Part shown: positions 1 to 64,000 of the stretch, one piece after another | How positions within the stretch are numbered: position 1 is the stretch's first letter | Layout of the letters: every line of letters starts with the position of its first letter | NCBI RefSeq assembly: GCF_002232035.1 | Contig: NZ_NKXR01000007.1 | Location: 1-64,000 of the forward strand | DNA from: Collinsella sp. TF06-26 | GTDB lineage: Bacteria > Actinomycetota > Coriobacteriia > Coriobacteriales > Coriobacteriaceae | Length of the DNA stretch: 64,000 bases | Direction: 5' to 3' | Translations under genes and position numbers: made by a program | Notes under the pieces: model-generated | What the model was told of the DNA's origin: nothing | Database searches by the model: none | Seen by the model: only the letters and a program-made list of their open reading frames with translations

Positions 1-22
1 CGTGGGTTATACCCTAAGAGCA

Positions 23-45
23 AACCACCCTTTTTAAGGGTGGTT
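23..45. repeat. perfect 10-bp hairpin
   Basis: A 10-bp inverted repeat (AACCACCCTT / AAGGGTGGTT) encloses a TTT loop. There is no long T-run on either side, so it is a weak terminator candidate at best. It may be the tail of a gene lying before the window. Confidence 0.35.
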
Positions 46-100
46 CTGATTTGTGAAGGACGCTTTGGATCCCGCTTTGCAACTGATTCGCCCACGCAAT

Positions 101-335
101 AAGGGGCCGTGGGCAAAAAACGTCAAATATGAGTACTGTCACAAGCCCTGTAGCATTATCTTTTTGCAAAATATGCAGTGTTACGCAACATATGTCCAAG
201 TACTTAGCTGATAAACGCCTGCAATTCCTCCGCCGTAGGACGCCTTGTGTCCAAATCGCCTTCTGATGGCATGAAATCGCTGTTACTAAATTGGTAACAG
301 TACTCATATTTGCTATTTTTTGTCCACGGGCCCTT
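101..335. mobile_element. MITE-like element, copy 1
   Basis: This 235-bp non-coding unit has imperfect inverted ends of about 37 bp. The left end reads AAGGGGCCGTGGGCAAAAAA and continues into AAATATGAGTACTGT; the right end is its near-perfect reverse complement. A related unit lies at 54462-54710. Besides the ends, the two share an internal block near the right end (ATCGCTGTTACTAAA, about 278-292 here). The middles differ, and no transposase or convincing ORF is present. The best reading is a non-autonomous mobile element or a large structured intergenic repeat. Direct target duplications were not clear to me. Confidence 0.6.
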
Positions 336-360
336 GGATGACAGTGTGATTTTATGCCTT

Positions 361-639
361 CGGGGTTCGAATCCCGGCGCATGGGTAGCAAAAAGCCCGC
401 CGCCGCGAGGGCAACGGGCTTCTCAGATTCAGTGGTGCCCCCAGCGGGATGTCCGCGTGCGGCTGGCGCCGCCCGCTTTCGCTGCGTCGCTCCGCTCCTT
501 GCGTGCTGCGCTGGAAAACGCTTACGCGTTTCCTCAGCTCCGCACCCTGTCGGGTTCGAATCCCGGCGTTGGAGAAGAAAAAAGCCCGTCACCACAAGGG
601 TAACGGGCTTTGCATTTCAAATGGTGCCCCCAGCGGGAT
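361..639. repeat. duplicated tRNA-end / terminator segment
   Basis: A segment of about 90 bp occurs at 361-450 and again at 551-639. Each copy has a T-arm-like GGTTCGAATCCCGGCG, then a hairpin of the AAGCCCG...CGGGCTT type, then the 3' end of tRNA-Glu on the minus strand (TGGTGCCCCCAGCGGGAT). In the second copy this end continues into the intact tRNA-Glu. In the first copy it breaks off after 18 bp (433-450) into unrelated GC-rich sequence. The array therefore holds a truncated tRNA-Glu relic and looks like the product of duplication or integration at the tRNA gene. Confidence 0.55.
576..611 (-). terminator. terminator of tRNA-Glu
   Basis: On the minus strand, immediately after tRNA-Glu, an AAGCCCGT / ACGGGCTT stem is followed by a run of six T. 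This is a standard Rho-independent terminator. Confidence 0.7.
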
Positions 640-698
640 TCGAACCCGCGATATCCACCTTGAAAGGGTGGCGTCCTTGGCCGCTAGACGATGGGGAC
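622..698 (-). tRNA. tRNA-Glu (anticodon TTC)
   Basis: The reverse complement folds as a tRNA. The acceptor GTCCCCA pairs with TGGGGGC (one G-T pair), the anticodon stem CCACC/GGTGG carries loop CTTTCAA with anticodon TTC, and the T-arm is CGGGTTCGAATCCCG. The terminal CCA is encoded. A Rho-independent terminator follows at 576-611. A truncated copy of its 3' end lies at 433-450. Confidence 0.95.
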
Positions 699-757
699 AG
701 CGGGGAAGAGTATAGCAGACTTTTTTGCCGGCGCGTATATCGTTGGCAAACTGGAAA

Positions 758-792
758 ACCACCACAAAGGTGCCTGTCCCCTTTGTGGTGGT
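758..792. repeat. REP-like palindrome 1
   Basis: A 13-bp perfect stem (ACCACCACAAAGG and its complement) flanks a 9-nt centre containing CCTGTCC. It belongs to the same family as the palindromes at 8102, 51278 and 52662: the stems end in AAAG(G) and the centre holds GACAG/CTGTC or a relative of it. It lies just past the stop codon of murT-gatD and could also work as a terminator. Confidence 0.5.
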
Positions 793-798
793 GAGGTG

Positions 799-2976
799 CT
801 AGGAGAGGAGCTTCATGGCGGCGTCGTGGGCGGCGTGCTCGTAGGTGTCGTCGAGGGGTTTGAGCGGCAGCAGGGCGGCGGCCTGTGTGTCGCCACGGCG
901 CTCGAGGGCGTGCGCGATGAGCCAGTCGGCGAGTTCGGGGTTCTTGGGCAGCGCCGGGCCATGCAGGTACGTGCCGATGACACCCTTGTAGATGAGACCC
1001 TCAAAGCCATCGTCGCCGTTGTTGCCGGTGCCCGTGACGACGGACGTTCCGAGCGGCGTGGCATCGGCGTCCAAAAGCGTGCGGCCACCGTGGTTCTCGA
1101 ATCCCACAAAGGGCTCGGGTGTCAGGTCGGTCTTGACGGCGACGTTGCCGATCAGGCGGTCGGAGCCGCGTACGGTCTCGGCGGCAATGACGCCCAGGCC
1201 CTCGATGCGATTTTCGCCCATATAGTACGAACGGCCGAGCAGCTGATAGCTGCCGCAGATGGCGAGCAGCGAACCGCCGTCCTCAACATAGGCTGCGACC
1301 TTGTCTTTTTGGGCGAGCAGCTCGTGTGCCACGGCTAGCTGGTCGCGATCGGATCCGCCGCCCATCATGACGATATCGGCATCATGCAGATCGAGCACCT
1401 CGCCCATGCGGACCTCATCCACGCGAACGGGGATGCCGCGCCAGGCGCAGCGGCGCTCGAGGGCGATGACGTTGCCGCCGTCGCCATAGAGGTTGAGGGC
1501 ATCGGGATACAGGTAGACGATGCGCAGCGGGCGCGAGAGCTCGACTGGCGCGATATCGGTGGGGACAGCGCTACCATCGGCGCGCGTTACGGCGTGGGAG
1601 GCGACCGAACTTGCATCGGTGCCTTTGAGCCCGTCGAGTTCTTTGACCAGCGGCGGGAAGGCCGTGTAGTTGGCGACGGCGTAGAAGGTGTCATCGGCGG
1701 CCTCGTCTGCCATGGCGCCAATTGCCTGCGCGACGTCCGAGATAATGGCGGCGTCGATGCCGGCGTACTTGAGGCGCACCTGCATATCGTGTGCACGCGT
1801 GCCGCCGGCAAAGGCGACAAGCCCCGAGGTATCGGCGATGCGCTCGAAGTCGACGTCGTAGATCCACGAGACATCGTGGCCGTCGGCGTCGTTGTCATTG
1901 AGGAAGAAAGCGCAGAGTCTGCCGTCTGCCGTCTTGATGGACTGGATTTGTCGATCGAAGCCTACGGGATTCTTGGCCAGGTTGGCCTCGACGGTGCGGC
2001 CGGCGATATCCCAGCGCCCCATACGACCGCCGGCAGGCACATAGGCATCGAGCGTAGGCTGTAGAAGCGCCGTGTTCACGCCCAACTCGTGTGTGGCAAA
2101 GAAGGCGGCGGCAACGTTATAGACCATGTACAGACCGTTGTAGCGCGTGGCGATGTGCGTTGCGGGTGCGTCGGTATCGGGTCCAAAGACAAGGTCAAAG
2201 CCGTAGCCGTCGCAGCCGAGTTCCACGCCCGTCACGCGACGGACAAGCGCAGGGCGGGCCCAGCCGCACGAGGGGCAATGGTAGGCGCCGAGTTGACCAT
2301 ACTGTACGTAGTCGTACTCCAACGGGGCGTTGCACTGCGAGCAAAAGCGCGAGTCGCTAATGCGGTCGGACTCGGTGCCCGTGGCGCCGTCGATGCCAAA
2401 GGCAATACTCGCGTTGGGAACGCGCGCGGCAATCGAGGCGCACAGCGGGTCGTCGGCGTTGTAGATGAGCGTCGTTGCCGGCGAAAGCTCCAACGCGTGG
2501 GCGATGACCTCCTGGGTGTGATCGATCTCGCCATAGCGATCTAGCTGGTCACGGAACAGGTTGAGCAGCACGAAGTACGTCGGCTTGAGCTTGGGCAGGA
2601 CGCGCACAGTGTAGAGCTCATCGCATTCAAAAACGCCTACGCGCTTGCCACTGCTGGTGTGCTTAAGGCCGCCGCGGGCCTCGAGCAGAGCACCCACCAC
2701 ACCAGGCTCCATATTGTTGCCGGCACGGTTGCACACCACGGTAGCACCGCTGGCAGCAACGGCGTCGGCGATGAGGTTGGAGGTGGTGGTCTTGCCGTTG
2801 GTGCCGGTGATCACCACGCTGCGGTCGACCAGGCTCGCGAGGTCGCTTAGCAGCTCGGGGTCGATCTTCATGGCGATGCGGCCGGGGAGTACGCCGCCCT
2901 GGCGCTTAAGGATGGAGCGCAGCCCCCAGCGGGCGATATCGCTCGAGGCACAGGCGAGAGATGAGCGGAAGTTCAT
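799..2976 (-). CDS. fused lipid II isoglutaminyl synthase (MurT-GatD)
   Basis: This 725-aa protein joins the two subunits of the enzyme that amidates the D-glutamate of lipid II. The N-terminal part is a Mur-ligase-like MurT: the P-loop GTNGKTTTSN lies at 58-67, a four-cysteine ribbon (CSQC 212-215, CPSC 234-237) marks MurT, and the NDNDADGHDVSWIYD block lies near 360-374. From about residue 482 it is a class I glutamine amidotransferase like GatD, with the nucleophile in AICGSYQ (Cys574) and the His in YLHGP (His672). In staphylococci these are two genes, murT and gatD. Here one uninterrupted frame carries both, with a linker around 440-480. It should act at the cytoplasmic membrane in peptidoglycan synthesis, with GatD supplying ammonia to MurT. 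Two helical-repeat genes lie upstream on the same strand. Confidence 0.9.
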   Translation of the reverse strand: MNFRSSLACASSDIARWGLRSILKRQGGVLPGRIAMKIDPELLSDLASLVDRSVVITGTNGKTTTSNLIADAVAASGATVVCNRAGNNMEPGVVGALLEARGGLKHTSSGKRVGVFECDELYTVRVLPKLKPTYFVLLNLFRDQLDRYGEIDHTQEVIAHALELSPATTLIYNADDPLCASIAARVPNASIAFGIDGATGTESDRISDSRFCSQCNAPLEYDYVQYGQLGAYHCPSCGWARPALVRRVTGVELGCDGYGFDLVFGPDTDAPATHIATRYNGLYMVYNVAAAFFATHELGVNTALLQPTLDAYVPAGGRMGRWDIAGRTVEANLAKNPVGFDRQIQSIKTADGRLCAFFLNDNDADGHDVSWIYDVDFERIADTSGLVAFAGGTRAHDMQVRLKYAGIDAAIISDVAQAIGAMADEAADDTFYAVANYTAFPPLVKELDGLKGTDASSVASHAVTRADGSAVPTDIAPVELSRPLRIVYLYPDALNLYGDGGNVIALERRCAWRGIPVRVDEVRMGEVLDLHDADIVMMGGGSDRDQLAVAHELLAQKDKVAAYVEDGGSLLAICGSYQLLGRSYYMGENRIEGLGVIAAETVRGSDRLIGNVAVKTDLTPEPFVGFENHGGRTLLDADATPLGTSVVTGTGNNGDDGFEGLIYKGVIGTYLHGPALPKNPELADWLIAHALERRGDTQAAALLPLKPLDDTYEHAAHDAAMKLLS

Positions 2977-3021
2977 GAAGCCGTTCCTAACGTGAATGAC
3001 ATGGTCGTGGCGTTTGCGCCG

Positions 3022-4065
3022 TTAAAAGCCGTAACGGCGCGCAAATTCCTGGGCAAGCTGCGATACATCTTCGCAGGCGTTGGCCCAGGGGGCAAAGTCG
3101 GGGGTGTCCGAGATGATGCCGTCGGCTTCCCAAACTGCCTGATGCGAAAGGTCCCAGGGGTCGTGCGGTTCGGGCCGGCAGGGAAGGTACGGTGTCTGAT
3201 ACATGGGGTTCAGCAAAAAGAACGCGCCGCCCTCGCAACGGTTAGCGAACTCACGCAGCGCGCGCGTCGCCGGGCGCATCTTGTTTGTTTTGAACAGCAG
3301 AATCGTGCGGGCGAGCAGGTACCAAGGAGAGTTTTCGAGTGCGTCTGCCCCCATCTGTTCCTCGAGCTGGTGGGCTAGGGCAAAAAAGCCGTCCTGGTCT
3401 TCCAGGCGAGCGAGAGCGAGCAACACGGTGCCGGCAGCTCGGGTGGGATAGCCTTCTGCCTTAAGGACGCGGCGGGCGTAGTTGGCAGCAGCGCGGTAGC
3501 GGGCGCTTGCCATGCACAGCTGCGAGATGGCCTCGAGTGTGTGGAGCCACCCGATAAGGGCCGGCTCGCTCACGGTAAGGTCCGCTGCGGTGACACCGTC
3601 GGCCAAAACATTATTGGCCCAGTAGTGTGGGGCCTCCATGTCGAACCCGGGCACGCTTTGCCGCAGGTAATCGGTCGTGGTCGCTTCGAGCTTCATCAGG
3701 TCGCCCAGGCAGGCGTCGACGGGTGTGTCCGCCAAAATGATGGCGAGCAGCTGGGCATCGACCGCCAGCGCATCGACGCGAACGATCTTGAGCAGCTCAT
3801 CGCGCATATCGTCGAACAGGCGGTTGCGCGTCTGCTCAAACTCCTCGTCGCTGCCCATGTCCTCGATGCGATGGAGCTCGTCGAGCAAATGACGATGCAC
3901 GCCGGCATAGGAAAGCAGCGCCTGCGCATGCTCGGTCTGCGCGTACTTTTGAGGGTTAACGCTCACGTCGTTATGGACAAGTTCGCGTGCTGCATCGGTG
4001 AGTTCGGGGTGCGACGCAACGTAGGCGCGCTCCAGGTAGGCGGGGATGTAGACGCTCGGATCCAT
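3022..4065 (-). CDS. helical-repeat (TPR-like) protein of unknown function
   Basis: This is a 347-aa soluble, mostly alpha-helical protein with no signal peptide or membrane segment. The middle and C-terminal parts show repeating helix pairs rich in A, L and Y, such as the stretch around YRAAANYARRVLKAEG, as in TPR-like solenoids. No catalytic motif was recognised. Its ATG overlaps the stop codon of the upstream gene by one base (TAATG), so the two are probably translationally coupled. The murT-gatD gene follows 45 bp downstream. The two proteins look distantly related and may form one complex, which is inference. Confidence 0.7.
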   Translation of the reverse strand: MDPSVYIPAYLERAYVASHPELTDAARELVHNDVSVNPQKYAQTEHAQALLSYAGVHRHLLDELHRIEDMGSDEEFEQTRNRLFDDMRDELLKIVRVDALAVDAQLLAIILADTPVDACLGDLMKLEATTTDYLRQSVPGFDMEAPHYWANNVLADGVTAADLTVSEPALIGWLHTLEAISQLCMASARYRAAANYARRVLKAEGYPTRAAGTVLLALARLEDQDGFFALAHQLEEQMGADALENSPWYLLARTILLFKTNKMRPATRALREFANRCEGGAFFLLNPMYQTPYLPCRPEPHDPWDLSHQAVWEADGIISDTPDFAPWANACEDVSQLAQEFARRYGF

Positions 4066-5138
4066 TAGAGGTCTCCTCCCTTAAACGGCAGGCCCTGCTC
4101 GGCCGCCCGCAGGATGCGCTCGTCGATCTGGGAACGCACGATATCGTTGGTGGCGACCCAGGCGGCGAAGCTGGCGTTGTCGGGGGCGCCCAAGCCCTCC
4201 TGCAGTACCGGCGTCGCCTCGGACAGCGCAAGGACAAGCTCGTCGGTAGAGCCCACACCCACGTTGACGCGGGCATAGACGCCATCGGGAAACTCGGTTT
4301 GGAAGTAGAGTGCCTCGGCCGCGTGCGGGCACGAGCGTGCAAGGATGCGCAAGTAGTGCTCGGCACCCTCGTAGTCCAGCTCGCGCCAGGCTGCGCTCAT
4401 CAGTGCGATGAGCGTCCACGGGTCCAAGTCGCGCTCCGCGTCCTTGGGACGACGACGCAGCGGCGTGTTGGCGAGATAGGGGACGGAGTGGGCAGAGCGA
4501 AAGCGCTTGAGCTCCTCGGCAGGGTATTCGAGCTTCGCCATGGCGAGCATCGCGGTGTGGCGGACGCCGGCCGGATCGTTGGGGGCAAAGTCGAGGCTGC
4601 GGTTTGCAGCTTCGAGCGACATGCGATAGCGTCCGCTAATGAGGGCGCGCGATGCAAGGGCGGCAAGCCAGCGCAGGTAGGGGCGGCGCATAAGGTCGCC
4701 CGCGGCCTCGCGCTCATAGGGGTCCTGCGCCGAGGCGATCTTGAACGCCAGGTCATGCTCGACTTCATCGCGCTTGGATACCAGGTACTGTACGTATTCC
4801 TCGTTGGAGTCGGCGGTGAGGGCCGTCAGCATGCGCTGGGCATCCCAGTTGGTCGGATCGAGCGCGGCGGCCTCGCGAAGCATGTTCTCGGCAGCGGCCT
4901 CTTCCTGCTCGGCTTGGGCATCGTCGGGGATAAAGGGAATGCGGTAGTCGACAGCCTCGACCACCTTGGCAATCAGATGTCCGGCGCGGTCGCGATCATG
5001 CACGATGAGCGGCGCGGGGTTGCGGGTGAATTGTTCCATCAGACGCTCTACGGCGGTGCCATCGGTGAGCGGGATATTGTCGCGGCGCAAGGCCTCAAGA
5101 ACGAGGCGATGGCAATCCTCTTGAATGGGATCGAATGC
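4065..5138 (-). CDS. helical-repeat (TPR-like) protein, first gene of the operon
   Basis: This protein of about 357 aa is predicted to be alpha-helical. An upstream ATG at 5171 is in frame, but an AAAGGAGG site sits directly before the ATG at 5138, so I place the start there. The N-terminal third resembles a cap domain, and the remainder has TPR-like helix pairs (for example around SGRYRMSLEAANRSLDFAP). There are no membrane segments or enzyme motifs. It overlaps the next gene by one base. The function is unknown; ST7-like or regulatory scaffold proteins share this appearance, but I cannot assign a family. Confidence 0.7.
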   Translation of the reverse strand, partial: AFDPIQEDCHRLVLEALRRDNIPLTDGTAVERLMEQFTRNPAPLIVHDRDRAGHLIAKVVEAVDYRIPFIPDDAQAEQEEAAAENMLREAAALDPTNWDAQRMLTALTADSNEEYVQYLVSKRDEVEHDLAFKIASAQDPYEREAAGDLMRRPYLRWLAALASRALISGRYRMSLEAANRSLDFAPNDPAGVRHTAMLAMAKLEYPAEELKRFRSAHSVPYLANTPLRRRPKDAERDLDPWTLIALMSAAWRELDYEGAEHYLRILARSCPHAAEALYFQTEFPDGVYARVNVGVGSTDELVLALSEATPVLQEGLGAPDNASFAAWVATNDIVRSQIDERILRAAEQGLPFKGGDL

Positions 5139-5641
5139 CATGGGGCCTCCTTTGCTGCGGTTAGGGTTCAAATGTCTCTATATAAGGTTCTAGTTTACCC
5201 GCATGTGGCACACCGGGGGTGTCGCACTTGGACTTGCACCTTTGCACCACGAAGACGGATGTCGCACAAATGTCGGCACCTTGGACGACCGAGTGGTATC
5301 ACGGTGCCGCAAACGGTCGATTTTTGGCGGCGAACGGTGCATATTTTGGAGGGGCACAGTCCTGCCCAGGATATGTAGTCAACCTTGATAAAACGTTTGC
5401 CCAGCTTGGGAGTATGAATGCCGCACAAGGGTCTTCAGGGATAGAAAAAACGTTTCATCATTGGCGGCTTTAGGTGAATAACTGACCAACCAGAACGGTA
5501 AAATAGTGTTTGTCTGAGCGTTGAGACGTTTAGACATCGCGCATTGTCATCGCCGGCAACGCGCAAACCGGTCCTAACGGAGCCAATTGGGTGCTCCGTT
5601 ATATACGCAAGTCTAAGAGGGGCTTGTTTAGGAGGCACAGT
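5139..5641. promoter_or_regulatory. intergenic control region before the alcohol dehydrogenase
   Basis: This stretch of about 500 bp between divergent genes has no convincing ORF. A hairpin (AACGGAGC 5576-5583 paired with GCTCCGTT 5593-5600) lies about 40 bp before the dehydrogenase start and could be an attenuator or a regulator site. An AGGAGG ribosome site follows near 5630. I recognised no riboswitch family. Confidence 0.4.
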
Positions 5642-6865
5642 ATGGGACGTTTTACCAATCCTCGCGATCTGTACTTTGGTGAGGGCGCTCGCCACGAGGT
5701 GAAGAACCTCAAGGGCAAGAAGGCCATCATCGTTTCTGGCGGCAGCTCTATGCGCCGCGGCGGGTTCCTGCAGGACGTCGAGAACGACCTTAAGGAAGGC
5801 GGTTTCGAGGTCAAGCTGTTCGAGGGCGTCGAGTCCGACCCGTCCATCGAGACGGTCATGAAGGGCGCCGAGGCCATGCGCGAGTTCGAGCCCGACTGGA
5901 TTATCGCCATCGGTGGCGGCTCGCCCATCGATGCCGCTAAGGCCATGTGGGTCTTCTACGAGTATCCCGAGGAGTCCTTCGATAACATCATCCAGCCGTT
6001 CAGCTTCCCGGAGCTGCGTCAGAAGGCTCATTTCTGCGCCATCTCCTCTACCTCCGGCACCGCTACCGAGGTCACCGCGTTCTCCGTCATTACCGACTAC
6101 GCCAAGGGCATCAAGTACCCGCTGGCCGACTTCAACATCACCCCTGATGTCGCCATCGTCGACCCCGAGCTCACCTACACCATGCCCGCCAAGCTGTGCG
6201 CTCACACCGGCATGGATGCTCTGACCCACTGCATGGAGGCCTACGTTTCCACCTGCGCCTCTATGTTCACCGACGCCAACGCCCTGCACGGCATCCGCGA
6301 GATCGTCGAGTGGCTGCCCAAGTCCTATGCTGGCGACCATGAGGCCCGTCAGCACATGCACGAGGCTCAGTGCATCGCCGGTATCGCCTTCTCCTCGGGC
6401 CTGCTCGGCATCGTTCACTCCATGGCTCACAAGACCGGTGCTGCCTTCGAGAACGGCCACATCATCCACGGTGCCGCTAACGCCATGTACCTGGGCAAGG
6501 TTATCCAGTGGAACTCCAAGGACCCGCGTGCTGCTGAGCGTTACGCTTACGTGGCCAAGGAGATCCTGCACCTTCCCGGCGAGACCAACGAGGAGCTCAT
6601 CGCTGCGCTCGTCCAGAAGATTCGCGACCTCAATGACCAGCTCAACATTCCGCAGTCCATCAAGGATTACGCGAATGGTGGCGTGAAGGTCGACGCCGAG
6701 AACCCGCAGATGGTTTCCGAGGAGGAGTTCCTCGCCAAGCTGCCCGAGATCGCTGCGAACGCCGAGACCGACGCCTGCACGCCCGAGAACCCGCGTGAGA
6801 CCAAGGCTGCCGACTTCGAGAAGATCCTCAAGGCCTGCTACTACGACACCGACATCGATTTCTAA
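5642..6865 (+). CDS. iron-containing alcohol dehydrogenase (butanol dehydrogenase type)
   Basis: This 407-aa group III dehydrogenase interconverts aldehydes or ketones and alcohols with NAD(P)H, usually to dispose of fermentation electrons. The nucleotide loop GGGSPIDAAKA lies at 91-101. The probable metal ligands are Asp192 and His196 (in MDALTHCMEAY), His259 (VHSMAH) and His273. An in-frame ATG at 5591 exists, but AGGAGG lies directly before the ATG at 5642, where family similarity also begins. It stands alone with its own terminator. Codon use is strongly biased to C/G-ending codons, suggesting high expression. The substrate cannot be read from the sequence. Confidence 0.9.
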   Translation: MGRFTNPRDLYFGEGARHEVKNLKGKKAIIVSGGSSMRRGGFLQDVENDLKEGGFEVKLFEGVESDPSIETVMKGAEAMREFEPDWIIAIGGGSPIDAAKAMWVFYEYPEESFDNIIQPFSFPELRQKAHFCAISSTSGTATEVTAFSVITDYAKGIKYPLADFNITPDVAIVDPELTYTMPAKLCAHTGMDALTHCMEAYVSTCASMFTDANALHGIREIVEWLPKSYAGDHEARQHMHEAQCIAGIAFSSGLLGIVHSMAHKTGAAFENGHIIHGAANAMYLGKVIQWNSKDPRAAERYAYVAKEILHLPGETNEELIAALVQKIRDLNDQLNIPQSIKDYANGGVKVDAENPQMVSEEEFLAKLPEIAANAETDACTPENPRETKAADFEKILKACYYDTDIDF

Positions 6866-6887
6866 TCGACTCTTGTTATCGTAACGA

Positions 6888-6930
6888 GGGGCTCCGCACG
6901 TATCCGTACGGAGCCCCTTTCTTTTTTCTT
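6888..6930 (+). terminator. Rho-independent terminator
   Basis: A GGGGCTCCG / CGGAGCCCC stem is followed by a T-rich tract of about 12 bases. It ends the alcohol dehydrogenase transcript. Confidence 0.85.
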
Positions 6931-6948
6931 TTAGAGAATGGGATAGTT

Positions 6949-8049
6949 ATGGCTGCAATTTTCAATAGCCCCAGCAAGTACATCCAGGGTCCGGACGAGC
7001 TCGCCAAGCTCGGCTCCTATGTCGAGCCGCTCGGCGCTAAGGCCCTCGTCATCGTGACGCCTTCGGGCAAGAAGCGCGTCGGTGCCAAGATCGAGGGCGG
7101 TTTTGCCGAGGCTAAGGCCGAGCTGCTGTTTGAGGACTTTAACGGCGAGTGCTCCAAGGGTGAGGTCGATCGCCTGGTCGCGCTCGCTCGCGACAACGGT
7201 TGCGACATCATCGTCGGCGTCGGTGGCGGCAAGATCCTCGACACCGCGAAGGCCGTCGCCTATTACCTGGAGTCCCCGGTTATCATTTGCCCCACCATTG
7301 CTTCGACCGATGCCCCGTGTTCGGCGCTTTCGGTGCTCTACACCGACGATGGCCAGTTCGATAAATATCTCTTCCTTAAGGCAAACCCCAACATTGTCCT
7401 GATGGATACGACGGTTATCGCGGCGAGCCCGGTGCGCCTGACGGTTTCCGGTATGGGCGATGCGCTCGCAACCTACTTTGAGGCCCAGGCGACGCATGAT
7501 GCCGACGGTGGCACCTGCGCTGGCGGCAAGGGCGGCATGGCCGGTCTGGCGCTCGCCAAGCTTTGCTACGAGACGCTTATGGCCGATGGCGTCAAGGCCA
7601 AGGTCGCGCTGGAGAAGGGTGCGCTCACGCCTGCAGTCGAGCATATCATCGAGGCCAATACGCTGCTTTCGGGCATTGGCTTTGAGAGCTCGGGCCTTGC
7701 TGCTGCTCATGCCATCCACAATGGCCTGACGATGCTGCCCGAGTGCCACGGCATGTATCACGGCGAGAAGGTCGCCTTTGGCACCATCGTCCAGCTGGTA
7801 CTCGAGGATGCTCCGACTGAGAAACTCGAGGAAGTCCTGGGCTTCTGCATTGAGCTGGGCCTGCCGGTCACGATGAAGGAGCTTGGCGTTGCCGAGGTTA
7901 CGCGCGAGCAGGCCATGGTCGTTGCCGAGGCCGCTTGCGCGCCCGAGGACACCATGTGCAACATGCCGTTTGAGGTGACGCCCGAGATGGTCGCAAACGC
8001 CATCCTGGGTGCCGACGCGCTGGGCCACTACTATCTCATGGATGAGTAA
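6949..8049 (+). CDS. gldA: glycerol dehydrogenase
   Basis: This 366-aa protein belongs to the GldA branch of the iron/zinc dehydrogenases, which oxidise glycerol to dihydroxyacetone with NAD+. The NAD loop GVGGGK lies at 90-95 and the Zn ligands are Asp171 (GMGDALATYFEA), His254 (AAHAIHNG) and His271 (MYHGEKVAFG). Length and motif spacing match the family. A weak GAGAATGGGA precedes the ATG. A second GldA-like gene follows at 8162, separated by a terminator and a REP-like palindrome, so the two are probably transcribed separately. Confidence 0.9.
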   Translation: MAAIFNSPSKYIQGPDELAKLGSYVEPLGAKALVIVTPSGKKRVGAKIEGGFAEAKAELLFEDFNGECSKGEVDRLVALARDNGCDIIVGVGGGKILDTAKAVAYYLESPVIICPTIASTDAPCSALSVLYTDDGQFDKYLFLKANPNIVLMDTTVIAASPVRLTVSGMGDALATYFEAQATHDADGGTCAGGKGGMAGLALAKLCYETLMADGVKAKVALEKGALTPAVEHIIEANTLLSGIGFESSGLAAAHAIHNGLTMLPECHGMYHGEKVAFGTIVQLVLEDAPTEKLEEVLGFCIELGLPVTMKELGVAEVTREQAMVVAEAACAPEDTMCNMPFEVTPEMVANAILGADALGHYYLMDE

Positions 8050-8063
8050 ATCAAGCTAAGGAA

Positions 8064-8097
8064 GGGGCAAAGCCAACAGATGGCTTTGCCCCTTTTG
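8064..8097 (+). terminator. Rho-independent terminator
   Basis: A perfect 12-bp stem (GGGGCAAAGCCA and its complement) with a 5-nt loop is followed by TTTT. It closes the gldA transcript. Confidence 0.85.
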
Positions 8098-8101
8098 CTA
8101 T

Positions 8102-8130
8102 GGTGCAAAGGGGTCAGGTTACTTTGCACC
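8102..8130. repeat. REP-like palindrome 2
   Basis: A 9-bp stem GGTGCAAAG / CTTTGCACC encloses an 11-nt centre (GGGTCAGGTTA). It resembles the palindromes at 758, 51278 and 52662 in having AAAG stem ends and a CAGG-type centre, but the outer stem differs. It lies between the two gldA-like genes. Confidence 0.45.
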
Positions 8131-8161
8131 AATCGTTGTTTGATGAAGGGCGGATTCTCGT

Positions 8162-9229
8162 ATGGCGCTTCCTATGGTTTATGGCGGTCCCGGCCGGTAT
8201 GTTCAGGGGCCGGGCGAACTTTCGCGTCAGGGCAGGTATTTGTCATGGTTGGGCTGCGCTGCCTATGTCTTGTTTGACCAGGGCACCGAGGATCGGCTGT
8301 GCAGGCAGATCGTCGATGGATTTCTGGATGAAGAACTAAGCGAGCCGTTCTTTAAAATTTACAACGGTCCGTGTACGGAAGATGCCGTTGTCGAAATGGC
8401 CAAGGAAGCGCGGGCCGAGTATTGCGACATGGTAGTCGGTATCGGTGGTGGCAAGATGCTCGATATCGCTAAGGCCGTTGCGTTTTATGCTGAGCTGCCG
8501 TTGTGTGTATGCCCCACGGCGGCTTCGATGGACGGTCCGTGCAGCGCGATTTCGGTGCTGTATCACGAGGATGGGTCGTTCGATCGCTATCTGATGCTCG
8601 AGAAGAATCCGGACCTGGTCGTGGTCGATACCAACGTGGTCGCGGCGGCCCCACTGCGTATGACGGTCGCTGGTATGGGCGATGCGCTGGCAACGTACTT
8701 CGAGGCGCGTTCGTGCGCCGCGGCGAGAGGTGCGAACGAGCACGGTGGCGCGCCGGGGCACTTGGCACTGGTCGCGGCACGTGCCTGCTACGACACGCTT
8801 ATGGAATGCGGCGTCGCTGCCAAGCGCGATCTAAAAAAGGGCCGTACATCGCCAGCGGTTGAGCGCCTGATCGAGTGCAATATTTTGCTCTCGGGTGTCG
8901 GCTTTGAGAGTGGCGGCCTAGCGCTCGCCCATGCTATCGCTAACGGGTTGACGATTCTGCCCGAGTGCAAGGCCATGCACGGCGAGGCCGTAGCGTTTGG
9001 CCTGGTGGTGCGGCTGCGCCTGGAACGTGCGCCCGAGCTTGATCAGGTGCTCGAGTTTTGCCAGCGCGTTGGTCTGCCGACGACGCTCGAGGAGCTGGGC
9101 CTTGGCGAGATTTCCGATGCCGATCTGCAGGGTGTTGCAAATGCGGTCTTTAGAAACGAGCGTAATATGGCCAACGAGCAGGCCAAGGTGACCAAACAAA
9201 AGCTCGTGCAGCTCATGTGCGAGGCATAG
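8162..9229 (+). CDS. GldA-like dehydrogenase paralogue
   Basis: This 355-aa paralogue of the preceding gldA keeps the NAD loop GIGGGK (93-98) and all three metal ligands: Asp174 (GMGDALATYFEA), His257 (LAHAIANG) and His273 (AMHGEAVAFG). It is therefore probably an active polyol or hydroxyketone dehydrogenase. The N-terminal 60 residues are divergent and cysteine-richer than in GldA, so the substrate may differ. The ATG at 8162 has an AAGGGCGG site upstream. Tandem paralogues suggest duplication followed by specialisation. The C-terminus is slightly shorter than that of its neighbour. Confidence 0.8.
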   Translation: MALPMVYGGPGRYVQGPGELSRQGRYLSWLGCAAYVLFDQGTEDRLCRQIVDGFLDEELSEPFFKIYNGPCTEDAVVEMAKEARAEYCDMVVGIGGGKMLDIAKAVAFYAELPLCVCPTAASMDGPCSAISVLYHEDGSFDRYLMLEKNPDLVVVDTNVVAAAPLRMTVAGMGDALATYFEARSCAAARGANEHGGAPGHLALVAARACYDTLMECGVAAKRDLKKGRTSPAVERLIECNILLSGVGFESGGLALAHAIANGLTILPECKAMHGEAVAFGLVVRLRLERAPELDQVLEFCQRVGLPTTLEELGLGEISDADLQGVANAVFRNERNMANEQAKVTKQKLVQLMCEA

Positions 9230-9380
9230 TTTGGTGCTTGATTGACCTTGTGCAATCGAGGCGGCGATAGGCCATGGGCTATTTGCCGCAAAGGTGCTCC
9301 GCGTGTAATTTGCTCGAGGCACGGGCCGATGGCGTATCATTATTTCTTGCTTGTTTGCACTGCTCAGGGAGGGGCCGCGC

Positions 9381-10634
9381 ATGGCGCAGGAACACGATCT
9401 GTTTGATGACATTATCGAGATCAGCAAGGGTTTCGACTTTCTTAAAAACCCGCTTGGCGGCGTGACCGATGCACTCGATCCGTCGGCGCCGCAGTGGAAT
9501 CCTGCTGACTACAAGGAGCGTCCGCGCGGCAACACCATTCCGTGCTTGACCTGCAAAAACGAAAAGAGTGGCTGCACCGCGTGCATGGACGTGTGCCCGG
9601 TCAACGCCATCGAGGTCGAGGAAGATGCCATCGAGATCCTCGATTCCTGTCGCAAGTGTGGCCTGTGCGCCGCTGCCTGTCCGACTGAGGCGATCATCTC
9701 GCCGCGCCTGGCGCCCAAAAACCTGTATGACGACATTGTCTCGGCGGCTACAAGTCACGAGACCGCCTACGTTACCTGCACGCGCGCCCTTAAGCGCATG
9801 CCGCGCGAGAACGAGGTCGTCGTTGCCTGCGTGGGCGATATTACAGCCGAGACCTGGTTCTCGGTGCTGGCCGACTATCCCAACGTGAGTGTGTATCTGC
9901 CGCTGGGCGTGTGCGATAAATGCCGCAACACCGGTGGCGAGGACATGCTGGGCGAGGCGATTGCGAAGGCCGAGGAATGGGCTGGTACGGGTATGGGCCT
10001 GGAGGTCGACCCCAAGAGCCTCAAATGCCATAAGCGCCGCGAGTACGAGCGCAAGGAATACATGGAAAAGATCGCCCGTACCACGGGCCTGACCGTGACC
10101 AAACTCAATCCGGCGACGGCGGCACTGGCTTCGGTGACGCAGAAGCTCAAAGCCCATCGCCATCAGATCACCCAGCTGGAGCGCACGCTCAACACCATGT
10201 GCGGCACCACGACGACCAAGCGTCGCCGTTCGCTCACCCATGGGCGCCAGCTGGTGCTCTCGACGCTGCAAAACCACCCCGAGCTTGCCCAGAACATGCA
10301 GGTGAGCACGCCGGAGTGCGATTTTGACAAGTGCACGTCGTGCGGCGAGTGCGTTAACGCGTGTCCCACGTCCGCCTGCGATTTGGTGGGAAGCGGTCGC
10401 TTTGCACTGGAGTCCACGTATTGTTTGGGTTGCGGAGCCTGTGTCAAGGTTTGTCCCGAACATGCGCTCAAGCTGGTCGAACACGATGCGTCCAATCTGG
10501 TCGTCGCCGATCCCGAGGCCGAGGAAAAGGCCGCCCAGAAGGCGAAGGCTCACGAGGAGGCCGAGAAGGTCAAGGCCGAGGCAAAGGCCAAGCTCGATAA
10601 GATGCTCGATCAGGTGGAAAAGCTCGCAGACTAG
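9381..10634 (+). CDS. multi-cluster 4Fe-4S ferredoxin-like protein
   Basis: This 417-aa soluble protein has four CxxCxxCxxxCP-type clusters. Two lie in the N-terminal 120 residues (one preceded by CLTCKNEKSGC, the next CRKCGLCAAACP) and two near 310-370 (CTSCGECVNACP and CLGCGACVKVCP). Between them is a domain of about 180 residues with extra cysteines (VTCTRAL, VCDKCRNTGG) and no recognised fold. The C-terminus is a lysine/alanine/glutamate-rich coiled coil of about 45 residues. GGAGGGG precedes the ATG at 9381. Its position behind two dehydrogenases suggests a role in fermentation redox balance, but no partner oxidoreductase is adjacent. The exact function is unknown. Confidence 0.75.
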   Translation: MAQEHDLFDDIIEISKGFDFLKNPLGGVTDALDPSAPQWNPADYKERPRGNTIPCLTCKNEKSGCTACMDVCPVNAIEVEEDAIEILDSCRKCGLCAAACPTEAIISPRLAPKNLYDDIVSAATSHETAYVTCTRALKRMPRENEVVVACVGDITAETWFSVLADYPNVSVYLPLGVCDKCRNTGGEDMLGEAIAKAEEWAGTGMGLEVDPKSLKCHKRREYERKEYMEKIARTTGLTVTKLNPATAALASVTQKLKAHRHQITQLERTLNTMCGTTTTKRRRSLTHGRQLVLSTLQNHPELAQNMQVSTPECDFDKCTSCGECVNACPTSACDLVGSGRFALESTYCLGCGACVKVCPEHALKLVEHDASNLVVADPEAEEKAAQKAKAHEEAEKVKAEAKAKLDKMLDQVEKLAD

Positions 10635-10748
10635 TCAGCGACCCCTATCTCTGCTTCATTTGCGCCGCCGTGGCGTCCGGGTTCGCCTGGATGCTGCGGC
10701 GGCGCTATACTTATGCAGTTTGAAGTACCTGTATCAAAAGGAGCTGTC

Positions 10749-11825
<1,077 letters not shown>

Positions 11826-11836
11826 GGACGACGCAT

Positions 11837-12220
11837 ATGTTTAAATATGGCAAAAAAGCTGGCTACATGGGTATTGCGTTGCTCGTACTTGCGGTGATTC
11901 CGCTGGTGGTTGCAGCGTGTGTTATCCCCAACATTGGTCCCGAGGTGGCAACGAAGTTTAACGCGGCCGGTGAGGTGACGCGCTGGGGCAAGAGCTACGA
12001 GCTGCTGGCACTGCCGGTGCTCAACCTGCTGCTGAGCGTGGCGACGTACTTTACGGCAGGACGTCAGGCTAAAAACAATGATGACTCCGCCGCCATGGCG
12101 CGCATCGTGTGCGAGCGCTACCTGCGAAACGGCTGCATCACGGGTGTGTTCCTCAACGTAATCAACGTCTACTTTATGTACTCGGCTATTACCGGAACAG
12201 GCTTTGGCTTTGGTTTCTAG
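11837..12220 (+). CDS. small DUF1648-like membrane protein
   Basis: This 127-aa protein has three predicted membrane segments (about 12-34, 55-75, 98-120). The loop sequence PNIGPEVATKFNAAGEV-RWG matches the DUF1648 signature, in which a proline and a histidine/asparagine lie near FNAxGE, seen at the N-terminus of SdpI-like immunity proteins. It lies 11 bp behind ychF with AAGGACG before the ATG, so it is probably co-transcribed. The role is unknown; membrane-stress or bacteriocin-immunity functions are known for larger relatives. Confidence 0.65.
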   Translation: MFKYGKKAGYMGIALLVLAVIPLVVAACVIPNIGPEVATKFNAAGEVTRWGKSYELLALPVLNLLLSVATYFTAGRQAKNNDDSAAMARIVCERYLRNGCITGVFLNVINVYFMYSAITGTGFGFGF

Positions 12221-12229
12221 CCTGTCCTT

Positions 12230-12619
12230 TTAGGCAACGAGCCTGCACGCATATTCAATGGCTGCTGCGAGGCCGCCGCTCGATCGTGGTTTAAAGACCA
12301 TATCGGCGGCGGCCTCGTTTTCGTATCCGGAGCCGCGGAGGGCGAGTGCGATACCGGCTTCTAAAAGGAGCGGCAGGCCGCGTTGGCTGGTTGCGATTAC
12401 GGCAGCCTGATTGAGCGAGCAGCTGTGCGCTTGGCATTGGATGGCAAGTTCGCCTTGCGCCGGGCAAGGGACCAGAACGGCGGCGACGCGACTTGATAGT
12501 AATGCAAATGCTGTGCGCTCATCGGGCGAAAGGCATTCGGCTTCAACGACGACGAGCTTGGGCGGTGCGCTGTTTGTGCGAAGCGTGGCTCGGTACATGC
12601 GGACCGAAGAACCCGACAT
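12230..12619 (-). CDS. hypothetical protein divergent from an XRE regulator
   Basis: This 129-aa protein has no recognised domain. It contains a hydrophobic alanine/leucine-rich middle but no clear membrane helix, and cysteines at several positions. An in-frame ATG at 12643 exists, but AGGAG sits 6 bp before the ATG at 12619. The gene is divergent from the XRE gene at 12696 and they share a perfect 26-bp palindrome between them. That arrangement suggests the XRE protein controls both genes, as in toxin-antitoxin or immunity pairs, but no toxin fold is visible. Confidence 0.5.
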   Translation of the reverse strand: MSGSSVRMYRATLRTNSAPPKLVVVEAECLSPDERTAFALLSSRVAAVLVPCPAQGELAIQCQAHSCSLNQAAVIATSQRGLPLLLEAGIALALRGSGYENEAAADMVFKPRSSGGLAAAIEYACRLVA

Positions 12620-12641
12620 AGAAAACTCCTGTGTATTCGGC

Positions 12642-12667
12642 AAAACGTAAACTATAGTTTACGTTTT
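12642..12667. promoter_or_regulatory. perfect 26-bp palindromic operator
   Basis: The palindrome is AAAACGTAAACTA followed by its exact reverse complement, with TATAGT at its centre. It sits in the 76-bp divergent spacer between the 12619 and 12696 starts. It is the obvious binding site for the XRE protein and overlaps a possible -10 element for both directions. Confidence 0.75.
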
Positions 12668-12695
12668 TGTTCAGCTCCATTTCAAACTCGGCTGC

Positions 12696-12914
12696 ATGGA
12701 CGAACGTGCGAAACAGATTCTTGGCAGGCGGGTCGAAGAGACACGCAGGGACCTTGGTATCTCCAAGGTTGATTTTTGTGTGGCGACAGGAATCAGCCGA
12801 CCCTACCTCGACCGAATCGAAGATGGGACGGCAAATTTCACGCTCAAGGTTCTATTTAAGATCGCGCCCGCACTCGGCATGACGGTGTCAGAGCTTCTCG
12901 AGGGGATCGAATAG
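12696..12914 (+). CDS. XRE-family transcription regulator
   Basis: This 72-aa single-domain HTH_3 protein has the recognition segment in FCVATGISRPYLDRIEDG (about 28-45) and ends in SELLEG. It has no effector domain. There is no clear ribosome site before the ATG, so the message may have a very short leader. It lies 28 bp after the perfect palindrome at 12642-12667, which it probably binds to repress itself and the divergent gene. Confidence 0.8.
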   Translation: MDERAKQILGRRVEETRRDLGISKVDFCVATGISRPYLDRIEDGTANFTLKVLFKIAPALGMTVSELLEGIE

Positions 12915-12936
12915 GGGATACCCGTCGACAACTGAA

Positions 12937-13950
12937 TTACGCCATCGGGATGCGGTCGTGGTTGACTTGGCTGTAGAACAGGCGCTGAATCTCGGCCGCA
13001 TCACGTGACTGGCCGAGTGCCCACATGGTTTTGGCCACGAGCGTCTCGGTGGTCATGTCGTCGCCGCGCAAAATGCCCGGATGATCGGCGTAGGCACGGC
13101 CGACCTCATAAACACCCAGGTCAAGGCCCTCTTCGGGGACCTGCGTGGTCATAACGACAGTGCGACCCGAATCGACCCAGCGGAAAATTGCCTCTTGGAA
13201 CGACTCGCCCGACTCACCAAACTCGGGGATACCGCCAATGCCAAAGGTCTCCAGAATCACAGCGTCGTAGCTATCGGCAAGAGCGTCCAGGATACCCGGG
13301 TTCACGCCGGGTGTCAGCTTAAGGACAAATACGCGCGGGTCGATGCTGTCGTAGAAGCGAACCGGGTTCTCGTCCTGGTGAGTGCCGTGGAGTCCGTTGC
13401 GAACGATGCGGTCGTTGCGGATATAGGCAATGGGCGGATAGTTGACGCTAATGAACGCGTTAAAGCTCATGGTGCGCTGCTTGCGGGCGCGCGTGCCGGC
13501 AATGGCTACGCCGCCAAAGACAATCGAGACGTCGTGCGAATGCTCGTCGAGCGCATAGAGCAGGCTCTGGTACAGGTTGAGCTTGGCGTCGGTAAAGGGA
13601 TTGCCCATGGGCTTTTGCGAGCCGGTGAGTACGATGGGCTTGGGGCTGTCCTGAATCAGATAGGAAAGCGCCGCCGCGGTGTAGCTCATGGTGTCGGTGC
13701 CGTGCAGAATCACGAAGCCGTCGTGGTCGGCATAACCCTCGACGATGACGTCGCGGATACGCATCCAGTCGCTCGGACGCATATTGGTGCTGTCGATGTT
13801 CATGGGCTGCACGACGTCGAGCTCGCAGAGGCCCGAGATCTCGGGGACGCTCTGGGCGAGCTCCTCACCGGTCAGGGCGGGGGAGAGGCCGTTGCCGTCC
13901 TCGGTCGATGCGATGGTGCCGCCCGTGGCGATGAGAAGGATGCGCTTCAT
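12937..13950 (-). CDS. ansA: type I L-asparaginase
   Basis: This 337-aa protein of the asparaginase/glutaminase family hydrolyses L-asparagine to aspartate and ammonia. The first catalytic threonine lies in TGGTIAST (about 9-16) and the second in HGTDTMSYTA. There is no signal peptide, so it is the cytoplasmic type I enzyme. The long frame begins at 14022, but similarity and a GATAGGAA site point to the ATG at 13950 (MKRILLIATGG). It is monocistronic. The spacer to guaA on the other strand is about 265 bp. Confidence 0.9.
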   Translation of the reverse strand: MKRILLIATGGTIASTEDGNGLSPALTGEELAQSVPEISGLCELDVVQPMNIDSTNMRPSDWMRIRDVIVEGYADHDGFVILHGTDTMSYTAAALSYLIQDSPKPIVLTGSQKPMGNPFTDAKLNLYQSLLYALDEHSHDVSIVFGGVAIAGTRARKQRTMSFNAFISVNYPPIAYIRNDRIVRNGLHGTHQDENPVRFYDSIDPRVFVLKLTPGVNPGILDALADSYDAVILETFGIGGIPEFGESGESFQEAIFRWVDSGRTVVMTTQVPEEGLDLGVYEVGRAYADHPGILRGDDMTTETLVAKTMWALGQSRDAAEIQRLFYSQVNHDRIPMA

Positions 13951-14216
13951 GCTGGTATTCCTATCGTATTTGCCGCCGCAGAGGCGGAGTCGTTCGGCAG
14001 TATTGTGGCACAGGGCGTCCAATGTTCAAACGTATTACATCATCTGTAACGTTTGGTAACACTTCAATTGCCGTCAAATAGGCCCCGGTCGTGCGTTTGC
14101 CGTGCGCTGATGGCTGCGAGGGACGAGAAACCCCATATAACGTGTACACTATGTAAGCTGTTTTCGTTTATTCGCGCGGGTGGGCACAGGCTCCCCGCCA
14201 ACAAGAGGGGGAAACC

Positions 14217-15815
14217 ATGGATCAAAAGGCTTCCGCAAAGGTCCTCGTACTCGACTTTGGTGCGCAGTACGGTCAGCTCATTGCCCGTCGCGTCCGCGAC
14301 CTCAACGTGTATTCCGAGATCGTTCCCTGCGACATCTCGGCCGATGAGATTCGCGAAATGAACGCCTCTGCGCTCATCCTCTCTGGCGGCCCGGCTTCTG
14401 TGTATGCCGAGGACGCTCCGTCCATCGATCCCGCCATCTTTGACCTGGGCCTTCCCGTTCTGGGCTTTTGCTACGGCCATCAGATCACGGCCGTGACGCT
14501 CGGCGGCAAGGTCGGTCACTCCGAGGTGGGCGAATACGGCCGCGCCACCATCACGCGTACGGCCGGCGCCAAGCTCTTTAACTCCACGCCTATGGAGCAG
14601 ACCGTGTGGATGAGCCACCGCGACGCCGTGTCCGAGGTGCCCGAGGGCTTTACCGTTACCGCCAGCACCGACGTGTGCCCGGTTGCCGCCATGGAGTGCG
14701 TCGAGCGCAAGATCTTCACCACGCAGTTCCACCCCGAGGTCAAGCACTCCGAGTACGGTCAGCAGCTGCTGAGCAACTTTCTGTTTGAGATCTGCGGCCT
14801 GGAGCCCAACTGGAGCATGGATAACCTGGTCGAGACCATGACAGCCGAGTTCCGCGAGAAGGTCGGCGACGACCGCGTGATTCTGGCCCTGTCCGGCGGC
14901 GTCGACTCCTCCGTCGTGGCTGCGCTGGGCGCTCGCGCCGTGGGCAAGCAGATGACCTGCGTGTTCATCAACCACGGCCTGCTGCGCAAGGGCGAGCCCG
15001 AGCAGGTGGAGGAGGTCTTCACCAAGCAGTTTGACGTCGACTTTATCCACGTCCACGCCGAGGACCGTTATGCCGAGCTTCTGGCCGGCGTGACCGAGCC
15101 CGAGGAGAAGCGCCGCATCATCGGTACGCAGTTCTGGAAAGAGTTCTTCGCCGTGGCGCAGCAGCTCGAGACCGATGGCAAGCCGGTCAAGTACTTGGCT
15201 CAGGGCACCATCTACCCCGACATCATTGAGTCCGGCGCTCGCAAGACGGGCGGCAAGACGGCTACCATCAAGAGCCATCACAATCTGATCCCGTTCCCCG
15301 AGGGCGTGCACTTCGACCTTATTGAGCCGCTCGACCACTTCTTTAAGGACGAGGTCCGCGCGCTTGGTCTGGCGCTCGGTCTGCCGGGTCATATCGTGTT
15401 CCGCCAGCCTTTCCCGGGCCCGGGTCTGGCCATCCGCATCATCGGTGCGGTCGACAAGGAGAAGCTCGAGATCCTCAAGAATGCCGACGCCATCGTGCGC
15501 GAGGAGCTCGACGCCTATAACCAGCGTCTGTTTGAGCAGACCGGCGAGCGCAACTCCGAGCATAGCTGCTGGCAGTATTTCGCCGTCCTGCCCGACATTA
15601 AGTCCGTCGGCGTTATGGGCGACGAGCGCACCTACCAGCGCCCAATTATCCTGCGTGCCGTCGAGTCCAGCGATGCCATGACCGCCGACTGGGCCAAGCT
15701 GCCCTACGACGTCCTGGCCCGCATCTCCGGCCGCATCGTGGCCGAGGTTCCCGGCGCCAACCGCGTGTGCTACGACATCACGTCCAAGCCGCCCGCGACG
15801 ATTGAGTGGGAATAG
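14217..15815 (+). CDS. guaA: GMP synthase (glutamine-hydrolysing)
   Basis: This 532-aa enzyme converts XMP, glutamine and ATP to GMP in purine synthesis. The N-terminal class I amidotransferase has its nucleophile in GFCYGHQ (Cys85) and His/Glu in QFHPEV. The ATP-pyrophosphatase domain has the PP-loop LSGGVDSS, and the C-terminal dimerisation domain ends RVCYDITSKPPATIEWE. AGAGGGGGAAACC precedes the ATG. The leader (about 14050-14216) shows no purine riboswitch that I can recognise. The last codons are the apparent target of repeated integration (see 15801, 18362, 21729, 43666). GuaA ends of this type are known integration sites for genomic islands. Confidence 0.97.
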   Translation: MDQKASAKVLVLDFGAQYGQLIARRVRDLNVYSEIVPCDISADEIREMNASALILSGGPASVYAEDAPSIDPAIFDLGLPVLGFCYGHQITAVTLGGKVGHSEVGEYGRATITRTAGAKLFNSTPMEQTVWMSHRDAVSEVPEGFTVTASTDVCPVAAMECVERKIFTTQFHPEVKHSEYGQQLLSNFLFEICGLEPNWSMDNLVETMTAEFREKVGDDRVILALSGGVDSSVVAALGARAVGKQMTCVFINHGLLRKGEPEQVEEVFTKQFDVDFIHVHAEDRYAELLAGVTEPEEKRRIIGTQFWKEFFAVAQQLETDGKPVKYLAQGTIYPDIIESGARKTGGKTATIKSHHNLIPFPEGVHFDLIEPLDHFFKDEVRALGLALGLPGHIVFRQPFPGPGLAIRIIGAVDKEKLEILKNADAIVREELDAYNQRLFEQTGERNSEHSCWQYFAVLPDIKSVGVMGDERTYQRPIILRAVESSDAMTADWAKLPYDVLARISGRIVAEVPGANRVCYDITSKPPATIEWE

Positions 15816-15817
15816 AA
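15801..15817 (+). repeat. guaA 3'-end attachment site (first copy)
   Basis: ATTGAGTGGGAATAGAA spans the last four sense codons and the stop of guaA. The same 17 bp recur exactly at 18362-18378. Variants encoding the same I/V-E-W-E-stop end are at 21729 and 43723. This pattern is expected of attL/attR sites made by site-specific integration. Confidence 0.7.
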
Positions 15818-15849
15818 CATACGTTCGATAAAATAATATAGTATCAGAT

Positions 15850-15883
15850 AGCGGGCACGGTTTCAATTGAATCCGTGCCCGCT
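15850..15883 (+). terminator. hairpin after guaA
   Basis: An AGCGGGCACGG / CCGTGCCCGCT stem with a 12-nt loop is followed only by GCTGTATG, so the T-tract is poor. It may be a bidirectional stop between guaA and the opposing methyltransferase genes. Confidence 0.5.
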
Positions 15884-15969
15884 GCTGTATGCGTGTCCTT
15901 GCACGCCCAATATGCGCCGTAAAAGCCGTCTTCTTCGACGTCAAAGTGAATGCGCTTCGTTTTCGCCTC

Positions 15970-16800
15970 TCAAAATCTTATTTTCACGATTTGCATTTTC
16001 ATCCCGTTGTCACCGACCCTTGCGAGAAACCGGAAAAAGCAGCTGACAGAAGAGTCTCTCAAATCGTTGTAGCCCAGCATATAGCCGCGACTTGTGACCT
16101 GCAGACGGCTGTCCCACGTGCCGATTTCCTTGGCGGCATCCGAAACCGCAAAATATGCCCCCACATCCTTGATTTTTGCAGTCTTAAGCCATGTTTTTGC
16201 GATCATCTTTACCGCCGTCCGATTGGCAGCATCAAAGACCAGCACACTGCCGGGGAAAGCGTCCGCCATCCCCCGCACCAGTTCCCGGACCTGCTGGGTC
16301 AGAAAGTAATAGAACACCCCGGAGGCAAAGAACACCGCCCCGCGGGAGGCATCGATTTTGCTAAACCATGCGGTGTCTTTCAGGTCGCAGGGGATATTTT
16401 GTTCTCGATCCCCGGCGGGCAGCAGCTGCTGCCGCAAGGCAATCACATCCGGGAAGTCCAGATTGTAGATCTTGCATCTACCGTTGTCGCAGGTTCTGCC
16501 GGTGTTGTCCAGCCCGCAGCCCAGATTGACCACCGCCGCATTGGGGTGGTCTTTCAGGTAATCCCGCACCTCGAAAGCAAGATCACTCTGCCGTGTGGCC
16601 ACCTCCAGCGCACCAAAGCGCTGCATCAGGCTGCGGGAGTTTTTCTCTGCCTCTGAAAAGTCGTAGTCGATCTGGTCGAGCAGACGAACCGCTGTTTCAT
16701 CCCTGTAAAGGTTCGGGTACAACTCCGTACACAGCTTCCGGGAATACAGCGGGAGGATCAGCGTCTCCTGCACGGTGTTTTTCTCAATTTTACATTTCAT
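15970..16800 (-). CDS. class I SAM methyltransferase (leucine carboxyl / O-methyltransferase type)
   Basis: This 276-aa protein has the SAM-binding motif VVNLGCGLDNTGRT (about 90-103) and an acidic second strand (IYNLDFPDV). A preceding QSDLAFEVRDYL segment is typical of leucine carboxyl methyltransferase and polyketide O-methyltransferase relatives. TGAGGAAG precedes the ATG. It is the last of three methyltransferase genes on the minus strand inside the first guaA-flanked island. Base composition is less GC-rich than in neighbours, which suggests transfer, probably from a Firmicute. The substrate is unknown. Confidence 0.75.
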   Translation of the reverse strand: MKCKIEKNTVQETLILPLYSRKLCTELYPNLYRDETAVRLLDQIDYDFSEAEKNSRSLMQRFGALEVATRQSDLAFEVRDYLKDHPNAAVVNLGCGLDNTGRTCDNGRCKIYNLDFPDVIALRQQLLPAGDREQNIPCDLKDTAWFSKIDASRGAVFFASGVFYYFLTQQVRELVRGMADAFPGSVLVFDAANRTAVKMIAKTWLKTAKIKDVGAYFAVSDAAKEIGTWDSRLQVTSRGYMLGYNDLRDSSVSCFFRFLARVGDNGMKMQIVKIRF

Positions 16801-16915
16801 AGGTTTCTTCCTCAGTGAATAAAAACTGTCATAATTGCCGCCAGCATAGCCGCTATGACCGTCATGCCTATCGCCATGTGCAGGATGGATGCAAAAATAC
16901 CCGTGCTTGATGCCC

Positions 16916-17521
16916 CTACTTCCGCGCCGTGACGCAGAGCCACTTTTTCTTTTTGTGTATCTGCACCTCGTGAAAACCCGCCCGCTCCAGACATGCCTTT
17001 AATTCAATGTCCTTGTAGATGGTCATGCCGCCGATGATCTGCGTCCACCTCTCGTCCTTGTCCGTATCGCCATTGCTCTCGTTGCAGATAAGAATTGTCC
17101 CGCCTGGCTTCAGCGTCCGCCAGACCTCGCGGAAGCATCGGGGCAAATCAGGCCAAAAATAGACGGTTTCAAAGGCCGTGGCGGCATCGAAGTAGCTATC
17201 CTCAAACGCCATATCCGCCACACTGCCTTGCAAGACGGCGCAACGCCCCTCCTGAATTGCAGTTCGGTTGAGCTTTCTAGCCTTCTCCACGCTGACGGGC
17301 GAATAGTCGATGCCCTTGACGACGCCATACGGGCATTTTTTCAGCAGCCGTTTTATGTTTGCCCCGCCGCCGCAGCCGCAATCCAGCACCTTTGCGTTTG
17401 GCGTGAGTCGTAGAAACTGAAGTCCCCACCGCGCCACAGGGCTGTGGCCCAGGTTCATCATGGCAACCATTAGTTTTCCGCCGAGGCCCACGGGCTTGCG
17501 GGTGTTTTCAAAGAACGACAT
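16916..17521 (-). CDS. class I SAM methyltransferase (UbiE-like)
   Basis: This 201-aa protein has SAM motif I VLDCGCGGGANIKRLL, the acidic residue in GIDYSPVSVEKA, and motif IV in DAATAFETVYFWPDL. It begins at the ATG at 17521, inside the end of the preceding gene (overlap of about 14 bp), with GAGGGGCC before it. The in-frame upstream ATG at 17551 lacks a ribosome site. It ends in the positively charged KKKKWLCVTARK. The gap of about 115 bp to the next gene holds only a short hydrophobic frame. The methyl acceptor is unknown. Confidence 0.75.
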   Translation of the reverse strand: MSFFENTRKPVGLGGKLMVAMMNLGHSPVARWGLQFLRLTPNAKVLDCGCGGGANIKRLLKKCPYGVVKGIDYSPVSVEKARKLNRTAIQEGRCAVLQGSVADMAFEDSYFDAATAFETVYFWPDLPRCFREVWRTLKPGGTILICNESNGDTDKDERWTQIIGGMTIYKDIELKACLERAGFHEVQIHKKKKWLCVTARK

Positions 17522-18137
17522 CTGGCCCCTCCGATTTCGTGCATTCCGCATAGGTCAACGGGAACGAGGCCTTCAGCACCGCGCTTTTCCGCACCGCCCA
17601 GCCGTTTTGACGCAGGAAACGCAGGTATTCCTCGCTTGTCCATCTGCTGTGGAGGGGGAATCCCGCCATACTCATGAAAAAGGCTTTTGCCTTGCCGGAA
17701 ACCGAGTTCCCCGCGTGGGTGAAGGTTGGCGCGATGAGCACGCCGTCGTCCTTCAGCACCCGCCTGATTTCGTGCAGGGCCTTTTCCGGATGCGGCACTA
17801 TGTGAAGTGCGTTGGACACGATCACCACTTCGAAGGACTTCTGTGCATAGGGCAGGCGGAACATATCTTGTACGGAAAAGTGCAGCTTTGCGGATTGATT
17901 GTCCCGCTTCGCTTCAAGGATCATCTTTGCAGAGGCGTCCGTAGCCTCGATGTGCGCCGCCGCATTCACGATGCTCTTTGCGATAAGCCCCGTGCCGGTG
18001 GCGACCTCCAGTACGGTTTTTGCTTTCACTACCGGCCGGATCAGCCCATACATCTTCTCATACGCCGCCCGGTCGTTTCGCATGAAACGGTCATACCGAC
18101 CGGCGCTCTTGTCCCAGAAACCCTCGCGTTCGTGCAT
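17508..18137 (-). CDS. class I SAM methyltransferase (UbiE/Coq5-like)
   Basis: This 209-aa protein has SAM motif I VLEVATGTGLIAKSI, EATDASAKM as the adenosine-binding acid, and VIVSNALHIVPHPEKAL as motif IV. The first residues HEREGFWDKSAGRYDRFM are typical of small-molecule methyltransferases of this subgroup. I prefer the ATG at 18137 over 18152. It is the first gene of the three-gene operon, and two of the three genes overlap. A cluster of three different methyltransferases next to an integration site suggests a small-metabolite modification or resistance role, which is inference. Confidence 0.75.
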   Translation of the reverse strand: MHEREGFWDKSAGRYDRFMRNDRAAYEKMYGLIRPVVKAKTVLEVATGTGLIAKSIVNAAAHIEATDASAKMILEAKRDNQSAKLHFSVQDMFRLPYAQKSFEVVIVSNALHIVPHPEKALHEIRRVLKDDGVLIAPTFTHAGNSVSGKAKAFFMSMAGFPLHSRWTSEEYLRFLRQNGWAVRKSAVLKASFPLTYAECTKSEGPDVVL

Positions 18138-18361
18138 GGCTGTCGCCCCCAAACAGTTAGAGTCATCTAACTATAACACACGAATCATGCAGTAAGATGA
18201 GGCTAACCTTCTTTTCTTGGCTAAGACGCATCTCTTCGGTTTTCGCTTATAACGGCGCGAATCAGATACTAGGCTGGAGCTGAAGAAAGAGCTCGGCGGA
18301 CAGGTAGGTCGATACCGGTTCCCGGAACGGTGATCCAGCCAATTACACCAGGGCCCTAGTC

Positions 18362-18378
18362 ATTGAGTGGGAATAGAA
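18362..18378 (+). repeat. guaA-end attachment site (second copy)
   Basis: This is an exact 17-bp copy of the guaA 3' end (ATTGAGTGGGAATAGAA). The preceding codon keeps the reading L-V-I-E-W-E-stop. It closes the methyltransferase island that begins at 15801. A hairpin ATGGGGGT / ACCCCCAT (18391-18431) follows and may belong to an attachment arm or a terminator. Confidence 0.7.
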
Positions 18379-18652
18379 AATTCCTTAGTTATGGGGGTAT
18401 TAATTTGATTCCCTTTAGGATAAACCCCCATGACTATATGAATTGACCTGCTGACTTCAATGAAGATTGGAAGGTTGCTGCCAGGGGTGACGACCCAGCG
18501 AGTGCTATTTTGCGAGCTATGCGCATTGAAAGCGACCTCTCGTGGTATAAACTACTTGCCGGAAGCCGCGGCTTTCAGAGTACGGCTTACGTGTACGTTT
18601 AATCTCCGTGGGCGACGGGGTGCCGCAAGGCGTAGAATATCGCCCACCTGTA

Positions 18653-18676
18653 GGGGCCCGCAGCGATGCGGGCCCC
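18653..18676 (+). terminator. strong GC hairpin before the toxin gene
   Basis: GGGGCCCGC pairs with GCGGGCCCC around a 6-nt loop, 26 bp before the toxin ATG. In type III systems a partial terminator sits between antitoxin RNA and toxin gene, and this matches that position. There is no T-run. Confidence 0.5.
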
Positions 18677-18701
18677 GCTTCGTATGAAGGGGGCGTAACC
18701 G

Positions 18702-19149
18702 ATGAAGATTGTATCCATCCCCAGGACTTCTTCGACCACGCCGAGGGCGACCGCGAGCTCATGCTTAAGCACAATCGTCCCTGCATCGTAGTGGTGAGGC
18801 TGCGTTTCCGCGGGAAGCGCAGGGACTTCGCCGTGCCGCTGCGTTCCAACATCGCCCCTAACGTGCCCAAAGACCAGTACTTTGCGTTGCCACCCCGCCC
18901 CACGACGCGCCCCAACTGCCGCCACGGCATCCACTACATCAAGATGTTCCCCATAACCAGGCCTACCAGCGCCGCTTCAGGACCGAGGGCTCGGCCTACT
19001 ACGAGACGCTCCAACGCATCATCGACGGCAGCACCAAGCGCATTGTCTCAGAGTGCCAGGCATACCTCGACCGCTACGAGCACGAGGGAAGGCCTCGCTT
19101 TGCCGTCGACATCGACCGCATCGTGGTGCTGCTGGAGGGCGAGAAGTAG
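18702..19149 (+). pseudogene. type III toxin (ToxN/AbiQ/TenpN-like), frameshifted
   Basis: Read across two single-base frameshifts, the sequence begins MKIVSIP, continues DFFDHAEGDRELMLKHNRP and CIVVVRLRFRGKRRDFAVPL, then RHGIHYIKMFPI, and ends YLDRYEHEGRPRFAV...VVLLEGEK. An N-terminal RP-hydrophobic strand, a PL(R/T)S-like motif, an aromatic HGxHYIKM strand and a C-terminal helical tail are what I know of ToxN/AbiQ-type endoribonucleases. The frame breaks near 18717-18722 and near 18955-18965, so the protein should be inactive. GAAGGGGG precedes the ATG. The family call is by pattern memory and moderately secure. Confidence 0.55.
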
Positions 19150-19357
19150 GGCACCTCGGCTCAGTCTCGAGCCATACAGAGTCGCTCCGCATTTTTGAAC
19201 GCCGTGTGTGCGTCCCAAATACTTGAGAAACAAGCTGTGAAGTGCGGCGGCGCGCCCGTGCCCGTGCATAGCCGTCACCATTAGCGTCTACGCGGCGTCG
19301 GCTTCAAGTGGAACTGGCTCCACTGCTGTATATGGTTTGCCTTGCTGCACATGGCGA

Positions 19358-19777
19358 TCAATGACCGCGATGCTTCCGCTTGCGCTTCAGTTTTCGCTGC
19401 TCGAAGCGCGCCTCCGCCTCGTCCGCGCGACGCTGGCTTCTTGCTTGGGCCGATTCCCGCTTCATCGTCTCCCGCTGATTCGCGAGCGCCTGTTGTGTCT
19501 TGGTGCTCACCGCGGGCCGCTTAAGGGCTTTCGCTGCCTCGCGAGCGCGTCGCTTGGGATTCTTCGCGGGCTTGCTTGTTTCCGTGGCCTCGTCACCGAA
19601 GAACGAGAGCTTCGCCCATTTGCTTGTAACGAATTGCAGGATTTCCTCATTGGACGGTTCTGCACCGAAGACGATGCGGACGACGCCGTACCTTCCGTCC
19701 TCGACGTGCTCCGCCAGCCCGACTCAGAATTGGCCGTCGTGATACACGGTCAGGGCGGACGACACGCTGATCTGCAT
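19358..19777 (-). pseudogene. yjdF: YjdF-family (DUF2992) protein with an in-frame stop
   Basis: The minus strand from the ATG at 19777 reads SSALTVYHDGQF, then TGA (19724-19726), then continues in the same frame with VGLAEHVEDGRYGVV, FGAEPSNEEILQFV, PAKNPKRRAR, STKTQQAL and a lysine/arginine-rich tail ending KRKHRGH. This is the full DUF2992 pattern (about 139 codons). The family normally has a tryptophan at the stop position (QFWVG), so one TGG-to-TGA change has broken it. GGAGGAG precedes the start. Family members are often controlled by the azaaromatic-sensing yjdF riboswitch, and a long structured leader is present here. Confidence 0.8.
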
Positions 19778-19905
19778 GGCTGGCTCCTCCTTTATGTAGA
19801 TGACCATGCAGAGAAGGGACAACCAAGGAGGCAGGTTGCTGATGCGGGCTCCCGCACGCCCACGACTACCCGACGGGGACTGTGTTTTCATCTCTGGTGC
19901 CCGCA
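19778..19905 (-). promoter_or_regulatory. structured leader of the yjdF-like gene (candidate yjdF riboswitch)
   Basis: On the minus strand a TACAAT -10 element is followed by a leader of about 110 nt. It holds a GCGGGAGCCCGC hairpin and a CAACC / GGTTG hairpin. A CAGAGATGA segment near its 5' end can pair either with TCTCTG or with TCATCT just before the GGAGGAG ribosome site. Such alternative pairings suit a translation-controlling riboswitch. The yjdF class is expected from the downstream gene, but I could not match its consensus from memory. Confidence 0.45.
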
Positions 19906-19985
19906 TTGTAGCACGCGCGGATTTACGGTGTTGATTGCCGGCGCCTAGACGGGGATGAAGGCGGTTCGATCCAAGTCAAGCCGGT

Positions 19986-20029
19986 CGCCCGTTCATGAAG
20001 CGGCCGATGGCCGCGTTCATGAACGGGCG
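19986..20029. repeat. 20-bp inverted repeat
   Basis: The arm CGCCCGTTCATGAAGCGGCC is followed after GAT by its reverse complement with one extra G. There is no T-run, and it sits in a gene-free stretch between the yjdF relic and the Abi module. It could be a bidirectional terminator or a recombination site. Confidence 0.5.
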
Positions 20030-20110
20030 TCTGATTCCCTGAAAAATAATAGGCACCCATGAGGACACCTACAGGCTATCTTCGAACTACTTGGTTTGGG
20101 GCAGACGGAG

Positions 20111-20168
20111 GAAAAAAATAGGGCAGAACCGCTCTCACGATCCCGCCCCGCAAACCCGAGGGTTTCTA
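20111..20168 (-). ncRNA. tandem structured RNA repeat 1 downstream of the Abi gene
   Basis: On the minus strand this block reads as a short AAACC...GGTTT hairpin, then a GGGGCGG...CTGCCC hairpin, then TATTTTTTT. The same two-hairpin plus T-run layout recurs at 20241-20301. The second part is a good terminator. Conservation of both hairpins in tandem suggests a small RNA, possibly partnered with the Abi protein. Confidence 0.45.
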
Positions 20169-20240
20169 ACTGGCTCCATTATTCCGGGCCTCTCAGTTCT
20201 GTCATTGACCCAGGTATCACCCGTCTCCTATAGCGAGTGA

Positions 20241-20301
20241 ATATAAAAATAGGGCAGAGTCGCTTGCGCAAGTCCGCCCCTAAAACCGTGAAGGTTTTGC
20301 T
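20241..20301 (-). ncRNA. tandem structured RNA repeat 2, adjoining the Abi stop codon
   Basis: It has the same architecture as the block at 20111: AAAACC...GGTTTT, then GGGGCGGACTTGCGCAAG...CTGCCC, then TATTTTT. It starts about 10 bp after the Abi stop. It certainly looks like the Abi terminator; whether it is also a functional RNA is inference. Confidence 0.5.
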
Positions 20302-20310
20302 ATCTGCAGG

Positions 20311-21273
20311 CTATTCTACCAACCCGAGCGATTCTGTCAACCTGCGAAGGAACTCGAGCGCGGAGCGAGCTGCGGCGTCGGGCCCCTTGTCGGGCAGCGC
20401 CTCGGTTTCGCCGTCGGCCCTGGCGAACATCCCGGCGAGCTCGGATGCGGCGCGCGAGCGCGAGGAGCCCTCGGGTACCAAGCCGGAGTGCGCCACGAGC
20501 ACGGTCGCGACCTCCTGCATGGCCGTGTTCCCCATCCACTTCCTCCTGGTCGCCTTGGGAATTCCCACGGCGGCGACCCTTCGGGAGACGCCGCTGGACG
20601 CCGAGCCCCGGGCGGCGCCCCTCTCGGCGAAGCAGTTGATCAGGCACGAGCCGTGCGCGGCGCAGTTGCGGACGGACTTCACGCGCTTGAGGTCGTAGTG
20701 GGAGGCCTCGAGGCGCCTGTCGCCCCATCGCCTGGCGCAGAAGCGCACGAAGTCGATGAGGGTGCCGAACGAGGTGAGCTCAAGGAAGGCCCAGACAGGC
20801 ATGTCGCCGGAGTACTTCGCGTAGAGGCTCGAGCTGTAGGGGCTGCGGCCGCTCATCTTGAGCTCGCGCAGGCGGTACTCCCTGTTTGCAGCGGTAAGCG
20901 ATGCCATGTAGTCGGCCACGATGGCGTAGCCGTCCTCTCCGCGGTCCTCCATCTCGCGAAGCAGTGTCACCTTCTGGAAATGCTCGATGTCGAGCGTCAT
21001 GCCGAGCAGGGCGTGGCGCAGCTCCTGGTCGAGCGCCGCGAGCAAGCGCAGCTGGCCGAAGTCGAGGTCTACGTAGCGGCCGTCGCGCGGGCCTCCCTCG
21101 TATTTCGAGAAGAGTTTGCGGTAGGATGCGAGCTTGAAGAAGTTGCACTTGTCGCGCAGGTAGTCCGCGGCCTCTTCCTCGGAACACAGCTCGAAGGCTA
21201 CGCCCTTCTGCTTGAGGTGCTCTATCTGCTGCTCGATCGTGAGGATCGGCTTCCTATCGTGGGGTTCGGCCAT
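20311..21273 (-). CDS. Abi_2 (AbiD/AbiF-type) HEPN abortive-infection protein
   Basis: This 320-aa protein matches the lactococcal AbiD/AbiF family. The N-terminal part has the L-IEQQIEHLKQKG and YYLR-like DYLRDKCNFFKLASYRK segments. The core has DIEHFQKVTLLREM, PVWAFLELTSFGTLIDFV and the HEPN RNase motif RNCAAH (R-x4-H) followed by GSCLINC. HEPN proteins cleave RNA and Abi members stop phage by killing or stalling the host. A C-terminal extension of about 100 residues follows the usual domain. GGAGACC precedes the ATG. It lies in the second guaA-flanked island, and two tandem structured RNA-like repeats follow it. Defence function is inferred from the family. Confidence 0.8.
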   Translation of the reverse strand: MAEPHDRKPILTIEQQIEHLKQKGVAFELCSEEEAADYLRDKCNFFKLASYRKLFSKYEGGPRDGRYVDLDFGQLRLLAALDQELRHALLGMTLDIEHFQKVTLLREMEDRGEDGYAIVADYMASLTAANREYRLRELKMSGRSPYSSSLYAKYSGDMPVWAFLELTSFGTLIDFVRFCARRWGDRRLEASHYDLKRVKSVRNCAAHGSCLINCFAERGAARGSASSGVSRRVAAVGIPKATRRKWMGNTAMQEVATVLVAHSGLVPEGSSRSRAASELAGMFARADGETEALPDKGPDAAARSALEFLRRLTESLGLVE

Positions 21274-21353
21274 GCTCGGTCTCCTGTCATTGATTTGAGA
21301 ATCCTATTCTACCAGCATGTTTGCCCTGAATCCTGAAGGCCCGTTCGCCAACT

Positions 21354-21422
21354 CATAAGCAAGCCACCTGAGACTACTCACTTTGTTCACGAATGGCGAA
21401 GACCTGCGACCTGGGGTTTTGC
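21354..21422. repeat. dispersed 68-bp repeat, copy 1
   Basis: This block contains AAGCCACCTGAGAC, ACTCACTTTG and TGCGACCTGGGGTTT in the same order and spacing as the block at 23074-23141, with about ten mismatches. I see no protein or fold in it. It may be an end of a mobile element. Confidence 0.55.
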
Positions 21423-21728
21423 AAATGGCGCGCAAGCCCCCGCGTTAATTCACTTGCGATTGCAGCTGGCGGCTTGCAGGCAAAAGGGCGGTTGAGTTTC
21501 AAAACGGGCGTTTTCGGCGCCATCGAGCCTCCAAAGGCGACCCGCCGCGCACTTTGGGACAAAAACAAAAACTCAAAGCCCTGAGTTTGAAAAAAGTTTT
21601 TTGAGGTTGTCCCAACTTTTGTCCCCAAAGCCGACGAAACGCGACATCGCGTCATTCGGCGGCACGCGTTCCGTGTCGATGCCGAAAACTGGGTGTAACT
21701 GGAATGACGGGACGGCAGAACCGACGCC

Positions 21729-21743
21729 ATCGAGTGGGAGTAG
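21729..21743 (+). repeat. guaA-end attachment-like relic (third copy)
   Basis: ATCGAGTGGGAGTAG encodes I-E-W-E-stop like the guaA end, with synonymous differences. It separates the Abi island from the next accessory block. The third-position differences suggest it came in with an element carrying its own guaA end. Confidence 0.55.
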
Positions 21744-21789
21744 CCGAGGGTCTAAAACGGCACGTCACAAAAGGTAGTGAATAGCAATG

Positions 21790-21824
21790 AAGCCCCAGGT
21801 AGAATTGGCTATCTGGGGCTTCTT
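21790..21824. terminator. terminator-like hairpin
   Basis: AAGCCCCAG / CTGGGGCTT forms the stem, extended by TA pairs, with TTC TTC after it on the plus strand. The gene it would serve is not apparent. Confidence 0.4.
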
Positions 21825-22002
21825 CATGTAACGCCGCGATGCGCTCCATAACGCTCTATTTGGGGAATTTAGTTCAGGCAATGAAGACGGGCGCATGAAC
21901 GCAGAAAGGACGGCACGAGGCCCACTTGAATCCACGGCACTCATCCGCATTATCGTTGCCCCAATGTCCTCTGCATCAAGCGAGGTCGGCGGTTAAGTAA
22001 CG

Positions 22003-22488
22003 GCTCGGCGAGTGTTATTTCGAGAGCTACGCGCATCTAAGGCGAGTTTTCGTGGTAAAAACTACTTGCCGGAAGCCGCGGCTTTCAGAGTACGGCTTAC
22101 GTGCACGTTTAACCTCCGTGGGCGACGGGGTGCCGCAAGGCGTAGAGTATCGCTCACCTGTAGGGGCAGCGCCGCTTCAGGACCGAGGGCTCGGCCTACT
22201 ACGAGACGCTCCAGCACATCATCGACGGCAATACCAAGCGCATTGTCTCCGAGTGCCAGGCATACCTCGATCGCTACGAGCGCGAGGGAAGGCCTCGCTT
22301 TGCCGTCGACATCGACCGTATCGTGGGGCTGCTGGAGGGCGAGAAGTAGGGCACCTCGGCTCAGTCTCGAGCCATGCGGAGTCGCTCCGCATTTTTGAAC
22401 GCCGCGCGCCCCAAATACCCGAGAAACAGGCCATGAGGTGCGGCGGCGCACTCGTGCCTGCGCGCAGCCATCTCCATCAGCGTCTACG
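22003..22488. repeat. duplicated type III toxin-antitoxin-like segment, copy B
   Basis: This is homologous to 18495-19292 but with the middle (about 320 bp, including the hairpin and the first two thirds of the toxin) deleted between short CAGCG-type repeats. It ends with a terminator ATGCGGAG / CTCCGCAT plus TTTT at 22374-22396, which is decayed in copy A. Confidence 0.6.
22167..22349 (+). pseudogene. type III toxin remnant (C-terminal 60 codons)
   Basis: The open stretch QRRFRTEGSAYYETL ... CQAYLDRYEREGRPRFAV ... GLLEGEK matches the C-terminal third of the toxin at 18702-19149 with only a few changes. It has no start codon or N-terminal domain, and the upstream RNA-like region now joins it directly. 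It is a relic. Confidence 0.6.
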
Positions 22489-22491
22489 GTG

Positions 22492-22824
22492 CGCTACAAC
22501 ATCGCGGGCAAACCGCCTGACAAGCCGAGCATTCTGATCGTTCCGTCTATGAGCTACGTTGCCGTGCGGGGCAAGGGCGATCCCAATGCCGAAGGCGGCG
22601 CGTAGCAGAACGCGTTGCCGCTGCTCTACGGCGTTGCCTATACCATAAAGATGTCGAAGAAAGGCCTGCGGGAAATCGAAGGCTATTTCGACTTCGTCGT
22701 GCCGCCGCTCGAGGGCTTCTGGTGGCAAGACCGCGCCGATGGCGAGATCGATTACACGAGGAAAGACGACTTCAACTTTATCTCGTGCATCCGCCTGCCC
22801 GATTTCGTCACTTGCGATAGTTAG
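22492..22824 (+). pseudogene. GyrI-like small-molecule-binding protein, broken
   Basis: The frame reads RYNIAGKPPDKPSILIVPS, MSYVAVRGKGDPNAEGG, then a TAG stop (22603-22605), then NALPLLYGVAYTIKMSKKG and YFDFVVPPLEGFWWQ. The RGKGDPN and VVPPLEGFWW elements are characteristic of GyrI-like proteins related to the ligand-binding domain of AraC activators. The family expects an aromatic residue at the stop position (TAT to TAG). The N-terminus is missing and the C-terminus ends early at FVTCDS. It is a decayed passenger gene fused by rearrangement to repeat copy B. Confidence 0.7.
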
Positions 22825-22875
22825 TGGTCGGGGACGTTCTTTAACGACTAGTCATTTAAGAACGATCCCAATGAC
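22824..22875. repeat. GACTAGTC-centred palindromic repeat, copy 1
   Basis: GGGGACGTTCTTTAA, then GACTAGTC, then TTTAAGAACGATCCC form an imperfect 50-bp palindrome directly after the GyrI relic stop. Related copies are at 54380, 54770 and 63828. Confidence 0.6.
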
Positions 22876-23169
22876 TATGCTGCTTGCCTTCGTTATCTGA
22901 CGACCTGGACGGCAAGTGCGCTCAACTGGATAAGAAAAAGCCGGGGAAAACGTCCCTGGCACTTGGAAGCCTTGCTTGCGGAAAACCAATTATTTTTAAA
23001 TCATGGGCTGTGCGAAAAGGCAAGTACATGAAACGATCGCTCCAATGGCGAAGCCCCAGCCTGCGCGCCAGCCCATAGGCAAGCCACCTGAGACCACTCA
23101 CTTTGCTCACCGCTGACGAAGACTTGCGACCTGGGGTTTGCGAGCTGCTCGCAGAACCCATGTTGCATA
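22876..23169. other. spacer with repeat copy 2
   Basis: I see no convincing gene here. It holds the second copy (23074-23141) of the 68-bp dispersed repeat also found at 21354-21422. Confidence 0.4.
23074..23141. repeat. dispersed 68-bp repeat, copy 2
   Basis: It carries the same ordered blocks as 21354-21422 (AAGCCACCTGAGAC, ACTCACTTTG, TGCGACCTGGGGTTT). It lies just after the acetyltransferase gene on the minus strand. Confidence 0.55.
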
Positions 23170-23718
23170 TCAAGCTTTAGACTGACTCAGCCAATCACTT
23201 CTCGTCAGGCAAGTGATCTGTTCTGTACGGATGTCGCCCATCAGCTCGCAGCAGACGTCCTTGCGGGTGTGGTGCCAAACAAAGCCGCATTTTTCCTGAA
23301 CGCGTTTCGATTTCTCGTTCCCGTCGAAATACCCGCACCAGATTTTGTCCAGTTTCAAGTCCTCGAAACCATGGCGGACGAGCTCTCGAACCGCCTCCGG
23401 TATCAGCCCCTTGCCCCAGAACGGGACGCCGATCCAGTAGCCTATTTCTCCCTCAGTGTCCGGAATCTCCTTGTCGGACCGCGCGCCAATCATCAACCCT
23501 ATGCTTCCGATGGCCCTGTTGTCTTCCTTCAGGCAAACGGCGTACGTCTCCGGCGCGGAAAACACGGTGCGGATGATTTCGGCGCTGTCGTCAACGCTCG
23601 AGTGAGGCGGCCAGCCGGCAATCGGCCCCACCCTGTCGTCCTTCGCGTATCTGTACAGGTCCTCTGCGTCCGTTTCGGCCCACGGGCGCAGTATCAGCCG
23701 CTCGGTTGCCAGTTGCAT
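23170..23718 (-). CDS. GNAT N-acetyltransferase (RimJ/RimL type)
   Basis: This 182-aa protein of the GNAT fold transfers acetyl from acetyl-CoA to an amine. It begins with LATERLILRPW, typical of RimJ/RimL relatives, and carries the acetyl-CoA loop in IGYWIGVPFWGKGLIPEAV and the late FDGNEKSKRVQEKCGF segment. Three in-frame ATGs lie within 15 bp; GGAG is best spaced for the one at 23718 (the first is at 23730). It stands alone in the accessory region. The substrate could be a ribosomal N-terminus, an antibiotic or a small amine. Confidence 0.8.
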   Translation of the reverse strand: MQLATERLILRPWAETDAEDLYRYAKDDRVGPIAGWPPHSSVDDSAEIIRTVFSAPETYAVCLKEDNRAIGSIGLMIGARSDKEIPDTEGEIGYWIGVPFWGKGLIPEAVRELVRHGFEDLKLDKIWCGYFDGNEKSKRVQEKCGFVWHHTRKDVCCELMGDIRTEQITCLTRSDWLSQSKA

Positions 23719-23960
23719 ATCCATCTCCATCGACCACTTTCGATTGATGCTCAGTGCCCATTGTATTCGCTACGTTTAAACTCGGCACAGGGGATACTGG
23801 TTTTCCGTGCGAAAACGCTCATGCCGCCAAATTGAGCGACCGCCTGTACTGCAGCGGGATCATCCGCCCGAACGATCCCTTAATCCGTCGCCCGTTGCGC
23901 CAATCGGCAGAAGCCACGCGTGGACGCTAATCGCTCGAGCGAATCGTCGTCGGTTTCCGT

Positions 23961-24869
23961 TTAACGATTTCTTTTTCCGCTATTATCCGACCCTCGGACT
24001 TCCTCGTGATAGAAGTAGTCCACGATCACCGGATGCCCCTGGGGGACTCTGCCATAAGGCATTTCGTTGTCCACAAAGGGGCAATCGTACTTCTTGGCCA
24101 TTTCCTCGGCTTTTAATTCAAGCGCTTCAAAATAGCTACGGTTGCGCTTGTTATAGATCTCATCGTAAAGCGGTACGAGATTGGGATGTTTCTCGGCGAT
24201 ATAATCCAGGATCGCTTTTTTGAAACCACCCCGAAGATTGAGATTTTCGAGCCAAAACAAATCGCACCGATCCTTTACTCGCTCAAAAATCATCTCAAAA
24301 TCCGTGATGCCGGGAAATACCGGGGACACGAAGCAGACCGTACGGATACCTTCGTCATACACCTGCTTCATAGCAGCGATACGACGCTCGATGCTCGACG
24401 CGGAGTCCATATCGTTCTTGAAGTTCTCATCCAGCGTGTTGATCGACCATGAAACGGTCACTCGTCCAAGCCTCTTCAGCAGATCGATATCCCGTACCAC
24501 AAGATTGGACTTTGTGCAGATCAGAATATCTGCATCGCTGCCAATCAGCTGCTCCAGGAGTTTCCTGGTATTCCCGAATCGCTCCTCCTGTGGATTGTAG
24601 CCATCCGTCACAGAACCGATAACCACCCGCTGTCCAGCGTATTTCTTCGGATTCTTGATTTCCGGCCAATGCTTCACATCAAGAAAGGTGCCCCATTCCT
24701 CCTTGTGTCCGGTAAAGCGCTTCATAAAGGAGGCATAGCAATACTTACAGGCATGCGTGCAGCCTACATAGGGATTGACCGAGTAGCCGCCTACCGGCAG
24801 GCTGGACTTGGTCATGATGTTCTTTGCTTCCACCTCATTGATGAGGATTCCATCGATCACTTCCGCCAT
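23961..24869 (-). CDS. radical SAM protein (mobile-pair A type)
   Basis: This 302-aa protein has the radical SAM cysteine motif CTHACKYCY (C-x3-C-x2-C) after SVNPYVGC, and SPL-like segments (VIGSVTDGYNPQEE, ILICTKSNLVVRDIDLL, FVSPVFPGITDF). A longer frame begins at 25013, but GGAGG precedes the ATG at 24869, giving MAEVIDGILINEVEAK. It overlaps the other radical SAM gene by about 13 bp. Such adjacent pairs are known as a radical SAM mobile pair in mobile contexts; I assign this from memory. The reaction is unknown. Confidence 0.75.
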   Translation of the reverse strand: MAEVIDGILINEVEAKNIMTKSSLPVGGYSVNPYVGCTHACKYCYASFMKRFTGHKEEWGTFLDVKHWPEIKNPKKYAGQRVVIGSVTDGYNPQEERFGNTRKLLEQLIGSDADILICTKSNLVVRDIDLLKRLGRVTVSWSINTLDENFKNDMDSASSIERRIAAMKQVYDEGIRTVCFVSPVFPGITDFEMIFERVKDRCDLFWLENLNLRGGFKKAILDYIAEKHPNLVPLYDEIYNKRNRSYFEALELKAEEMAKKYDCPFVDNEMPYGRVPQGHPVIVDYFYHEEVRGSDNSGKRNR

Positions 24870-25546
24870 GTTCTCTGCACCTCCAGCACTCTTTCGAATT
24901 CTTCCGGCAATTCCTGAATCATGTTTTCGTCCCCTATGACAGAGACGAGGTCTTCCTTCATAAACATTGGAATGCCAAGCGCGTGCGCCTGGTCCGTCAA
25001 AGACCATGCCCACTCCGGTTCCGTATGAACCTTCCTGCTCTGCGCCCCGGTCATGGTACCGACGACGATCCAGTTGATTCCGGAAAGGTCGACCGTACCG
25101 GGATCGTCGAATAGCGGCTCAAAAGTAACGAAGAAGTGATTTGCTTTGACGTTTTTCCGAAGGGCGTCGATACGCCACAGCTCCGCTTTCCTCGTCACCG
25201 TAACGCCGAACCATGCGTTTTCCAGGTCGGTATCTAAATCCAGCAAATCGGGTCTCTTGGTCAGGAACAGGAACTGATGCTGTGGATTCTCATGGATCTT
25301 TGCAAATACCTCGTCTCGCCATTCCAGCTTCCACCCGGAGAGATCGCTCATGCCGGTAAGGAGAAAGTTCTGCGGGCGTTTCTTTTCCATCATCTTGAGC
25401 TTGCTCGGGAAGAACGCAGGATCAGCGAAGTCGTCAATCATATGCCAACGTTTCACATTGTTACGGGCATAGCAATATGGACACCCCACCGTGCAGCCGA
25501 TGACGATATTCATATTCTGAATCTGATTTTTGATGCAGATACTCAT
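24857..25546 (-). CDS. radical SAM / DUF5131-like protein (mobile-pair B type)
   Basis: This 229-aa protein has the cysteine motif CTVGCPYCYA near residue 18, NFLLTGMSDLSGW, FLFLTKRPD, and TFEPLF followed by NWIVVGTMTGAQSRK, a pattern shared with phage-like Gp37/DUF5131 radical SAM proteins. Its ATG overlaps the stop of an upstream sirtuin fragment (ATGA). It forms an operon with the following radical SAM gene. The pair begins exactly where the sirtuin reading frame breaks off, which suggests insertion into or replacement of a sirtuin gene. Confidence 0.75.
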   Translation of the reverse strand: MSICIKNQIQNMNIVIGCTVGCPYCYARNNVKRWHMIDDFADPAFFPSKLKMMEKKRPQNFLLTGMSDLSGWKLEWRDEVFAKIHENPQHQFLFLTKRPDLLDLDTDLENAWFGVTVTRKAELWRIDALRKNVKANHFFVTFEPLFDDPGTVDLSGINWIVVGTMTGAQSRKVHTEPEWAWSLTDQAHALGIPMFMKEDLVSVIGDENMIQELPEEFERVLEVQRTWRK

Positions 25547-25743
25547 AACGCCTGCCTACCTGCCTCTCCCGTAAACACGCAATCAGCCTCCCCCACCTTG
25601 CGGGCAAAAGCCTCGATATCTTGCTTGCAAGCAGCAGGCTCGCAATCGCTCAAATCGTATGACGTGCCGCCGTTTCGATAGACGGCCCGATGGGAAAACG
25701 ATCGGCTGACAAGCCCGATGCCGAGCTTCTCGCACAGGGTCAT
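25543..25743 (-). pseudogene. N-terminal fragment of a class M-like sirtuin
   Basis: The 66 codons MTLCEKLGIGLVSRSFSHRA ... YDLSDCEPAACKQDIEAFAR ... ADCVFTGEAGRQAL match the first 60-65 residues of the intact sirtuin ending at 27803 (MTLYEQLVIELTNRSFSLHA ... ADCVLVGGASGLSA). The frame stops inside the NAD-binding glycine loop, so the rest is lost. The radical SAM gene starts at the break with an ATGA overlap. The promoter region and a damaged TetR gene upstream are also duplicated. Confidence 0.7.
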
Positions 25744-25885
25744 CCGTGCTCCCTTTCAGCTATAAAAACAGGTGTCTATAAACAGTATCCTTGTTGATTT
25801 TCGCAGGGGCAATGAACAAACGCGTGCACCTGTCGATAAACGAACAGCTACTGGACATTGTCAAACGACTCAGATTGGAGAGGCG
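25744..25885. promoter_or_regulatory. duplicated divergent promoter region, decayed cassette
   Basis: The block TTTCAGCTAT...AACAGGTGTCTATAAA...AGTATCC is shared with the intact divergent region at 28769-28911. It contains AT-rich -10-like elements for both directions and is the likely TetR operator. Conservation in the decayed copy makes the operator candidate stand out. Confidence 0.5.
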
Positions 25886-26181
25886 ATGGGAGAAACCAAG
25901 ATCGACCGCCGGCGGCGCTACACCCTCTCGGTCATACAGGAGGCGTTCTTCGCGCTGCTGGCCGAGGTCGGCTTCGCGAAGATGACGGTGGCGGACATCT
26001 GCCGCCGCGCCGAGATCAACCGGGGAACGTTCTATCTGCATTACGAGGATAAGTACGCGCTGCTCGATGCGCTTATCGACGAGGCCCCGAGTTCGCCCAT
26101 GCCCAGGAGCTGCTCAACGCCTATTCCGAAGGGGGCTTACTGGCGGTATCCGCTCTTCGCGATTCCGATAACCCATCGTGA
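25886..26181 (+). pseudogene. TetR-family regulator with internal deletion
   Basis: The N-terminal DNA-binding half (KIDRRRRYTLSVIQEAFFAL, AKMTVADICRRAEINRGTFY, LHYEDKYALLDALIDEA) is nearly identical to the intact regulator at 28912. The sequence then jumps, out of frame, to the C-terminal GPEFAHAQELLNAYSEGG ... NPS-stop. About 320 bp are missing, with GAGG/GGCCC microhomology at the join. GGAGAGG precedes the ATG at 25886. A truncated DNA-binding protein could still be made. Confidence 0.7.
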
Positions 26182-26199
26182 CCTGCGATTCAGGAATAC

Positions 26200-26229
26200 C
26201 AGCCTCCGAGCCCTCTCGTTCGGAGGCTG
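26200..26229. terminator. hairpin between convergent genes
   Basis: CAGCCTCCG pairs with CGGAGGCTG around an 11-nt loop, between the TetR relic and the end of the sirtuin operon. The T-tract is weak. Confidence 0.45.
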
Positions 26230-26264
26230 CGGCTAAAACCTCATTGCGCGTCTACCGCTCCGCG

Positions 26265-27113
26265 TTACTCGCCACCTGCCCGCGCCACCGAGAGCAGGGC
26301 GCCCAAATCGGCCTGGATCGCCTCCGCCTTGCTTCCAAGTTGCAACGGAGCGGAGCCGCTCGAGATGTTCACGCTCAGCAGGTGCGCATCCGGCAGCTTT
26401 GCGGCCATGCTCCAGAACGGGAGCGTGATGATGCCGGGGGTCATCTCGCCTACGCCGAGCTCCAACAACAGCACGCGGCGATCGCTGTGCTCGCACACAA
26501 AGCGCTCGTATCGTCCGAGGCTCTCGCGCCAGGCCGCACCCTGCAGAAACGTGTCATCGCGCACCCACGGCACAAGCTGCCAGCCGCAATGCGGGCATCG
26601 GGGGATATCCTCGCTGAGGACCACGAACCCCGCCATGCCCGCGAGCATGCGTTCGACGTAGGGGCTCGCGTCGAAGAGCTCGTCACAGCATGGCTGCTTG
26701 CACTGAAGGTGCGCGAAGCTTCCCTGATAGTTACAGGTTCTCTCGTCGGGAAACGTCTTCTCGACCTGGGTGTCCACATTGGTGCTCAGGATGAAGTAGT
26801 CCTTATGGCCGATGAGGGACCGTAGGTCGAGATAGGGCTGCGAGTCCGGCTCGCGCAGCATGAAGTCGATGTATCGCGCATAGTATGCCCATTGCTGCTC
26901 GAGGCTGGGGTAGAGGTGGTAGAAGCCGTCGAAAAGGCTCTTGAAGCCAAAGGCTTGCTGCCAGTCCGCCATTCCTGCGCGCGCCATGCCCGCGCGGTTG
27001 TAATGGTTGAACCCGGCGGCGCTCGACATGCCCGAGCCGATGCCGACGATGATGGCGTCGGCATCGTCGATAAGGCTTCGAAGCCTACGCGCTTCTCTTT
27101 CTAGGGGTGGCAT
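26265..27113 (-). CDS. sirtuin-like (Sir2 class M type) protein, third gene
   Basis: This 282-aa Sir2-fold protein has the NAD loop GIGSGMSSAAGF (24-35), STNVDTQ (110-116) and NYQGSFAHLQC with a zinc-ribbon completed by CPHC (173-176). The usual catalytic histidine position holds glutamine (YQG), the hallmark I associate with class M sirtuins (SirTM), which ADP-ribosylate rather than deacetylate. Late elements LLELGVGEMTPGIITLPFW match the first operon gene. It overlaps the previous gene by 13 bp. No macrodomain, GcvH-L or lipoate ligase gene is nearby, unlike classical SirTM loci. Confidence 0.75.
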   Translation of the reverse strand: MPPLEREARRLRSLIDDADAIIVGIGSGMSSAAGFNHYNRAGMARAGMADWQQAFGFKSLFDGFYHLYPSLEQQWAYYARYIDFMLREPDSQPYLDLRSLIGHKDYFILSTNVDTQVEKTFPDERTCNYQGSFAHLQCKQPCCDELFDASPYVERMLAGMAGFVVLSEDIPRCPHCGWQLVPWVRDDTFLQGAAWRESLGRYERFVCEHSDRRVLLLELGVGEMTPGIITLPFWSMAAKLPDAHLLSVNISSGSAPLQLGSKAEAIQADLGALLSVARAGGE

Positions 27114-27799
27114 CGGGCGATCTCCTCGAAAGCCGGGGCCATATCGCCGTCAACGAGAATCGTCTCGCACGAAGCGTCGGGCGCCATGGCCTGGCCGTAG
27201 TTGAACACGATGTAGGTGGCGTGCTCGCAGGCGTTCGCGATCTGGGCGAGCATGCGCTTTATGACGCCGTTACGCAGTCCCACGCCAAGTTCGAGGATGG
27301 CGACCCTGCCGTTGCGATGGGCTTGCACAAGGTGCTCGAGCTCCTCGAGCTGGGCCGTGGCGAGGGCGTCTGGATGGGCGAGACGCCGCTCGTCGATCGA
27401 CGTGCGTATGCTCCCCTCCGTCTCGAGCACGCGCTCCTCGTCGAACCCGGCGCGCGCGAAGTGCCCGTCGATGTTGCATGTGACCACGAAGGTGTCGGCG
27501 TGCTCCGTAAGACGCCGCAGCCCGTTCATGAGCGAGCCGGGCTCATATTCGAGATACTCCTTTTGATGGAACCGCTCGGCCCATCGGCGTCGCACGCTGG
27601 CATCCGGGGAAGCGAGCCCCTGCAGTATGCAGCCGATGCCGTCTGCCTGGGCGAGGTCCCCGTACGCCTCTTGGAAATGAGCATCGGCGCAGAAAAGGTT
27701 GAGCCCCTCCGCCATGTCGAGTCCGTTGCTAGCGCCGATGATGACAAGATCCGCTTCGGCTAGCGCCCTGCCTATGCGAACTGCTTTCGCCGTCTCCAT
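27101..27799 (-). CDS. divergent sirtuin-like protein lacking the zinc ribbon, second gene
   Basis: This 232-aa protein keeps the Sir2 NAD-binding pattern in degraded form: GASNGLDMAEGLNLF (22-36) in place of GAGxS, TCNIDGHF (107-114) in place of TxNxDxQ, and ETEGSI (126-131). The region that carries the four zinc cysteines in its neighbours is replaced by a short helical segment without CxxC. Late elements AILELGVGLRNGVIKRML align with the other two. It is probably a non-zinc, possibly inactive or regulatory partner. It lies 3 bp after the first gene and overlaps the third, so the three are tightly coupled. Confidence 0.65.
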   Translation of the reverse strand: METAKAVRIGRALAEADLVIIGASNGLDMAEGLNLFCADAHFQEAYGDLAQADGIGCILQGLASPDASVRRRWAERFHQKEYLEYEPGSLMNGLRRLTEHADTFVVTCNIDGHFARAGFDEERVLETEGSIRTSIDERRLAHPDALATAQLEELEHLVQAHRNGRVAILELGVGLRNGVIKRMLAQIANACEHATYIVFNYGQAMAPDASCETILVDGDMAPAFEEIARCHP

Positions 27800-27802
27800 G
27801 CG

Positions 27803-28768
27803 CTACCTCCCCAGCGTCTTGCGCACGTCGGCGAGCACGTCGGCGATGTCGGCGCGAACGGCGAGCCCCCGATCCTCGATCGCGCGGGGGAGAAACTGCG
27901 TCTTGTTGTTTACGGCGATGTAGCTGGCCTGCGGTAACTGCGCCGTGAGGGCCCAGAACGGCTCCTGGATAAACGCGGGCGTCATGCGGCCCACACCCAG
28001 CTCGAGGAAGAGGATCCTCTGCCGTGCGTGCGCGTCGAGCCATTCGGACACCTTGCGGTACTGCTCCTCGTAGAGTTCGCCCTGCAGGAAGTTGCCGTAG
28101 CCGCGAACCCAGGGGAACGCCTCTGCCCCGCAGTGCGGGCAGCGCGGCACGAGCTCTGTCGGAACCTCAAGGCCGTCTCCCATGGCCTCTACCATGTTGG
28201 AGACCGGCTCGACCGCATCCCACACCGCGTCGGTGCAACAGCGGGAGCACTGAAAGAAGCGGTGGTCGCCTTGGATCTCTGCCACTTTCTCCCAGGGATA
28301 GAGCTTCACAAACTGCGTGTCCTGGTTGGTGGTGAGCACGAAGAAATCCTTCTCGGCGAGAATGGCGTCGAGGTCCCTGTAGGGCTTGCGCAGCGGGGCG
28401 TTGAGCGTGGTGTCGAGGAAGGTGGCGAGGTATCCCCAGCGCGCCTCGGCGGTGGGCCAGCGGTAGAACGACCCCTCGAAAGCGCCCTTGAAACCGTAGC
28501 GCTCGGCGAATTTGCCGAAATGCTTGCGATAGGTCGCGTTGTCCTCGTAGTAGAAGTCGCCGCCGCCCGCCGCGGAGAGCCCGGAGGCCCCGCCCACCAG
28601 CACGCAATCGGCTTCTTCGATCATACGGGCGAAGTCCTCGATTTGCTGGTCGTAGGGCTCGGGCTCGCGGTCACTCAGCTCATAGGGCGTGCTGCCGCTG
28701 CGGTAGGCGGCATGAAGGGAAAACGATCGGTTGGTGAGCTCGATAACGAGCTGCTCGTACAGGGTCAC
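27803..28768 (-). CDS. sirtuin-like (Sir2 class M type) protein, first gene
   Basis: This 321-aa protein, starting at a GTG with AAAGAAGG upstream, has the NAD loop GGASGLSAAGG (59-69), TTNQDTQF (146-153), EIQGDHRFFQC with Gln166 in place of the catalytic His, and zinc cysteines at 174, 177/178, 210 and 213 (CPHC). An N-terminal extension of about 50 residues precedes the Rossmann fold. It is the promoter-proximal gene of a three-sirtuin operon and is divergent from the TetR gene at 28912. A truncated duplicate of its first 66 codons is at 25543. The proposed ADP-ribosyltransferase activity is inference from the class M pattern. Confidence 0.75.
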   Translation of the reverse strand: MTLYEQLVIELTNRSFSLHAAYRSGSTPYELSDREPEPYDQQIEDFARMIEEADCVLVGGASGLSAAGGGDFYYEDNATYRKHFGKFAERYGFKGAFEGSFYRWPTAEARWGYLATFLDTTLNAPLRKPYRDLDAILAEKDFFVLTTNQDTQFVKLYPWEKVAEIQGDHRFFQCSRCCTDAVWDAVEPVSNMVEAMGDGLEVPTELVPRCPHCGAEAFPWVRGYGNFLQGELYEEQYRKVSEWLDAHARQRILFLELGVGRMTPAFIQEPFWALTAQLPQASYIAVNNKTQFLPRAIEDRGLAVRADIADVLADVRKTLGR

Positions 28769-28911
28769 TGGATACCTTCTTTCAGCTATTATAAACAGGT
28801 GTCTATAAAAAGTATCCATGTCGATTTGCTTAAGAGCAATGAACAGCTTCGGCCTGCTGTCGATAAACGAGCGTTTGCCGGGCATTGTCGAGCGTTGCAA
28901 TTGGAGGGGTA
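28769..28911. promoter_or_regulatory. divergent TetR / sirtuin promoter
   Basis: The spacer contains TTTCAGCTATTATAAACAGG, then TGTCTATAAAAAGTATCC. A GGATAC near the sirtuin start and a GTATCC about 35 bp away form an inverted pair. Minus-strand TATAAT and plus-strand TATAAA elements fall inside. The same block is conserved at 25760-25800 in the decayed copy. It is the likely TetR operator. Confidence 0.55.
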
Positions 28912-29472
28912 ATGGAAGCGGGGAAGATCGATCGTCGCCGACGCTATACACTCTCGGTCATACGGGAGGCGTTCTTCGCGCTGCTGGCCGAGGTCGGCTT
29001 CGCGAAGATGACGGTAGCGGATATTTGCCGCCGCGCCGATATCAACCGTGGCACGTTCTATCTGCACTACGAGGACAAGTTCGCCCTGCTCGACGCGCTT
29101 ATCGACGAGGCCTTGGCGGCGGTGCCGCCGCTCGAGGGAACGGAGGCGGGTGCCCTCTGCCAGCGTCCGCCGGCAAACGATGACTATTATCTGCTCTACT
29201 CGGATGACGACGCGTACGCCCGGGTGGCACAGCGCGTCGTCGAGCGCGGCGCCGAGCAGATGGTTCCCTCGATCATGGAGGAGACTGGGCTTTCGCGCGA
29301 GGACGCCTATCTGCTCTTCGTCCACAACGTCCAGGGAAATCTCGCGGTCAACCGCCTGCTCGGTTGGAGGCGAGGGCCCGAGTTTGCTCACGCTCAGGAG
29401 CTGCTCAGCGCCTATTCCGAAGGGGGCATGCGGGCGGTATCGGCTCGTCACGATCCTCGTAGCTCGTCTTGA
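28912..29472 (+). CDS. TetR-family regulator of the sirtuin operon
   Basis: This 186-aa protein has an N-terminal TetR helix-turn-helix (MTVADICRRADINRGTFYLHY, shown here only as the recognition region) and a C-terminal ligand domain of about 130 residues. The latter has an acidic YYLLYSDDDAY segment and ends AYSEGGMRAVSARHDP. TTGGAGGGG precedes the ATG. It is divergent from the sirtuin operon over a 143-bp spacer, so it most likely represses that operon and itself in response to an unknown ligand. A deleted paralogue lies at 25886. Confidence 0.85.
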   Translation: MEAGKIDRRRRYTLSVIREAFFALLAEVGFAKMTVADICRRADINRGTFYLHYEDKFALLDALIDEALAAVPPLEGTEAGALCQRPPANDDYYLLYSDDDAYARVAQRVVERGAEQMVPSIMEETGLSREDAYLLFVHNVQGNLAVNRLLGWRRGPEFAHAQELLSAYSEGGMRAVSARHDPRSSS

Positions 29473-29670
29473 CCGCATGTCATTTCAGGTAGGTGGCGTT
29501 GCTATGGGCCCTCTTTGATTTTCGACGTTGTATAAGGCAATCGCAATCGTCTTGAGCTTCTTTAGGGAACTTGAACAAGAGATATGGCCTGCTGGCGATT
29601 GATTAACACCATTCGTTTTGGTTACAAGAAAGCATGCTGCGCGCCTGCAGCATGAGGGAGAGGGAATCCT

Positions 29671-30201
29671 ATGAATATCGTTGTATTGAGCGGCAGCCCG
29701 CGTAAGGGCGCTAATACCGATACCATGGTCGAGGCGTTTGCCGAGACCGCGCGTGAGGGCGGCCATACGGTCGAGGTCATCCGCGTTGCCAGCAAGAAGA
29801 TCGCCGGCTGCTTGGGATGCCAGTACTGCTTCGCCCATGAGGGCGTCTGCGTGCAGAAGGATGACATGGCCAACGTGATTGAGTCGCTGAAAGACACCGA
29901 CATGGTTGTCTTCGCTTCGCCTATCTACTGGTTTGATATCACTGCGCAGGAAAAGACCGCCATCGACCGCCTGTACGCCTTCGGTGCCACGGGATTCCCG
30001 TTCACCAAGACGGCCCTTTTACTCGATAGCCACAGCGAGGGTGTCTATGATGCGGCGATCGCTATGTACAAGTCAACCTGCGCGTACTGCAAGTGGGAGG
30101 ACCAGGGCATTGTCACCATCAGCGGTATGACCGAGCGCGACAGCATGGCATCCTCGCCCAAGTTGAAAGAGGTGCGAGAGCTCGCTCGCAAGCTTGCCTA
30201 A
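29671..30201 (+). CDS. flavodoxin-like NAD(P)H-dependent reductase
   Basis: This 176-aa protein has a flavodoxin fold with the FMN phosphate loop SGSPRKGANTDTM (7-19), a cysteine pair CLGCQYC near residue 50 followed by the VCVQKDDM segment, and SPIYWFDITAQ for the isoalloxazine site. These are typical of NADPH-dependent FMN reductase or iron-sulfur flavoprotein relatives. AGGGAGAGGG precedes the ATG. A small hairpin (CATGCTGC / GCAGCATG, 29634-29655) lies just before the ribosome site. It stands alone; the likely role is quinone or xenobiotic reduction. Confidence 0.85.
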   Translation: MNIVVLSGSPRKGANTDTMVEAFAETAREGGHTVEVIRVASKKIAGCLGCQYCFAHEGVCVQKDDMANVIESLKDTDMVVFASPIYWFDITAQEKTAIDRLYAFGATGFPFTKTALLLDSHSEGVYDAAIAMYKSTCAYCKWEDQGIVTISGMTERDSMASSPKLKEVRELARKLA

Positions 30202-30381
30202 GGACAAGAAGAACGCATGGCAATCAGCGTTGGTGGAAATGCTTGCTGTCCTTACCGAGAGATAGGGGCGAATTCCCTCAAGTGCCGTATAGAACAATTT
30301 TTAAACGCAGAAAAATAACTGAAAACAAATTAATCCGCGTTAAAATATTGTCAAATAGAAGTTCATGAGGGAAGGTTGCGT

Positions 30382-31671
30382 ATGCGTCGCAAGGCAGACG
30401 AGCTCCTTAGGGAATGGCGAGACAGAGCTGATAGAAAACCTTTGCTGGTCAAAGGCGTGCGCCAGTGTGGCAAGACCTATTTGCTCAGAACGTACGCCCA
30501 GGATCTTTTCGAATCGGTTGTCTACGTTAATCTTGAGAACGACCGGTCGGCGCGAGCGGATTTTTCGGGCGGTCTTGACCCTCATTCGATTGTGCGCGCG
30601 ATCGAGGCTCGTACGGGACAGCGTATCGTGCCTGGCAAAACCTTACTGTTCATTGACGAGATCCAGGCATGCGAGGAAGCGCTCACTTCCCTTAAATACT
30701 TTTGCGAAGATGCTCCTGAGTATTACGTTGCGGCTGCCGGGTCGCTTCTTGGGGTTGCCATTAACCATCAGTCGTATTCGTTCCCCGTCGGAAAGACCGA
30801 CTTGATTGAGATGACTCCACTCGATTTCGAGGAGTTTCTCTGGGCGATGGGGCACGATCAGCTGGTCGACGAGATACGCTCATCATTCGAGATAATGGGT
30901 CCTCTTGCGCCAAGCCTTCATGAAAAGGCGCTTGGGCTCTATCGACAGTATCTTGTTGTTGGCGGAATGCCCGAGGCGGTCCAAACGTACATCGATGATC
31001 AGTCAATCATTGATGTGGCCGAAAAGCATCGGATTATTCTCGACGGATATTCCGCCGACACCAATAAATATGCTGATGAGCGCTTGAGCGCAAAGACGCG
31101 TGCGTGCTTCGATTCCATTCCACAGCAGCTTGCCAAAGAGAATCGTAAATTTCAATACAAGGTAGTGCGAGCGGGGGGCAATGCGTCTCTCTTTGGAGAT
31201 GCTCTCGATTGGCTTGTATTGTCGGGTACGGTGGCGCGCTGCAGCCTAGTCGGGCAGATCGAAAGCCCCTTAGAGGCCTTCGTTAACCCTTCTGCTTTTA
31301 AAATCTATCAGGCGGATACAGGGCTGCTGGTCTCCAAGGCCGGTGCTCAACGCGCCGATATTCTTGCCGGTATCGGCGGCACATTCATGGGTGCACTTAC
31401 CGAAAACTACGTTGCCCAACAGCTTTCAGCCATGGGTTATCCACTGCATTATTGGGCGCGAGATAATCGTGCGGAAATCGACTTTGTAGTAGAGAAGCAG
31501 GGATGCTTGTCTGCGATTGAAGTCAAGGCGGGGGAGAACACAAGATCTCGAAGTCTGTCCTCACTTAAAAAGACCCATCCGGGCGTGCGCCTTATCAGGC
31601 TATCGACTAAGCCCTTTGGAATGAATGATGGGCTTATGTCTGTTCCGCTTTATGCGGCATTTTGTCTATAG
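30382..31671 (+). CDS. AAA ATPase with DUF4143 domain
   Basis: This 429-aa protein has Walker A GVRQCGKTY near residue 26, Walker B LLFIDEIQ, and the arginine/asparagine sensor region AAGSLLGVAI. The C-terminal DUF4143 domain has the YRQYLVVGGMPEAV motif, SAFKIYQADTGLL, and a restriction-like HYWARDNRAEIDFVV ... AIEVKAGEN segment. The ATG at 30382 has GGGAAGG six bases upstream; a TTG two codons earlier is possible. Such proteins are widespread and their function is unknown; many occur in mobile or defence settings. It has its own terminator. Confidence 0.85.
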   Translation: MRRKADELLREWRDRADRKPLLVKGVRQCGKTYLLRTYAQDLFESVVYVNLENDRSARADFSGGLDPHSIVRAIEARTGQRIVPGKTLLFIDEIQACEEALTSLKYFCEDAPEYYVAAAGSLLGVAINHQSYSFPVGKTDLIEMTPLDFEEFLWAMGHDQLVDEIRSSFEIMGPLAPSLHEKALGLYRQYLVVGGMPEAVQTYIDDQSIIDVAEKHRIILDGYSADTNKYADERLSAKTRACFDSIPQQLAKENRKFQYKVVRAGGNASLFGDALDWLVLSGTVARCSLVGQIESPLEAFVNPSAFKIYQADTGLLVSKAGAQRADILAGIGGTFMGALTENYVAQQLSAMGYPLHYWARDNRAEIDFVVEKQGCLSAIEVKAGENTRSRSLSSLKKTHPGVRLIRLSTKPFGMNDGLMSVPLYAAFCL

Positions 31672-31693
31672 GGATGATGCTGGTGTAATGCAT

Positions 31694-31735
31694 GGGGCCC
31701 GGGGCGCAGCGTTTACTGCGCTCCGGGCCCCGCTG
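31694..31735 (+). terminator. terminator after the DUF4143 ATPase
   Basis: A long stem GGGGCCCGGGGCGCAG against CTGCGCTCCGGGCCCC with one mismatch is followed by GCTGCTTTG. It probably works in both directions, since parC ends on the other strand shortly after. Confidence 0.65.
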
Positions 31736-31770
31736 CTTTGTAAAACCATGACGGTTTAGTCGCCGTTGTT

Positions 31771-34011
31771 TTAGTCAAACAAACTCGGCATGTCATTTTC
31801 CTTCATGAGGGCGCCGGCGGAGGGCAGGCTCTGCGCGGTGAACTTCTCGGCCGAGACGCCGGCGCCAAGGATTTCCTCGGTCGTGCCGACGGTGGTGACC
31901 GAGCGGCCCTTCTTGGCCGTAAAGGCCTGGACGCCCTGCGTGTTGGTGGTCGTCTTGGTCTTGAGCAGCGACGTGTTGAAGTTCATCAGGCGGTAGTCGC
32001 TCGAGACCAGCGCGAGGTCGCGGTCCTCCTTGAGCACCTGCGCATACAGCAGCTTGCTGCCGCCGTAGATGGCGTTCTTAAGGCGCTTGCGGTTGGTCTT
32101 GGTAGCGTATCCAGAAAGCGCGACACGCACCACGCGGCCGTTCTCAAAGACGAACAGCACGTCGGCCTTGTAGTCCTCGGGGTCGATGACCCAGATGACG
32201 CTCTCGTCGGGTTCCATCTCGAGATCGGTCGGAAGGTACGAGCCCAGCTGGGCCGACTTGGTATCCTCAAACGCCGCGACCTTGCACTTGTACACCTGGC
32301 TCTTGTTGGTAAAGACCAGCAGCTCGTGCGTGTTGGAGGACGGGAACTCGATAAAGGGTTTGTCGCCGTCCTTGTACTTGAGCGTGGTCGCCTTCTTGAG
32401 CACGCGGTCCGTCATCTTCTTGAGGTAGCCATCGCGCGAAAGCATGATGGTAACCGGGTACTCCTCGACCTCGGGCTCCAGGCTTACCTCGATAACCTCA
32501 TGGGGCTCGATCCTGCCCGTGCGGCGCGGCATCACGTACTTCTTGTTGACCGCGGCCAGCTCGTCGCTGATGACCTTCTTGATGTTGTCCTCGCTCGAGA
32601 GGATCTCCTCGAGTTCGGCGATCTCACCCTCGAGCTTGGCGATGTCCTTGGTGCGGTTGAGGATGTACTCCTCGTTGATGTTGCGGAGCTTGAGCTCGGC
32701 GACAAACTCGGCCTGGGTCTCGTCGATGTCGAAACCCTTCATAAGGTTGGGTACAACCTCTGCCTCGAGCTTAGTGCCGCGGATGATGGCGATGGCCTTG
32801 TCGATGTCGAGCAGAATTGCCTCAAGGCCGTGCAGCAGGTGCAGGCGCTCGGACTTTTTGCCCAGGTCAAAGTTAATGCGGCGACGCGTGGACTCAATAC
32901 GCCACTTGACCCACTCGTGCAGAATCTGGCGCACGCCCATAACACGGGGATAGCCGTCGACGAGCACGTTGAAGTTGCACGAGAACGAATCCTGCAGCGT
33001 GGTCGAGCGATAGAGCTTGGCCATGAGCTTGTCGGGGTCGACGCCGCGCTTAAGGTCGATGGCGATGCGCAGACCCGAAAGGTCGGTCTCGTCGCGGATG
33101 TCGGCGATCTCCTTGACCTTGCCCTCCTTGGAGAGCTTGACGATGCGTTCGATGATGACATCGGTCTTGGTGGTGTAGGGGATCTCGTACACCTCGATGA
33201 TGCGCTCTTCGGGAATCCAGCGCCAGCGGGAGCGAATCTGGAAGCTGCCAAGACCGGTCTCGATGATCTTCTCCATCTCCTCGCGGCGGTAGATAATCTC
33301 GCCGCCGGTCGAGAAATCGGGCATGGGCATGTACTCGAGCAGGTCGCAGTCGGGGTCCTTCAGGTAGTGCATCGTGGCGGTGCAGACCTCGTTGAGGTTG
33401 AAGCCGCAGATATCGGACGCCATAGCGACGCCGATGCCCTTGTTGGCCGAGACGAGGATGTTGGGGAACGTGGTGGGCAGCAGACGCGGCTCCTTCATGG
33501 CACCGTCGTAGCTGTCAACGAAGTCGACCGGGTCCTTGTCGATGTCTTTGAAGATCTCGGCGCTGATGGGGGAGAGCTTGGCCTCGGTATAACGCGAGGC
33601 GGCGTAGCTCAGGTCGCCCGAATAGTACTTGCCAAAGTTGCCCTTCGACTCCACGAAAGGAGCAAGCAGCGCCTCGTTGCCCGTGGCCAGGCGCACCATC
33701 GTCTCGTAGATGGCGGCGTCGCCGTGTGGGTTGAGCTTCATGGTCTGGCCCACGATGTTGGCGCTCTTTTGGCGCTCGCCCTTGAGCAGGCCCATCTTGT
33801 ACATAGTGTAGAGCAGCTTGCGGTGCGAGGGCTTAAAGCCGTCGATCTCGGGGAATGCACGCGAGACGTTGACGCTCATAGCGTAGGGCATGTAGTTGAC
33901 CTCGAGCGTCTGCGTAATCGGCTGGTCGGTGACCTCGGAGTGCAGGCCGATGACGTTCTCGGCGTTGACCTGCTTTTTCTTGGGCTGGTTCTTCGTCTTC
34001 TTCTTTGCCAC
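31771..34011 (-). CDS. type IIA topoisomerase subunit A (ParC/GyrA-like)
   Basis: This 746-aa DNA-cleaving subunit of a type II topoisomerase has the winged-helix region HGDAAIYETMVRL (quinolone-region, about 96-108), the catalytic tyrosine in ASRYTEAKLSP (Tyr141), a coiled-coil around 440-500 and a C-terminal beta-pinwheel. The C-terminal domain lacks an obvious GyrA box, which favours topoisomerase IV over gyrase. A lysine-rich N-terminal tail (KKKTKNQPKKK) precedes the core. It follows the B subunit by 45 bp in an operon, and together they decatenate chromosomes. No ribosome site was checked beyond the ATG; the N-terminal basic tail could begin at this ATG only. Confidence 0.9.
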   Translation of the reverse strand: MAKKKTKNQPKKKQVNAENVIGLHSEVTDQPITQTLEVNYMPYAMSVNVSRAFPEIDGFKPSHRKLLYTMYKMGLLKGERQKSANIVGQTMKLNPHGDAAIYETMVRLATGNEALLAPFVESKGNFGKYYSGDLSYAASRYTEAKLSPISAEIFKDIDKDPVDFVDSYDGAMKEPRLLPTTFPNILVSANKGIGVAMASDICGFNLNEVCTATMHYLKDPDCDLLEYMPMPDFSTGGEIIYRREEMEKIIETGLGSFQIRSRWRWIPEERIIEVYEIPYTTKTDVIIERIVKLSKEGKVKEIADIRDETDLSGLRIAIDLKRGVDPDKLMAKLYRSTTLQDSFSCNFNVLVDGYPRVMGVRQILHEWVKWRIESTRRRINFDLGKKSERLHLLHGLEAILLDIDKAIAIIRGTKLEAEVVPNLMKGFDIDETQAEFVAELKLRNINEEYILNRTKDIAKLEGEIAELEEILSSEDNIKKVISDELAAVNKKYVMPRRTGRIEPHEVIEVSLEPEVEEYPVTIMLSRDGYLKKMTDRVLKKATTLKYKDGDKPFIEFPSSNTHELLVFTNKSQVYKCKVAAFEDTKSAQLGSYLPTDLEMEPDESVIWVIDPEDYKADVLFVFENGRVVRVALSGYATKTNRKRLKNAIYGGSKLLYAQVLKEDRDLALVSSDYRLMNFNTSLLKTKTTTNTQGVQAFTAKKGRSVTTVGTTEEILGAGVSAEKFTAQSLPSAGALMKENDMPSLFD

Positions 34012-34056
34012 GATTTCCTCTTGAACTTCTTATGGGCCGTCGTTATCGATTTGCTG

Positions 34057-36054
34057 CTACTGCAGGTCCAGCTGGTCCAGGTATTCCTTGCCGTGCTCGG
34101 AGATGTGACGCTTGCGGCCCGTCTCGTCGTTGCCCAGCAACAGGTTGAACATGGTCTCCATCTTGGTGACGTCCTCGGGTTCTACCTTGATCAGGCGGCG
34201 CGTCTCGGGGTTCATGGTGGTGAGCCACATCATGTCCGGATCGTTCTCACCAAGACCCTTGGAGCGGTTGATCGAGCACTTCTGGTCGCCAATCTCCTTG
34301 AGGATGCCGTTCTTCTCGAGCTCGGTGTAGGCAAAGTAGGTCTTCTCTTTGCAGTTGATCTCGTAGAGCGGCGACTCGGCGATATACACGTAGCCCTCGT
34401 CGATAAGCGTGGGCACCAGGCGATAGAGCATGGTGAGCACAAGCGTGCGGATGTGATAACCGTCGACGTCGGCGTCCGTACAGATGATGACCTTGTTCCA
34501 GTTGAGGTTGTCCAGGTCAAAGGCGCCAAGGTTCTTGATGCGCTTGTCCTTGATCTCCACACCGCAGCCCAGCACGCGCATGAGGTCCATGATGATGTCG
34601 GACTTAAAGATGCGCGGGTAGTCCTCTTTCAGACAGTTGAGGATCTTGCCTCGGACGGGCATAACACCCTGGAACTCGGCATCGCGCGAGGTGCGGATGG
34701 CGCCTGCTGCCGAGTCGCCCTCTACGATGTAGATCTCGCGACGGCTCTTGTCCTTGGAGCGGCAGTCGATGAACTTCTGCACGCGGTTGGCCATGTCGGT
34801 CTTCTGCTGCAGATTGGTCTTGATGCTCTGGCGCGTCTTCTCGGCGTTCTCGCGCGAGCGCTTGTTGATGAGCACCTGCTCCATGATCTTGTTGGCGGCG
34901 TCTTTGTTCTCGATCAGATAGGTCGAGAGGCGCTCCTTAAAGAATGCCGTCATCGCCTGCTGGATAAAGCGGTTATTGATGGCCTTCTTAGTCTGGTTTT
35001 CGTAGGACGTCTGGGTGGAGAAGCAGTTGGTCACCAGCACCAGACAGTCCTGGACGTCCTGCCACTTAATGCCGCTCTCGTTTTTGTTGTACTTGCCCTG
35101 TTGCTTGATGTAGGCATCGATGGCGCTGGTCAGAGCACTACGGGCGGCCTTTTCGGGCGAACCGCCGTTCTCGAGCCATGACGAGTTGTGGTAGTACTCC
35201 TGCATCATGAAGGTGCGCGAGAAGCACATGCACGCGGTGATCTTGACGTTGTAATCGGGCAGGTCCTCGCGGTCGCGACCGCGACGGTCAGCCTCGATAA
35301 AGAAGGGCTCGGTAAGGTAGTCGGTACCGACCTTCTCGAGCACGTAGTCCTCGATGCCCTTGGGATAGCAAAAATCCTCTTCGGAAAACTCGCCATCGTC
35401 GCCCTCAATGCGCAGGCGGAAGGTCACGTTGGCGTTGACCACGGCCTGGCGGCGCATGGTCTCGCGATACCAGTCGTGGGGAATGCTGATGGAGGTAAAG
35501 ACCTCAAGATCGGGGCGCCACTTGATGGTGGTGCCGGTGCGGTCCTCGTCGCTGGGCTCGATCTCAAGCGCTTTCTTTTTGGCGCCAACGACCTTGCCTT
35601 TCTTAAAGTGCAGGGAGTACTTGTTGCCGTCGCGCCAAACCGTGACGTCCATGTACTCGGATGCGTACTGGGTCGCGCACGAGCCCAGGCCGTTGGTACC
35701 GAGCGAGAAGTCGTAGTCGCCGCCCTGGTTGTTGTTGTATTTGCCACCTGCGTAGAGCTCGCAAAAGACGAGCTCCCAGTTAAAGCGCTTCTCGGAGGGG
35801 TTCCAGTCGAGCGGGCAGCCGCGGCCGTTGTCCTCTACCTGAATGGAACCATCGCGAAAGGCGGTAAGGGTGATGAGCTTGCCGTAGCCCTGGCGCGCCT
35901 CGTCAACGGCGTTGGACAGGATCTCGAAGGCGGCATGCGCGCAGCCGTCGAGTCCGTCCGAGCCAAAGATAACGGCGGGGCGCAGGCGTACGCGCTCCTC
36001 GTCCTTGAGCTGACGAATACTGTCGTTACCATAGTTTGCGGTGTTTTTTGCCAT
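34057..36054 (-). CDS. type IIA topoisomerase subunit B (ParE/GyrB-like)
   Basis: This 665-aa ATPase subunit has a GHKL nucleotide site (FEILSNAVDEA and VEDNGRGCPLDW, LGTNGLGSCAT), a transducer domain and a TOPRIM domain (VEGDSAAGAIRTSRD ... CTDADVDGYHIRTLVL). The frame could start at 36153, but homology begins MAKNTANYGNDSIRQLKD at the ATG at 36054, with an AGAGAG-type site before it. It is the first gene of the operon with the A subunit, and a resident core function inside a region flanked by guaA-end relics. Whether it is gyrase or topoisomerase IV needs the other chromosomal pair. Confidence 0.9.
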   Translation of the reverse strand: MAKNTANYGNDSIRQLKDEERVRLRPAVIFGSDGLDGCAHAAFEILSNAVDEARQGYGKLITLTAFRDGSIQVEDNGRGCPLDWNPSEKRFNWELVFCELYAGGKYNNNQGGDYDFSLGTNGLGSCATQYASEYMDVTVWRDGNKYSLHFKKGKVVGAKKKALEIEPSDEDRTGTTIKWRPDLEVFTSISIPHDWYRETMRRQAVVNANVTFRLRIEGDDGEFSEEDFCYPKGIEDYVLEKVGTDYLTEPFFIEADRRGRDREDLPDYNVKITACMCFSRTFMMQEYYHNSSWLENGGSPEKAARSALTSAIDAYIKQQGKYNKNESGIKWQDVQDCLVLVTNCFSTQTSYENQTKKAINNRFIQQAMTAFFKERLSTYLIENKDAANKIMEQVLINKRSRENAEKTRQSIKTNLQQKTDMANRVQKFIDCRSKDKSRREIYIVEGDSAAGAIRTSRDAEFQGVMPVRGKILNCLKEDYPRIFKSDIIMDLMRVLGCGVEIKDKRIKNLGAFDLDNLNWNKVIICTDADVDGYHIRTLVLTMLYRLVPTLIDEGYVYIAESPLYEINCKEKTYFAYTELEKNGILKEIGDQKCSINRSKGLGENDPDMMWLTTMNPETRRLIKVEPEDVTKMETMFNLLLGNDETGRKRHISEHGKEYLDQLDLQ

Positions 36055-36288
36055 GCTCGCTCTCTCGATGCTCCTTTGCTGCGTTGTAGTCATATAGATA
36101 GTCAAGGTAGCATAGCCCAGGCCTCGGACGATTCCAACTAACACGAATTCCATCGAACGCGCGTTCGGAGTCGGTGACCTTTAGCTTCTGCGGTCATTCC
36201 CTGCGCGGCGTGGTGCTCGTGTTAAAACCGTGGCTTATCGGCTGGTAGAATTGCCGCATCAAGACTGTATGTTGTTTGAGGGGGCGCA

Positions 36289-36849
36289 ATGACTGAGAAA
36301 GAGAAGATGGAGCGCGGGGAGTGGCATGATGCCAACTTTGACGAGGAGCTCCTGGCGCAACGCGCAAAGGCGGAGGCGCTCTGCTATGACTTTAATATGG
36401 CAAAACCCGGAAGCGACGCGCAGCTTGACGCTTTGAAATCCTTGCTCGATACCGATCTTCCGCAAGGGCTGACGGTCCTTTCGCCTGCCTACTTTGACTA
36501 CGGGAGCAAGACGAGCTTTGGTGAGGGCTGCTTTGTAAACCATGGCTGCTACTTTATGGACGGCGGCTCTATCACCTTTGGTGGCAACGTGTTTATCGGG
36601 CCGTTTTGCGGCTTCTACACCGCTTCGCACCCCCTAAAGGCAAAGGACCGCAACTTGGGTCTCGAGAAGGCTCTGCCTATTGTTGTAGGCGATAACTGCT
36701 GGTTTGGCGCGAACGTATCCGTGTTGCAGGGGGTTACCATCGGCAGCGGTTGCGTAATTGCCGCGGGCAGCGTCGTGACGGAAGACCTTCCGGACAACGT
36801 GGTGGCGGCAGGCGTTCCCGCGGTCGTCAAGAAGATCATCGAACAATAA
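36289..36849 (+). CDS. maltose/galactoside-type O-acetyltransferase
   Basis: This 186-aa hexapeptide-repeat (left-handed beta-helix) enzyme has the N-terminal MAC domain (EWHDANFDEELLAQR), repeats such as GGNVFIGPFCGF and GDNCWFGANVSV-QGVTIGSG, and the catalytic His in TASHPL. It transfers acetyl from acetyl-CoA to a sugar hydroxyl. Length fits Maa/LacA enzymes. It is monocistronic. The ATG lies behind TGAGGGGGCGCA, a good ribosome site. Confidence 0.9.
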   Translation: MTEKEKMERGEWHDANFDEELLAQRAKAEALCYDFNMAKPGSDAQLDALKSLLDTDLPQGLTVLSPAYFDYGSKTSFGEGCFVNHGCYFMDGGSITFGGNVFIGPFCGFYTASHPLKAKDRNLGLEKALPIVVGDNCWFGANVSVLQGVTIGSGCVIAAGSVVTEDLPDNVVAAGVPAVVKKIIEQ

Positions 36850-37028
36850 CGGAGCTATTAAACGATGGGGCACGCATGGTTCCGGCAAATCCGGTTATTG
36901 GCGTGCGCGTTGGCCATGCTGATAAGTTCCACTTACTCGGGTCCTTCCGACTCGGTTTTGTCCGAGGAAGATTGAATAGCGAATCGAAATTGTTATGTCC
37001 ACATGGCGATGGCGGACATGGTTTCCAT

Positions 37029-37099
37029 AATGACAGATATAGTTGACATCTTGTGAAGGATGCAATATATTTCTGTCATGTTGCAACGGATATCTGTCC
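37029..37099. promoter_or_regulatory. repeated operator before an XRE gene
   Basis: ATGACAGATATA (37029-37040), its inverted relative TATATTTCTGTCAT (37066-37079) and a third GATATCTGTCC (37089-37099) share the core CTGTCA/TGACAG. The spacing around the XRE start suggests autoregulation. A CTTGTGAAGG...AATATAT region in between may hold the -10. Confidence 0.55.
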
Positions 37100-37119
37100 A
37101 TTACTACGAAAGGAACTCC

Positions 37120-37350
37120 ATGCCGGGCAAAAAGAACCTACGCATGAAGGCGGCACGCGCGGCGGCTGGCCTTTCGCAAGCTGACTTAGCCCAAGCCGTG
37201 GGCGTTACGCGCCAAACCATCGGCCTTATCGAGGCGGGCGGCTACAACCCCACGCTCAATTTGTGCGTGGCAATCTGTAAGGCGCTGCGCGTTACGTTGA
37301 ACGACTTGTTTTGGGAAGACGAAACCGACGCCGACCCTAATGCTCTTTAG
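37120..37350 (+). CDS. XRE-family regulator
   Basis: This 76-aa helix-turn-helix protein has AGLSQADLAQAVGVTRQTIG as its DNA-binding core and a C-terminal tail NDLFWEDETDADPNAL. It belongs to the short YozG-like group that is usually encoded next to a membrane protein. AAAGGAACTCC precedes the ATG; the longer in-frame start at 37060 lacks such a site. A membrane-protein gene follows 9 bp downstream. Confidence 0.85.
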   Translation: MPGKKNLRMKAARAAAGLSQADLAQAVGVTRQTIGLIEAGGYNPTLNLCVAICKALRVTLNDLFWEDETDADPNAL

Positions 37351-37359
37351 GAGTTCACT

Positions 37360-37944
37360 ATGAAATATGAAGATCTGAAAATCGTGCAAAAGTGGCGTGA
37401 ATATGCCGGCCCAAAGGATGAACGCCTGGAGGCTGAGAACGCGAAGATCTACAAGATTGGCTTCGTGCTGCTTTCGTTTGGCATGTTGATGATCTTTTTC
37501 TACCAGTTTATAGCTCGACAGGTTACGTGGGTTCACAGCGACGCTAGTGAAATGCCGCATGGCTTTGCAACGCCGTTCGAGGCAGCCATGTATTTGTGGC
37601 TCGTTCTCGTGATGTTGATTTGCGCAGGACTGCAAACGCGGAAGGGCTATGTCGATACCAATCGTTTTGGGCAAACCGAGCATCTTCCTGTTGGATATTT
37701 CCTGCTTGTCAGCGGTCTTAGCGGCGCCGCGTTCGCGCTTGTTATTGCCGCAATGCGCTGTATCGCTGAGGCGCAGATCGTACCGCTCGAAAGCGTCTTT
37801 TGGTTGGCGAACCTGGTCACGGGCGTGTTCTGCGGTGCGACGATTTTCGCGGCCACGTTTGCTGTCCTGTGCGCAACGTTTTTCACGGCGAAAAGACGCC
37901 GTGCCAAGCTCGAGGCAGAACTCGACTCCTCAGACGACATTTAA
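37360..37944 (+). CDS. four-helix membrane protein paired with an XRE regulator
   Basis: This 194-aa protein has four predicted membrane segments (about 31-50, 74-94, 112-134, 147-170), a charged N-terminal tail (KWREYAGPKDERLEAENAK) and a basic/acidic cytoplasmic C-terminus. I do not recognise a precise family, though XRE plus DUF-type membrane protein pairs of this size are common in Actinomycetota and Firmicutes. It is co-transcribed with the regulator and closed by a terminator. The function is unknown. Confidence 0.75.
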   Translation: MKYEDLKIVQKWREYAGPKDERLEAENAKIYKIGFVLLSFGMLMIFFYQFIARQVTWVHSDASEMPHGFATPFEAAMYLWLVLVMLICAGLQTRKGYVDTNRFGQTEHLPVGYFLLVSGLSGAAFALVIAAMRCIAEAQIVPLESVFWLANLVTGVFCGATIFAATFAVLCATFFTAKRRRAKLEAELDSSDDI

Positions 37945-37949
37945 TGCGC

Positions 37950-37988
37950 AATGGGCTGGCTCTGGGTATTCAGAACCAGCCCATTTTG
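37950..37988 (+). terminator. Rho-independent terminator
   Basis: An AATGGGCTGG / CCAGCCCATT stem is followed by TT and G. It ends the XRE/membrane-protein operon. Confidence 0.75.
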
Positions 37989-38034
37989 ATGTTCGATGAG
38001 CCGAGTCGGCGCCTCTCACAAAAGTAACTAGGAG

Positions 38035-41000
38035 CTAGCGAGGCCTATCCGAATTGTCCTCATTGGCGGTGTCTTTTTCGAGCGCCATGCGGCGGGCGCT
38101 GTAGGCGACAAGGCCGGCACCAACTGCGGCGAGCGCTGCTGCGGCTGCGGTTAGGGGGACGTTGCTGTCGCCCGTGCCCGCAAGCGCGCCCGCTTTTCCG
38201 GAGCGCTTGTTATTGCCGTGGTCCTTGCCACTGCCGGAGCTGCTTCCGCCGGAGCCGCCGCCCTCGTCAGTACCGCCGCCACTCGAGCTACCATCGCCGT
38301 CTGCTGTCATCGGGGCGTCGTGAAGTCCTGTCGTATCCGCGCTGTCGCATACGCCGACCTGAACTTCTGAGCGTTCGCATGCCGCGTCGGGCACATGAAG
38401 CTCGTGCAGAACGGCACTCAGCGCCGAGTTTGCGCCCGGTCGGATCTCCTCGAGCGTTACGGGATCGAGCGCCACCAGATTACGCGCCTTCGCATACAGC
38501 GTGACGCGTTTGCCCACTTCGTCGCTCCAACTCTCGGGGATGGCGAAGCTCATGCGGAACTGTGCCGTGCAACCCGGTGCCAGCACGGCGTTGCCGTTGT
38601 CGGCTACCAGCGGGTGCGTTGCAAAACGTGCGCCCAGCGTCTCGAGCGCGTACTTTACGTGTGCCATGTCGTTGGCCGAAGCGTCTTCGGCAAGCTCTGG
38701 ATCGTAGATCGAAGCCATGCGTGCGTTCGCTCCGAATCCGATGGATGCGCTGGAGAACGGCTGGCTGGAGCCCTCTCGGTACAGATCGATTGTGCCGGCA
38801 GTCAGCAAAGTGTTGCCGTCGTTTCGCACCGTGACCATGAAGGATTCGCCTGCTGCTCCGGGCACCACCGCGCCCGAGGTAGCGACCGCGCCCGTCGGAG
38901 TGGCACACGCCACCAGAGGCACTTCGATGCCGTGCAGCTCTGCCTCGCTCTTCTCCGCGCTCACAATGTGCGTGGCGAGCGCGGAGAGCATGCCTCCCGA
39001 CGTCAAAAATGTCGTTATCTGATCGACGGGATGGTCCAGCTCGCACATCACGAACGGCTCCGTGAACAGATCGCCTGCCAAGGTGCTGGCGAAGATGCGG
39101 AAGTGCTTGCCCATTACTGCTACCGGGTTGCCTTCTTCGTCGTAGGTTTGCCCCACCTTGCCATCGGTGTTCTCTACATAGAGCGCGCACCTGCCGTTGT
39201 TGCTTACGCTAAACGATGCCGGGCCACAGCCTGCGGCACCCACGGGCTGCGTTGCAAATGCCGATGCGCCTCGCGTCCAAGTAATATGCTGCAGCTGCTC
39301 GTTGACGGTGGCCAAAAAGCCCGAATGTTGTGGCCACGGCACCGCATGGGGCACCGTGGCGTCTGGTGGCATAACGCCCCAGCCCGCAATGGACTGGCCG
39401 ATCACGGCGTACGATGCGCAGCCGCAACCGTCTGCGGTCTCGTACGCAACGGGCACCACCATTTTGCCGTTGATATTCTCGGGCTCGCTCAGCTCGATAC
39501 TCGACGGTGCCTGCGGAAAGCGAAGAACTTGGCGGAACGTCAGGCTGTCGCCCAAATCATCCGACCACAGGGTAAAGCATTCCAGCGCAACCTCGGCCTC
39601 GCTGCCGAGCGCCTTCTCTGCGGTGGTTCCGCGGCGGTGGAGGTAGGCACCCGACAGGCGCCCGTCGACCAGCGTCTTGCCTGCCGTGATGCGCGGGCAC
39701 TGCAGGCAATGGTAGCCATCCTCCTGAAGGCGGCCGCGCGAGATGCTGCGCCACGACGTGTGCGATATCACGCGAACTCCGCCGTTGCTTATGCGCAGGC
39801 GCACAACGGACAGTATGCCGGATGTGCTCGCCGCATCGAAAAGGGTGTTGTCGCCGGCGGGGCGCTCGCCCGAGACCAGCAGCACGTAGGCGTCCTGGTT
39901 TCCCCTCCCGTCTGTATATTCCACCACATCGAAGTCGTAATCGAATATGCCGTCGCGCTCCACGTCGCCCTCGCCAAACCCAAGGGGAAAGTCCACGGGC
40001 GTGGGAGCGGACCACGTGCCGTTTGCCTTTGTGTGCACCACTAGGCGCGAGCGTCCATTGTCGCCGTAGCGCACCGAGGCGATACGGAATAGGCATTCTG
40101 CGCCGGCAATCATTGCCAGCTTCATGTGAGCTTCGCTGAGCACGCCAGTAAACAGCACGTTGTCGCTCGAGGGCTTGATGCCGCCACGCTCGTCCTCCGA
40201 TACACCGGCAGAATTGGCGTTGGGGTCCGCAACGGCGTTCGTCGCCTGACCGATGTAGGTGTACTCATACATCGGCGCGGCGTTTTCGTCGTTCTCTACC
40301 AGTGCGTGGACGAAATGCTCGATCTGTCCCGTGTCGTCGCTCTCCGCGTCCGCCTCGAGCTCAATGCGCGTGACCGCTTGATCCCAATCGCGCACGACAG
40401 GCGCGGCGTTTACGGCAGTGGCCTTAACCTCGGCGCGTGCGAGCAGCTCGGCGTTGGTGACGATGGTGGCCGATGCGATAAATTGCGGCACACCACCTGC
40501 CTCGGCGTTGCCGGGCGTGCCGAAGCAGGCATCCAACGTATAAGGCGTATTTCCACCCAATGCCAGCTCAGAGCGCTGGAGTACATACTGGTCGCCATTG
40601 TTCACCGACATATTCCACGAATCGATGAGTGTGGGCCACGACCCCGACCAGGCCTTGGTGGTCCATTTGAACATCACGAACTGGAGTATCACGTCGACAT
40701 CGACGTCTGCGCCCACGCGCAGCCGCGGAAGCTGGTGTCCATCTGCCTTCTCGTACCCAATGAACAGTGTGAGGGATGCGGCGCCACGCACAGCGGACGA
40801 AGCGACGCCTGCAGCGCCGGCTCCAAAGGTGACGGCAAGTCCGATCTGGATGGTGAACGAGCCCGACGTGTTGGAATAGTCGAGCGAAATGTTCTTGAAA
40901 AACGCCGCGCCGCTACCGTGCGTGTGGGCGCCCACGGCGAGCGTCAGTTTTGCCAGCACCCAGGGGTTGACGTTTAGGAAAAACGGCACCGGTCCCAAGG

Positions 41001-42402
41001 TGAACTGCTCGGTCCAATTGAGGTCGGTTCTTACCTGGAAGAGGGCCTTAATATTGCCGTATGCGGGGTCGTTGTTGTTACCCCAGGTTTTGCCTACCCA
41101 ATCGTAGGCGAGCGAGCCGTACAGCTGTGTGGCGATATCCATCGTGAACAGCGGCGTGCAATGGTGGCGAAGGAGCTTGGTGTTTCTTGGATCGGTGCCC
41201 GAACCGGCACTCATACTCTTGTACTGATTCCACTTCCCCTCCATCTCGTCGAGGTAGCGGTTTGCCTGCTTGGCGCCCGACTCGCGCGGCGATTTCTTCC
41301 AGTATTCCGGATCAGGGTTGCCCGAATCGTTCATATAGCTGGCTGGTTTGTATCCTCCACCAAACAGCACGTATCCAGCAAACGAGAAATCAAAGAGGAT
41401 CGGAAATGTGGGCATCCAACACGTGAACTTATTACCACCGATGCCGGGAAACGCCGCTGGGAAATCAAACGGAGTGACCTCTTGGTCCATAGTGGTGGGA
41501 ATGATGGTGGTCGAGCCCGATTCTGCCTTTGCGGCCGGCGCGGTGACAACGGCCATGGGGGATGAGAGCGTGTAGGTTTTGCCCTGATAGTTGAGGACAA
41601 AGCGCAGCTTGCATCCTTCTTCCAGAAGGCTCGACGCTGCATCGAGGAACTTGTCTTCGAGCGTGAACGTCGCCAGATTATCCGCGCCCGATGCGCTGGC
41701 TTTGACTTGGCCAATCTGCGTGACGGTTTCGGTTGAGCTGCCCGCAGCGGGCATCACTTTATTGATATGCAATGTTGCCTGCCCGCCCTGCGGCAGATGA
41801 GCCTGCACGGTAAAAGCGTGCGTGTCGGGCTGGTCGTTTGCTGCTTCGTCCGCTGGCATTGCCATAAACGTGGCGTCGGCGTACTGGATGTCCCATTCGT
41901 CGAATGTGAGCTGTCGAAAGTACGGCTCGCCGTCGGAAAGCGGACGCGTGGGCGCGGTTATGGCGGTGCCGCCCTGGATACGCGCAAGGGGAATCTCGAC
42001 ATCGCGGTAGCCCGCCATGCTAATGGAGATGCCGCCGTTAAAGTCGTACGCGTCAAGGAGCGTTGCCTCGTCTACGTAGCCTTCCGAAAGCGAGGCAATC
42101 TCAAAGATGGCCGTGCCTTCTTCATCGGTCGTGGCGGCGAGCTGCTTGCCTGCGGCGTAGCGCGACGTGAGCGTGACCTTGGCACCTGCGATAGGCGTAT
42201 TCTTGTTGGCGACGTCGACCACGACCACGCCAAACATGGTGCGCGAGAGAACGAGCACCCTGAAGGGGTCTTTTTCGTCGGCATAGGCTTCGGTGGGCGC
42301 GAACGGCAATATGAAGGCGTTTGCGCTGCCCGGCACGCGAGGCAGCATGATGCCTGCCAGCGAGGATGCTCCGGCGATAAGTAACGAACGGCGATCAAGC
42401 AT
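38035..42402 (-). CDS. Tat-exported, sortase-anchored giant surface protein
   Basis: This protein of about 1455 aa starts with a twin-arginine signal (LDRRSLLIAGASSLAG ... ANAF). The frame is open from 42498, but GGGAG precedes the ATG at 42402 directly before the RR motif. An Ig-like or carboxypeptidase-regulatory-like domain follows (VANKNTPIAGAKVTL ... EEGTAIFEI). The rest is a long beta-rich region with no enzyme motif that I recognise. The C-terminus is a glycine/serine linker, the motif LAGTG, a hydrophobic helix and a short charged tail. LAxTG is the class E sortase signal of high-GC Gram-positives. Tat export of a wall-anchored protein is uncommon. A LuxR gene lies upstream on the same strand. 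Confidence 0.85.
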   Translation of the reverse strand: MLDRRSLLIAGASSLAGIMLPRVPGSANAFILPFAPTEAYADEKDPFRVLVLSRTMFGVVVVDVANKNTPIAGAKVTLTSRYAAGKQLAATTDEEGTAIFEIASLSEGYVDEATLLDAYDFNGGISISMAGYRDVEIPLARIQGGTAITAPTRPLSDGEPYFRQLTFDEWDIQYADATFMAMPADEAANDQPDTHAFTVQAHLPQGGQATLHINKVMPAAGSSTETVTQIGQVKASASGADNLATFTLEDKFLDAASSLLEEGCKLRFVLNYQGKTYTLSSPMAVVTAPAAKAESGSTTIIPTTMDQEVTPFDFPAAFPGIGGNKFTCWMPTFPILFDFSFAGYVLFGGGYKPASYMNDSGNPDPEYWKKSPRESGAKQANRYLDEMEGKWNQYKSMSAGSGTDPRNTKLLRHHCTPLFTMDIATQLYGSLAYDWVGKTWGNNNDPAYGNIKALFQVRTDLNWTEQFTLGPVPFFLNVNPWVLAKLTLAVGAHTHGSGAAFFKNISLDYSNTSGSFTIQIGLAVTFGAGAAGVASSAVRGAASLTLFIGYEKADGHQLPRLRVGADVDVDVILQFVMFKWTTKAWSGSWPTLIDSWNMSVNNGDQYVLQRSELALGGNTPYTLDACFGTPGNAEAGGVPQFIASATIVTNAELLARAEVKATAVNAAPVVRDWDQAVTRIELEADAESDDTGQIEHFVHALVENDENAAPMYEYTYIGQATNAVADPNANSAGVSEDERGGIKPSSDNVLFTGVLSEAHMKLAMIAGAECLFRIASVRYGDNGRSRLVVHTKANGTWSAPTPVDFPLGFGEGDVERDGIFDYDFDVVEYTDGRGNQDAYVLLVSGERPAGDNTLFDAASTSGILSVVRLRISNGGVRVISHTSWRSISRGRLQEDGYHCLQCPRITAGKTLVDGRLSGAYLHRRGTTAEKALGSEAEVALECFTLWSDDLGDSLTFRQVLRFPQAPSSIELSEPENINGKMVVPVAYETADGCGCASYAVIGQSIAGWGVMPPDATVPHAVPWPQHSGFLATVNEQLQHITWTRGASAFATQPVGAAGCGPASFSVSNNGRCALYVENTDGKVGQTYDEEGNPVAVMGKHFRIFASTLAGDLFTEPFVMCELDHPVDQITTFLTSGGMLSALATHIVSAEKSEAELHGIEVPLVACATPTGAVATSGAVVPGAAGESFMVTVRNDGNTLLTAGTIDLYREGSSQPFSSASIGFGANARMASIYDPELAEDASANDMAHVKYALETLGARFATHPLVADNGNAVLAPGCTAQFRMSFAIPESWSDEVGKRVTLYAKARNLVALDPVTLEEIRPGANSALSAVLHELHVPDAACERSEVQVGVCDSADTTGLHDAPMTADGDGSSSGGGTDEGGGSGGSSSGSGKDHGNNKRSGKAGALAGTGDSNVPLTAAAAALAAVGAGLVAYSARRMALEKDTANEDNSDRPR

Positions 42403-42557
42403 TTTGGGCTCCCATCCCGCAGGTATCGGTGGAAATAATCCAATTTTGCGAGAAGGTGCCCCGTGGCGGTAGTGCCGTTCAAGGGTCAAAATGTCCAAAT
42501 TGATCGAGCGAAGCGCTGGGTTTCGGAACGCGTTCGATGCGCTTGGCAGCCCGGTCG

Positions 42558-43562
42558 CTAACGCAACATGTGCGCGACCAGCTCGGCGCGTGTGCCGATG
42601 CCAAGCTTTGCATATACGCCGGATAGGCGGTTTTTAACTGTGCCCGGCGACACGCCCATATGGCGTGCGATTTCGGCGTTGGTCCACCCACGGCAGGCGA
42701 GCATGGCCATGGTGAACTCCGTGGTCGTTAGATCGTCGGCCACGTCCTCGCCCGAATCGGGGTTGTGGATGCGCCGCCAGCCGTAGCTGAATCGATACGT
42801 GATCTCGATGATGCGAGCGAAATCGTCGGGGTATTGCGATTTTAAGCATGCCTCGATAAGCCCCTGCAAAAGGCCGTGGTGCTCGCCAATGAGCTCGATA
42901 AGGCCGTCGGGACGCGCAATGTCCCAAGCGGCTCCGAAGTGTGCCTTTGCGGCGTCGACGTCTTTGAGACTCATGCAGGCCATGGAAGCCGACAGGTGCA
43001 GGAACAGCTCCGAGATGGGATAACTTCCCTGTTTCATGATCAGGGCGTTTTCCGCCATGCCTAGACTGCGGCCATATTCGCCGCGCAGGTACAGGGCATG
43101 CGCCATCACGTAGCTGGCGAACAGGCGCAGGCCTTCGGGCAGATGCGCTGCAAGCGGATAAAACTCTTCGGCGGAATACGGGGAAGGCAAGTGCAGCAGG
43201 ACGCTCGCGGCCGAGGCGAACAGGATATGCGTGGCGTGGACGGCGGGTGATTCCTCGTCGGCCGGCGTATCGAGGATGCCAGCAAGGCAACGGCGGGCAT
43301 CGGCGATACGGTTGAGCGACAGACTGGCATATCCGCAGATAAAGCATGCGGAATAGCGCAGCGCGGGGTCGGTGGCGTCAAGATAGGAGCGTGCTGTCTT
43401 GGCGGCGAGTGCGGCCTGTCCGCGAAAGTACAGCGCTTCTGCCGTGGCGATGGTGCGTGAATCGGGGCCGGAAATGCCTGCAACCGCAGCGTCAATCTGC
43501 CCCGGCGCAAAGGCAGTGCACATCAACGGCATGGGAACGCATGGGTAGCCATCGCAGTCCAT
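42558..43562 (-). CDS. LuxR-type regulator with helical sensor domain
   Basis: This 334-aa protein has an N-terminal TPR-like helical part (ALYFRGQAALAAKTARSYLD, ALYLRGEYGRSLGMAENALI) and a C-terminal LuxR DNA-binding domain (TTEFTMAMLACRGWTNAEIA, RHMGVSPGTVKNRLSGVYAK). It lacks a receiver domain and a full MalT ATPase. The long frame begins at 43679 inside a guaA relic; GGGAGATGG places the start at 43562. It lies about 155 bp before the surface-protein gene in the same direction and is its likely regulator. Confidence 0.8.
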   Translation of the reverse strand: MDCDGYPCVPMPLMCTAFAPGQIDAAVAGISGPDSRTIATAEALYFRGQAALAAKTARSYLDATDPALRYSACFICGYASLSLNRIADARRCLAGILDTPADEESPAVHATHILFASAASVLLHLPSPYSAEEFYPLAAHLPEGLRLFASYVMAHALYLRGEYGRSLGMAENALIMKQGSYPISELFLHLSASMACMSLKDVDAAKAHFGAAWDIARPDGLIELIGEHHGLLQGLIEACLKSQYPDDFARIIEITYRFSYGWRRIHNPDSGEDVADDLTTTEFTMAMLACRGWTNAEIARHMGVSPGTVKNRLSGVYAKLGIGTRAELVAHMLR

Positions 43563-43665
43563 CTTCCATCTCCCAACAGCTGGCAACAATAGCAGCAATT
43601 GTACTCCTGTTGCTCGGGACTGAAATTTGTGGGTATCGCCTGCGATTATGCCGAACGTATAAAGG

Positions 43666-43737
43666 GAGGTTCCCGGCATCTGTCGTGTGTGCTACGACCT
43701 CACGCCCAAGCCTGTCGGCACCGTTGAGTGGGAGTAA
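43666..43737 (+). pseudogene. guaA 3'-end relic (23 codons plus stop)
   Basis: The sequence reads EVPGICRVCYDLTPKPVGTV-EWE-stop, matching the guaA terminus [23 protein letters not shown] without gaps at 16 of 23 residues. No guaA sequence lies before it. A strong terminator follows, as for a genuine gene end. It is best explained as a displaced guaA end left by an integration event that carried its own guaA terminus. Confidence 0.8.
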
Positions 43738-43774
43738 GCTTCTACTCTTTTGGGCGAATTGCATTGATGGAGAG

Positions 43775-43814
43775 GGGGTCCCGCACAAACGCGTGCGGGA
43801 CCCCTTTCGTTTTA
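43775..43814 (+). terminator. terminator of the displaced guaA end
   Basis: A perfect 12-bp stem GGGGTCCCGCAC / GTGCGGGACCCC is followed by TTTCGTTTT on the plus strand. Its polarity fits the guaA relic, not the kinase gene on the other strand. Confidence 0.85.
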
Positions 43815-44963
43815 CTGATCGGTTAACGCTACAGATCGTTTTGGAAGGCTTGCGAGCATAGTGGTCCCGTTCTCGGAACTTGCTTCGACCTCTACAGCGC
43901 CACCGTGAAGCGCTGCAATCTCCCAAACGAGCGCGAGTCCGAGTCCTGCGCCGCCGTATGCCCTGCTGCGGGATTTATCCAGGCGAAAGAACGGTTGGAA
44001 GATGCTCTCGCGGTACTGCTTGGGTATTCCCGGGCCCTGGTCCTCGACTCGCAGGAACACGCGGCTGTTGTTGTCGCAGATGGAGACGTTGACAGTCGAG
44101 CCGGGGCGGCTGTAACGGATGGCATTTTCGACCAGGTTAAACACCAGCCGATAGAGGAGCGTGTCGCTCCCGATTACTAAAGCGTCTCCAGCACAATTGA
44201 GGGCTATGCCCTTATTTTCGGCAAGTGGCGCAAGGTCGGTGAGGACCTCTTCGGACAAGGGACCAAGTTCAACATCGTCCTCGCAAGGAACGCTGCGGAG
44301 CTCACTCATCTCGAGCAACACCTTGGTCATCCGCGACATCCGCTCAGTTTGTTCTTGTAGCAGGCCGAGCAGCTCGGCTGTTTCGGGTTGCAAACCGGAG
44401 TGCTCGGAGATGAATAGTTCAATCTGTGCTTGCATAAGGGCGAGCGGGGTGCGAAGCTCGTGTGCGGCGTTGCCGGTAAACTGACGCTGTGCAGAGAACC
44501 CTTCGCCAAGACGAGCGATCATGTCGTTGAAAGAGGCGCTGCATCGTTGTAGCTCGGTGGGCACATCTTCATTGAGTCTGATTTCGCTTAGGTTGTCAGG
44601 TTGCACACGCTCAACCTGAGCTGCAAAAGCCCGTAGCGGTTTGAGTGCACGGCCGCTCACAAAGTATGCCAGCGCGCCGCCAAGGAGTGTGACTCCAGCC
44701 GTGATGTACCAGGTTGTCGTGCCAAAAGACTCCTGTGCGTCGTTTACGACGATCGTGACCTTTTCATCGAGGGTCGCTTTCGTTGGGTCGAACGCTTGGG
44801 GCGAATCTTCACCGGTTGCGTTAAAGGCCGAGATGTCACTGCCGATGGCATCCATGTAGCGCATACCCGTATAGCCGACCAGGCAGTTCGTCAGCACGCA
44901 CGCCGCGCACGTCAGCAGTGCCGTCATGATCGTTATGCGCCATTGCAGCGAAAGCCCTTTCAT
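43812..44963 (-). CDS. sensor histidine kinase
   Basis: This 383-aa membrane kinase has a first membrane helix at about 9-31, an extracytoplasmic loop of about 50 residues rich in D and E, a second helix at about 84-103, and HAMP (RALKPLRAFAAQVERV). The phospho-acceptor is His168 (FTGNAAHELRTPL), followed by an HATPase with NLVENAIRYS, DQGPGIP and GGAGLGLAL. It overlaps the response regulator stop by about 4 bp. Its divergent neighbours are redox proteins, so it may sense thiol or envelope redox state (inference). Confidence 0.9.
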   Translation of the reverse strand: MKGLSLQWRITIMTALLTCAACVLTNCLVGYTGMRYMDAIGSDISAFNATGEDSPQAFDPTKATLDEKVTIVVNDAQESFGTTTWYITAGVTLLGGALAYFVSGRALKPLRAFAAQVERVQPDNLSEIRLNEDVPTELQRCSASFNDMIARLGEGFSAQRQFTGNAAHELRTPLALMQAQIELFISEHSGLQPETAELLGLLQEQTERMSRMTKVLLEMSELRSVPCEDDVELGPLSEEVLTDLAPLAENKGIALNCAGDALVIGSDTLLYRLVFNLVENAIRYSRPGSTVNVSICDNNSRVFLRVEDQGPGIPKQYRESIFQPFFRLDKSRSRAYGGAGLGLALVWEIAALHGGAVEVEASSENGTTMLASLPKRSVALTDQ

Positions 44964-45634
44964 TCGCCATCCTCCATAACGTAGCCCTCTCCAATCCGAT
45001 TGCGAATCGGGTCGTATCCCAAAGCGCCGCGCAACTTTTTTCGGAGCGACGAGATGTGAACGCGGGTTGCGTTGCTAAAGCTGTTCACGGTGCTATCCCA
45101 AACGTGCTCTATAAGCTCCTCTTGGCTTACCGGTCGCCCCTGATTAAGCATCAGGTATTCCAAGATTCCCGTTTCCTTGCGTGTAAGAGATAGAGCCTCA
45201 CTGTCCACGGAAGCGATGCGCGCCTTGGTGTCAAAGTTGAGCTTTCCGCAGGTTAATACTATGTCGCTTTGTGCGAAGCGCCTGAGGGTAAGGCTGCGGA
45301 TCCTTGCCGCAAGTTCGTCCAGATGAAACGGCTTGGTAAGGTAATCGTTGGCGCCGGCATCGAGTCCGGCGACTTTATCGGATACTTCGCCACGTGCGGA
45401 CAGAATCAGTACCTTGGTCTCGCAGTCGGTTTTCCTAAGTTCCCTGAGCACGGTCATGCCGTCGATACGGGGGAGATTGAGGTCGAGCACCACGAGGTCA
45501 AAGACTTCGACGCCCAGCAGGTCGAGCGCCTCCTGTCCATCGTGACAGCAGTCGACGCTGTACGCCAAGTTTCGCAAGCTGTGCGCGATTGCATCGCACA
45601 GTGCTCGCTCGTCTTCGACGATCAAAATACGCAT
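44960..45634 (-). CDS. OmpR-family response regulator
   Basis: This 224-aa protein has a receiver domain with Asp51 (VVLDLNLPRIDGM), the acid pair VEDE at 7-10 and the Lys in YLTKPF, and a winged-helix output domain (LTRKETGILEYLMLNQGRPV, then HISSLRKKL). The frame is open from 45652, but AAGGAG lies seven bases before the ATG at 45634. It pairs with the histidine kinase downstream. The divergent spacer of 87 bp to the CXXC-peptide operon suggests that this regulator controls it. Confidence 0.9.
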   Translation of the reverse strand: MRILIVEDERALCDAIAHSLRNLAYSVDCCHDGQEALDLLGVEVFDLVVLDLNLPRIDGMTVLRELRKTDCETKVLILSARGEVSDKVAGLDAGANDYLTKPFHLDELAARIRSLTLRRFAQSDIVLTCGKLNFDTKARIASVDSEALSLTRKETGILEYLMLNQGRPVSQEELIEHVWDSTVNSFSNATRVHISSLRKKLRGALGYDPIRNRIGEGYVMEDGE

Positions 45635-45721
45635 AACAGTCTCCTTGCACATTCCATATCGCGCTTAACACGGATTTTATAGCCGATATGGTCCAATGGT
45701 CGCGTAACGAAAGGAGTGGTC

Positions 45722-45871
45722 GTGTTGTTCAAAGCGGTAAAACCCGTGGTACAGGTCGCTTTGTTGATCGTCGGAATTACCATGGTGTGCTTTGGTGTTA
45801 TGCGTGGCGAGGCGGATGCCGTGCTGGCCAAAGCGATTAGGCTGTGCTTGGAGTGTATCGGAATTGGATAA
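45722..45871 (+). CDS. 49-aa CXXC membrane peptide (CD1871A-like)
   Basis: The GTG-started protein has one membrane helix (about VVQVALLIVGITMVCFGVMR) and ends LAKAIRLCLECIGIG with a C-x-x-C pair. This matches the short CD1871A family of CXXC peptides, encoded in other gut anaerobes next to 4Fe-4S and TlpA-like genes. AAAGGAG precedes the GTG. The next gene starts inside its last codons, so the two are coupled. It may carry thiol electrons across or at the membrane. Confidence 0.75.
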   Translation: MLFKAVKPVVQVALLIVGITMVCFGVMRGEADAVLAKAIRLCLECIGIG

Positions 45872-46775
45872 AAGAAAAAACACCGGATCGCATCTTTTGG
45901 CGCGATTTCGCGGATTGATTCAGGCGGCGGCGACGCTTGCGACCAATATTCATCTGCCCAATTTTGCCAAGGGAGGCATTTACCAAGGGGCGGGCAAGGC
46001 CGTCTGTGTGCCGGGACTCAACTGCTACTCGTGTCCGGCGGCTTCGGGTGCGTGTCCCATCGGCTCGTTTCAGTCGGTGGTGGGCTCGTCTAAGTTTAGC
46101 TTTTCGTATTACGTCACCGGAACGCTCATTCTGATCGGCGTACTGTTGGGGCGTTTTGTATGCGGCTTTTTGTGCCCGTTTGGATGGCTGCAGGAACTTC
46201 TACACAAGATTCCCGGCAAAAAGCTATCAACGAAAAAGCTCAAGCCGCTCACGTACATCAAGTATGCCGTGCTGCTGTTTGCCGTGGTGCTGCTGCCTGT
46301 CTTGGTGGTCAACGATGTGGGCATGGGCGACCCGTTCTTTTGCAAGTACATCTGCCCACAGGGCGTGCTCGAGGGTGCGATTCCGCTGTCCATCATGAAT
46401 ACGGGAATCCGCTCCGCGCTGGGAAAGCTCTTTACCTGGAAGCTCGCGATTCTCATTGCGGTTGCGGTGCTGAGCGTGTTGTTCTACCGCCCCTTCTGCA
46501 AATGGATCTGCCCCCTCGGTGCGTTTTATGCGCTCATGAACAAGGTGTCGTTGTTGGGGATTCAGGTTGACCAGTGCAAATGCGTTTCGTGCGGCAAGTG
46601 CGCCAAGGTGTGTCTGATGGACGTGGACGTTACGCGTACGCCCGACCATGCCGAGTGCATTCGTTGCGGCAAATGCGTGGGTGCGTGCCCCGTCGATGCC
46701 ATTAGCTTTCGCTACGGGCTGGGCGTGACGGGCGACAAGACCGCGCAGTCCGCGCAGGACTGCGAAAACAAATAG
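45864..46775 (+). CDS. membrane 4Fe-4S protein (NapH/CcdA-linked electron-transfer type)
   Basis: The 303-aa protein, starting at TTG 45864 inside the end of the CXXC gene, has about four membrane helices and several cysteine pairs. The sequence CYSCPAASGACPIG precedes the first helix, CGFLCPFGWLQ and CKYICPQG lie in loops, CKWICPLGAFY follows, and two classical ferredoxin motifs (CKCVSCGKCAKVC and CIRCGKCVGACP) come near the C-terminus. The layout is like NapH/YccM quinol-linked ferredoxins. It probably delivers electrons between quinol or ferredoxin and the extracytoplasmic TlpA-like protein encoded next. Confidence 0.85.
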   Translation: MDKRKNTGSHLLARFRGLIQAAATLATNIHLPNFAKGGIYQGAGKAVCVPGLNCYSCPAASGACPIGSFQSVVGSSKFSFSYYVTGTLILIGVLLGRFVCGFLCPFGWLQELLHKIPGKKLSTKKLKPLTYIKYAVLLFAVVLLPVLVVNDVGMGDPFFCKYICPQGVLEGAIPLSIMNTGIRSALGKLFTWKLAILIAVAVLSVLFYRPFCKWICPLGAFYALMNKVSLLGIQVDQCKCVSCGKCAKVCLMDVDVTRTPDHAECIRCGKCVGACPVDAISFRYGLGVTGDKTAQSAQDCENK

Positions 46776-46808
46776 GTACCTATTAAGCTTCGATACAACG
46801 GAGGAACC

Positions 46809-47771
46809 ATGAAACTGTCGAAAATTGCGGCCCTGTTGATGCTGCCCGTGCTGGCGCTGACTCTCGCGGCGTGCTCTGCCCCCAAGGGCGACGCGAAGGA
46901 TGCCACGAGCGGCGATGCGCAGATTGCCGAGCTTGTGGCACAAAAGCCGTCGAGCGCCGAGGAGGCGGCCGAGCTGTACCAGCAGCTGCTGCAAAAGGAA
47001 AACGAGATCTTTGCGAGCGATAACGCCCTATGGGAAAAGGTATTCAATGCCGCAAATAAAGACTCGGCAATGATTGAGGACGGTAGCAATTACGGCGACT
47101 TTTTGCTTGATACCATCGAGGGCGCCAAGGATCAGTTTACGGCTGACGAGCTCAAGACGCTTAAGGCCGGCGCACAGCAGGTCAAGGAGATCGAGGATAA
47201 GCTCATGGCGCTGGAGAAGGAGTTTCCCGGATGCGGCAGCACGCCCGGCGAGGGGGAGAGCGTCGATGCCTCGACCGCAGGCATGACCAACGGCGAGAGC
47301 GGGGAGACGAAGTTCCCCAGCTTTAAGGGCAAGGACTTGGACGGCAACGATGTAAACAGCGACGAGCTGTTCTCCAAGAACAAGGTCACCGTCATGAACT
47401 TCTGGTTTACCACCTGCAAGCCGTGCGTGGGAGAGCTGGGCGATCTGGAGAAGCTCAACAAGGAGCTTGCCGAGAAGGGCGGCCAGGTCGTGGGCGTCAA
47501 TTCCTTTACGCTCGATGGCAACAAAGACGAGGTGGCAGACGCCAAGGACGTACTTTCCAAGAAGGGCGTGACGTACAAGAACATCTGGTTCAAGTCGGAT
47601 AGCGAGGCCGGCAAGTTCACCTCCAACTTGTACTCGTTCCCGACCACCTACGTGATCGACCAGAACGGCAACATCGTGGGAGAGCCAATCATGGGCGGCA
47701 TCAACTCCGCCGAGCAGCGAGAGGCGCTCAACAAGCTGATCGATCAGGCGCTTGCTAAGAGCGAGCAGTAG
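46809..47771 (+). CDS. TlpA-like thiol-disulfide lipoprotein
   Basis: This 320-aa lipoprotein has a signal peptide with lipobox LTLAAC (Cys22). A helical extracytoplasmic domain (about 35-140) precedes a thioredoxin-fold domain with WFTTCKPCVGEL (active CKPC 203-206) and a cis-proline segment FPTTYVIDQNG. It should reduce or exchange disulfides outside the membrane. The operon order CXXC peptide, membrane 4Fe-4S protein, TlpA suggests an electron relay to this protein. It is followed by a terminator. Confidence 0.9.
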   Translation: MKLSKIAALLMLPVLALTLAACSAPKGDAKDATSGDAQIAELVAQKPSSAEEAAELYQQLLQKENEIFASDNALWEKVFNAANKDSAMIEDGSNYGDFLLDTIEGAKDQFTADELKTLKAGAQQVKEIEDKLMALEKEFPGCGSTPGEGESVDASTAGMTNGESGETKFPSFKGKDLDGNDVNSDELFSKNKVTVMNFWFTTCKPCVGELGDLEKLNKELAEKGGQVVGVNSFTLDGNKDEVADAKDVLSKKGVTYKNIWFKSDSEAGKFTSNLYSFPTTYVIDQNGNIVGEPIMGGINSAEQREALNKLIDQALAKSEQ

Positions 47772-47850
47772 AAAACGCGTAAAGCATGGCGAGGATCGTG
47801 CGCCGCTGTGCGGAGTAGTCCGCTGCCTTTCAAGATAATCTCCACCATAT

Positions 47851-47877
47851 AGAGGTCCCGCTCGGGACCTCTTCTTT
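47851..47877 (+). terminator. Rho-independent terminator
   Basis: An AGAGGTCCCG / CGGGACCTCT stem is followed by TCTTTT. It ends the redox operon. Confidence 0.8.
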
Positions 47878-48024
47878 TAGGCACCGTCCCGTTCGTTTTT
47901 TGATGCGGTTCCCTACATTCCTCACTGGCGCCGGCAAAAAATGGGGATAGAGTAGGACAAACGCGTCGAATACGAACGGCGGGGGAGAGCGGGCAGGGTG
48001 CCTGCGCAGGAGAGGTTGCCGTCC

Positions 48025-51000
48025 ATGCTGGAGCTCAAAGGAATTTGCAAAAGGTACGTCACGCAGTCGTTTACGCAGGTGGCGCTCGACAGCGTGAGCC
48101 TGTCTTTTCGCGATAACGAGTTCGTGGCCATTCTGGGCCCCTCGGGTTCGGGTAAGACCACGATGCTCAACGTTATCGGCGGACTCGACCACTTTGACTC
48201 GGGCGACCTGCTGATCGACGGTATTTCGACCAAGGATTTTCACGATCGCGATTGGGATGCCTACCGCAACAACCGCATCGGCTTTGTGTTCCAAAGCTAT
48301 AACCTCATTCCGCATCAGACCATTTTGGAAAACGTGGAGCTGGCGCTCACGCTCACGGGTGTGGGGCATGCCGAGCGCCGCCAGCGTGCGCGCGAGGCGT
48401 TGGAGAAAGTCGGCCTGGGGGAGCACGTTAACAAGCGCCCGAGCCAGCTTTCGGGTGGGCAGATGCAGCGCGTGGCCATCGCCCGCGCTCTGATCAACGA
48501 TCCCGAGATCGTGTTGGCAGACGAGCCGACCGGCGCCTTGGATTCCACAACGTCCGTGCAGGTCATGGATTTGCTCAAAGACGTTGCGCGCGACCGTCTG
48601 GTCATCATGGTCACGCACAATCCCGAGCTGGCGTACCAATACGCTACGCGCATCGTCAACCTGGCGGACGGCAAGATTACCGACGATTCCGACCCTTTTG
48701 ATGTTGCCAAGGCCGCGCGTCGCGAGGCTAAGCCTACGCGAAAAACCTCGATGAGTTTTGTGACGGCGCTGGGGCTTTCTGCTCGAAATCTCATGACCAA
48801 GAAGGGCCGTACGGCCATGACTGCCTTTGCGGGCTCGATTGGCATTATCGGTATCGCGGCGATTCTGGCGCTGTCCAATGGCGTAAACGGCTACATCAAA
48901 AAGGTCGAGGAGGATACGCTCTCGAGCTACCCGCTCACCATTTCCAAGCAGGATTACGACCTGTCGTCCATGATGGGCGGGCAGGGGGCTGCGGATGATG
49001 ACTCGCCTGAAAACGTGGATTCGTCCGACGACAGTGCCGGCGGCAAGGCTAAGGGAACCGATAAGATTCCTGTGGTCACGGCCGTAAAGGATATGTTTGC
49101 GAGCGTTAAGTCCAACGACATGACGAGCTTTAAGGCATGGCTCGATGCCGGTGGCGATGGCATCGATAAAGAGGTCAACGCCATTCAGTACGGCTACGGT
49201 GTATCGCCGGTTGTCTATCGTGCCGGCAAGGGCGATGAGAAGCCTGTCCGGCTGGTGCCCAACGCCATGACCGAGGCCATGAGCGGAGGCGCGAGCTCGG
49301 CAGCAACGGTGAGCATGGAATCCATGGGAACCTCGGTCTTTAACGAGATGATTGACGACCAGAGCCTGCTCGACAGCCAGTACGATGTCGTCGCCGGTCA
49401 TTGGCCCACGTCTGCCAACGAAGCCGTGATGGTGCTTTCGAGTCGTGGCACGGTGGGCGACTATACGCTCTACAGCATCGGTGCGCTGGATATCAATGAG
49501 CTCAACGACCTGGTTAACAGCGCTATGACGGCTGACGGTGGCGTCGGAGCGCCCGAGACCGGTACCGACTTTACCTACGACGATGCGCTGTCCACGACGT
49601 TTAAGGTGCTGTCGCCGGCCGATGCGTATCGCAAAAACGAAGAGACCGGCATGTGGACTGACATGTCTGGCGACGCCGACTTTATGACGGCCAAGGTTGC
49701 CGACGGTATTGACGTGCGTATTGTGGGCGTGGTGCGACCGAACGAGACGGCCAACGCGAGCGCGTTGTCCCCGGGTATTGCCTATACGCACGCGCTGACT
49801 CGCCAGCTTATGGAGCGCGCCGCCAATTCGCAGATCGTAAAAGAGCAACTTGCCCATCCCGAGACGGATGTCTTTACGGGCAAGTCTTTCGATGAACTGC
49901 AGGGCGAGGCCAAGCAAGGCGTGGATCTGGGCAGCATGTTCAGCGTGGACGAGGCGGCGCTCAAGGGCGCGTTCTCGTTCGATACGTCTGCGCTCTCGGG
50001 CACTGCCGGCGGTATGGACCTGTCGGGTCTTGACTTGTCCGGGCTGGACATTGACCTTTCGGGCGTAGGTAAGGATATCGACTTCAGCGACATTATGGCA
50101 AAAGCACCGGCCCCAGATTTCTCGGGCATCTTTGACGGTCTGGAACTCACGCCCGAGCAAATGCAGCAGGTCGGAACGCTTGCCAACCAGCTGTTTGAGG
50201 GCTTTCTGCAGTCCGATCAGTTTAAGGCGCTGTCGCCCGAAGATCTTAAGGACGCGTCAAAGCTTGCCGCCGCATTCTCGGCGTATCTTGAGAATGATGC
50301 CGCAGCCCAGCAACGCCTGGCTCAGCTCAAGGCGCTGGGCGGTGATGCCCTGGCCGAGCGTCTGCAGCAGGCGATGACCGACTATGTGCAAAAGCAGCTG
50401 GCTCCGTATCTGCAGCAGGCTATGGATCAGGTGATGAGGACGATTAGCGAGCAGATCGCGACGACGGTATCGGCTCAGCTCAAGGCGGGCGCGGCAGGGC
50501 TTATGGACCAGATGGCGACGCAGATGTCTTCGAGTTTTGCTAACCTGGCGAGCGCCATGCGCGTGGATGCGAGCGCCTTTGCTCGTGCCATCCACTTCAA
50601 CATGGACGCCGAGGACCTGAGTTCGCTCATGATGAGCTATGCCAAGGCGTCAAAGCTCACCTACGACAACAACCTGACCACGTTGGGCTATGCGGACGAG
50701 GCGGACCCCATCTCGGTCAAGATTTTCCCGCGCGACTTTGAGGCCAAGGAGCGCGTGCTTGATCACATCGACGCGTACAACAAGCAGGCCAAAGCCGCTG
50801 GCCACGACGAGCAGACAATCTCGTACACCGACTACATGGGTATCATCATGGGCTCGGTGACCGACATCGTGAACACCATCAGCTTGGTGCTCATCGCATT
50901 CGTGAGTATCAGTCTGGTGGTGAGCTCCATCATGATCGGCATCATCACCTACATCAGCGTGCTGGAGCGCAAAAAGGAGATTGGCATCCTGCGCGCGATC

Positions 51001-51279
51001 GGCGCGTCAAAGCGCAACGTGGCCAACGTATTCAATGCCGAGACCTTTATTGAAGGCCTCATTGCCGGCGTCTTTGCCATTGTCGTTGTGGTGCTCGTGA
51101 GCTTCCCGGTCAATGCCTGGGCGCTTGCGGCCAAACAGGTCCCCAACCTGATGAGCCTGCCCGTGCAGGATGCGCTGGTGCTCATCGCGATTTCGGTGCT
51201 GTTGACGGTTGTCGCCGGCCTGCTGCCGGCCCGTAGCGCATCCAAGAAAGACCCCGTAGAAGCCCTGCGCTCCGAATAA
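48025..51279 (+). CDS. MacB-like ABC transporter, ATPase-permease fusion
   Basis: This protein of about 1084 aa starts with an ATPase of the LolD/MacB type: Walker A GPSGSGKT (38-45), [15 protein letters not shown] signature and [10 protein letters not shown] Walker B. The FtsX-like permease begins near residue 245 with a first helix ([15 protein letters not shown]), a long extracytoplasmic part with repeated alpha-helical and LSGLDLSG-type segments (about 280-930), and three final helices. It ends with a [17 protein letters not shown] tail typical of these permeases. GGAGAGG precedes the ATG at 48025. Single-chain versions of this size export peptides or mediate antimicrobial resistance in Gram-positives. 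The stop overlaps a REP-like palindrome. Confidence 0.85.
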
Positions 51280-51309
51280 TGTGACAAAGGGACAGTCCTT
51301 TGTCACATT
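51278..51309. repeat. REP-like palindrome 3
   Basis: A 13-bp stem AATGTGACAAAGG and its complement surround GACAGT, starting at the last base pair of the ABC transporter stop. Nearly the same palindrome is at 52662-52694, so the two frame the gene at 51323 and the glutaredoxin relic. Confidence 0.65.
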
Positions 51310-51322
51310 CATCTCCCTACAC

Positions 51323-52456
51323 CTAGTTCGTTTTGCTCATCAGCGTAATGCGGATGGTTGGATGGGTGTACTCGTCAAACTCGTCCTTAGGATCCGTATC
51401 AAACGAGTAATACGCTTTAATGGGGTCGTCACTCGTCCTGATAGAGATTCTCTCGTAGAGCGAGCCGTTCAAAAAAGCCTGCCTAAACTCTTCGGGGAGC
51501 TTCTGCGCTGCTAGGAGCTCGGGGCTTGTGGTCTTGACGTCTATGGTTTGGACGGCAGAGGAAAGCTCGTCAAGGTCGAGCTCGATACGGGTAAGGTTGT
51601 CCTCGAGGCTCGCGCCGGGGTCGACTTCTGCCGCGTAGCTCACTTCCGTGAGCGTTCCCTTGTTGTCAAAATCCAGGTACGTATAGGTCTTCTGGGCATC
51701 GGAGCCGCCGTCGTGCAGATAGCCGCGGACGTGATAGCCGTAGTCTTGATATCGCTCGTAGGGGTCATCGGCGGACACGTACTCGCATGAGGACTCGAGC
51801 GCCTTGCGAGCGATGGCGATCTGCTCGGCCGCGGCTGCGGCGTTTTCTTGCATCTCGATGTTTCCCTGCGCCAGCTGTGGGATATAGACGCCGCACACGA
51901 TTGCGAGGGGCAGCGCCACAAGCACGACGATCCACTTTTTTGCATGGGGGATGGGCACGCCACAGGCCTCTGCCATGGCCTTCGCGTTGGCAAAGCTCTC
52001 GGCAAGCACGTCTGCCGCGGTGGCGACGGCGCCTGCGGCAGCGGCGACTTCTGCCGCGCCGCCCAGGTTGCGTGCAGCCTCGTTGTCGCTGTTCTTGAGC
52101 AGGCGTGCGGCGGCCTGCGTGCCAACAACGCTCGCGATCTGTGTCGAGCGGTCTTTCTCGCTCTGCTCGACGGCGAGCCGATACTGCATTTCCTTCCACT
52201 GCTTGCCACGCATGCCAAAGCGCGGGGCGAGAGCGCAATAACAGAATATGACGAGCTCGATGGCGGTGAGCACCAAGGCGGTCATCATGCCCGTCTCATG
52301 GAAGCCTTCGTGATGGAAGACGATGTCGTCGATCATTTCGAAAGGTATGATCGATAAGGGCAGCACGAATGCCATGGCAAGCGCCGCGCCGGCAACCTTG
52401 GGGCAGATGCAGTATCGCTGGATGCGCTTACGTTCTTGTTCGGAGAGTGTTGCCAT
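51323..52456 (-). CDS. membrane protein of unknown function
   Basis: This 377-aa protein has three predicted membrane helices (about 19-40, 58-77, 173-192). An alanine-rich amphipathic linker (GGAAEVAAAAGAVATAADVL) follows helix two, and an extracytoplasmic C-terminal domain of about 180 residues has SSCEYVSADDPYERYQDY and strand-rich TYTYLDFDNKG. No family was recognised. The gene lies between two almost identical REP-like palindromes. Confidence 0.65.
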   Translation of the reverse strand: MATLSEQERKRIQRYCICPKVAGAALAMAFVLPLSIIPFEMIDDIVFHHEGFHETGMMTALVLTAIELVIFCYCALAPRFGMRGKQWKEMQYRLAVEQSEKDRSTQIASVVGTQAAARLLKNSDNEAARNLGGAAEVAAAAGAVATAADVLAESFANAKAMAEACGVPIPHAKKWIVVLVALPLAIVCGVYIPQLAQGNIEMQENAAAAAEQIAIARKALESSCEYVSADDPYERYQDYGYHVRGYLHDGGSDAQKTYTYLDFDNKGTLTEVSYAAEVDPGASLEDNLTRIELDLDELSSAVQTIDVKTTSPELLAAQKLPEEFRQAFLNGSLYERISIRTSDDPIKAYYSFDTDPKDEFDEYTHPTIRITLMSKTN

Positions 52457-52578
52457 AGCTGGTCCTTGGTGTCGTGGCGGTCGTTGTGGCGCGATGCCGT
52501 CATATGTGACTCAGTATAGGGAATCCCGCCATCGATGAGCGCATGGTCATACGGCAAAAGTGCCACGACTGCCCTGGT

Positions 52579-52626
52579 TTAGAGCGGGTGCTCCTGTGCC
52601 CACGCGATGATGCCGCCCGATACGTA
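52579..52626 (-). pseudogene. glutaredoxin C-terminal relic
   Basis: The minus strand reads YVSGGIIAWAQEHPL-stop, matching the end of the intact glutaredoxin at 54926 (YESGDIIAWVQENLL-stop). Nothing upstream resembles the rest of the protein. It is a leftover of a second glutaredoxin gene that has been removed or replaced, between the 51323 gene and dus. Confidence 0.65.
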
Positions 52627-52661
52627 TGTGTGCCAAAATAAGCACTCGTATGATGATTTGC

Positions 52662-52694
52662 AATGTGACAAAGGGACTGTCCCTTTGTCACATT
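52662..52694. repeat. REP-like palindrome 4
   Basis: A perfect 33-nt palindrome around a single T has arms AATGTGACAAAGGGAC and its complement. The core GACTGTC and outer stem agree with 51278-51309. It ends 13 bp before the dus start. Confidence 0.65.
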
Positions 52695-52707
52695 GAGTTG
52701 AGAGTGG

Positions 52708-53667
52708 ATGTTGATGTATTTATCGCTGGCCCCTATGGAGGGGATTACCGGGCATGTGTTCCGTCGCGTGCATGCGGAGTGCTTCGGCGCGCTCGATTGT
52801 TATTACACGCCGTTTTTGCCGCCGCCGCGGGTGGGCAATCGCTTTGGCGGCAAGGCGTTTAAAGAGGTCGATCCTGCCAACAACCAGGGACTTAACGTGG
52901 TGCCCCAGCTGATGTCCAAGAATGCGGACGAGTTTGTGTGGGCGGCGCAGGTGCTTGCCGATATGGGTTACCGCGAGGTCAACCTCAACCTTGGCTGCCC
53001 TTCGGGTACGGTGGTCGCGAAGGGCAAGGGTTCGGGCTTTCTGCGCAATTTGGATGAGCTCGAGGTGTTCTTGAGCGACGTGTGCGAACGCTCGCCCTTG
53101 CCGGTGTCGGTCAAGACCAGACTGGGGCTCGAATGCGATGACGAGTACGAGCGCGTGCTCGACCTCTATTGCCGAATGCCGCTGGCGGAGTTGATCGTGC
53201 ATCCGCGCGTGCAAAAGGACCGTTATACGGGCTCACCGCGCAAAGAGTTTTACGGCGAGACGCTGGAACGGGCGCCGTTCCCCGTGGCCTATAACGGCGA
53301 CATCTTTGATCCTGAGGACATGGATGCGCTGGTGAAGGCCTATCCCGGAACACGCCACGTAATGTTGGGGCGCGGCTTGCTTGCGAATCCCGCGCTGGCT
53401 CGCATGGTTAAGGGCGACCCTGCCGCTACCGCCGCTGAGCTGCAACGCTTCCATGACATGCTGTTTGCGGCCTATGCGGACGAGATTGGGGGCAACGCGG
53501 TCTTTCGCATGAAGGAGTGGTGGTTCTACGCCAAATGCGCCTTCGCCGATCCCGCGACCGTTCACAAACTCGTACGCAAGACCAAAAAGGTCGATGAATA
53601 CCGTGCTGCTGTCGACCGTGTCTTTCGCGAGCAGCAGCTTGCGCCCATCGCCCGCTTTTGTGGCTAA
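52708..53667 (+). CDS. tRNA-dihydrouridine synthase
   Basis: This 319-aa flavoenzyme reduces uridines in the tRNA D-loop. It has the FMN site start LAPMEGITGHVFRR, the catalytic cysteine in NLNLGCPSGTVVAKGKGSGF, and phosphate-binding NGDIFDPED and MLGRGLLANP. GAGAGTGG precedes the ATG at 52708; the ATG at 52714 is also possible. Length and motifs fit the Dus family, but I cannot choose between DusA, B and C types with certainty. Confidence 0.9.
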   Translation: MLMYLSLAPMEGITGHVFRRVHAECFGALDCYYTPFLPPPRVGNRFGGKAFKEVDPANNQGLNVVPQLMSKNADEFVWAAQVLADMGYREVNLNLGCPSGTVVAKGKGSGFLRNLDELEVFLSDVCERSPLPVSVKTRLGLECDDEYERVLDLYCRMPLAELIVHPRVQKDRYTGSPRKEFYGETLERAPFPVAYNGDIFDPEDMDALVKAYPGTRHVMLGRGLLANPALARMVKGDPAATAAELQRFHDMLFAAYADEIGGNAVFRMKEWWFYAKCAFADPATVHKLVRKTKKVDEYRAAVDRVFREQQLAPIARFCG

Positions 53668-53724
53668 ATGATCCCTTGGGGACGGAGAAGAACGGATCGC
53701 CTGTGCCGGACCCATGCAAAAAAC

Positions 53725-53779
53725 TGTACGTCAGCATCCAAGGATGTCGAAAAATATCGTTTTTGGATGCTGACGTACA
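53725..53779. repeat. 55-nt hairpin repeat, copy 1
   Basis: The outer arms TGTACGTCAGCATCCAA and TTGGATGCTGACGTACA are exact complements, with a 21-nt interior containing TCGAAAAA. An almost identical unit is at 54818-54872. It lies between convergent genes (dus and the RHH gene) and may terminate both. Confidence 0.7.
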
Positions 53780-53798
53780 TGTTTGGTTCGGCAGGGGA

Positions 53799-54065
53799 CT
53801 AGGCAATCATTGCATCGAGTGTAATGAGTTCCCTGAGTCGCTCCGTGCGCGTTTGCCCATGGCGCTTTGCCTTTGCGTCAAATGCTTCAAGAACCGATTC
53901 GCCCACACGTGCCGATAAAACAACGCTTGGTTCATCGGAAATCGGCGGCCTTCCCAACTTGACGGTGTGGCCCTTCGGCCACTCATCTTTTTCGTATGCC
54001 GCTGCGGCTTTTTCTAGCTCACCGGGAGCAAACCCCATCATCTTTTCGAGCTGTTTAGCGTCCAT
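53799..54065 (-). CDS. ribbon-helix-helix protein (orphan antitoxin-like)
   Basis: This 88-aa protein starts at ATG 54065 after AGGAGG; a longer frame reaches 54140. The C-terminal half (VVLSARVGESVLEAFDAKAK, TRTERLRELITLDAMIA) has the ribbon-helix-helix pattern of CopG-like or BrnA-like antitoxins. The N-terminal half (PGELEKAAAAYEKDEWPKG) is a helical extension. No toxin gene is adjacent on either side: the next 860 bp upstream holds only repeats. It may be a solitary regulator or a toxin-less relic. Confidence 0.65.
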   Translation of the reverse strand: MDAKQLEKMMGFAPGELEKAAAAYEKDEWPKGHTVKLGRPPISDEPSVVLSARVGESVLEAFDAKAKRHGQTRTERLRELITLDAMIA

Positions 54066-54338
54066 AGCGCCTCCTATCGATTGACATAATGTCGAGCGCT
54101 GGTTACCGGAATCTCTTTTTGTATACAGTTTTGTAGACAAAAATACAAGCAGTTTATTAAGCTAATTAGCGTGTATTGACTAGTTTTTTCGATAGGAAAT
54201 GAGCATCGATGGCTTCGATATTTCTTCACTTTCTAGTCTGGAACATGAGCGCTCATTGAACCTGCAGAGGGGGCACTTTAACAAACTATCGAGATTCTGG
54301 CCAGGAGCTTTCACCGGTCTTCGGTGGTGAGAACAGCT

Positions 54339-54367
54339 CAATTCGCGACACAGTGTGTCGCGAATTG
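54339..54367. repeat. 29-nt perfect palindrome
   Basis: Arms CAATTCGCGACACA and TGTGTCGCGAATTG meet around one G. A smaller TCACC...GGTGA hairpin precedes it at 54311-54330. Together they look like a small structured RNA or a recombination target. No neighbouring copy was found. Confidence 0.5.
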
Positions 54368-54379
54368 GAGTAGTCGCTG

Positions 54380-54409
54380 AGTGTTCTTTAACAACTAGTC
54401 ATTCAAGAA
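54380..54409. repeat. GACTAGTC-type repeat, copy 2 (partial)
   Basis: GTGTTCTTTAACAACTAGTC followed by ATTCAAGAA matches the central half of the palindrome at 22824. Confidence 0.5.
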
Positions 54410-54461
54410 GAGAGCGTCTAAGTGCCGGAATTGCCATTTTGAGTCGTCCCTAACGACTATT

Positions 54462-54710
54462 CTGGAGGGCTGTGTGCAAAAAAGGGCAAATATGAGTACT
54501 GTTGCCATTATGGTTGCATTTATTTTGTTCAAAAATGAGGTCACTGATGAGATTTAATACCATTAGGCGTCTCTTTTATTGAACATATGGGGAGAAATAA
54601 CGTCGTCTGTGGGCGCTTGGGGCGTTGAATGATCCCTGGAATGATTAAAATCGCTGTTACTAAACAAGTAGCAGTACTCATATTTGCCATTTTTTGGACA
54701 CGGTCCTCTA
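54462..54710. mobile_element. MITE-like element, copy 2
   Basis: This 249-bp unit has inverted ends GTGTGCAAAAAAGGGCAAAT and GTGTCCAAAAAATGGCAAAT (right end shown reversed), both continuing ATGAGTACTG. It shares the ends and the internal ATCGCTGTTACTAAA block with 101-335. The interior differs and holds no transposase. Confidence 0.6.
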
Positions 54711-54769
54711 AGGAGCCCTTTCCAGAGACGTCAGATGGCCTCAAACAGCCATAATCCAAAGGCTGTCTC

Positions 54770-54803
54770 AAACAACTAGTCATTTAAGAACGTCCCCAAC
54801 GAC
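54770..54803. repeat. GACTAGTC-type repeat, copy 3 (partial)
   Basis: AACTAGTCATTTAAGAACGT followed by CCCCAACGACT matches one arm of the palindrome at 22824. Confidence 0.5.
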
Positions 54804-54817
54804 TGCCCACAAATAGC

Positions 54818-54872
54818 TGTACGTCAGCATCCAAAGATGTCGAAAAATGTCGACTTTGGATGCTGACGTACA
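54818..54872. repeat. 55-nt hairpin repeat, copy 2
   Basis: A 19-bp perfect stem starting TGTACGTCAGCATCCAAAG encloses ATGTCGAAAAATGTCGA. It matches the unit at 53725-53779 in length, stem and the downstream ATGTTTGG. Confidence 0.7.
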
Positions 54873-54925
54873 TGTTTGGGTCGTATGGGCTTGGACGTCG
54901 GGGCGAGCCGACCGCGGCGCGCGGG

Positions 54926-55171
54926 CTAGAGCAAATTCTCCTGCACCCACGCGATGATGTCGCCCGACTCGTAGAGTGGCGTGCCGTCAATGAACAGGCA
55001 GGGAACTTGGCGCTTTCCGCCGACGGCGATGAGCGTCTGCTCGGCATCGGAATCGGTCGAGATATTACGCTCGGGGATGGTCACGCCGTTATCGGCCAGG
55101 AAGCGCTTGACCTTTATGCAATACGGGCAGCCGGTCATAACGTAGAGCGCGAGCTCGTGATCAGTAGCCAT
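54926..55171 (-). CDS. glutaredoxin
   Basis: This 81-aa thioredoxin-fold protein has the CPYC active site (TGCPYCIKVKRFL), the cis-proline strand in KRQVPCLFIDG and the GDIIAWVQENLL end. It reduces disulfides or carries electrons in the cytoplasm. GGAGACCT precedes the ATG at 55171; a longer frame from 55210 lacks a site. A relic of a second copy lies at 52579. Confidence 0.9.
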   Translation of the reverse strand: MATDHELALYVMTGCPYCIKVKRFLADNGVTIPERNISTDSDAEQTLIAVGGKRQVPCLFIDGTPLYESGDIIAWVQENLL

Positions 55172-55222
55172 AGGTCTCCAATCGGTTGAGGTTTCGATTG
55201 AAATACCCAAAGCCGCCGCGGT

Positions 55223-56050
55223 CTATGCACGCGTCAACGACGACTCGATTGCCTGTACCAGAAACGCCGTGGCTCCGGTGCCGCAGGGCTTGTCGTAGTA
55301 GTCAACAAAGCGCTGGTCGGCAAGATAACCATTGGCGAGGCCCAGGTATGCTTCGTCCTGGGGCTCGTGTCCCCAGTTAAGGCCAACCCATCGGCGGTGC
55401 ATTGCGACAAGCTTGCGGGCTTCGTTACTCTTTGGATCGCCGTCGTCCATGGCAATCGAGAGCTGGCCCAAAATCGCGCGCTCGAGTTCTTTCATGTCGT
55501 TCCAGGTTTCGGGGTCCATGTCCAACAGCACTTCGTTTGCCGTATCAATGGCCTCATCGCCATAGCGCGCCCGGGCTTCGGCACCGTAGCGCTCCTCGTT
55601 TTCCTGCACGGTGCGCCAGCGCTCCAGTTGGGGCAGCACGGCGCCCATGAGCGAGACAGCTTCGTCGAGCGACATGCCGGTGTTTTGTGCCAGCCGCGGA
55701 GCACAATCCTCGATCATTGCCTCCATTGTGGTGTCGTAGGTGTACTTGCCGCGGTCGTAGCACCACTTGCAGTAATGATCGGTCCTGGCGCCCGCGGCAT
55801 CGGTGCCGCAGTCATCGGGCGTGAGCATCATGCCGCAGCTCTGGCAATAGTGCTCGGGCATTTCGAGCAGGTGCGACAGCGGTTCTCCGGTTACGGCGGC
55901 AATGAGCTTCATCATGTCGATGCCCGGGGTGACTTCGCCGCGCTCCCAGCGGCTTACGGCTTGGCGCGTGACGTAGAGCTTTGCGGCGAGCTGCTCTTGG
56001 GTAAGGTTGTTGGCGCGACGGACGGCGATGAGTTTTTCTGCAAAGGCCAT
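55223..56050 (-). CDS. XRE regulator fused to a zinc ribbon and a TipAS ligand domain
   Basis: This 275-aa protein has three parts. The N-terminal HTH_3 domain (NNLTQEQLAAKLYVTRQAVS, 14-33) is followed by a zinc-ribbon segment (HYCQSCGMML ... HYCKWCYDRGKYTYD, about 67-105) and a C-terminal TipAS-like helical domain (RYGDEAIDTANEVL, HRRWVGLNWGH, LADQRFVDYYDKPCG). TipAS domains bind thiopeptide antibiotics covalently in TipA, where the DNA-binding part is MerR-like; here it is XRE-like. It is probably an autoregulated drug- or metabolite-responsive switch. The start lies behind GAAAGGAGCCGTT. Confidence 0.85.
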   Translation of the reverse strand: MAFAEKLIAVRRANNLTQEQLAAKLYVTRQAVSRWERGEVTPGIDMMKLIAAVTGEPLSHLLEMPEHYCQSCGMMLTPDDCGTDAAGARTDHYCKWCYDRGKYTYDTTMEAMIEDCAPRLAQNTGMSLDEAVSLMGAVLPQLERWRTVQENEERYGAEARARYGDEAIDTANEVLLDMDPETWNDMKELERAILGQLSIAMDDGDPKSNEARKLVAMHRRWVGLNWGHEPQDEAYLGLANGYLADQRFVDYYDKPCGTGATAFLVQAIESSLTRA

Positions 56051-56177
56051 AACGGCTCCTTTCTGCTGCTTGCGGCTTTAAGCATACGCGGCGGCCGACG
56101 CCCTTCCAAGCAACCGTTGGTTGCAAAAGGGGCGGTCGCGGTGAGGGATTACGCGCATCGCGCATGCCCTCATGCCG

Positions 56178-56190
56178 TACAATGACCGGC
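56178..56190 (+). promoter_or_regulatory. leaderless promoter of trmO
   Basis: TACAAT (56178-56183) lies seven bases before the ATG at 56191, so transcription should start at or next to the A of the start codon. There is no ribosome site, which agrees with a leaderless message. Confidence 0.6.
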
Positions 56191-56928
56191 ATGGAACCTA
56201 TTGCACACATACATACCGACCTGCCGCAAAAGTTCGGCATCCCGCGCAACAGCTTTTTGGCGCCCCATCTTGAGGGACGCATCGTCTTTGAGCCGGAATT
56301 TGCCTCCAACGCGGCAGTTGAGGGTCTGGACTCCTTCTCTCACCTGTGGCTGCTCTGGCGCTTTGAAAACGGAACGCCCGGTGGCACGGCCGAAGACATC
56401 GCCGCCGATGCCAAGACGCAGGACAGGTCCGGCACCAACGCCAAGTGGTCGAAGACCGTGCGTCCGCCGCGCTTGGGTGGAGCCGAGCGCGTGGGCGTAT
56501 TTGCCACACGCAGCCCGTTTCGCCCCAATCCCATCGGTCTTACCTGCGTCAAGCTCGATCGTGTCGAGCTTACCGACGACGGTCCCATCATCCATGTGCT
56601 GGGAGCGGATCTGCGCGATGGCACGCCCATCTACGATATCAAGCCCTACATTCCGTTTGCGGACTGTCACCCGGATGCGACCGGCGGCTGGATTGAGGAT
56701 GCGCCGTGGCAAGAGCTCGACGTTGACTTCCCGCAAACGCTGCAGGATATGGTCCCGCCCACAAAGCTCTCCGGCTTGATAGAGGTCCTTCGCCAAGATC
56801 CGCGCCGCGCGGGCAGCAAGCACGAGCCAAACCGCGTGTACCACTTGGCTTACGCCGGGCTCGATATATCGTTTACGGTTGACGGAACCAGGCTGACGGT
56901 AACCGCCGTCGACGACGCGCAGGACTAA
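56191..56928 (+). CDS. trmO: tRNA (adenine-37 N6)-methyltransferase TrmO
   Basis: This 245-aa protein of the TsaA/VirR family methylates N6 of t6A37 in tRNA-Thr. It has the N-terminal beta-barrel motifs FSHLWLLWRFE, RPPRLGG, GVFATRSPFRPNPIGLTCVKL and GADLRDGTPIYDIKPY, which include the SAM-site residues of the family. The C-terminal extension (about 190-245) is of the longer type. The ATG at 56191 is supported by the TACAAT box; an in-frame upstream ATG at 56164 would place the promoter inside the gene. Confidence 0.92.
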   Translation: MEPIAHIHTDLPQKFGIPRNSFLAPHLEGRIVFEPEFASNAAVEGLDSFSHLWLLWRFENGTPGGTAEDIAADAKTQDRSGTNAKWSKTVRPPRLGGAERVGVFATRSPFRPNPIGLTCVKLDRVELTDDGPIIHVLGADLRDGTPIYDIKPYIPFADCHPDATGGWIEDAPWQELDVDFPQTLQDMVPPTKLSGLIEVLRQDPRRAGSKHEPNRVYHLAYAGLDISFTVDGTRLTVTAVDDAQD

Positions 56929-56954
56929 CCGGCCATTTGTCCGCATTCCCATAG

Positions 56955-57140
56955 TGGTGCCACGAGCATGGCCGCGATATTCAGTGGCTGCTCGACGAGG
57001 GGGCACGCGTGGGCGTGGGGTATCAGGATGGCCGTCCGTTCCACGGGCCCTGCCACATTCGCGTGAATCTGGCGCTGCCGCTTTCGCGCGTGAGGGAAGC
57101 GTGCGACCGCCTGGACCGCTACGTTTTTAATGCACGGTAA
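56955..57140 (+). pseudogene. C-terminal relic of a MalY/PatB-type PLP aminotransferase
   Basis: The open frame HEHGRDIQWLLDEGARVGVG, YQDGRPFHGPCHIRVNLALP, LSRVREACDRLDRYVFNAR-stop has the G-x-x-x-RxNxAxPLS ending that closes MalY/PatB cystathionine beta-lyases and related aminotransferases. A TAG at 56952 stops it, and no N-terminal part is upstream because trmO occupies the space. It is a truncated remnant, 60 codons long. Confidence 0.75.
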
Positions 57141-57282
57141 GTGCGCGCTGCATGCGGGGCTTCCTCCAAGTCGGATAGAAGGCCACGCGGGGTAAAGCGT
57201 CTGTAACCATTGGGCGCTCGAGTGGTTTCATTTGCTATTATTTCTAGCATTTCAGTCTGTAAACAGGATCGTCTGGAGCTCG

Positions 57283-58152
57283 ATGAAAAGACCCCGTCGC
57301 TCGGTTGCCATTTCGTTGTTTGTTGCGCTTGCAGTGTCGGGCGCCTTTGTCGTAGCGATAGCTGGCTGTTCAGGGTCGAATGACGAAGCCTCGACGTCTG
57401 CATTAGAAGATCTGGACGCCTCGCAGGTCAAGGATGACGACCTTAAGACGCTCAACGTCGGAAGCGATCTCTATCCACCGTTTGTGTATACCGACGAGTA
57501 TGGCGATATCGTTGGCCTGGATGTCGAGATATTGACCGAGGCTTTGGCCCGCATTGGTTACAAGCCAAAATACCAGCTGATTGACTGGGAAAAGAAGAAA
57601 GAGCTGCTGGCGAGCGGCGAGCTCGATTGTGTCATGGGTAGCTTTAGCATGACGGGTCGCGAAAGCGAGTATCGCTGGGCCGGTCCGTACCTTGCGAGCC
57701 GCCAGGTGGTCGCGGTCAATCCCGAAAGCGACATCTACACGCTCGCCGATCTTGAGGACAGGGTCGTGGGGGTACAGTCCACCACCAAGCCCGAGGGCAT
57801 TTTGCTCAACCGTACCAATGGAAAGGTTCCGCAAATCAAGGAGCTCTACAGCTTCTCGGACCGCTCATACCTGAACCCGGCGCTCGTCGAGGGCCTGGTC
57901 GACGCTATCGCCGCACATGAGTCCTCGCTGCTCACCTATGAAAAAGACTATGGCGTGACGTATCGCATTCTGAACGAGCCGCTGCTGGAGGTCGGTTTGG
58001 GCACCGCTTTCGATCTCAACGATACGCGCGGTATCGACGTTAAACTCACCCATGCCTACCAAGAAATGCTTGCCGATGGCACCATGGAACGCCTGGTGTC
58101 AAAGTACTTTGATGACCCCTCACCATTTTTGAATATGGAGGGCCTGTCGTGA
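57283..58152 (+). CDS. lipoprotein solute-binding protein (family 3)
   Basis: This 289-aa protein has a signal peptide and lipobox VAIAGC (about 23-28). It then has a type 3 periplasmic-binding fold: LNVGSDLYPPFVYTDEYG, GLDVEILTEALARIGYKPKY, GELDCVMGSFSMTGRES and LVEGLVDAIAAHESSLLTYE. Such proteins bind amino acids or related ligands. GGAGCTCG precedes the ATG at 57283. No ABC permease follows; its last bases overlap the GTG of the histidine kinase, so it is probably a sensor input. Confidence 0.85.
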   Translation: MKRPRRSVAISLFVALAVSGAFVVAIAGCSGSNDEASTSALEDLDASQVKDDDLKTLNVGSDLYPPFVYTDEYGDIVGLDVEILTEALARIGYKPKYQLIDWEKKKELLASGELDCVMGSFSMTGRESEYRWAGPYLASRQVVAVNPESDIYTLADLEDRVVGVQSTTKPEGILLNRTNGKVPQIKELYSFSDRSYLNPALVEGLVDAIAAHESSLLTYEKDYGVTYRILNEPLLEVGLGTAFDLNDTRGIDVKLTHAYQEMLADGTMERLVSKYFDDPSPFLNMEGLS

Positions 58153-60341
58153 TCGATGCGCCCGACTACACCGCTCAGGAGCGGGGCAATCATTCGACCT
58201 GGGTATGGCTCCTTGCCGCCCTGGTGGGTATAGCGCTCTCGGTTGTCGCTGGCATGATGAGCTACGGTTACACCACGGCCCAGGCCGAGCAGCGCTTTGC
58301 CGACGTTGTCGATTACGTGGCGACGCAGAGCCTTTCCTACGATGCGTTCAACAGCGCTTATACGACCAAAAACCTGATTCGCGTTATGGAGATCGCCGGA
58401 GAGGTGGCGCGCGATACGGAGCGCGACGGTTCGGTGGATAATGCCGCGCTGGAGCAATATGCTGACCAGTTCAACGTGAGCGCACTGATCGTGACGGACG
58501 CATCGGGCAATTTGGTGTCCGAGTCCTCGACGGATGGCGTGGGCTACGAGTCGCTTGCTACGTATCTCAAAGAGGCGCCCGTGCTGGAGGTGGCAACCCA
58601 TCCGCTTAAGTCCTATACCGCCCGCATTACGCTTGCGGATGATTCGGTTGCAGACATCGGTTGCGTGACTCGGCAGGATGGCGAGGGTATCGTTATCGCG
58701 GTAAGGCATCAGAGCGCGAAGGCAGTTGCAAGCAATACACTCAAACTGCAGAGCCTGCTCGAAGGCTATGAAACCATCGATAGCGGCAATATCGTGATCG
58801 AAAACGATGGCAAGGTCGTTGCGACCAATGCCGTCGAACCCACCGTATTGGGCGTGTTCGACCTGCCCGCGACGGACGCCATTATTGTCGACGAAATTAA
58901 GGATCGATGCCTGCCCGGCAAAGTCCGACTGGTCAACGTCAACGGCGAGTGGTATTTGGGCACATACGGCAAAGCGCAAAAATTCTACGTGTACACCTAT
59001 GCCTCGGCGCAGCGCTACTTTGAGGTCGTCGCGGCTGTCGCTGCCGGCGTGCTGGTGCTCTACAGCGGTGTTGTAGCCACTGTTGTGATGGTGCGTCGCC
59101 GCGCTGATCGTCGACGTTTGACGGACTTGCTGCAGCAGGAGCGCGACTATGGCGACAAGCTGGCAAAGGCGGCGCGTGAGGCCTCGTCTGCCAACTCGGC
59201 AAAGACGGAGTTCCTGCGTCGCATGAGTCACGACCTGCGCACGCCCATCAACGGCATTCGCGGTATGGTCGAGGTGGGCAATGCCAACGCGGACGACTTG
59301 CAAAAGCAGACTGAGTGCCGCTCAAAGATCTGGACGGCGTCGGGACTGTTGCTCGACCTTGCGAACGAGGCACTCGATATGAGCCGCTTGGAGAGCGGGC
59401 AGGTCGACCTGAATCTCGTGCCTACAGATATGGTGGCCCTCAACCGTGAGGTGTGCGATATTCTGGAGCGCCAAGCCGAGGAGCGCCTGGTGACAATTAT
59501 CTGCGACCAACGGACTCTTGATCATCCCTATGCCCGGGTGAGCGTGACGCACCTCAAGCGTCTGTTGCTCAATATTGCCGGTAATGCCGTCAAGTACAAC
59601 CGCCAGGGCGGCTATGTTCGCCTGACATGCCGCGAGGTGGAGCCGGTGGACGGTGTCCCCGTCTATGAATACACGATCGCCGATAACGGCATTGGCATGA
59701 GCGAGGAGTTTCAACAGCACCTCTACGAGCCGTTCAGCCGCGAGGAACAACAGGTGGAAGGCGCTTCATCGGGAACTGGCCTGGGTGCGTCTATTGCCAA
59801 ACAGTTGGTCGAGCTTATGGGCGGAACCATGAGCTTTACGAGCGCCTTGGGGCGGGGGACGACGTTTACCATTTGCCTGCCGTTTGAGAAGTGCAAGAGT
59901 TCCGAGATTCCCCAGGCAGTACGCGTGAATGCGGGCGACGGCGATGCGCTCCAGGGCCTGCGTGTTTTGCTCGTAGAGGATAACGACCTGAATGCCGAGA
60001 TCGCACAGTTTACGCTCGACCGCGCCGGTGCCGTCGTGACACATGTCAAAGATGGCGAGTCTGCCGTCGAGACGTTTGCCGCGAGTGCGCCGCACGAGTA
60101 CGACGTGGTATTGATGGACATCATGATGCCCGGCATCGATGGCCTTGAGGCCACGCGTCAGATTCGAGCGCTCGATCGCGAGGACGCCGCGACCACGCCG
60201 ATTATCGCCGTGAGCGCCAATGCCTTTGCCGACGACCGTAGGCTTTCGCGCGAGGCGGGCATGAACGCGCATCTGAGCAAACCCGTGAGTTCTCAGGATC
60301 TCGTTGAGGCGCTTGCGCACATAGCCGCCGACGCTTCATAA
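58149..60341 (+). CDS. hybrid sensor histidine kinase with receiver domain
   Basis: The 730-aa protein, starting at GTG 58149 over the previous stop, has two membrane helices (about 17-39 and 294-314) around an extracytoplasmic Cache-like sensor (about 45-285). A coiled-coil linker leads to the kinase with His361 (FLRRMSHDLRTPINGI), ATP site NAVKYN, DNGIGM and GTGLGASIAKQLVEL, and a C-terminal receiver with Asp657 (VVLMDIMMPGIDG) and Lys in HLSKPVS. The solute-binding protein upstream probably supplies ligand recognition. No DNA-binding partner is next to it. Confidence 0.9.
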   Translation: MIDAPDYTAQERGNHSTWVWLLAALVGIALSVVAGMMSYGYTTAQAEQRFADVVDYVATQSLSYDAFNSAYTTKNLIRVMEIAGEVARDTERDGSVDNAALEQYADQFNVSALIVTDASGNLVSESSTDGVGYESLATYLKEAPVLEVATHPLKSYTARITLADDSVADIGCVTRQDGEGIVIAVRHQSAKAVASNTLKLQSLLEGYETIDSGNIVIENDGKVVATNAVEPTVLGVFDLPATDAIIVDEIKDRCLPGKVRLVNVNGEWYLGTYGKAQKFYVYTYASAQRYFEVVAAVAAGVLVLYSGVVATVVMVRRRADRRRLTDLLQQERDYGDKLAKAAREASSANSAKTEFLRRMSHDLRTPINGIRGMVEVGNANADDLQKQTECRSKIWTASGLLLDLANEALDMSRLESGQVDLNLVPTDMVALNREVCDILERQAEERLVTIICDQRTLDHPYARVSVTHLKRLLLNIAGNAVKYNRQGGYVRLTCREVEPVDGVPVYEYTIADNGIGMSEEFQQHLYEPFSREEQQVEGASSGTGLGASIAKQLVELMGGTMSFTSALGRGTTFTICLPFEKCKSSEIPQAVRVNAGDGDALQGLRVLLVEDNDLNAEIAQFTLDRAGAVVTHVKDGESAVETFAASAPHEYDVVLMDIMMPGIDGLEATRQIRALDREDAATTPIIAVSANAFADDRRLSREAGMNAHLSKPVSSQDLVEALAHIAADAS

Positions 60342-60344
60342 ACA

Positions 60345-60384
60345 AATGGCTCGGTTCCAATACTGGTTGGAACCGAGCCATTTT
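60345..60384 (+). terminator. Rho-independent terminator
   Basis: A perfect 16-bp stem AATGGCTCGGTTCCAA / TTGGAACCGAGCCATT is followed by TT and G. It ends the kinase operon. Confidence 0.85.
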
Positions 60385-60410
60385 GCTATTTGCAGGACCT
60401 GTTTTTGGGC

Positions 60411-60890
60411 TTACTTTTCATGGATCTGCTTGCCGCAAAGATGCTCAATCGAAATCTCGTAGAGTTGGACGCCCTTGATGTCTTTGGCGATTTCCTCCTC
60501 GACTTCTTCGGCAGAAGGGTAGTACTTAAGCGCTAACTGGCGGACTTTGTCCTCGATAAACGAAGGCGTCTCGTTTACCAGGCGGCAACGGCCAAAGACC
60601 ACGGTGCTCATAACGTAGGGAGCCCAGTCGTCGCCCTTGTACCACTCGTTGCCGTACACGGTAAAGCAGACTTTATCGTCACGCTTGAGCGAATCGACCT
60701 TGTGGCCAGCCTTGGCGCCATGGAAATAAATCTTGTCGTGCTTGGGGTCAAAGAAGTAGTTGACGGGAATGGCGTATGGGTAGCCATCATCGCCGTTAAC
60801 GGCAAAGACGCCGCGCTTGCTGGTGGCCAGCAGCTCGCGCGCCTCCTCGTCGGTGATGGCACGTTTCTTTCGGCGTAAGGGTCTAAACAT
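60411..60890 (-). CDS. PNPOx-like (NimA-type) flavoprotein
   Basis: This 159-aa split-barrel protein of the pyridoxamine-phosphate-oxidase-like superfamily has the early ITDEEARELLATSKRGVFAV, YPYAIPVNYFFD, KIYFHGAKAGHK and the VCFTVYGNEWYK strand. These are typical of NimA-like nitroimidazole-reductase relatives that bind FMN. AAAGGAAG places the start at 60890; a longer frame from 60929 is unsupported. Its position between two sensor kinases has no obvious meaning. Resistance activity cannot be claimed from sequence alone. Confidence 0.8.
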   Translation of the reverse strand: MFRPLRRKKRAITDEEARELLATSKRGVFAVNGDDGYPYAIPVNYFFDPKHDKIYFHGAKAGHKVDSLKRDDKVCFTVYGNEWYKGDDWAPYVMSTVVFGRCRLVNETPSFIEDKVRQLALKYYPSAEEVEEEIAKDIKGVQLYEISIEHLCGKQIHEK

Positions 60891-60932
60891 CGTCGGCTTC
60901 CTTTCTAACTGTGCATGACAGTTGGGCACAAA

Positions 60933-63737
60933 CTATAGCGAAACAGTTCCGTTTTGCTTGATGCGGGCGAGCATGCTTTTGAGCTTGTTAAAGTCGAGCG
61001 GTTTGGGCAGATGGGTGTTCATGCCGGCGTCACGTGCCGCTTGTGCGTCCTCGACAAAGGCGTTGGCGGTGAGCGCGATGATGGGGATATCGGCCGCATC
61101 GGCCTTTTCGCTCAGACGAATCGCGCGGGTTGCCTCGTAGCCATCCATGCCCGGCATCATAATGTCCATCAGGATCGCATCGAAGCTGCCGGCGGGACGA
61201 CTAGTGTATAGTTCGACCGCTTCTTTGCCGTCGGCGGCGCGAGTTACGACGATGCCTTCGCTTTCGAGCAGGGCCTGGGCAATTTCGGCATTGAGCTCGT
61301 TGTCTTCGGCCAAAAGAACGTTCATGCCGGCAAGCGAGCAGCTGATCGCCTGCTCGTCCGCACCTTCTCTTGCCTGAGGGTTCTTGTCGATATCGAGCGG
61401 AATCTGGACGTTGAACGTACTTCCCATGCCGACCTCGCTCGAAATCTCAATCGTGCCGCCCATCATGTCTATGAGCGATTTGACGATCGGCATGCCCATG
61501 CCAGTTCCCTGAAATTTACTGCGGGCATCGTTGCCCTCTTGGGCAAACGGTTCGTAGATGTGCTTAAGAAACTCGGGCGACATGCCGATGCCGGTGTCCG
61601 AGACGTTAAAGCAAAACACGGCGTGCTCATCGTCGAGCGGTTTGATGGTCGACGAGAAGGTGACGGTGCCACCGCGTTTGTTGTACTTGATGCTGTTGTC
61701 GAGCAGGTTGACGAGGATTTGCCGAATATGGGTGGGGCTGCCGATCATGTATTGGTCGACAACGTAGGGTTCGCTGGTGTCGAGCATTGTTATGCCACGG
61801 TCCGATGCGCGAAGCTTGCATAGTACGAGCGCATCGTCGCACAGTCCTTTAAGATTGAACGATTCGTGATCGAGCGTCACTTTGCGTTCCTCGATCCGGC
61901 CCATCTCGAGGATGTCATTAATGAGCGACAGCAGGTGGTTGGCGGCAACACGCGCTTTGGTGCGGCTTTCGCGGGCGACTTGCATGTCGCCTTCTTTCAA
62001 TTCCTCAATTTCGATAAGGCCCAGGATGCCGTTGAGCGGCGTGCGGATGTCGTGGCTCATGCGCGTGAGAAAAGCGGTTTTGGCGGCGTTGGCGGCGTCG
62101 GCTTTCTGCCGTGCTTCCTGTGCGCGTTGAAGCGACCAGACAAGGATGGCGATGCCGGTGAGCAACATGCAGATGATAACGGTCGCAATGGCGGTGCGGT
62201 TGCGGTAGACAAACTGGAACGTGTCCGATTCTTGCACTGAGTACGATGCGGAGGAATAGCTGCTCGCAGAGAGCGATTCGCCTGCATTGATGATGCCCTT
62301 ATTGATGATTCCCAACAGCTCGGGTTTGCCGCGCGGAATCATGCACGATAGTTCTGCCGTGTTGGTGAGTTCCTGTGTTTCAAAATCCTCGATGTCGTAG
62401 GTGTCGCGGATGGTTTCCAGGCGCGTGCTGGGGACAACGATGCAATGTGCCTTTCCCACACGGAGAGCATTGAGCGCTTCGTCTTTATTCGGATATTCGG
62501 TTACCGCTGCGTCGGGGAAGAGGCTTTCGAGCTCAAACCGGTTGATGATCGCGTTCTCTGTGCAAGCGATGTCCTTTAGGTCGCTGTCTAGGTCGTTACT
62601 GACGTGAATAGCGGTTAGGGAAACCGTTCCCATCGAGTTTGACTGGGCGACCCCCTTCTGTTCGGCAAGCCAGTAGTCGCGAAAGAATGGTAGAGCGGCA
62701 TCGATGGTTCCGTCGGAAAGGGCTTCAACCATCTTCTCGTTGCTGGAGAATGCGACGGTTTCAACCGTAATGCCAAACTTGTCATGCAGCGTCGTTGCAA
62801 GCGAGGTGAGCGATCCCTCCAACTCGCCATCGTCATTTTGCGTGCAGTAGGGAAGCTGGTTGACAAGATAGCCGAGCGTGACGGTGTTGCCGTTTGCTTT
62901 GAGCCAGGAGACCTCGGGGCCGGTGAGTGATGACGAGCCGCTGTTTTGGGCCGAGTAACTCGATTTGACTTCGTCGTTATAGCGCGGGTTGACGCGGGCG
63001 ATGGCCGTCATGGCGGCGTTGATGTCGTTCATCAAATCGGGGCGGCTTTTGGGAACGGCAAAATAGTAGTCGCTCGAGCCTACGTAGAACATGGGCGACG
63101 CATCGGGCGACGAGATGGTGTCGTTCATGATGATGGCGTCGACCTCGCCGTCTGAAAGCGCTTCAAAGAGGGCACCGCCGGTGTCGATTTCTTTATAGGT
63201 GCAGGTGATGCCTTGGTCGGCGAGCCACTGCTGGCCGACGATGGTTTGCATAACGCCAGCGTTGCAGCCGATGGTAAGGCCTTGGAGCGCTTGAGGGTCG
63301 CCCTTGGCCAGATCGTCGCGGTCGGGCTTGGCGTAGATGTAGTAGCGCTCGGTGCCCTCGGGGTTCGAGGAAAAGAGCAGCGTCTGCTCGCGTTCTTCCG
63401 AATACGAGATGTTGGTCATGAGGTCGATCTCGCCTGCCTCGAGCATGTTCATAAGCTCGGTGAAGGTGCCGCTGACGTATTCGTATTGCCAACCCTTTGT
63501 GTAGTACGAGAGGGTCTGGAGGTATTCGTAGCCCCATCCCGAGAGGCGCTCGCCCGGCGTGCCTTCCTGGAAGCCTGCATTGTTGACGAGCCAGCCAACG
63601 CGGACTTTCTTGACCTGCTGGTCTGAGTCAGCGGCAAAGGCAGGTGCGGGCAGGACGGCGCTCAGTACGGTGAGCGCGGCAAGCGCGACGGCCAGGGTGC
63701 GATATAGAGCTAAGCGGAGGACGGCGGAAGGTTTCAC
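60933..63737 (-). CDS. BvgS-like sensor: two solute-binding domains, kinase and receiver
   Basis: This protein of about 934 aa has a signal sequence (LALYRTLAVALAALTVLSAV ... AFAADSD). Two tandem family 3 solute-binding domains follow: the first starts KVRVGWLVNNAGFQEGTPGE, the second NTVTLGYLVNQLPYCTQNDD. Next come one membrane helix (AIATVIICMLLTGIAILVWS), a kinase (FLTRMSHDIRTPLNGILGLI, NSIKYN, TGIGMS, GTGMGMPIVKSLIDMMGG) and a C-terminal receiver (DAILMDIMMPGMDGYEATRA). The start is the GTG at 63737, 11 codons into the longest frame, because AGGA precedes it. It is the same design as the split pair at 57283/58149 but in one chain. Confidence 0.88.
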   Translation of the reverse strand: MKPSAVLRLALYRTLAVALAALTVLSAVLPAPAFAADSDQQVKKVRVGWLVNNAGFQEGTPGERLSGWGYEYLQTLSYYTKGWQYEYVSGTFTELMNMLEAGEIDLMTNISYSEEREQTLLFSSNPEGTERYYIYAKPDRDDLAKGDPQALQGLTIGCNAGVMQTIVGQQWLADQGITCTYKEIDTGGALFEALSDGEVDAIIMNDTISSPDASPMFYVGSSDYYFAVPKSRPDLMNDINAAMTAIARVNPRYNDEVKSSYSAQNSGSSSLTGPEVSWLKANGNTVTLGYLVNQLPYCTQNDDGELEGSLTSLATTLHDKFGITVETVAFSSNEKMVEALSDGTIDAALPFFRDYWLAEQKGVAQSNSMGTVSLTAIHVSNDLDSDLKDIACTENAIINRFELESLFPDAAVTEYPNKDEALNALRVGKAHCIVVPSTRLETIRDTYDIEDFETQELTNTAELSCMIPRGKPELLGIINKGIINAGESLSASSYSSASYSVQESDTFQFVYRNRTAIATVIICMLLTGIAILVWSLQRAQEARQKADAANAAKTAFLTRMSHDIRTPLNGILGLIEIEELKEGDMQVARESRTKARVAANHLLSLINDILEMGRIEERKVTLDHESFNLKGLCDDALVLCKLRASDRGITMLDTSEPYVVDQYMIGSPTHIRQILVNLLDNSIKYNKRGGTVTFSSTIKPLDDEHAVFCFNVSDTGIGMSPEFLKHIYEPFAQEGNDARSKFQGTGMGMPIVKSLIDMMGGTIEISSEVGMGSTFNVQIPLDIDKNPQAREGADEQAISCSLAGMNVLLAEDNELNAEIAQALLESEGIVVTRAADGKEAVELYTSRPAGSFDAILMDIMMPGMDGYEATRAIRLSEKADAADIPIIALTANAFVEDAQAARDAGMNTHLPKPLDFNKLKSMLARIKQNGTVSL

Positions 63738-63827
63738 ATGCAATCCTATCGAGTCGAGATAATACCGCATAAGGATACCAGCTCAGCTGCCCAGCTGCCG
63801 GACGCGCCGCTAAGTGGTCGCGCCCGG

Positions 63828-64000
63828 CAGTAGTCATTGGGGACGTTCTTAAACGACTAGTCGCTGGGGACACTCTTTGCCGGAGTTGGCACTTGGGGAG
63901 TTGGCACTTAGGGACGTTCCTTATGTGCCGGCAGTTGGGGACAGTCCCAATCTGTCCGGCATAAAAGGAGCGTCCCCAAGTGCCGGGTGTGGGACAATAA
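63828..64000. repeat. repeat-rich block at the window edge
   Basis: It contains one GACTAGTC-type repeat (63828-63872: TTGGGGACGTTCTTAAACGA then CTAGTCGCTGGGGAC). Then come two close copies of TTGGCACTT(G/A)GGGA, a GGGGACAGTCCC palindrome around 63936-63947 and several TGCCGG/GTCCCCAAGTGCC segments. No gene is visible before the end of the window. Confidence 0.55.

What the first reader, a model, noticed from the sequence alone, without database searches (positions are those of the whole stretch)
53725..54872. Pair of 55-nt hairpins with almost identical 17-19 bp stems
The stems TGTACGTCAGCATCC... at 53725 and 54818 have equal length and share interior and flank (ATGTTTGG). Stem identity, interior and 3' flank are all kept, beyond what a terminator needs. 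They may be mobile REP units or a small RNA family.
Basis: seen in the sequence. Interest (0 to 1): 0.5.

Follow-up and report, generated by a model that had tools for sequence, protein, structure and literature searches.

The report
Hairpin repeats of a nuclease module
Two near-identical DNA hairpins in a Collinsella gut bacterium belong to a small family of palindromes that, in sister species and in another genus, bracket the gene of a DNA-cutting enzyme, which points to an unrecognised palindrome-plus-nuclease module.

Summary
In detail: 53719-53786 and 54812-54879 lie in a 74-nt repeat, 91% alike, and fold far better than shuffles (z about -9). They are not a local duplication: this genome has four places with the palindrome, and 22 of 43 genomes of the genus carry it at four orthologous loci. 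They are not RAYT-mobilised REPs: 0 of 20 RAYT loci carry the stem. Instead, in 9 genomes two copies bracket one gene for an MTES_1575/Vsr-like nuclease. This generalises. In a clade of 21 homologous nucleases all 21 are bracketed by two copies of a palindrome whose sequence differs between lineages; without the starting lineage and the member found through the palindrome it is 12 of 12, in five lineages. By the same test 9 of 18 RAYT genes and 2 of 136 other genes are positive. At one site a sister species has palindrome-nuclease-palindrome where others keep a lone palindrome. Best reading: the window's hairpins are solo copies of the end/target repeat of a palindrome-nuclease module, here bracketing a RHH gene. 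That the nuclease acts on the palindrome is inferred.

The parts
53719..53786 (+). palindrome copy 1 (model R1 positions 1-68; stem 53725-53779)
   Evidence: R1 84.9 bits, E 6.8e-19 in the genome search
54812..54879 (+). palindrome copy 2 (stem 54818-54872)
   Evidence: R1 89.4 bits, E 4.0e-20
53799..54068 (-). ribbon-helix-helix (CopG-type) gene, antitoxin-like, bracketed by the two palindromes; its 3' end lies 12 nt from copy 1
   Evidence: Pfam RHH_1 E 1.3e-4, over the cut-off; same gene between the palindromes in most sister loci with a pair
52708..53667 (+). tRNA-dihydrouridine synthase gene, conserved left neighbour
   Evidence: Pfam Dus E 2.2e-36; conserved neighbour
54926..55210 (-). 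glutaredoxin-like gene, conserved right neighbour
   Evidence: Pfam Glutaredoxin E 1.6e-16
54784..54805 (+). half of a separate REP-like palindrome (TTAAGAACGTCCCC...), which sits just left of the hairpin at this locus in most sister species

Best explanation
The two hairpins are solo copies of a palindrome that is the end repeat, and probably the recognition site, of a compact module: palindrome - gene for an MTES_1575/DUF559-type (Vsr-fold) endonuclease - palindrome. Shown here: in sister species this same palindrome brackets the nuclease gene; seven lineages of homologous nuclease are each bracketed by their own, different palindrome; and at one site module and lone palindrome alternate between species. 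Inferred: the nuclease binds and cuts or nicks its palindrome (as duplex or as extruded hairpin), repair of the break copies, deletes or swaps what lies between two palindromes, and replication template switching at the palindrome keeps the arms matched and flips the loop. In this genome the nuclease of this lineage is gone and four palindromes remain; the two in the window now bracket a RHH antitoxin-like gene.
For: (1) Nine genomes carry orthologs of the nuclease at 88-100% identity, all nine between two copies of this palindrome; 0 of the 21 genus genomes without the palindrome have a close ortholog. (2) Another genus of the family has a related palindrome (G058 6 places, G060 7 places), and in G060 a pair of them brackets one 383-aa homolog of the same nuclease. 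(3) One well supported clade (100/98) of 21 non-identical nucleases: 21 of 21 bracketed; without the 8 of the starting lineage and the one found through the palindrome, 12 of 12 in five lineages. The two ends of a unit are 84-99% alike over 56-88 nt (one unit, cut by a contig end, only over 24 nt), while palindromes of different lineages show at most short weak similarity, best E 0.003. (4) Control by the same test: 2 of 136 other genes and 9 of 18 RAYT genes positive. (5) G034 has the module where G031 and G025 have one palindrome; outer flanks 82-89% identical, shuffled 26%. (6) D232, E245, H251, D260 and R263 invariant in 20 members; 17 of 20 match MTES_1575 and 3 of 20 DUF559. (7) Loop orientation flips at two loci under the same flanks; arm differences between close copies are complementary far more often than by random placement.
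Against: No nuclease activity or palindrome binding was tested. All nine modules of this lineage sit at one orthologous site, so movement to new sites was not seen. No target duplication is evident at unit ends (read by eye). Solo copies were not found for three other lineages in the DNA I could search: none of the 345-aa lineage's palindrome in an 899,693-bp C. aerofaciens contig, none of two lineages in 398.6 kb of G027. In the wider family 30 of 59 non-identical homologs are not bracketed. The family matches are weak: 21.4 bits against a cut-off of 38.2 for the lineage at hand. AlphaFold failed (pLDDT 43). A nuclease that cuts its own end repeats would have to be restrained in a genome that holds them.
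Confidence: 0.5

Rival explanations
1. The palindromes are cis-regulatory hairpins of the nuclease gene: an operator or attenuator on the 5' side and a terminator or insulator on the 3' side, kept alike by gene conversion; solo copies elsewhere are left-overs or borrowed terminators.
For: Spacing is constant: 25-28 nt from the 3' end and 105-112 nt from the 5' end in the starting lineage, 41-56 and about 102 in the 345-aa lineage. Most lineages show only the bracketing pair in the DNA searched. In the window copy 1 lies between convergent genes.
Against: Neither copy is listed by the terminator scan, though that scan only allows loops of 3-8. At the pgsA locus and between the larC-like and PHP genes the palindrome lies between divergent genes. 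In one case in the other genus what reads as an ordinary GC hairpin with a T tract stands immediately before it (by eye). Regulation alone does not explain why both ends carry the same 55-80 nt including the loop, or the exchange of module and lone palindrome.
Confidence: 0.3
2. Relics without present function: old palindromes kept in shape by replication template switching and serving only as short homologies at which neighbouring genes are swapped by ordinary recombination.
For: Loop inversion and matched arm changes are the published footprints of template switching (PMC8794818, passages read) and both are seen. In locus 3 left and right flanks are shuffled against each other with the palindrome as pivot (by eye). 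The 64-kb region is fluid elsewhere too.
Against: Does not explain why a homologous nuclease is bracketed by a different palindrome in each lineage.
Confidence: 0.15
3. REP or BIME units mobilised by a RAYT.
For: RAYT-like genes are in 37 of 43 genus genomes, and a true REP-like palindrome lies next to the hairpin at this locus.
Against: 0 of 20 RAYT loci carry the hairpin stem within 5 kb; four of them carry relatives of the other, REP-like palindrome. Four places in the genome, not tens to hundreds.
Confidence: 0.02
4. A small RNA or structured RNA family.
For: Long stable stem. In the stem G-U mismatches (26 cells) outnumber A-C (9), a hint that the plus-strand RNA matters.
Against: No Rfam match; both loop orientations are tolerated; positions relative to genes differ from locus to locus. 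The G-U cells are not independent.
Confidence: 0.03

Closest known systems
REP / RAYT (REP-associated tyrosine transposase) systems
   Same: A gene for a nuclease bracketed by two copies of a palindrome that differs by enzyme lineage, with solo palindromes elsewhere in the genome; RAYTs of these same genomes pass the same test in 9 of 18 cases.
   Different: The enzyme is an MTES_1575/DUF559-type protein, not a HUH tyrosine transposase; palindromes are 55-80 nt instead of 20-40; copy number 4-7 instead of tens to hundreds; no RAYT nearby.
EDxHD (Vsr-fold) homing endonucleases such as I-Bth0305I
   Same: A nuclease of the same broad fold group; the described member dimerises on a target of nearly 60 bp (PMC3943268, passages read), about the length of these two-fold symmetric palindromes; module and lone site alternate at one place.
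   Different: Here the putative target stays intact on both sides of the gene. The EDxHD motif was not matched, and the link of EDxHD to Vsr is from memory plus the fold remark in the papers seen.
AbiEi/DUF559 proteins of Actinobacteria (recalled, no call)
   Same: Probable parent family of the nuclease; 3 of 20 members match DUF559 in Pfam.
   Different: The link to flanking palindromes was found in none of the papers listed.
Template-switch hairpins
   Same: Matched arm changes and whole-loop inversion (PMC8794818, passages read).
   Different: Here loops of about 17-19 nt invert repeatedly; that study reports inverted loops typically of 4 nt and up to 7-8 nt.

Membership tests
REP / RAYT | RAYT gene flanked by the same palindrome | tested here: not met
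   0 of 20 RAYT loci
REP / RAYT | high copy number in the genome | tested here: not met
   4 places in G000; 4-13 match rows per genome counting both strands
REP / RAYT | 20-40 nt palindrome with an unpaired GTAG or CGTC tag | tested here: not met
   25-bp arms, 17-nt loop, no such unpaired tag; definition from PMC3733652 passages
Intrinsic terminator | GC-rich short-loop stem followed by a T run | tested here: inconclusive
   not listed, whose loop limit is 8; minus strand of copy 1 has T6 after the stem, copy 2 has not (by eye)
Known Rfam RNA family | covariance-model match at gathering score | tested here: not met
   two matches in the window, neither at the hairpins
Palindrome-bracketed nuclease module (proposed here) | nuclease homolog with copies of one palindrome on both sides | tested here: met
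   9 of 9 orthologs with this palindrome; 21 of 21 in the clade. The window itself has the palindromes but no nuclease.
MTES_1575 / DUF559 nuclease | Pfam match and conserved acidic/His residues | tested here: inconclusive
   17 of 20 and 3 of 20 match at E up to 0.01, the first lineage below the curated cut-off; D232, E245, H251, D260, R263 invariant
EDxHD homing endonuclease | cuts an allele that lacks the gene, which is then copied in | not testable with these tools
   module versus lone palindrome at one site is compatible
DNA transposon | insertion at different sites with target duplication | tested here: not met
   units of a lineage share one site; no duplication seen by eye

The most novel reading that the evidence does not exclude
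Coriobacteriaceae carry a self-propagating element class in which a Vsr/MTES_1575-type endonuclease, not a transposase, recognises its own long palindrome and spreads or is lost by break repair, leaving solo palindromes that later capture and exchange other genes: a REP/RAYT-like system that evolved around a restriction-fold enzyme.
Probability: 0.35. Interest if true: 0.85.

Novelty: new variant of a known kind. Interest (0 to 1): 0.62.

Why it matters
DUF559/MTES_1575 proteins are common and unexplained. A lineage-specific palindrome on both sides of the gene gives each of them a concrete candidate substrate, so their function becomes directly testable. It would also show that the REP/RAYT layout (enzyme between two of its palindromes, solo palindromes elsewhere) arose with an unrelated enzyme, and it offers a natural series of loop inversions and matched arm changes for studying template switching in bacteria.

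Tried and rejected
Local duplication: rejected, four places in the genome and orthologous copies in sister species. RAYT association: rejected. Phage, plasmid or viral origin: no match in phages, plasmids or viral contigs for this copy; a later plasmid search with another copy hit only NZ_OY725717.1, a C. aerofaciens record of the same length as contig G007:C6, so most likely chromosomal. Systematic terminator: rejected as a general rule because the gene layout differs by locus. A site-specific recombinase acting on the arms: set aside because a 17-nt loop seems too short for two sites to meet (argument, no call). Hairpin as marker of variable regions in general: weakened, because the 64-kb window has many other indels against five sister genomes. 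Defence-system reading of the cassettes: PADLOC gave only weak hits. Structure of the nuclease: the model was too poor to search with; PDB sequence search gave nothing. Results that did not favour the structure: the number of pairs with a double change (6, shuffled 6.1) and of further pair types (21, shuffled 23.6) are not above the shuffles; the cells with double change (63, shuffled 38.7), the cells paired and the covariation score are.

Selection to keep in mind: of the 61 nuclease homologs tested, 20 loci were the ones returned by the search, 1 came through the palindrome, and 40 places were picked by me from the longer list for spread. Two identical proteins were dropped before the tree. 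The row L062:5577-5644 (one arm replaced) was left out of alignment A1 on purpose; identical rows and the N-containing row of L049 were left out too.

Full report
WHAT IS THERE. The two hairpins stand at 53719-53786 and 54812-54879, in a 74-nt direct repeat, 91% identical. Their folds reach -32.4 to -37.4 kcal/mol, 8.6 to 10.3 standard deviations below shuffles. They lie between a dihydrouridine synthase gene (52708-53667, plus) and a glutaredoxin gene (54926-55210, minus) (Pfam), and bracket a ribbon-helix-helix gene (53799-54068, minus; RHH_1). No Rfam family matches them.

DISTRIBUTION. The genome has four places with the palindrome: the two here, C11:17407-17474 and C5:2082-2149. A covariance model R1 from 55 copies finds it in 22 of 43 genomes of the genus. 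In 297 genomes of the order it matches 24: these 22 and two (G058, G060) of another genus of the family. An exact 28-letter pattern in 84,980 species genomes gives 19 stretches, all named Collinsella; viral contigs, phages and plasmids gave none.

FOUR ORTHOLOGOUS LOCI. Locus 1, the window: between dus and the glutaredoxin gene. Locus 2: between two tRNA-Ser genes and a Gly_transporter gene. Locus 3: between a LarC-like (Ni_insertion) and a PHP gene. Locus 4: just upstream of a CDP-alcohol phosphatidyltransferase gene (Pfam for loci 3 and 4). Locus 1 has a single palindrome and nothing else in L068 and L070, and two palindromes round variable cargo in other species: the RHH gene, transposase genes (IS110-type, Mutator-type), a macrodomain protein, a radical SAM/SPASM protein. 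The outgroup G013 has dus and grx next to each other without the palindrome. The palindrome lies between convergent genes at locus 1 but between divergent ones at loci 3 and 4, so it is not simply a terminator.

HOW THE PALINDROME EVOLVES. Of 1375 cells in 25 pairs 88.7% form a standard pair, against 30.5-45.8% when the arms are slid; 63 cells changed on both sides against 38.7 in shuffles. Two other measures, pairs with a double change (6 against 6.1) and further pair types (21 against 23.6), do not exceed the shuffles. Between close copies of one locus, differences fall on partner positions far more often than by random placement: 44 against 7.7, 45 against 3.2, 93 against 23.7, 10 against 0.6, and 4 against 0.5 (pairs of copies are not independent, and in the last group the random maximum was also 4). 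Window copy 2 and its counterpart L075:3613-3680 differ in the 68 columns only at columns 13 and 55, a C-G to T-A change. The loop is found in both orientations under the same flanks: at locus 4 in 6 of 16 copies plus and 10 minus, at locus 2 in 8 minus of 22 copies (the script left 9 of 16 and 3 of 22 undecided and I read those by eye). Matched arm changes and loop inversion are described footprints of template switching in replication (PMC8794818, passages read), so the covariation is not proof of a selected RNA.

NOT REP/RAYT. RAYT-like genes are found in 37 of 43 genus genomes. In 20 RAYT loci fetched, none carries the hairpin stem; four carry relatives of a second palindrome, AAGAACGTCCCCAATGACT, which has 40 matches within two mismatches in this genome and stands immediately left of the hairpin at locus 1 in most species. 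That second palindrome is the better REP candidate.

THE NUCLEASE. At locus 2 two palindromes bracket one gene of 335 codons with a weak match to Pfam MTES_1575, a Vsr-fold nuclease (the family's first description, passages read in PMC3710099). A genus-wide search finds close orthologs (88-100%) in nine genomes, all nine between two palindromes. In G060, of another genus, a related palindrome pair brackets a 383-aa homolog. The other homologs showed the same layout with other palindromes.

TEST AND CONTROL. For 61 homologs I compared the 450 nt on the left with the 450 nt on the right (plus 60 nt of gene): 31 of 61 share a repeat at E up to 1e-5; of 154 other genes of at least 250 codons in the same material 11 do. 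Of the 154, 18 are RAYT genes, of which 9 are positive, a positive control; that leaves 2 of 136. In a tree of 59 non-identical homologs, 29 of them bracketed, one clade (support 100/98) holds 21 proteins, all bracketed; the label needs 7 changes against 19.9 in shuffles, 0 of 500 as low. Of the 21, eight are the starting lineage and one was found through the palindrome; the other 12 of 12 fall into five lineages. Outside the clade 8 of 38 are positive; some of these repeats are palindromic (L302, L321, L325) and others are short or not (L303, L305, L311, where L305 is below the threshold). Palindromes of different lineages share at most short weak similarity. In 20 members D232, E245, Y246, G248, H251, D260 and R263 are invariant.

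MODULE AND LONE PALINDROME. At locus 2 G034 has palindrome-nuclease-palindrome, while G031 and G025 have one palindrome; the outer flanks are 89 and 82% (left) and 87 and 88% (right) identical, against 26% for shuffled sequence. Two other lone-palindrome genomes agree on the left flank only. So module and lone palindrome alternate at one site, as a full element and a solo-LTR-like scar would. Direction (gain or loss) was not determined.

LIMITS. Other lineages gave no solo palindromes in the DNA searched: an 899,693-bp C. aerofaciens record (where a hairpin query did find its own copies) and 398.6 kb of G027. So the bracketing pair is the constant feature, and solo copies are shown only for this palindrome and its relative in the other genus. 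The window holds no trace of the nuclease (best tblastn E 0.24). Binding, cutting and mobility are untested. The structure model failed (pLDDT 43). Searches of the open-access library for MTES_1575 (4 papers), DUF559 with palindromes (2 papers) and related terms listed no paper on this link; subscription papers are not held there.

MECHANISM. I commit to this: the palindrome is the recognition site of its nuclease; a break or nick there is repaired from a sister copy or by pairing of two palindromes, which copies the module in, deletes it to a lone palindrome, or swaps what lies between. Template switching at the same palindrome keeps its arms matched and flips its loop. The layout and the exchange of states are shown; every enzymatic step is inferred.

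Noticed in passing
window 22856-22877, 54784-54805, 63831-63852; genome-wide: A REP-like palindrome (AAGAACGTCCCCAATGACT) with 40 matches within two mismatches in the genome; relatives of it flank a RAYT gene in 4 of 20 RAYT loci.
   Followed up: partly
L052 3989-5278 and 9051-10223: Two IS110-family elements, each with its end inside this REP-like palindrome next to a hairpin copy; IS110 elements are known to target REPs in other bacteria (PMC1525189, passages read).
   Followed up: partly
window 54465-54531 and 54642-54708: Inverted repeat of 67 nt, 73% complementary, 110 nt apart, MITE-like, inside the cargo region between the hairpins.
   Followed up: no
window 54339-54367: Perfect 14-bp inverted repeat with a 1-nt gap, CAATTCGCGACACA.
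   Followed up: no
window 19799-19901 (-): azaaromatic (yjdF) riboswitch, 55.6 bits.
   Followed up: no
L052 8346-8648: A 100-aa ORF without a Pfam, NCBIfam match beside the remains of the RHH gene in a sister species; it could be the toxin partner that the window lacks (inference only).
   Followed up: no
NZ_OY725717.1 (plasmid collection): Listed among plasmids as 899,693 bp; it has the same length as contig G007:C6 of a C. aerofaciens genome and carries the hairpins, so it is probably chromosomal.
   Followed up: no
L194-L214, upstream of pgsA: Most outgroup species have a tRNA-Pro-like sequence upstream of pgsA where the hairpin clade has the palindrome and variable genes (read by eye), so locus 4 looks like a rearrangement boundary.
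   Followed up: no
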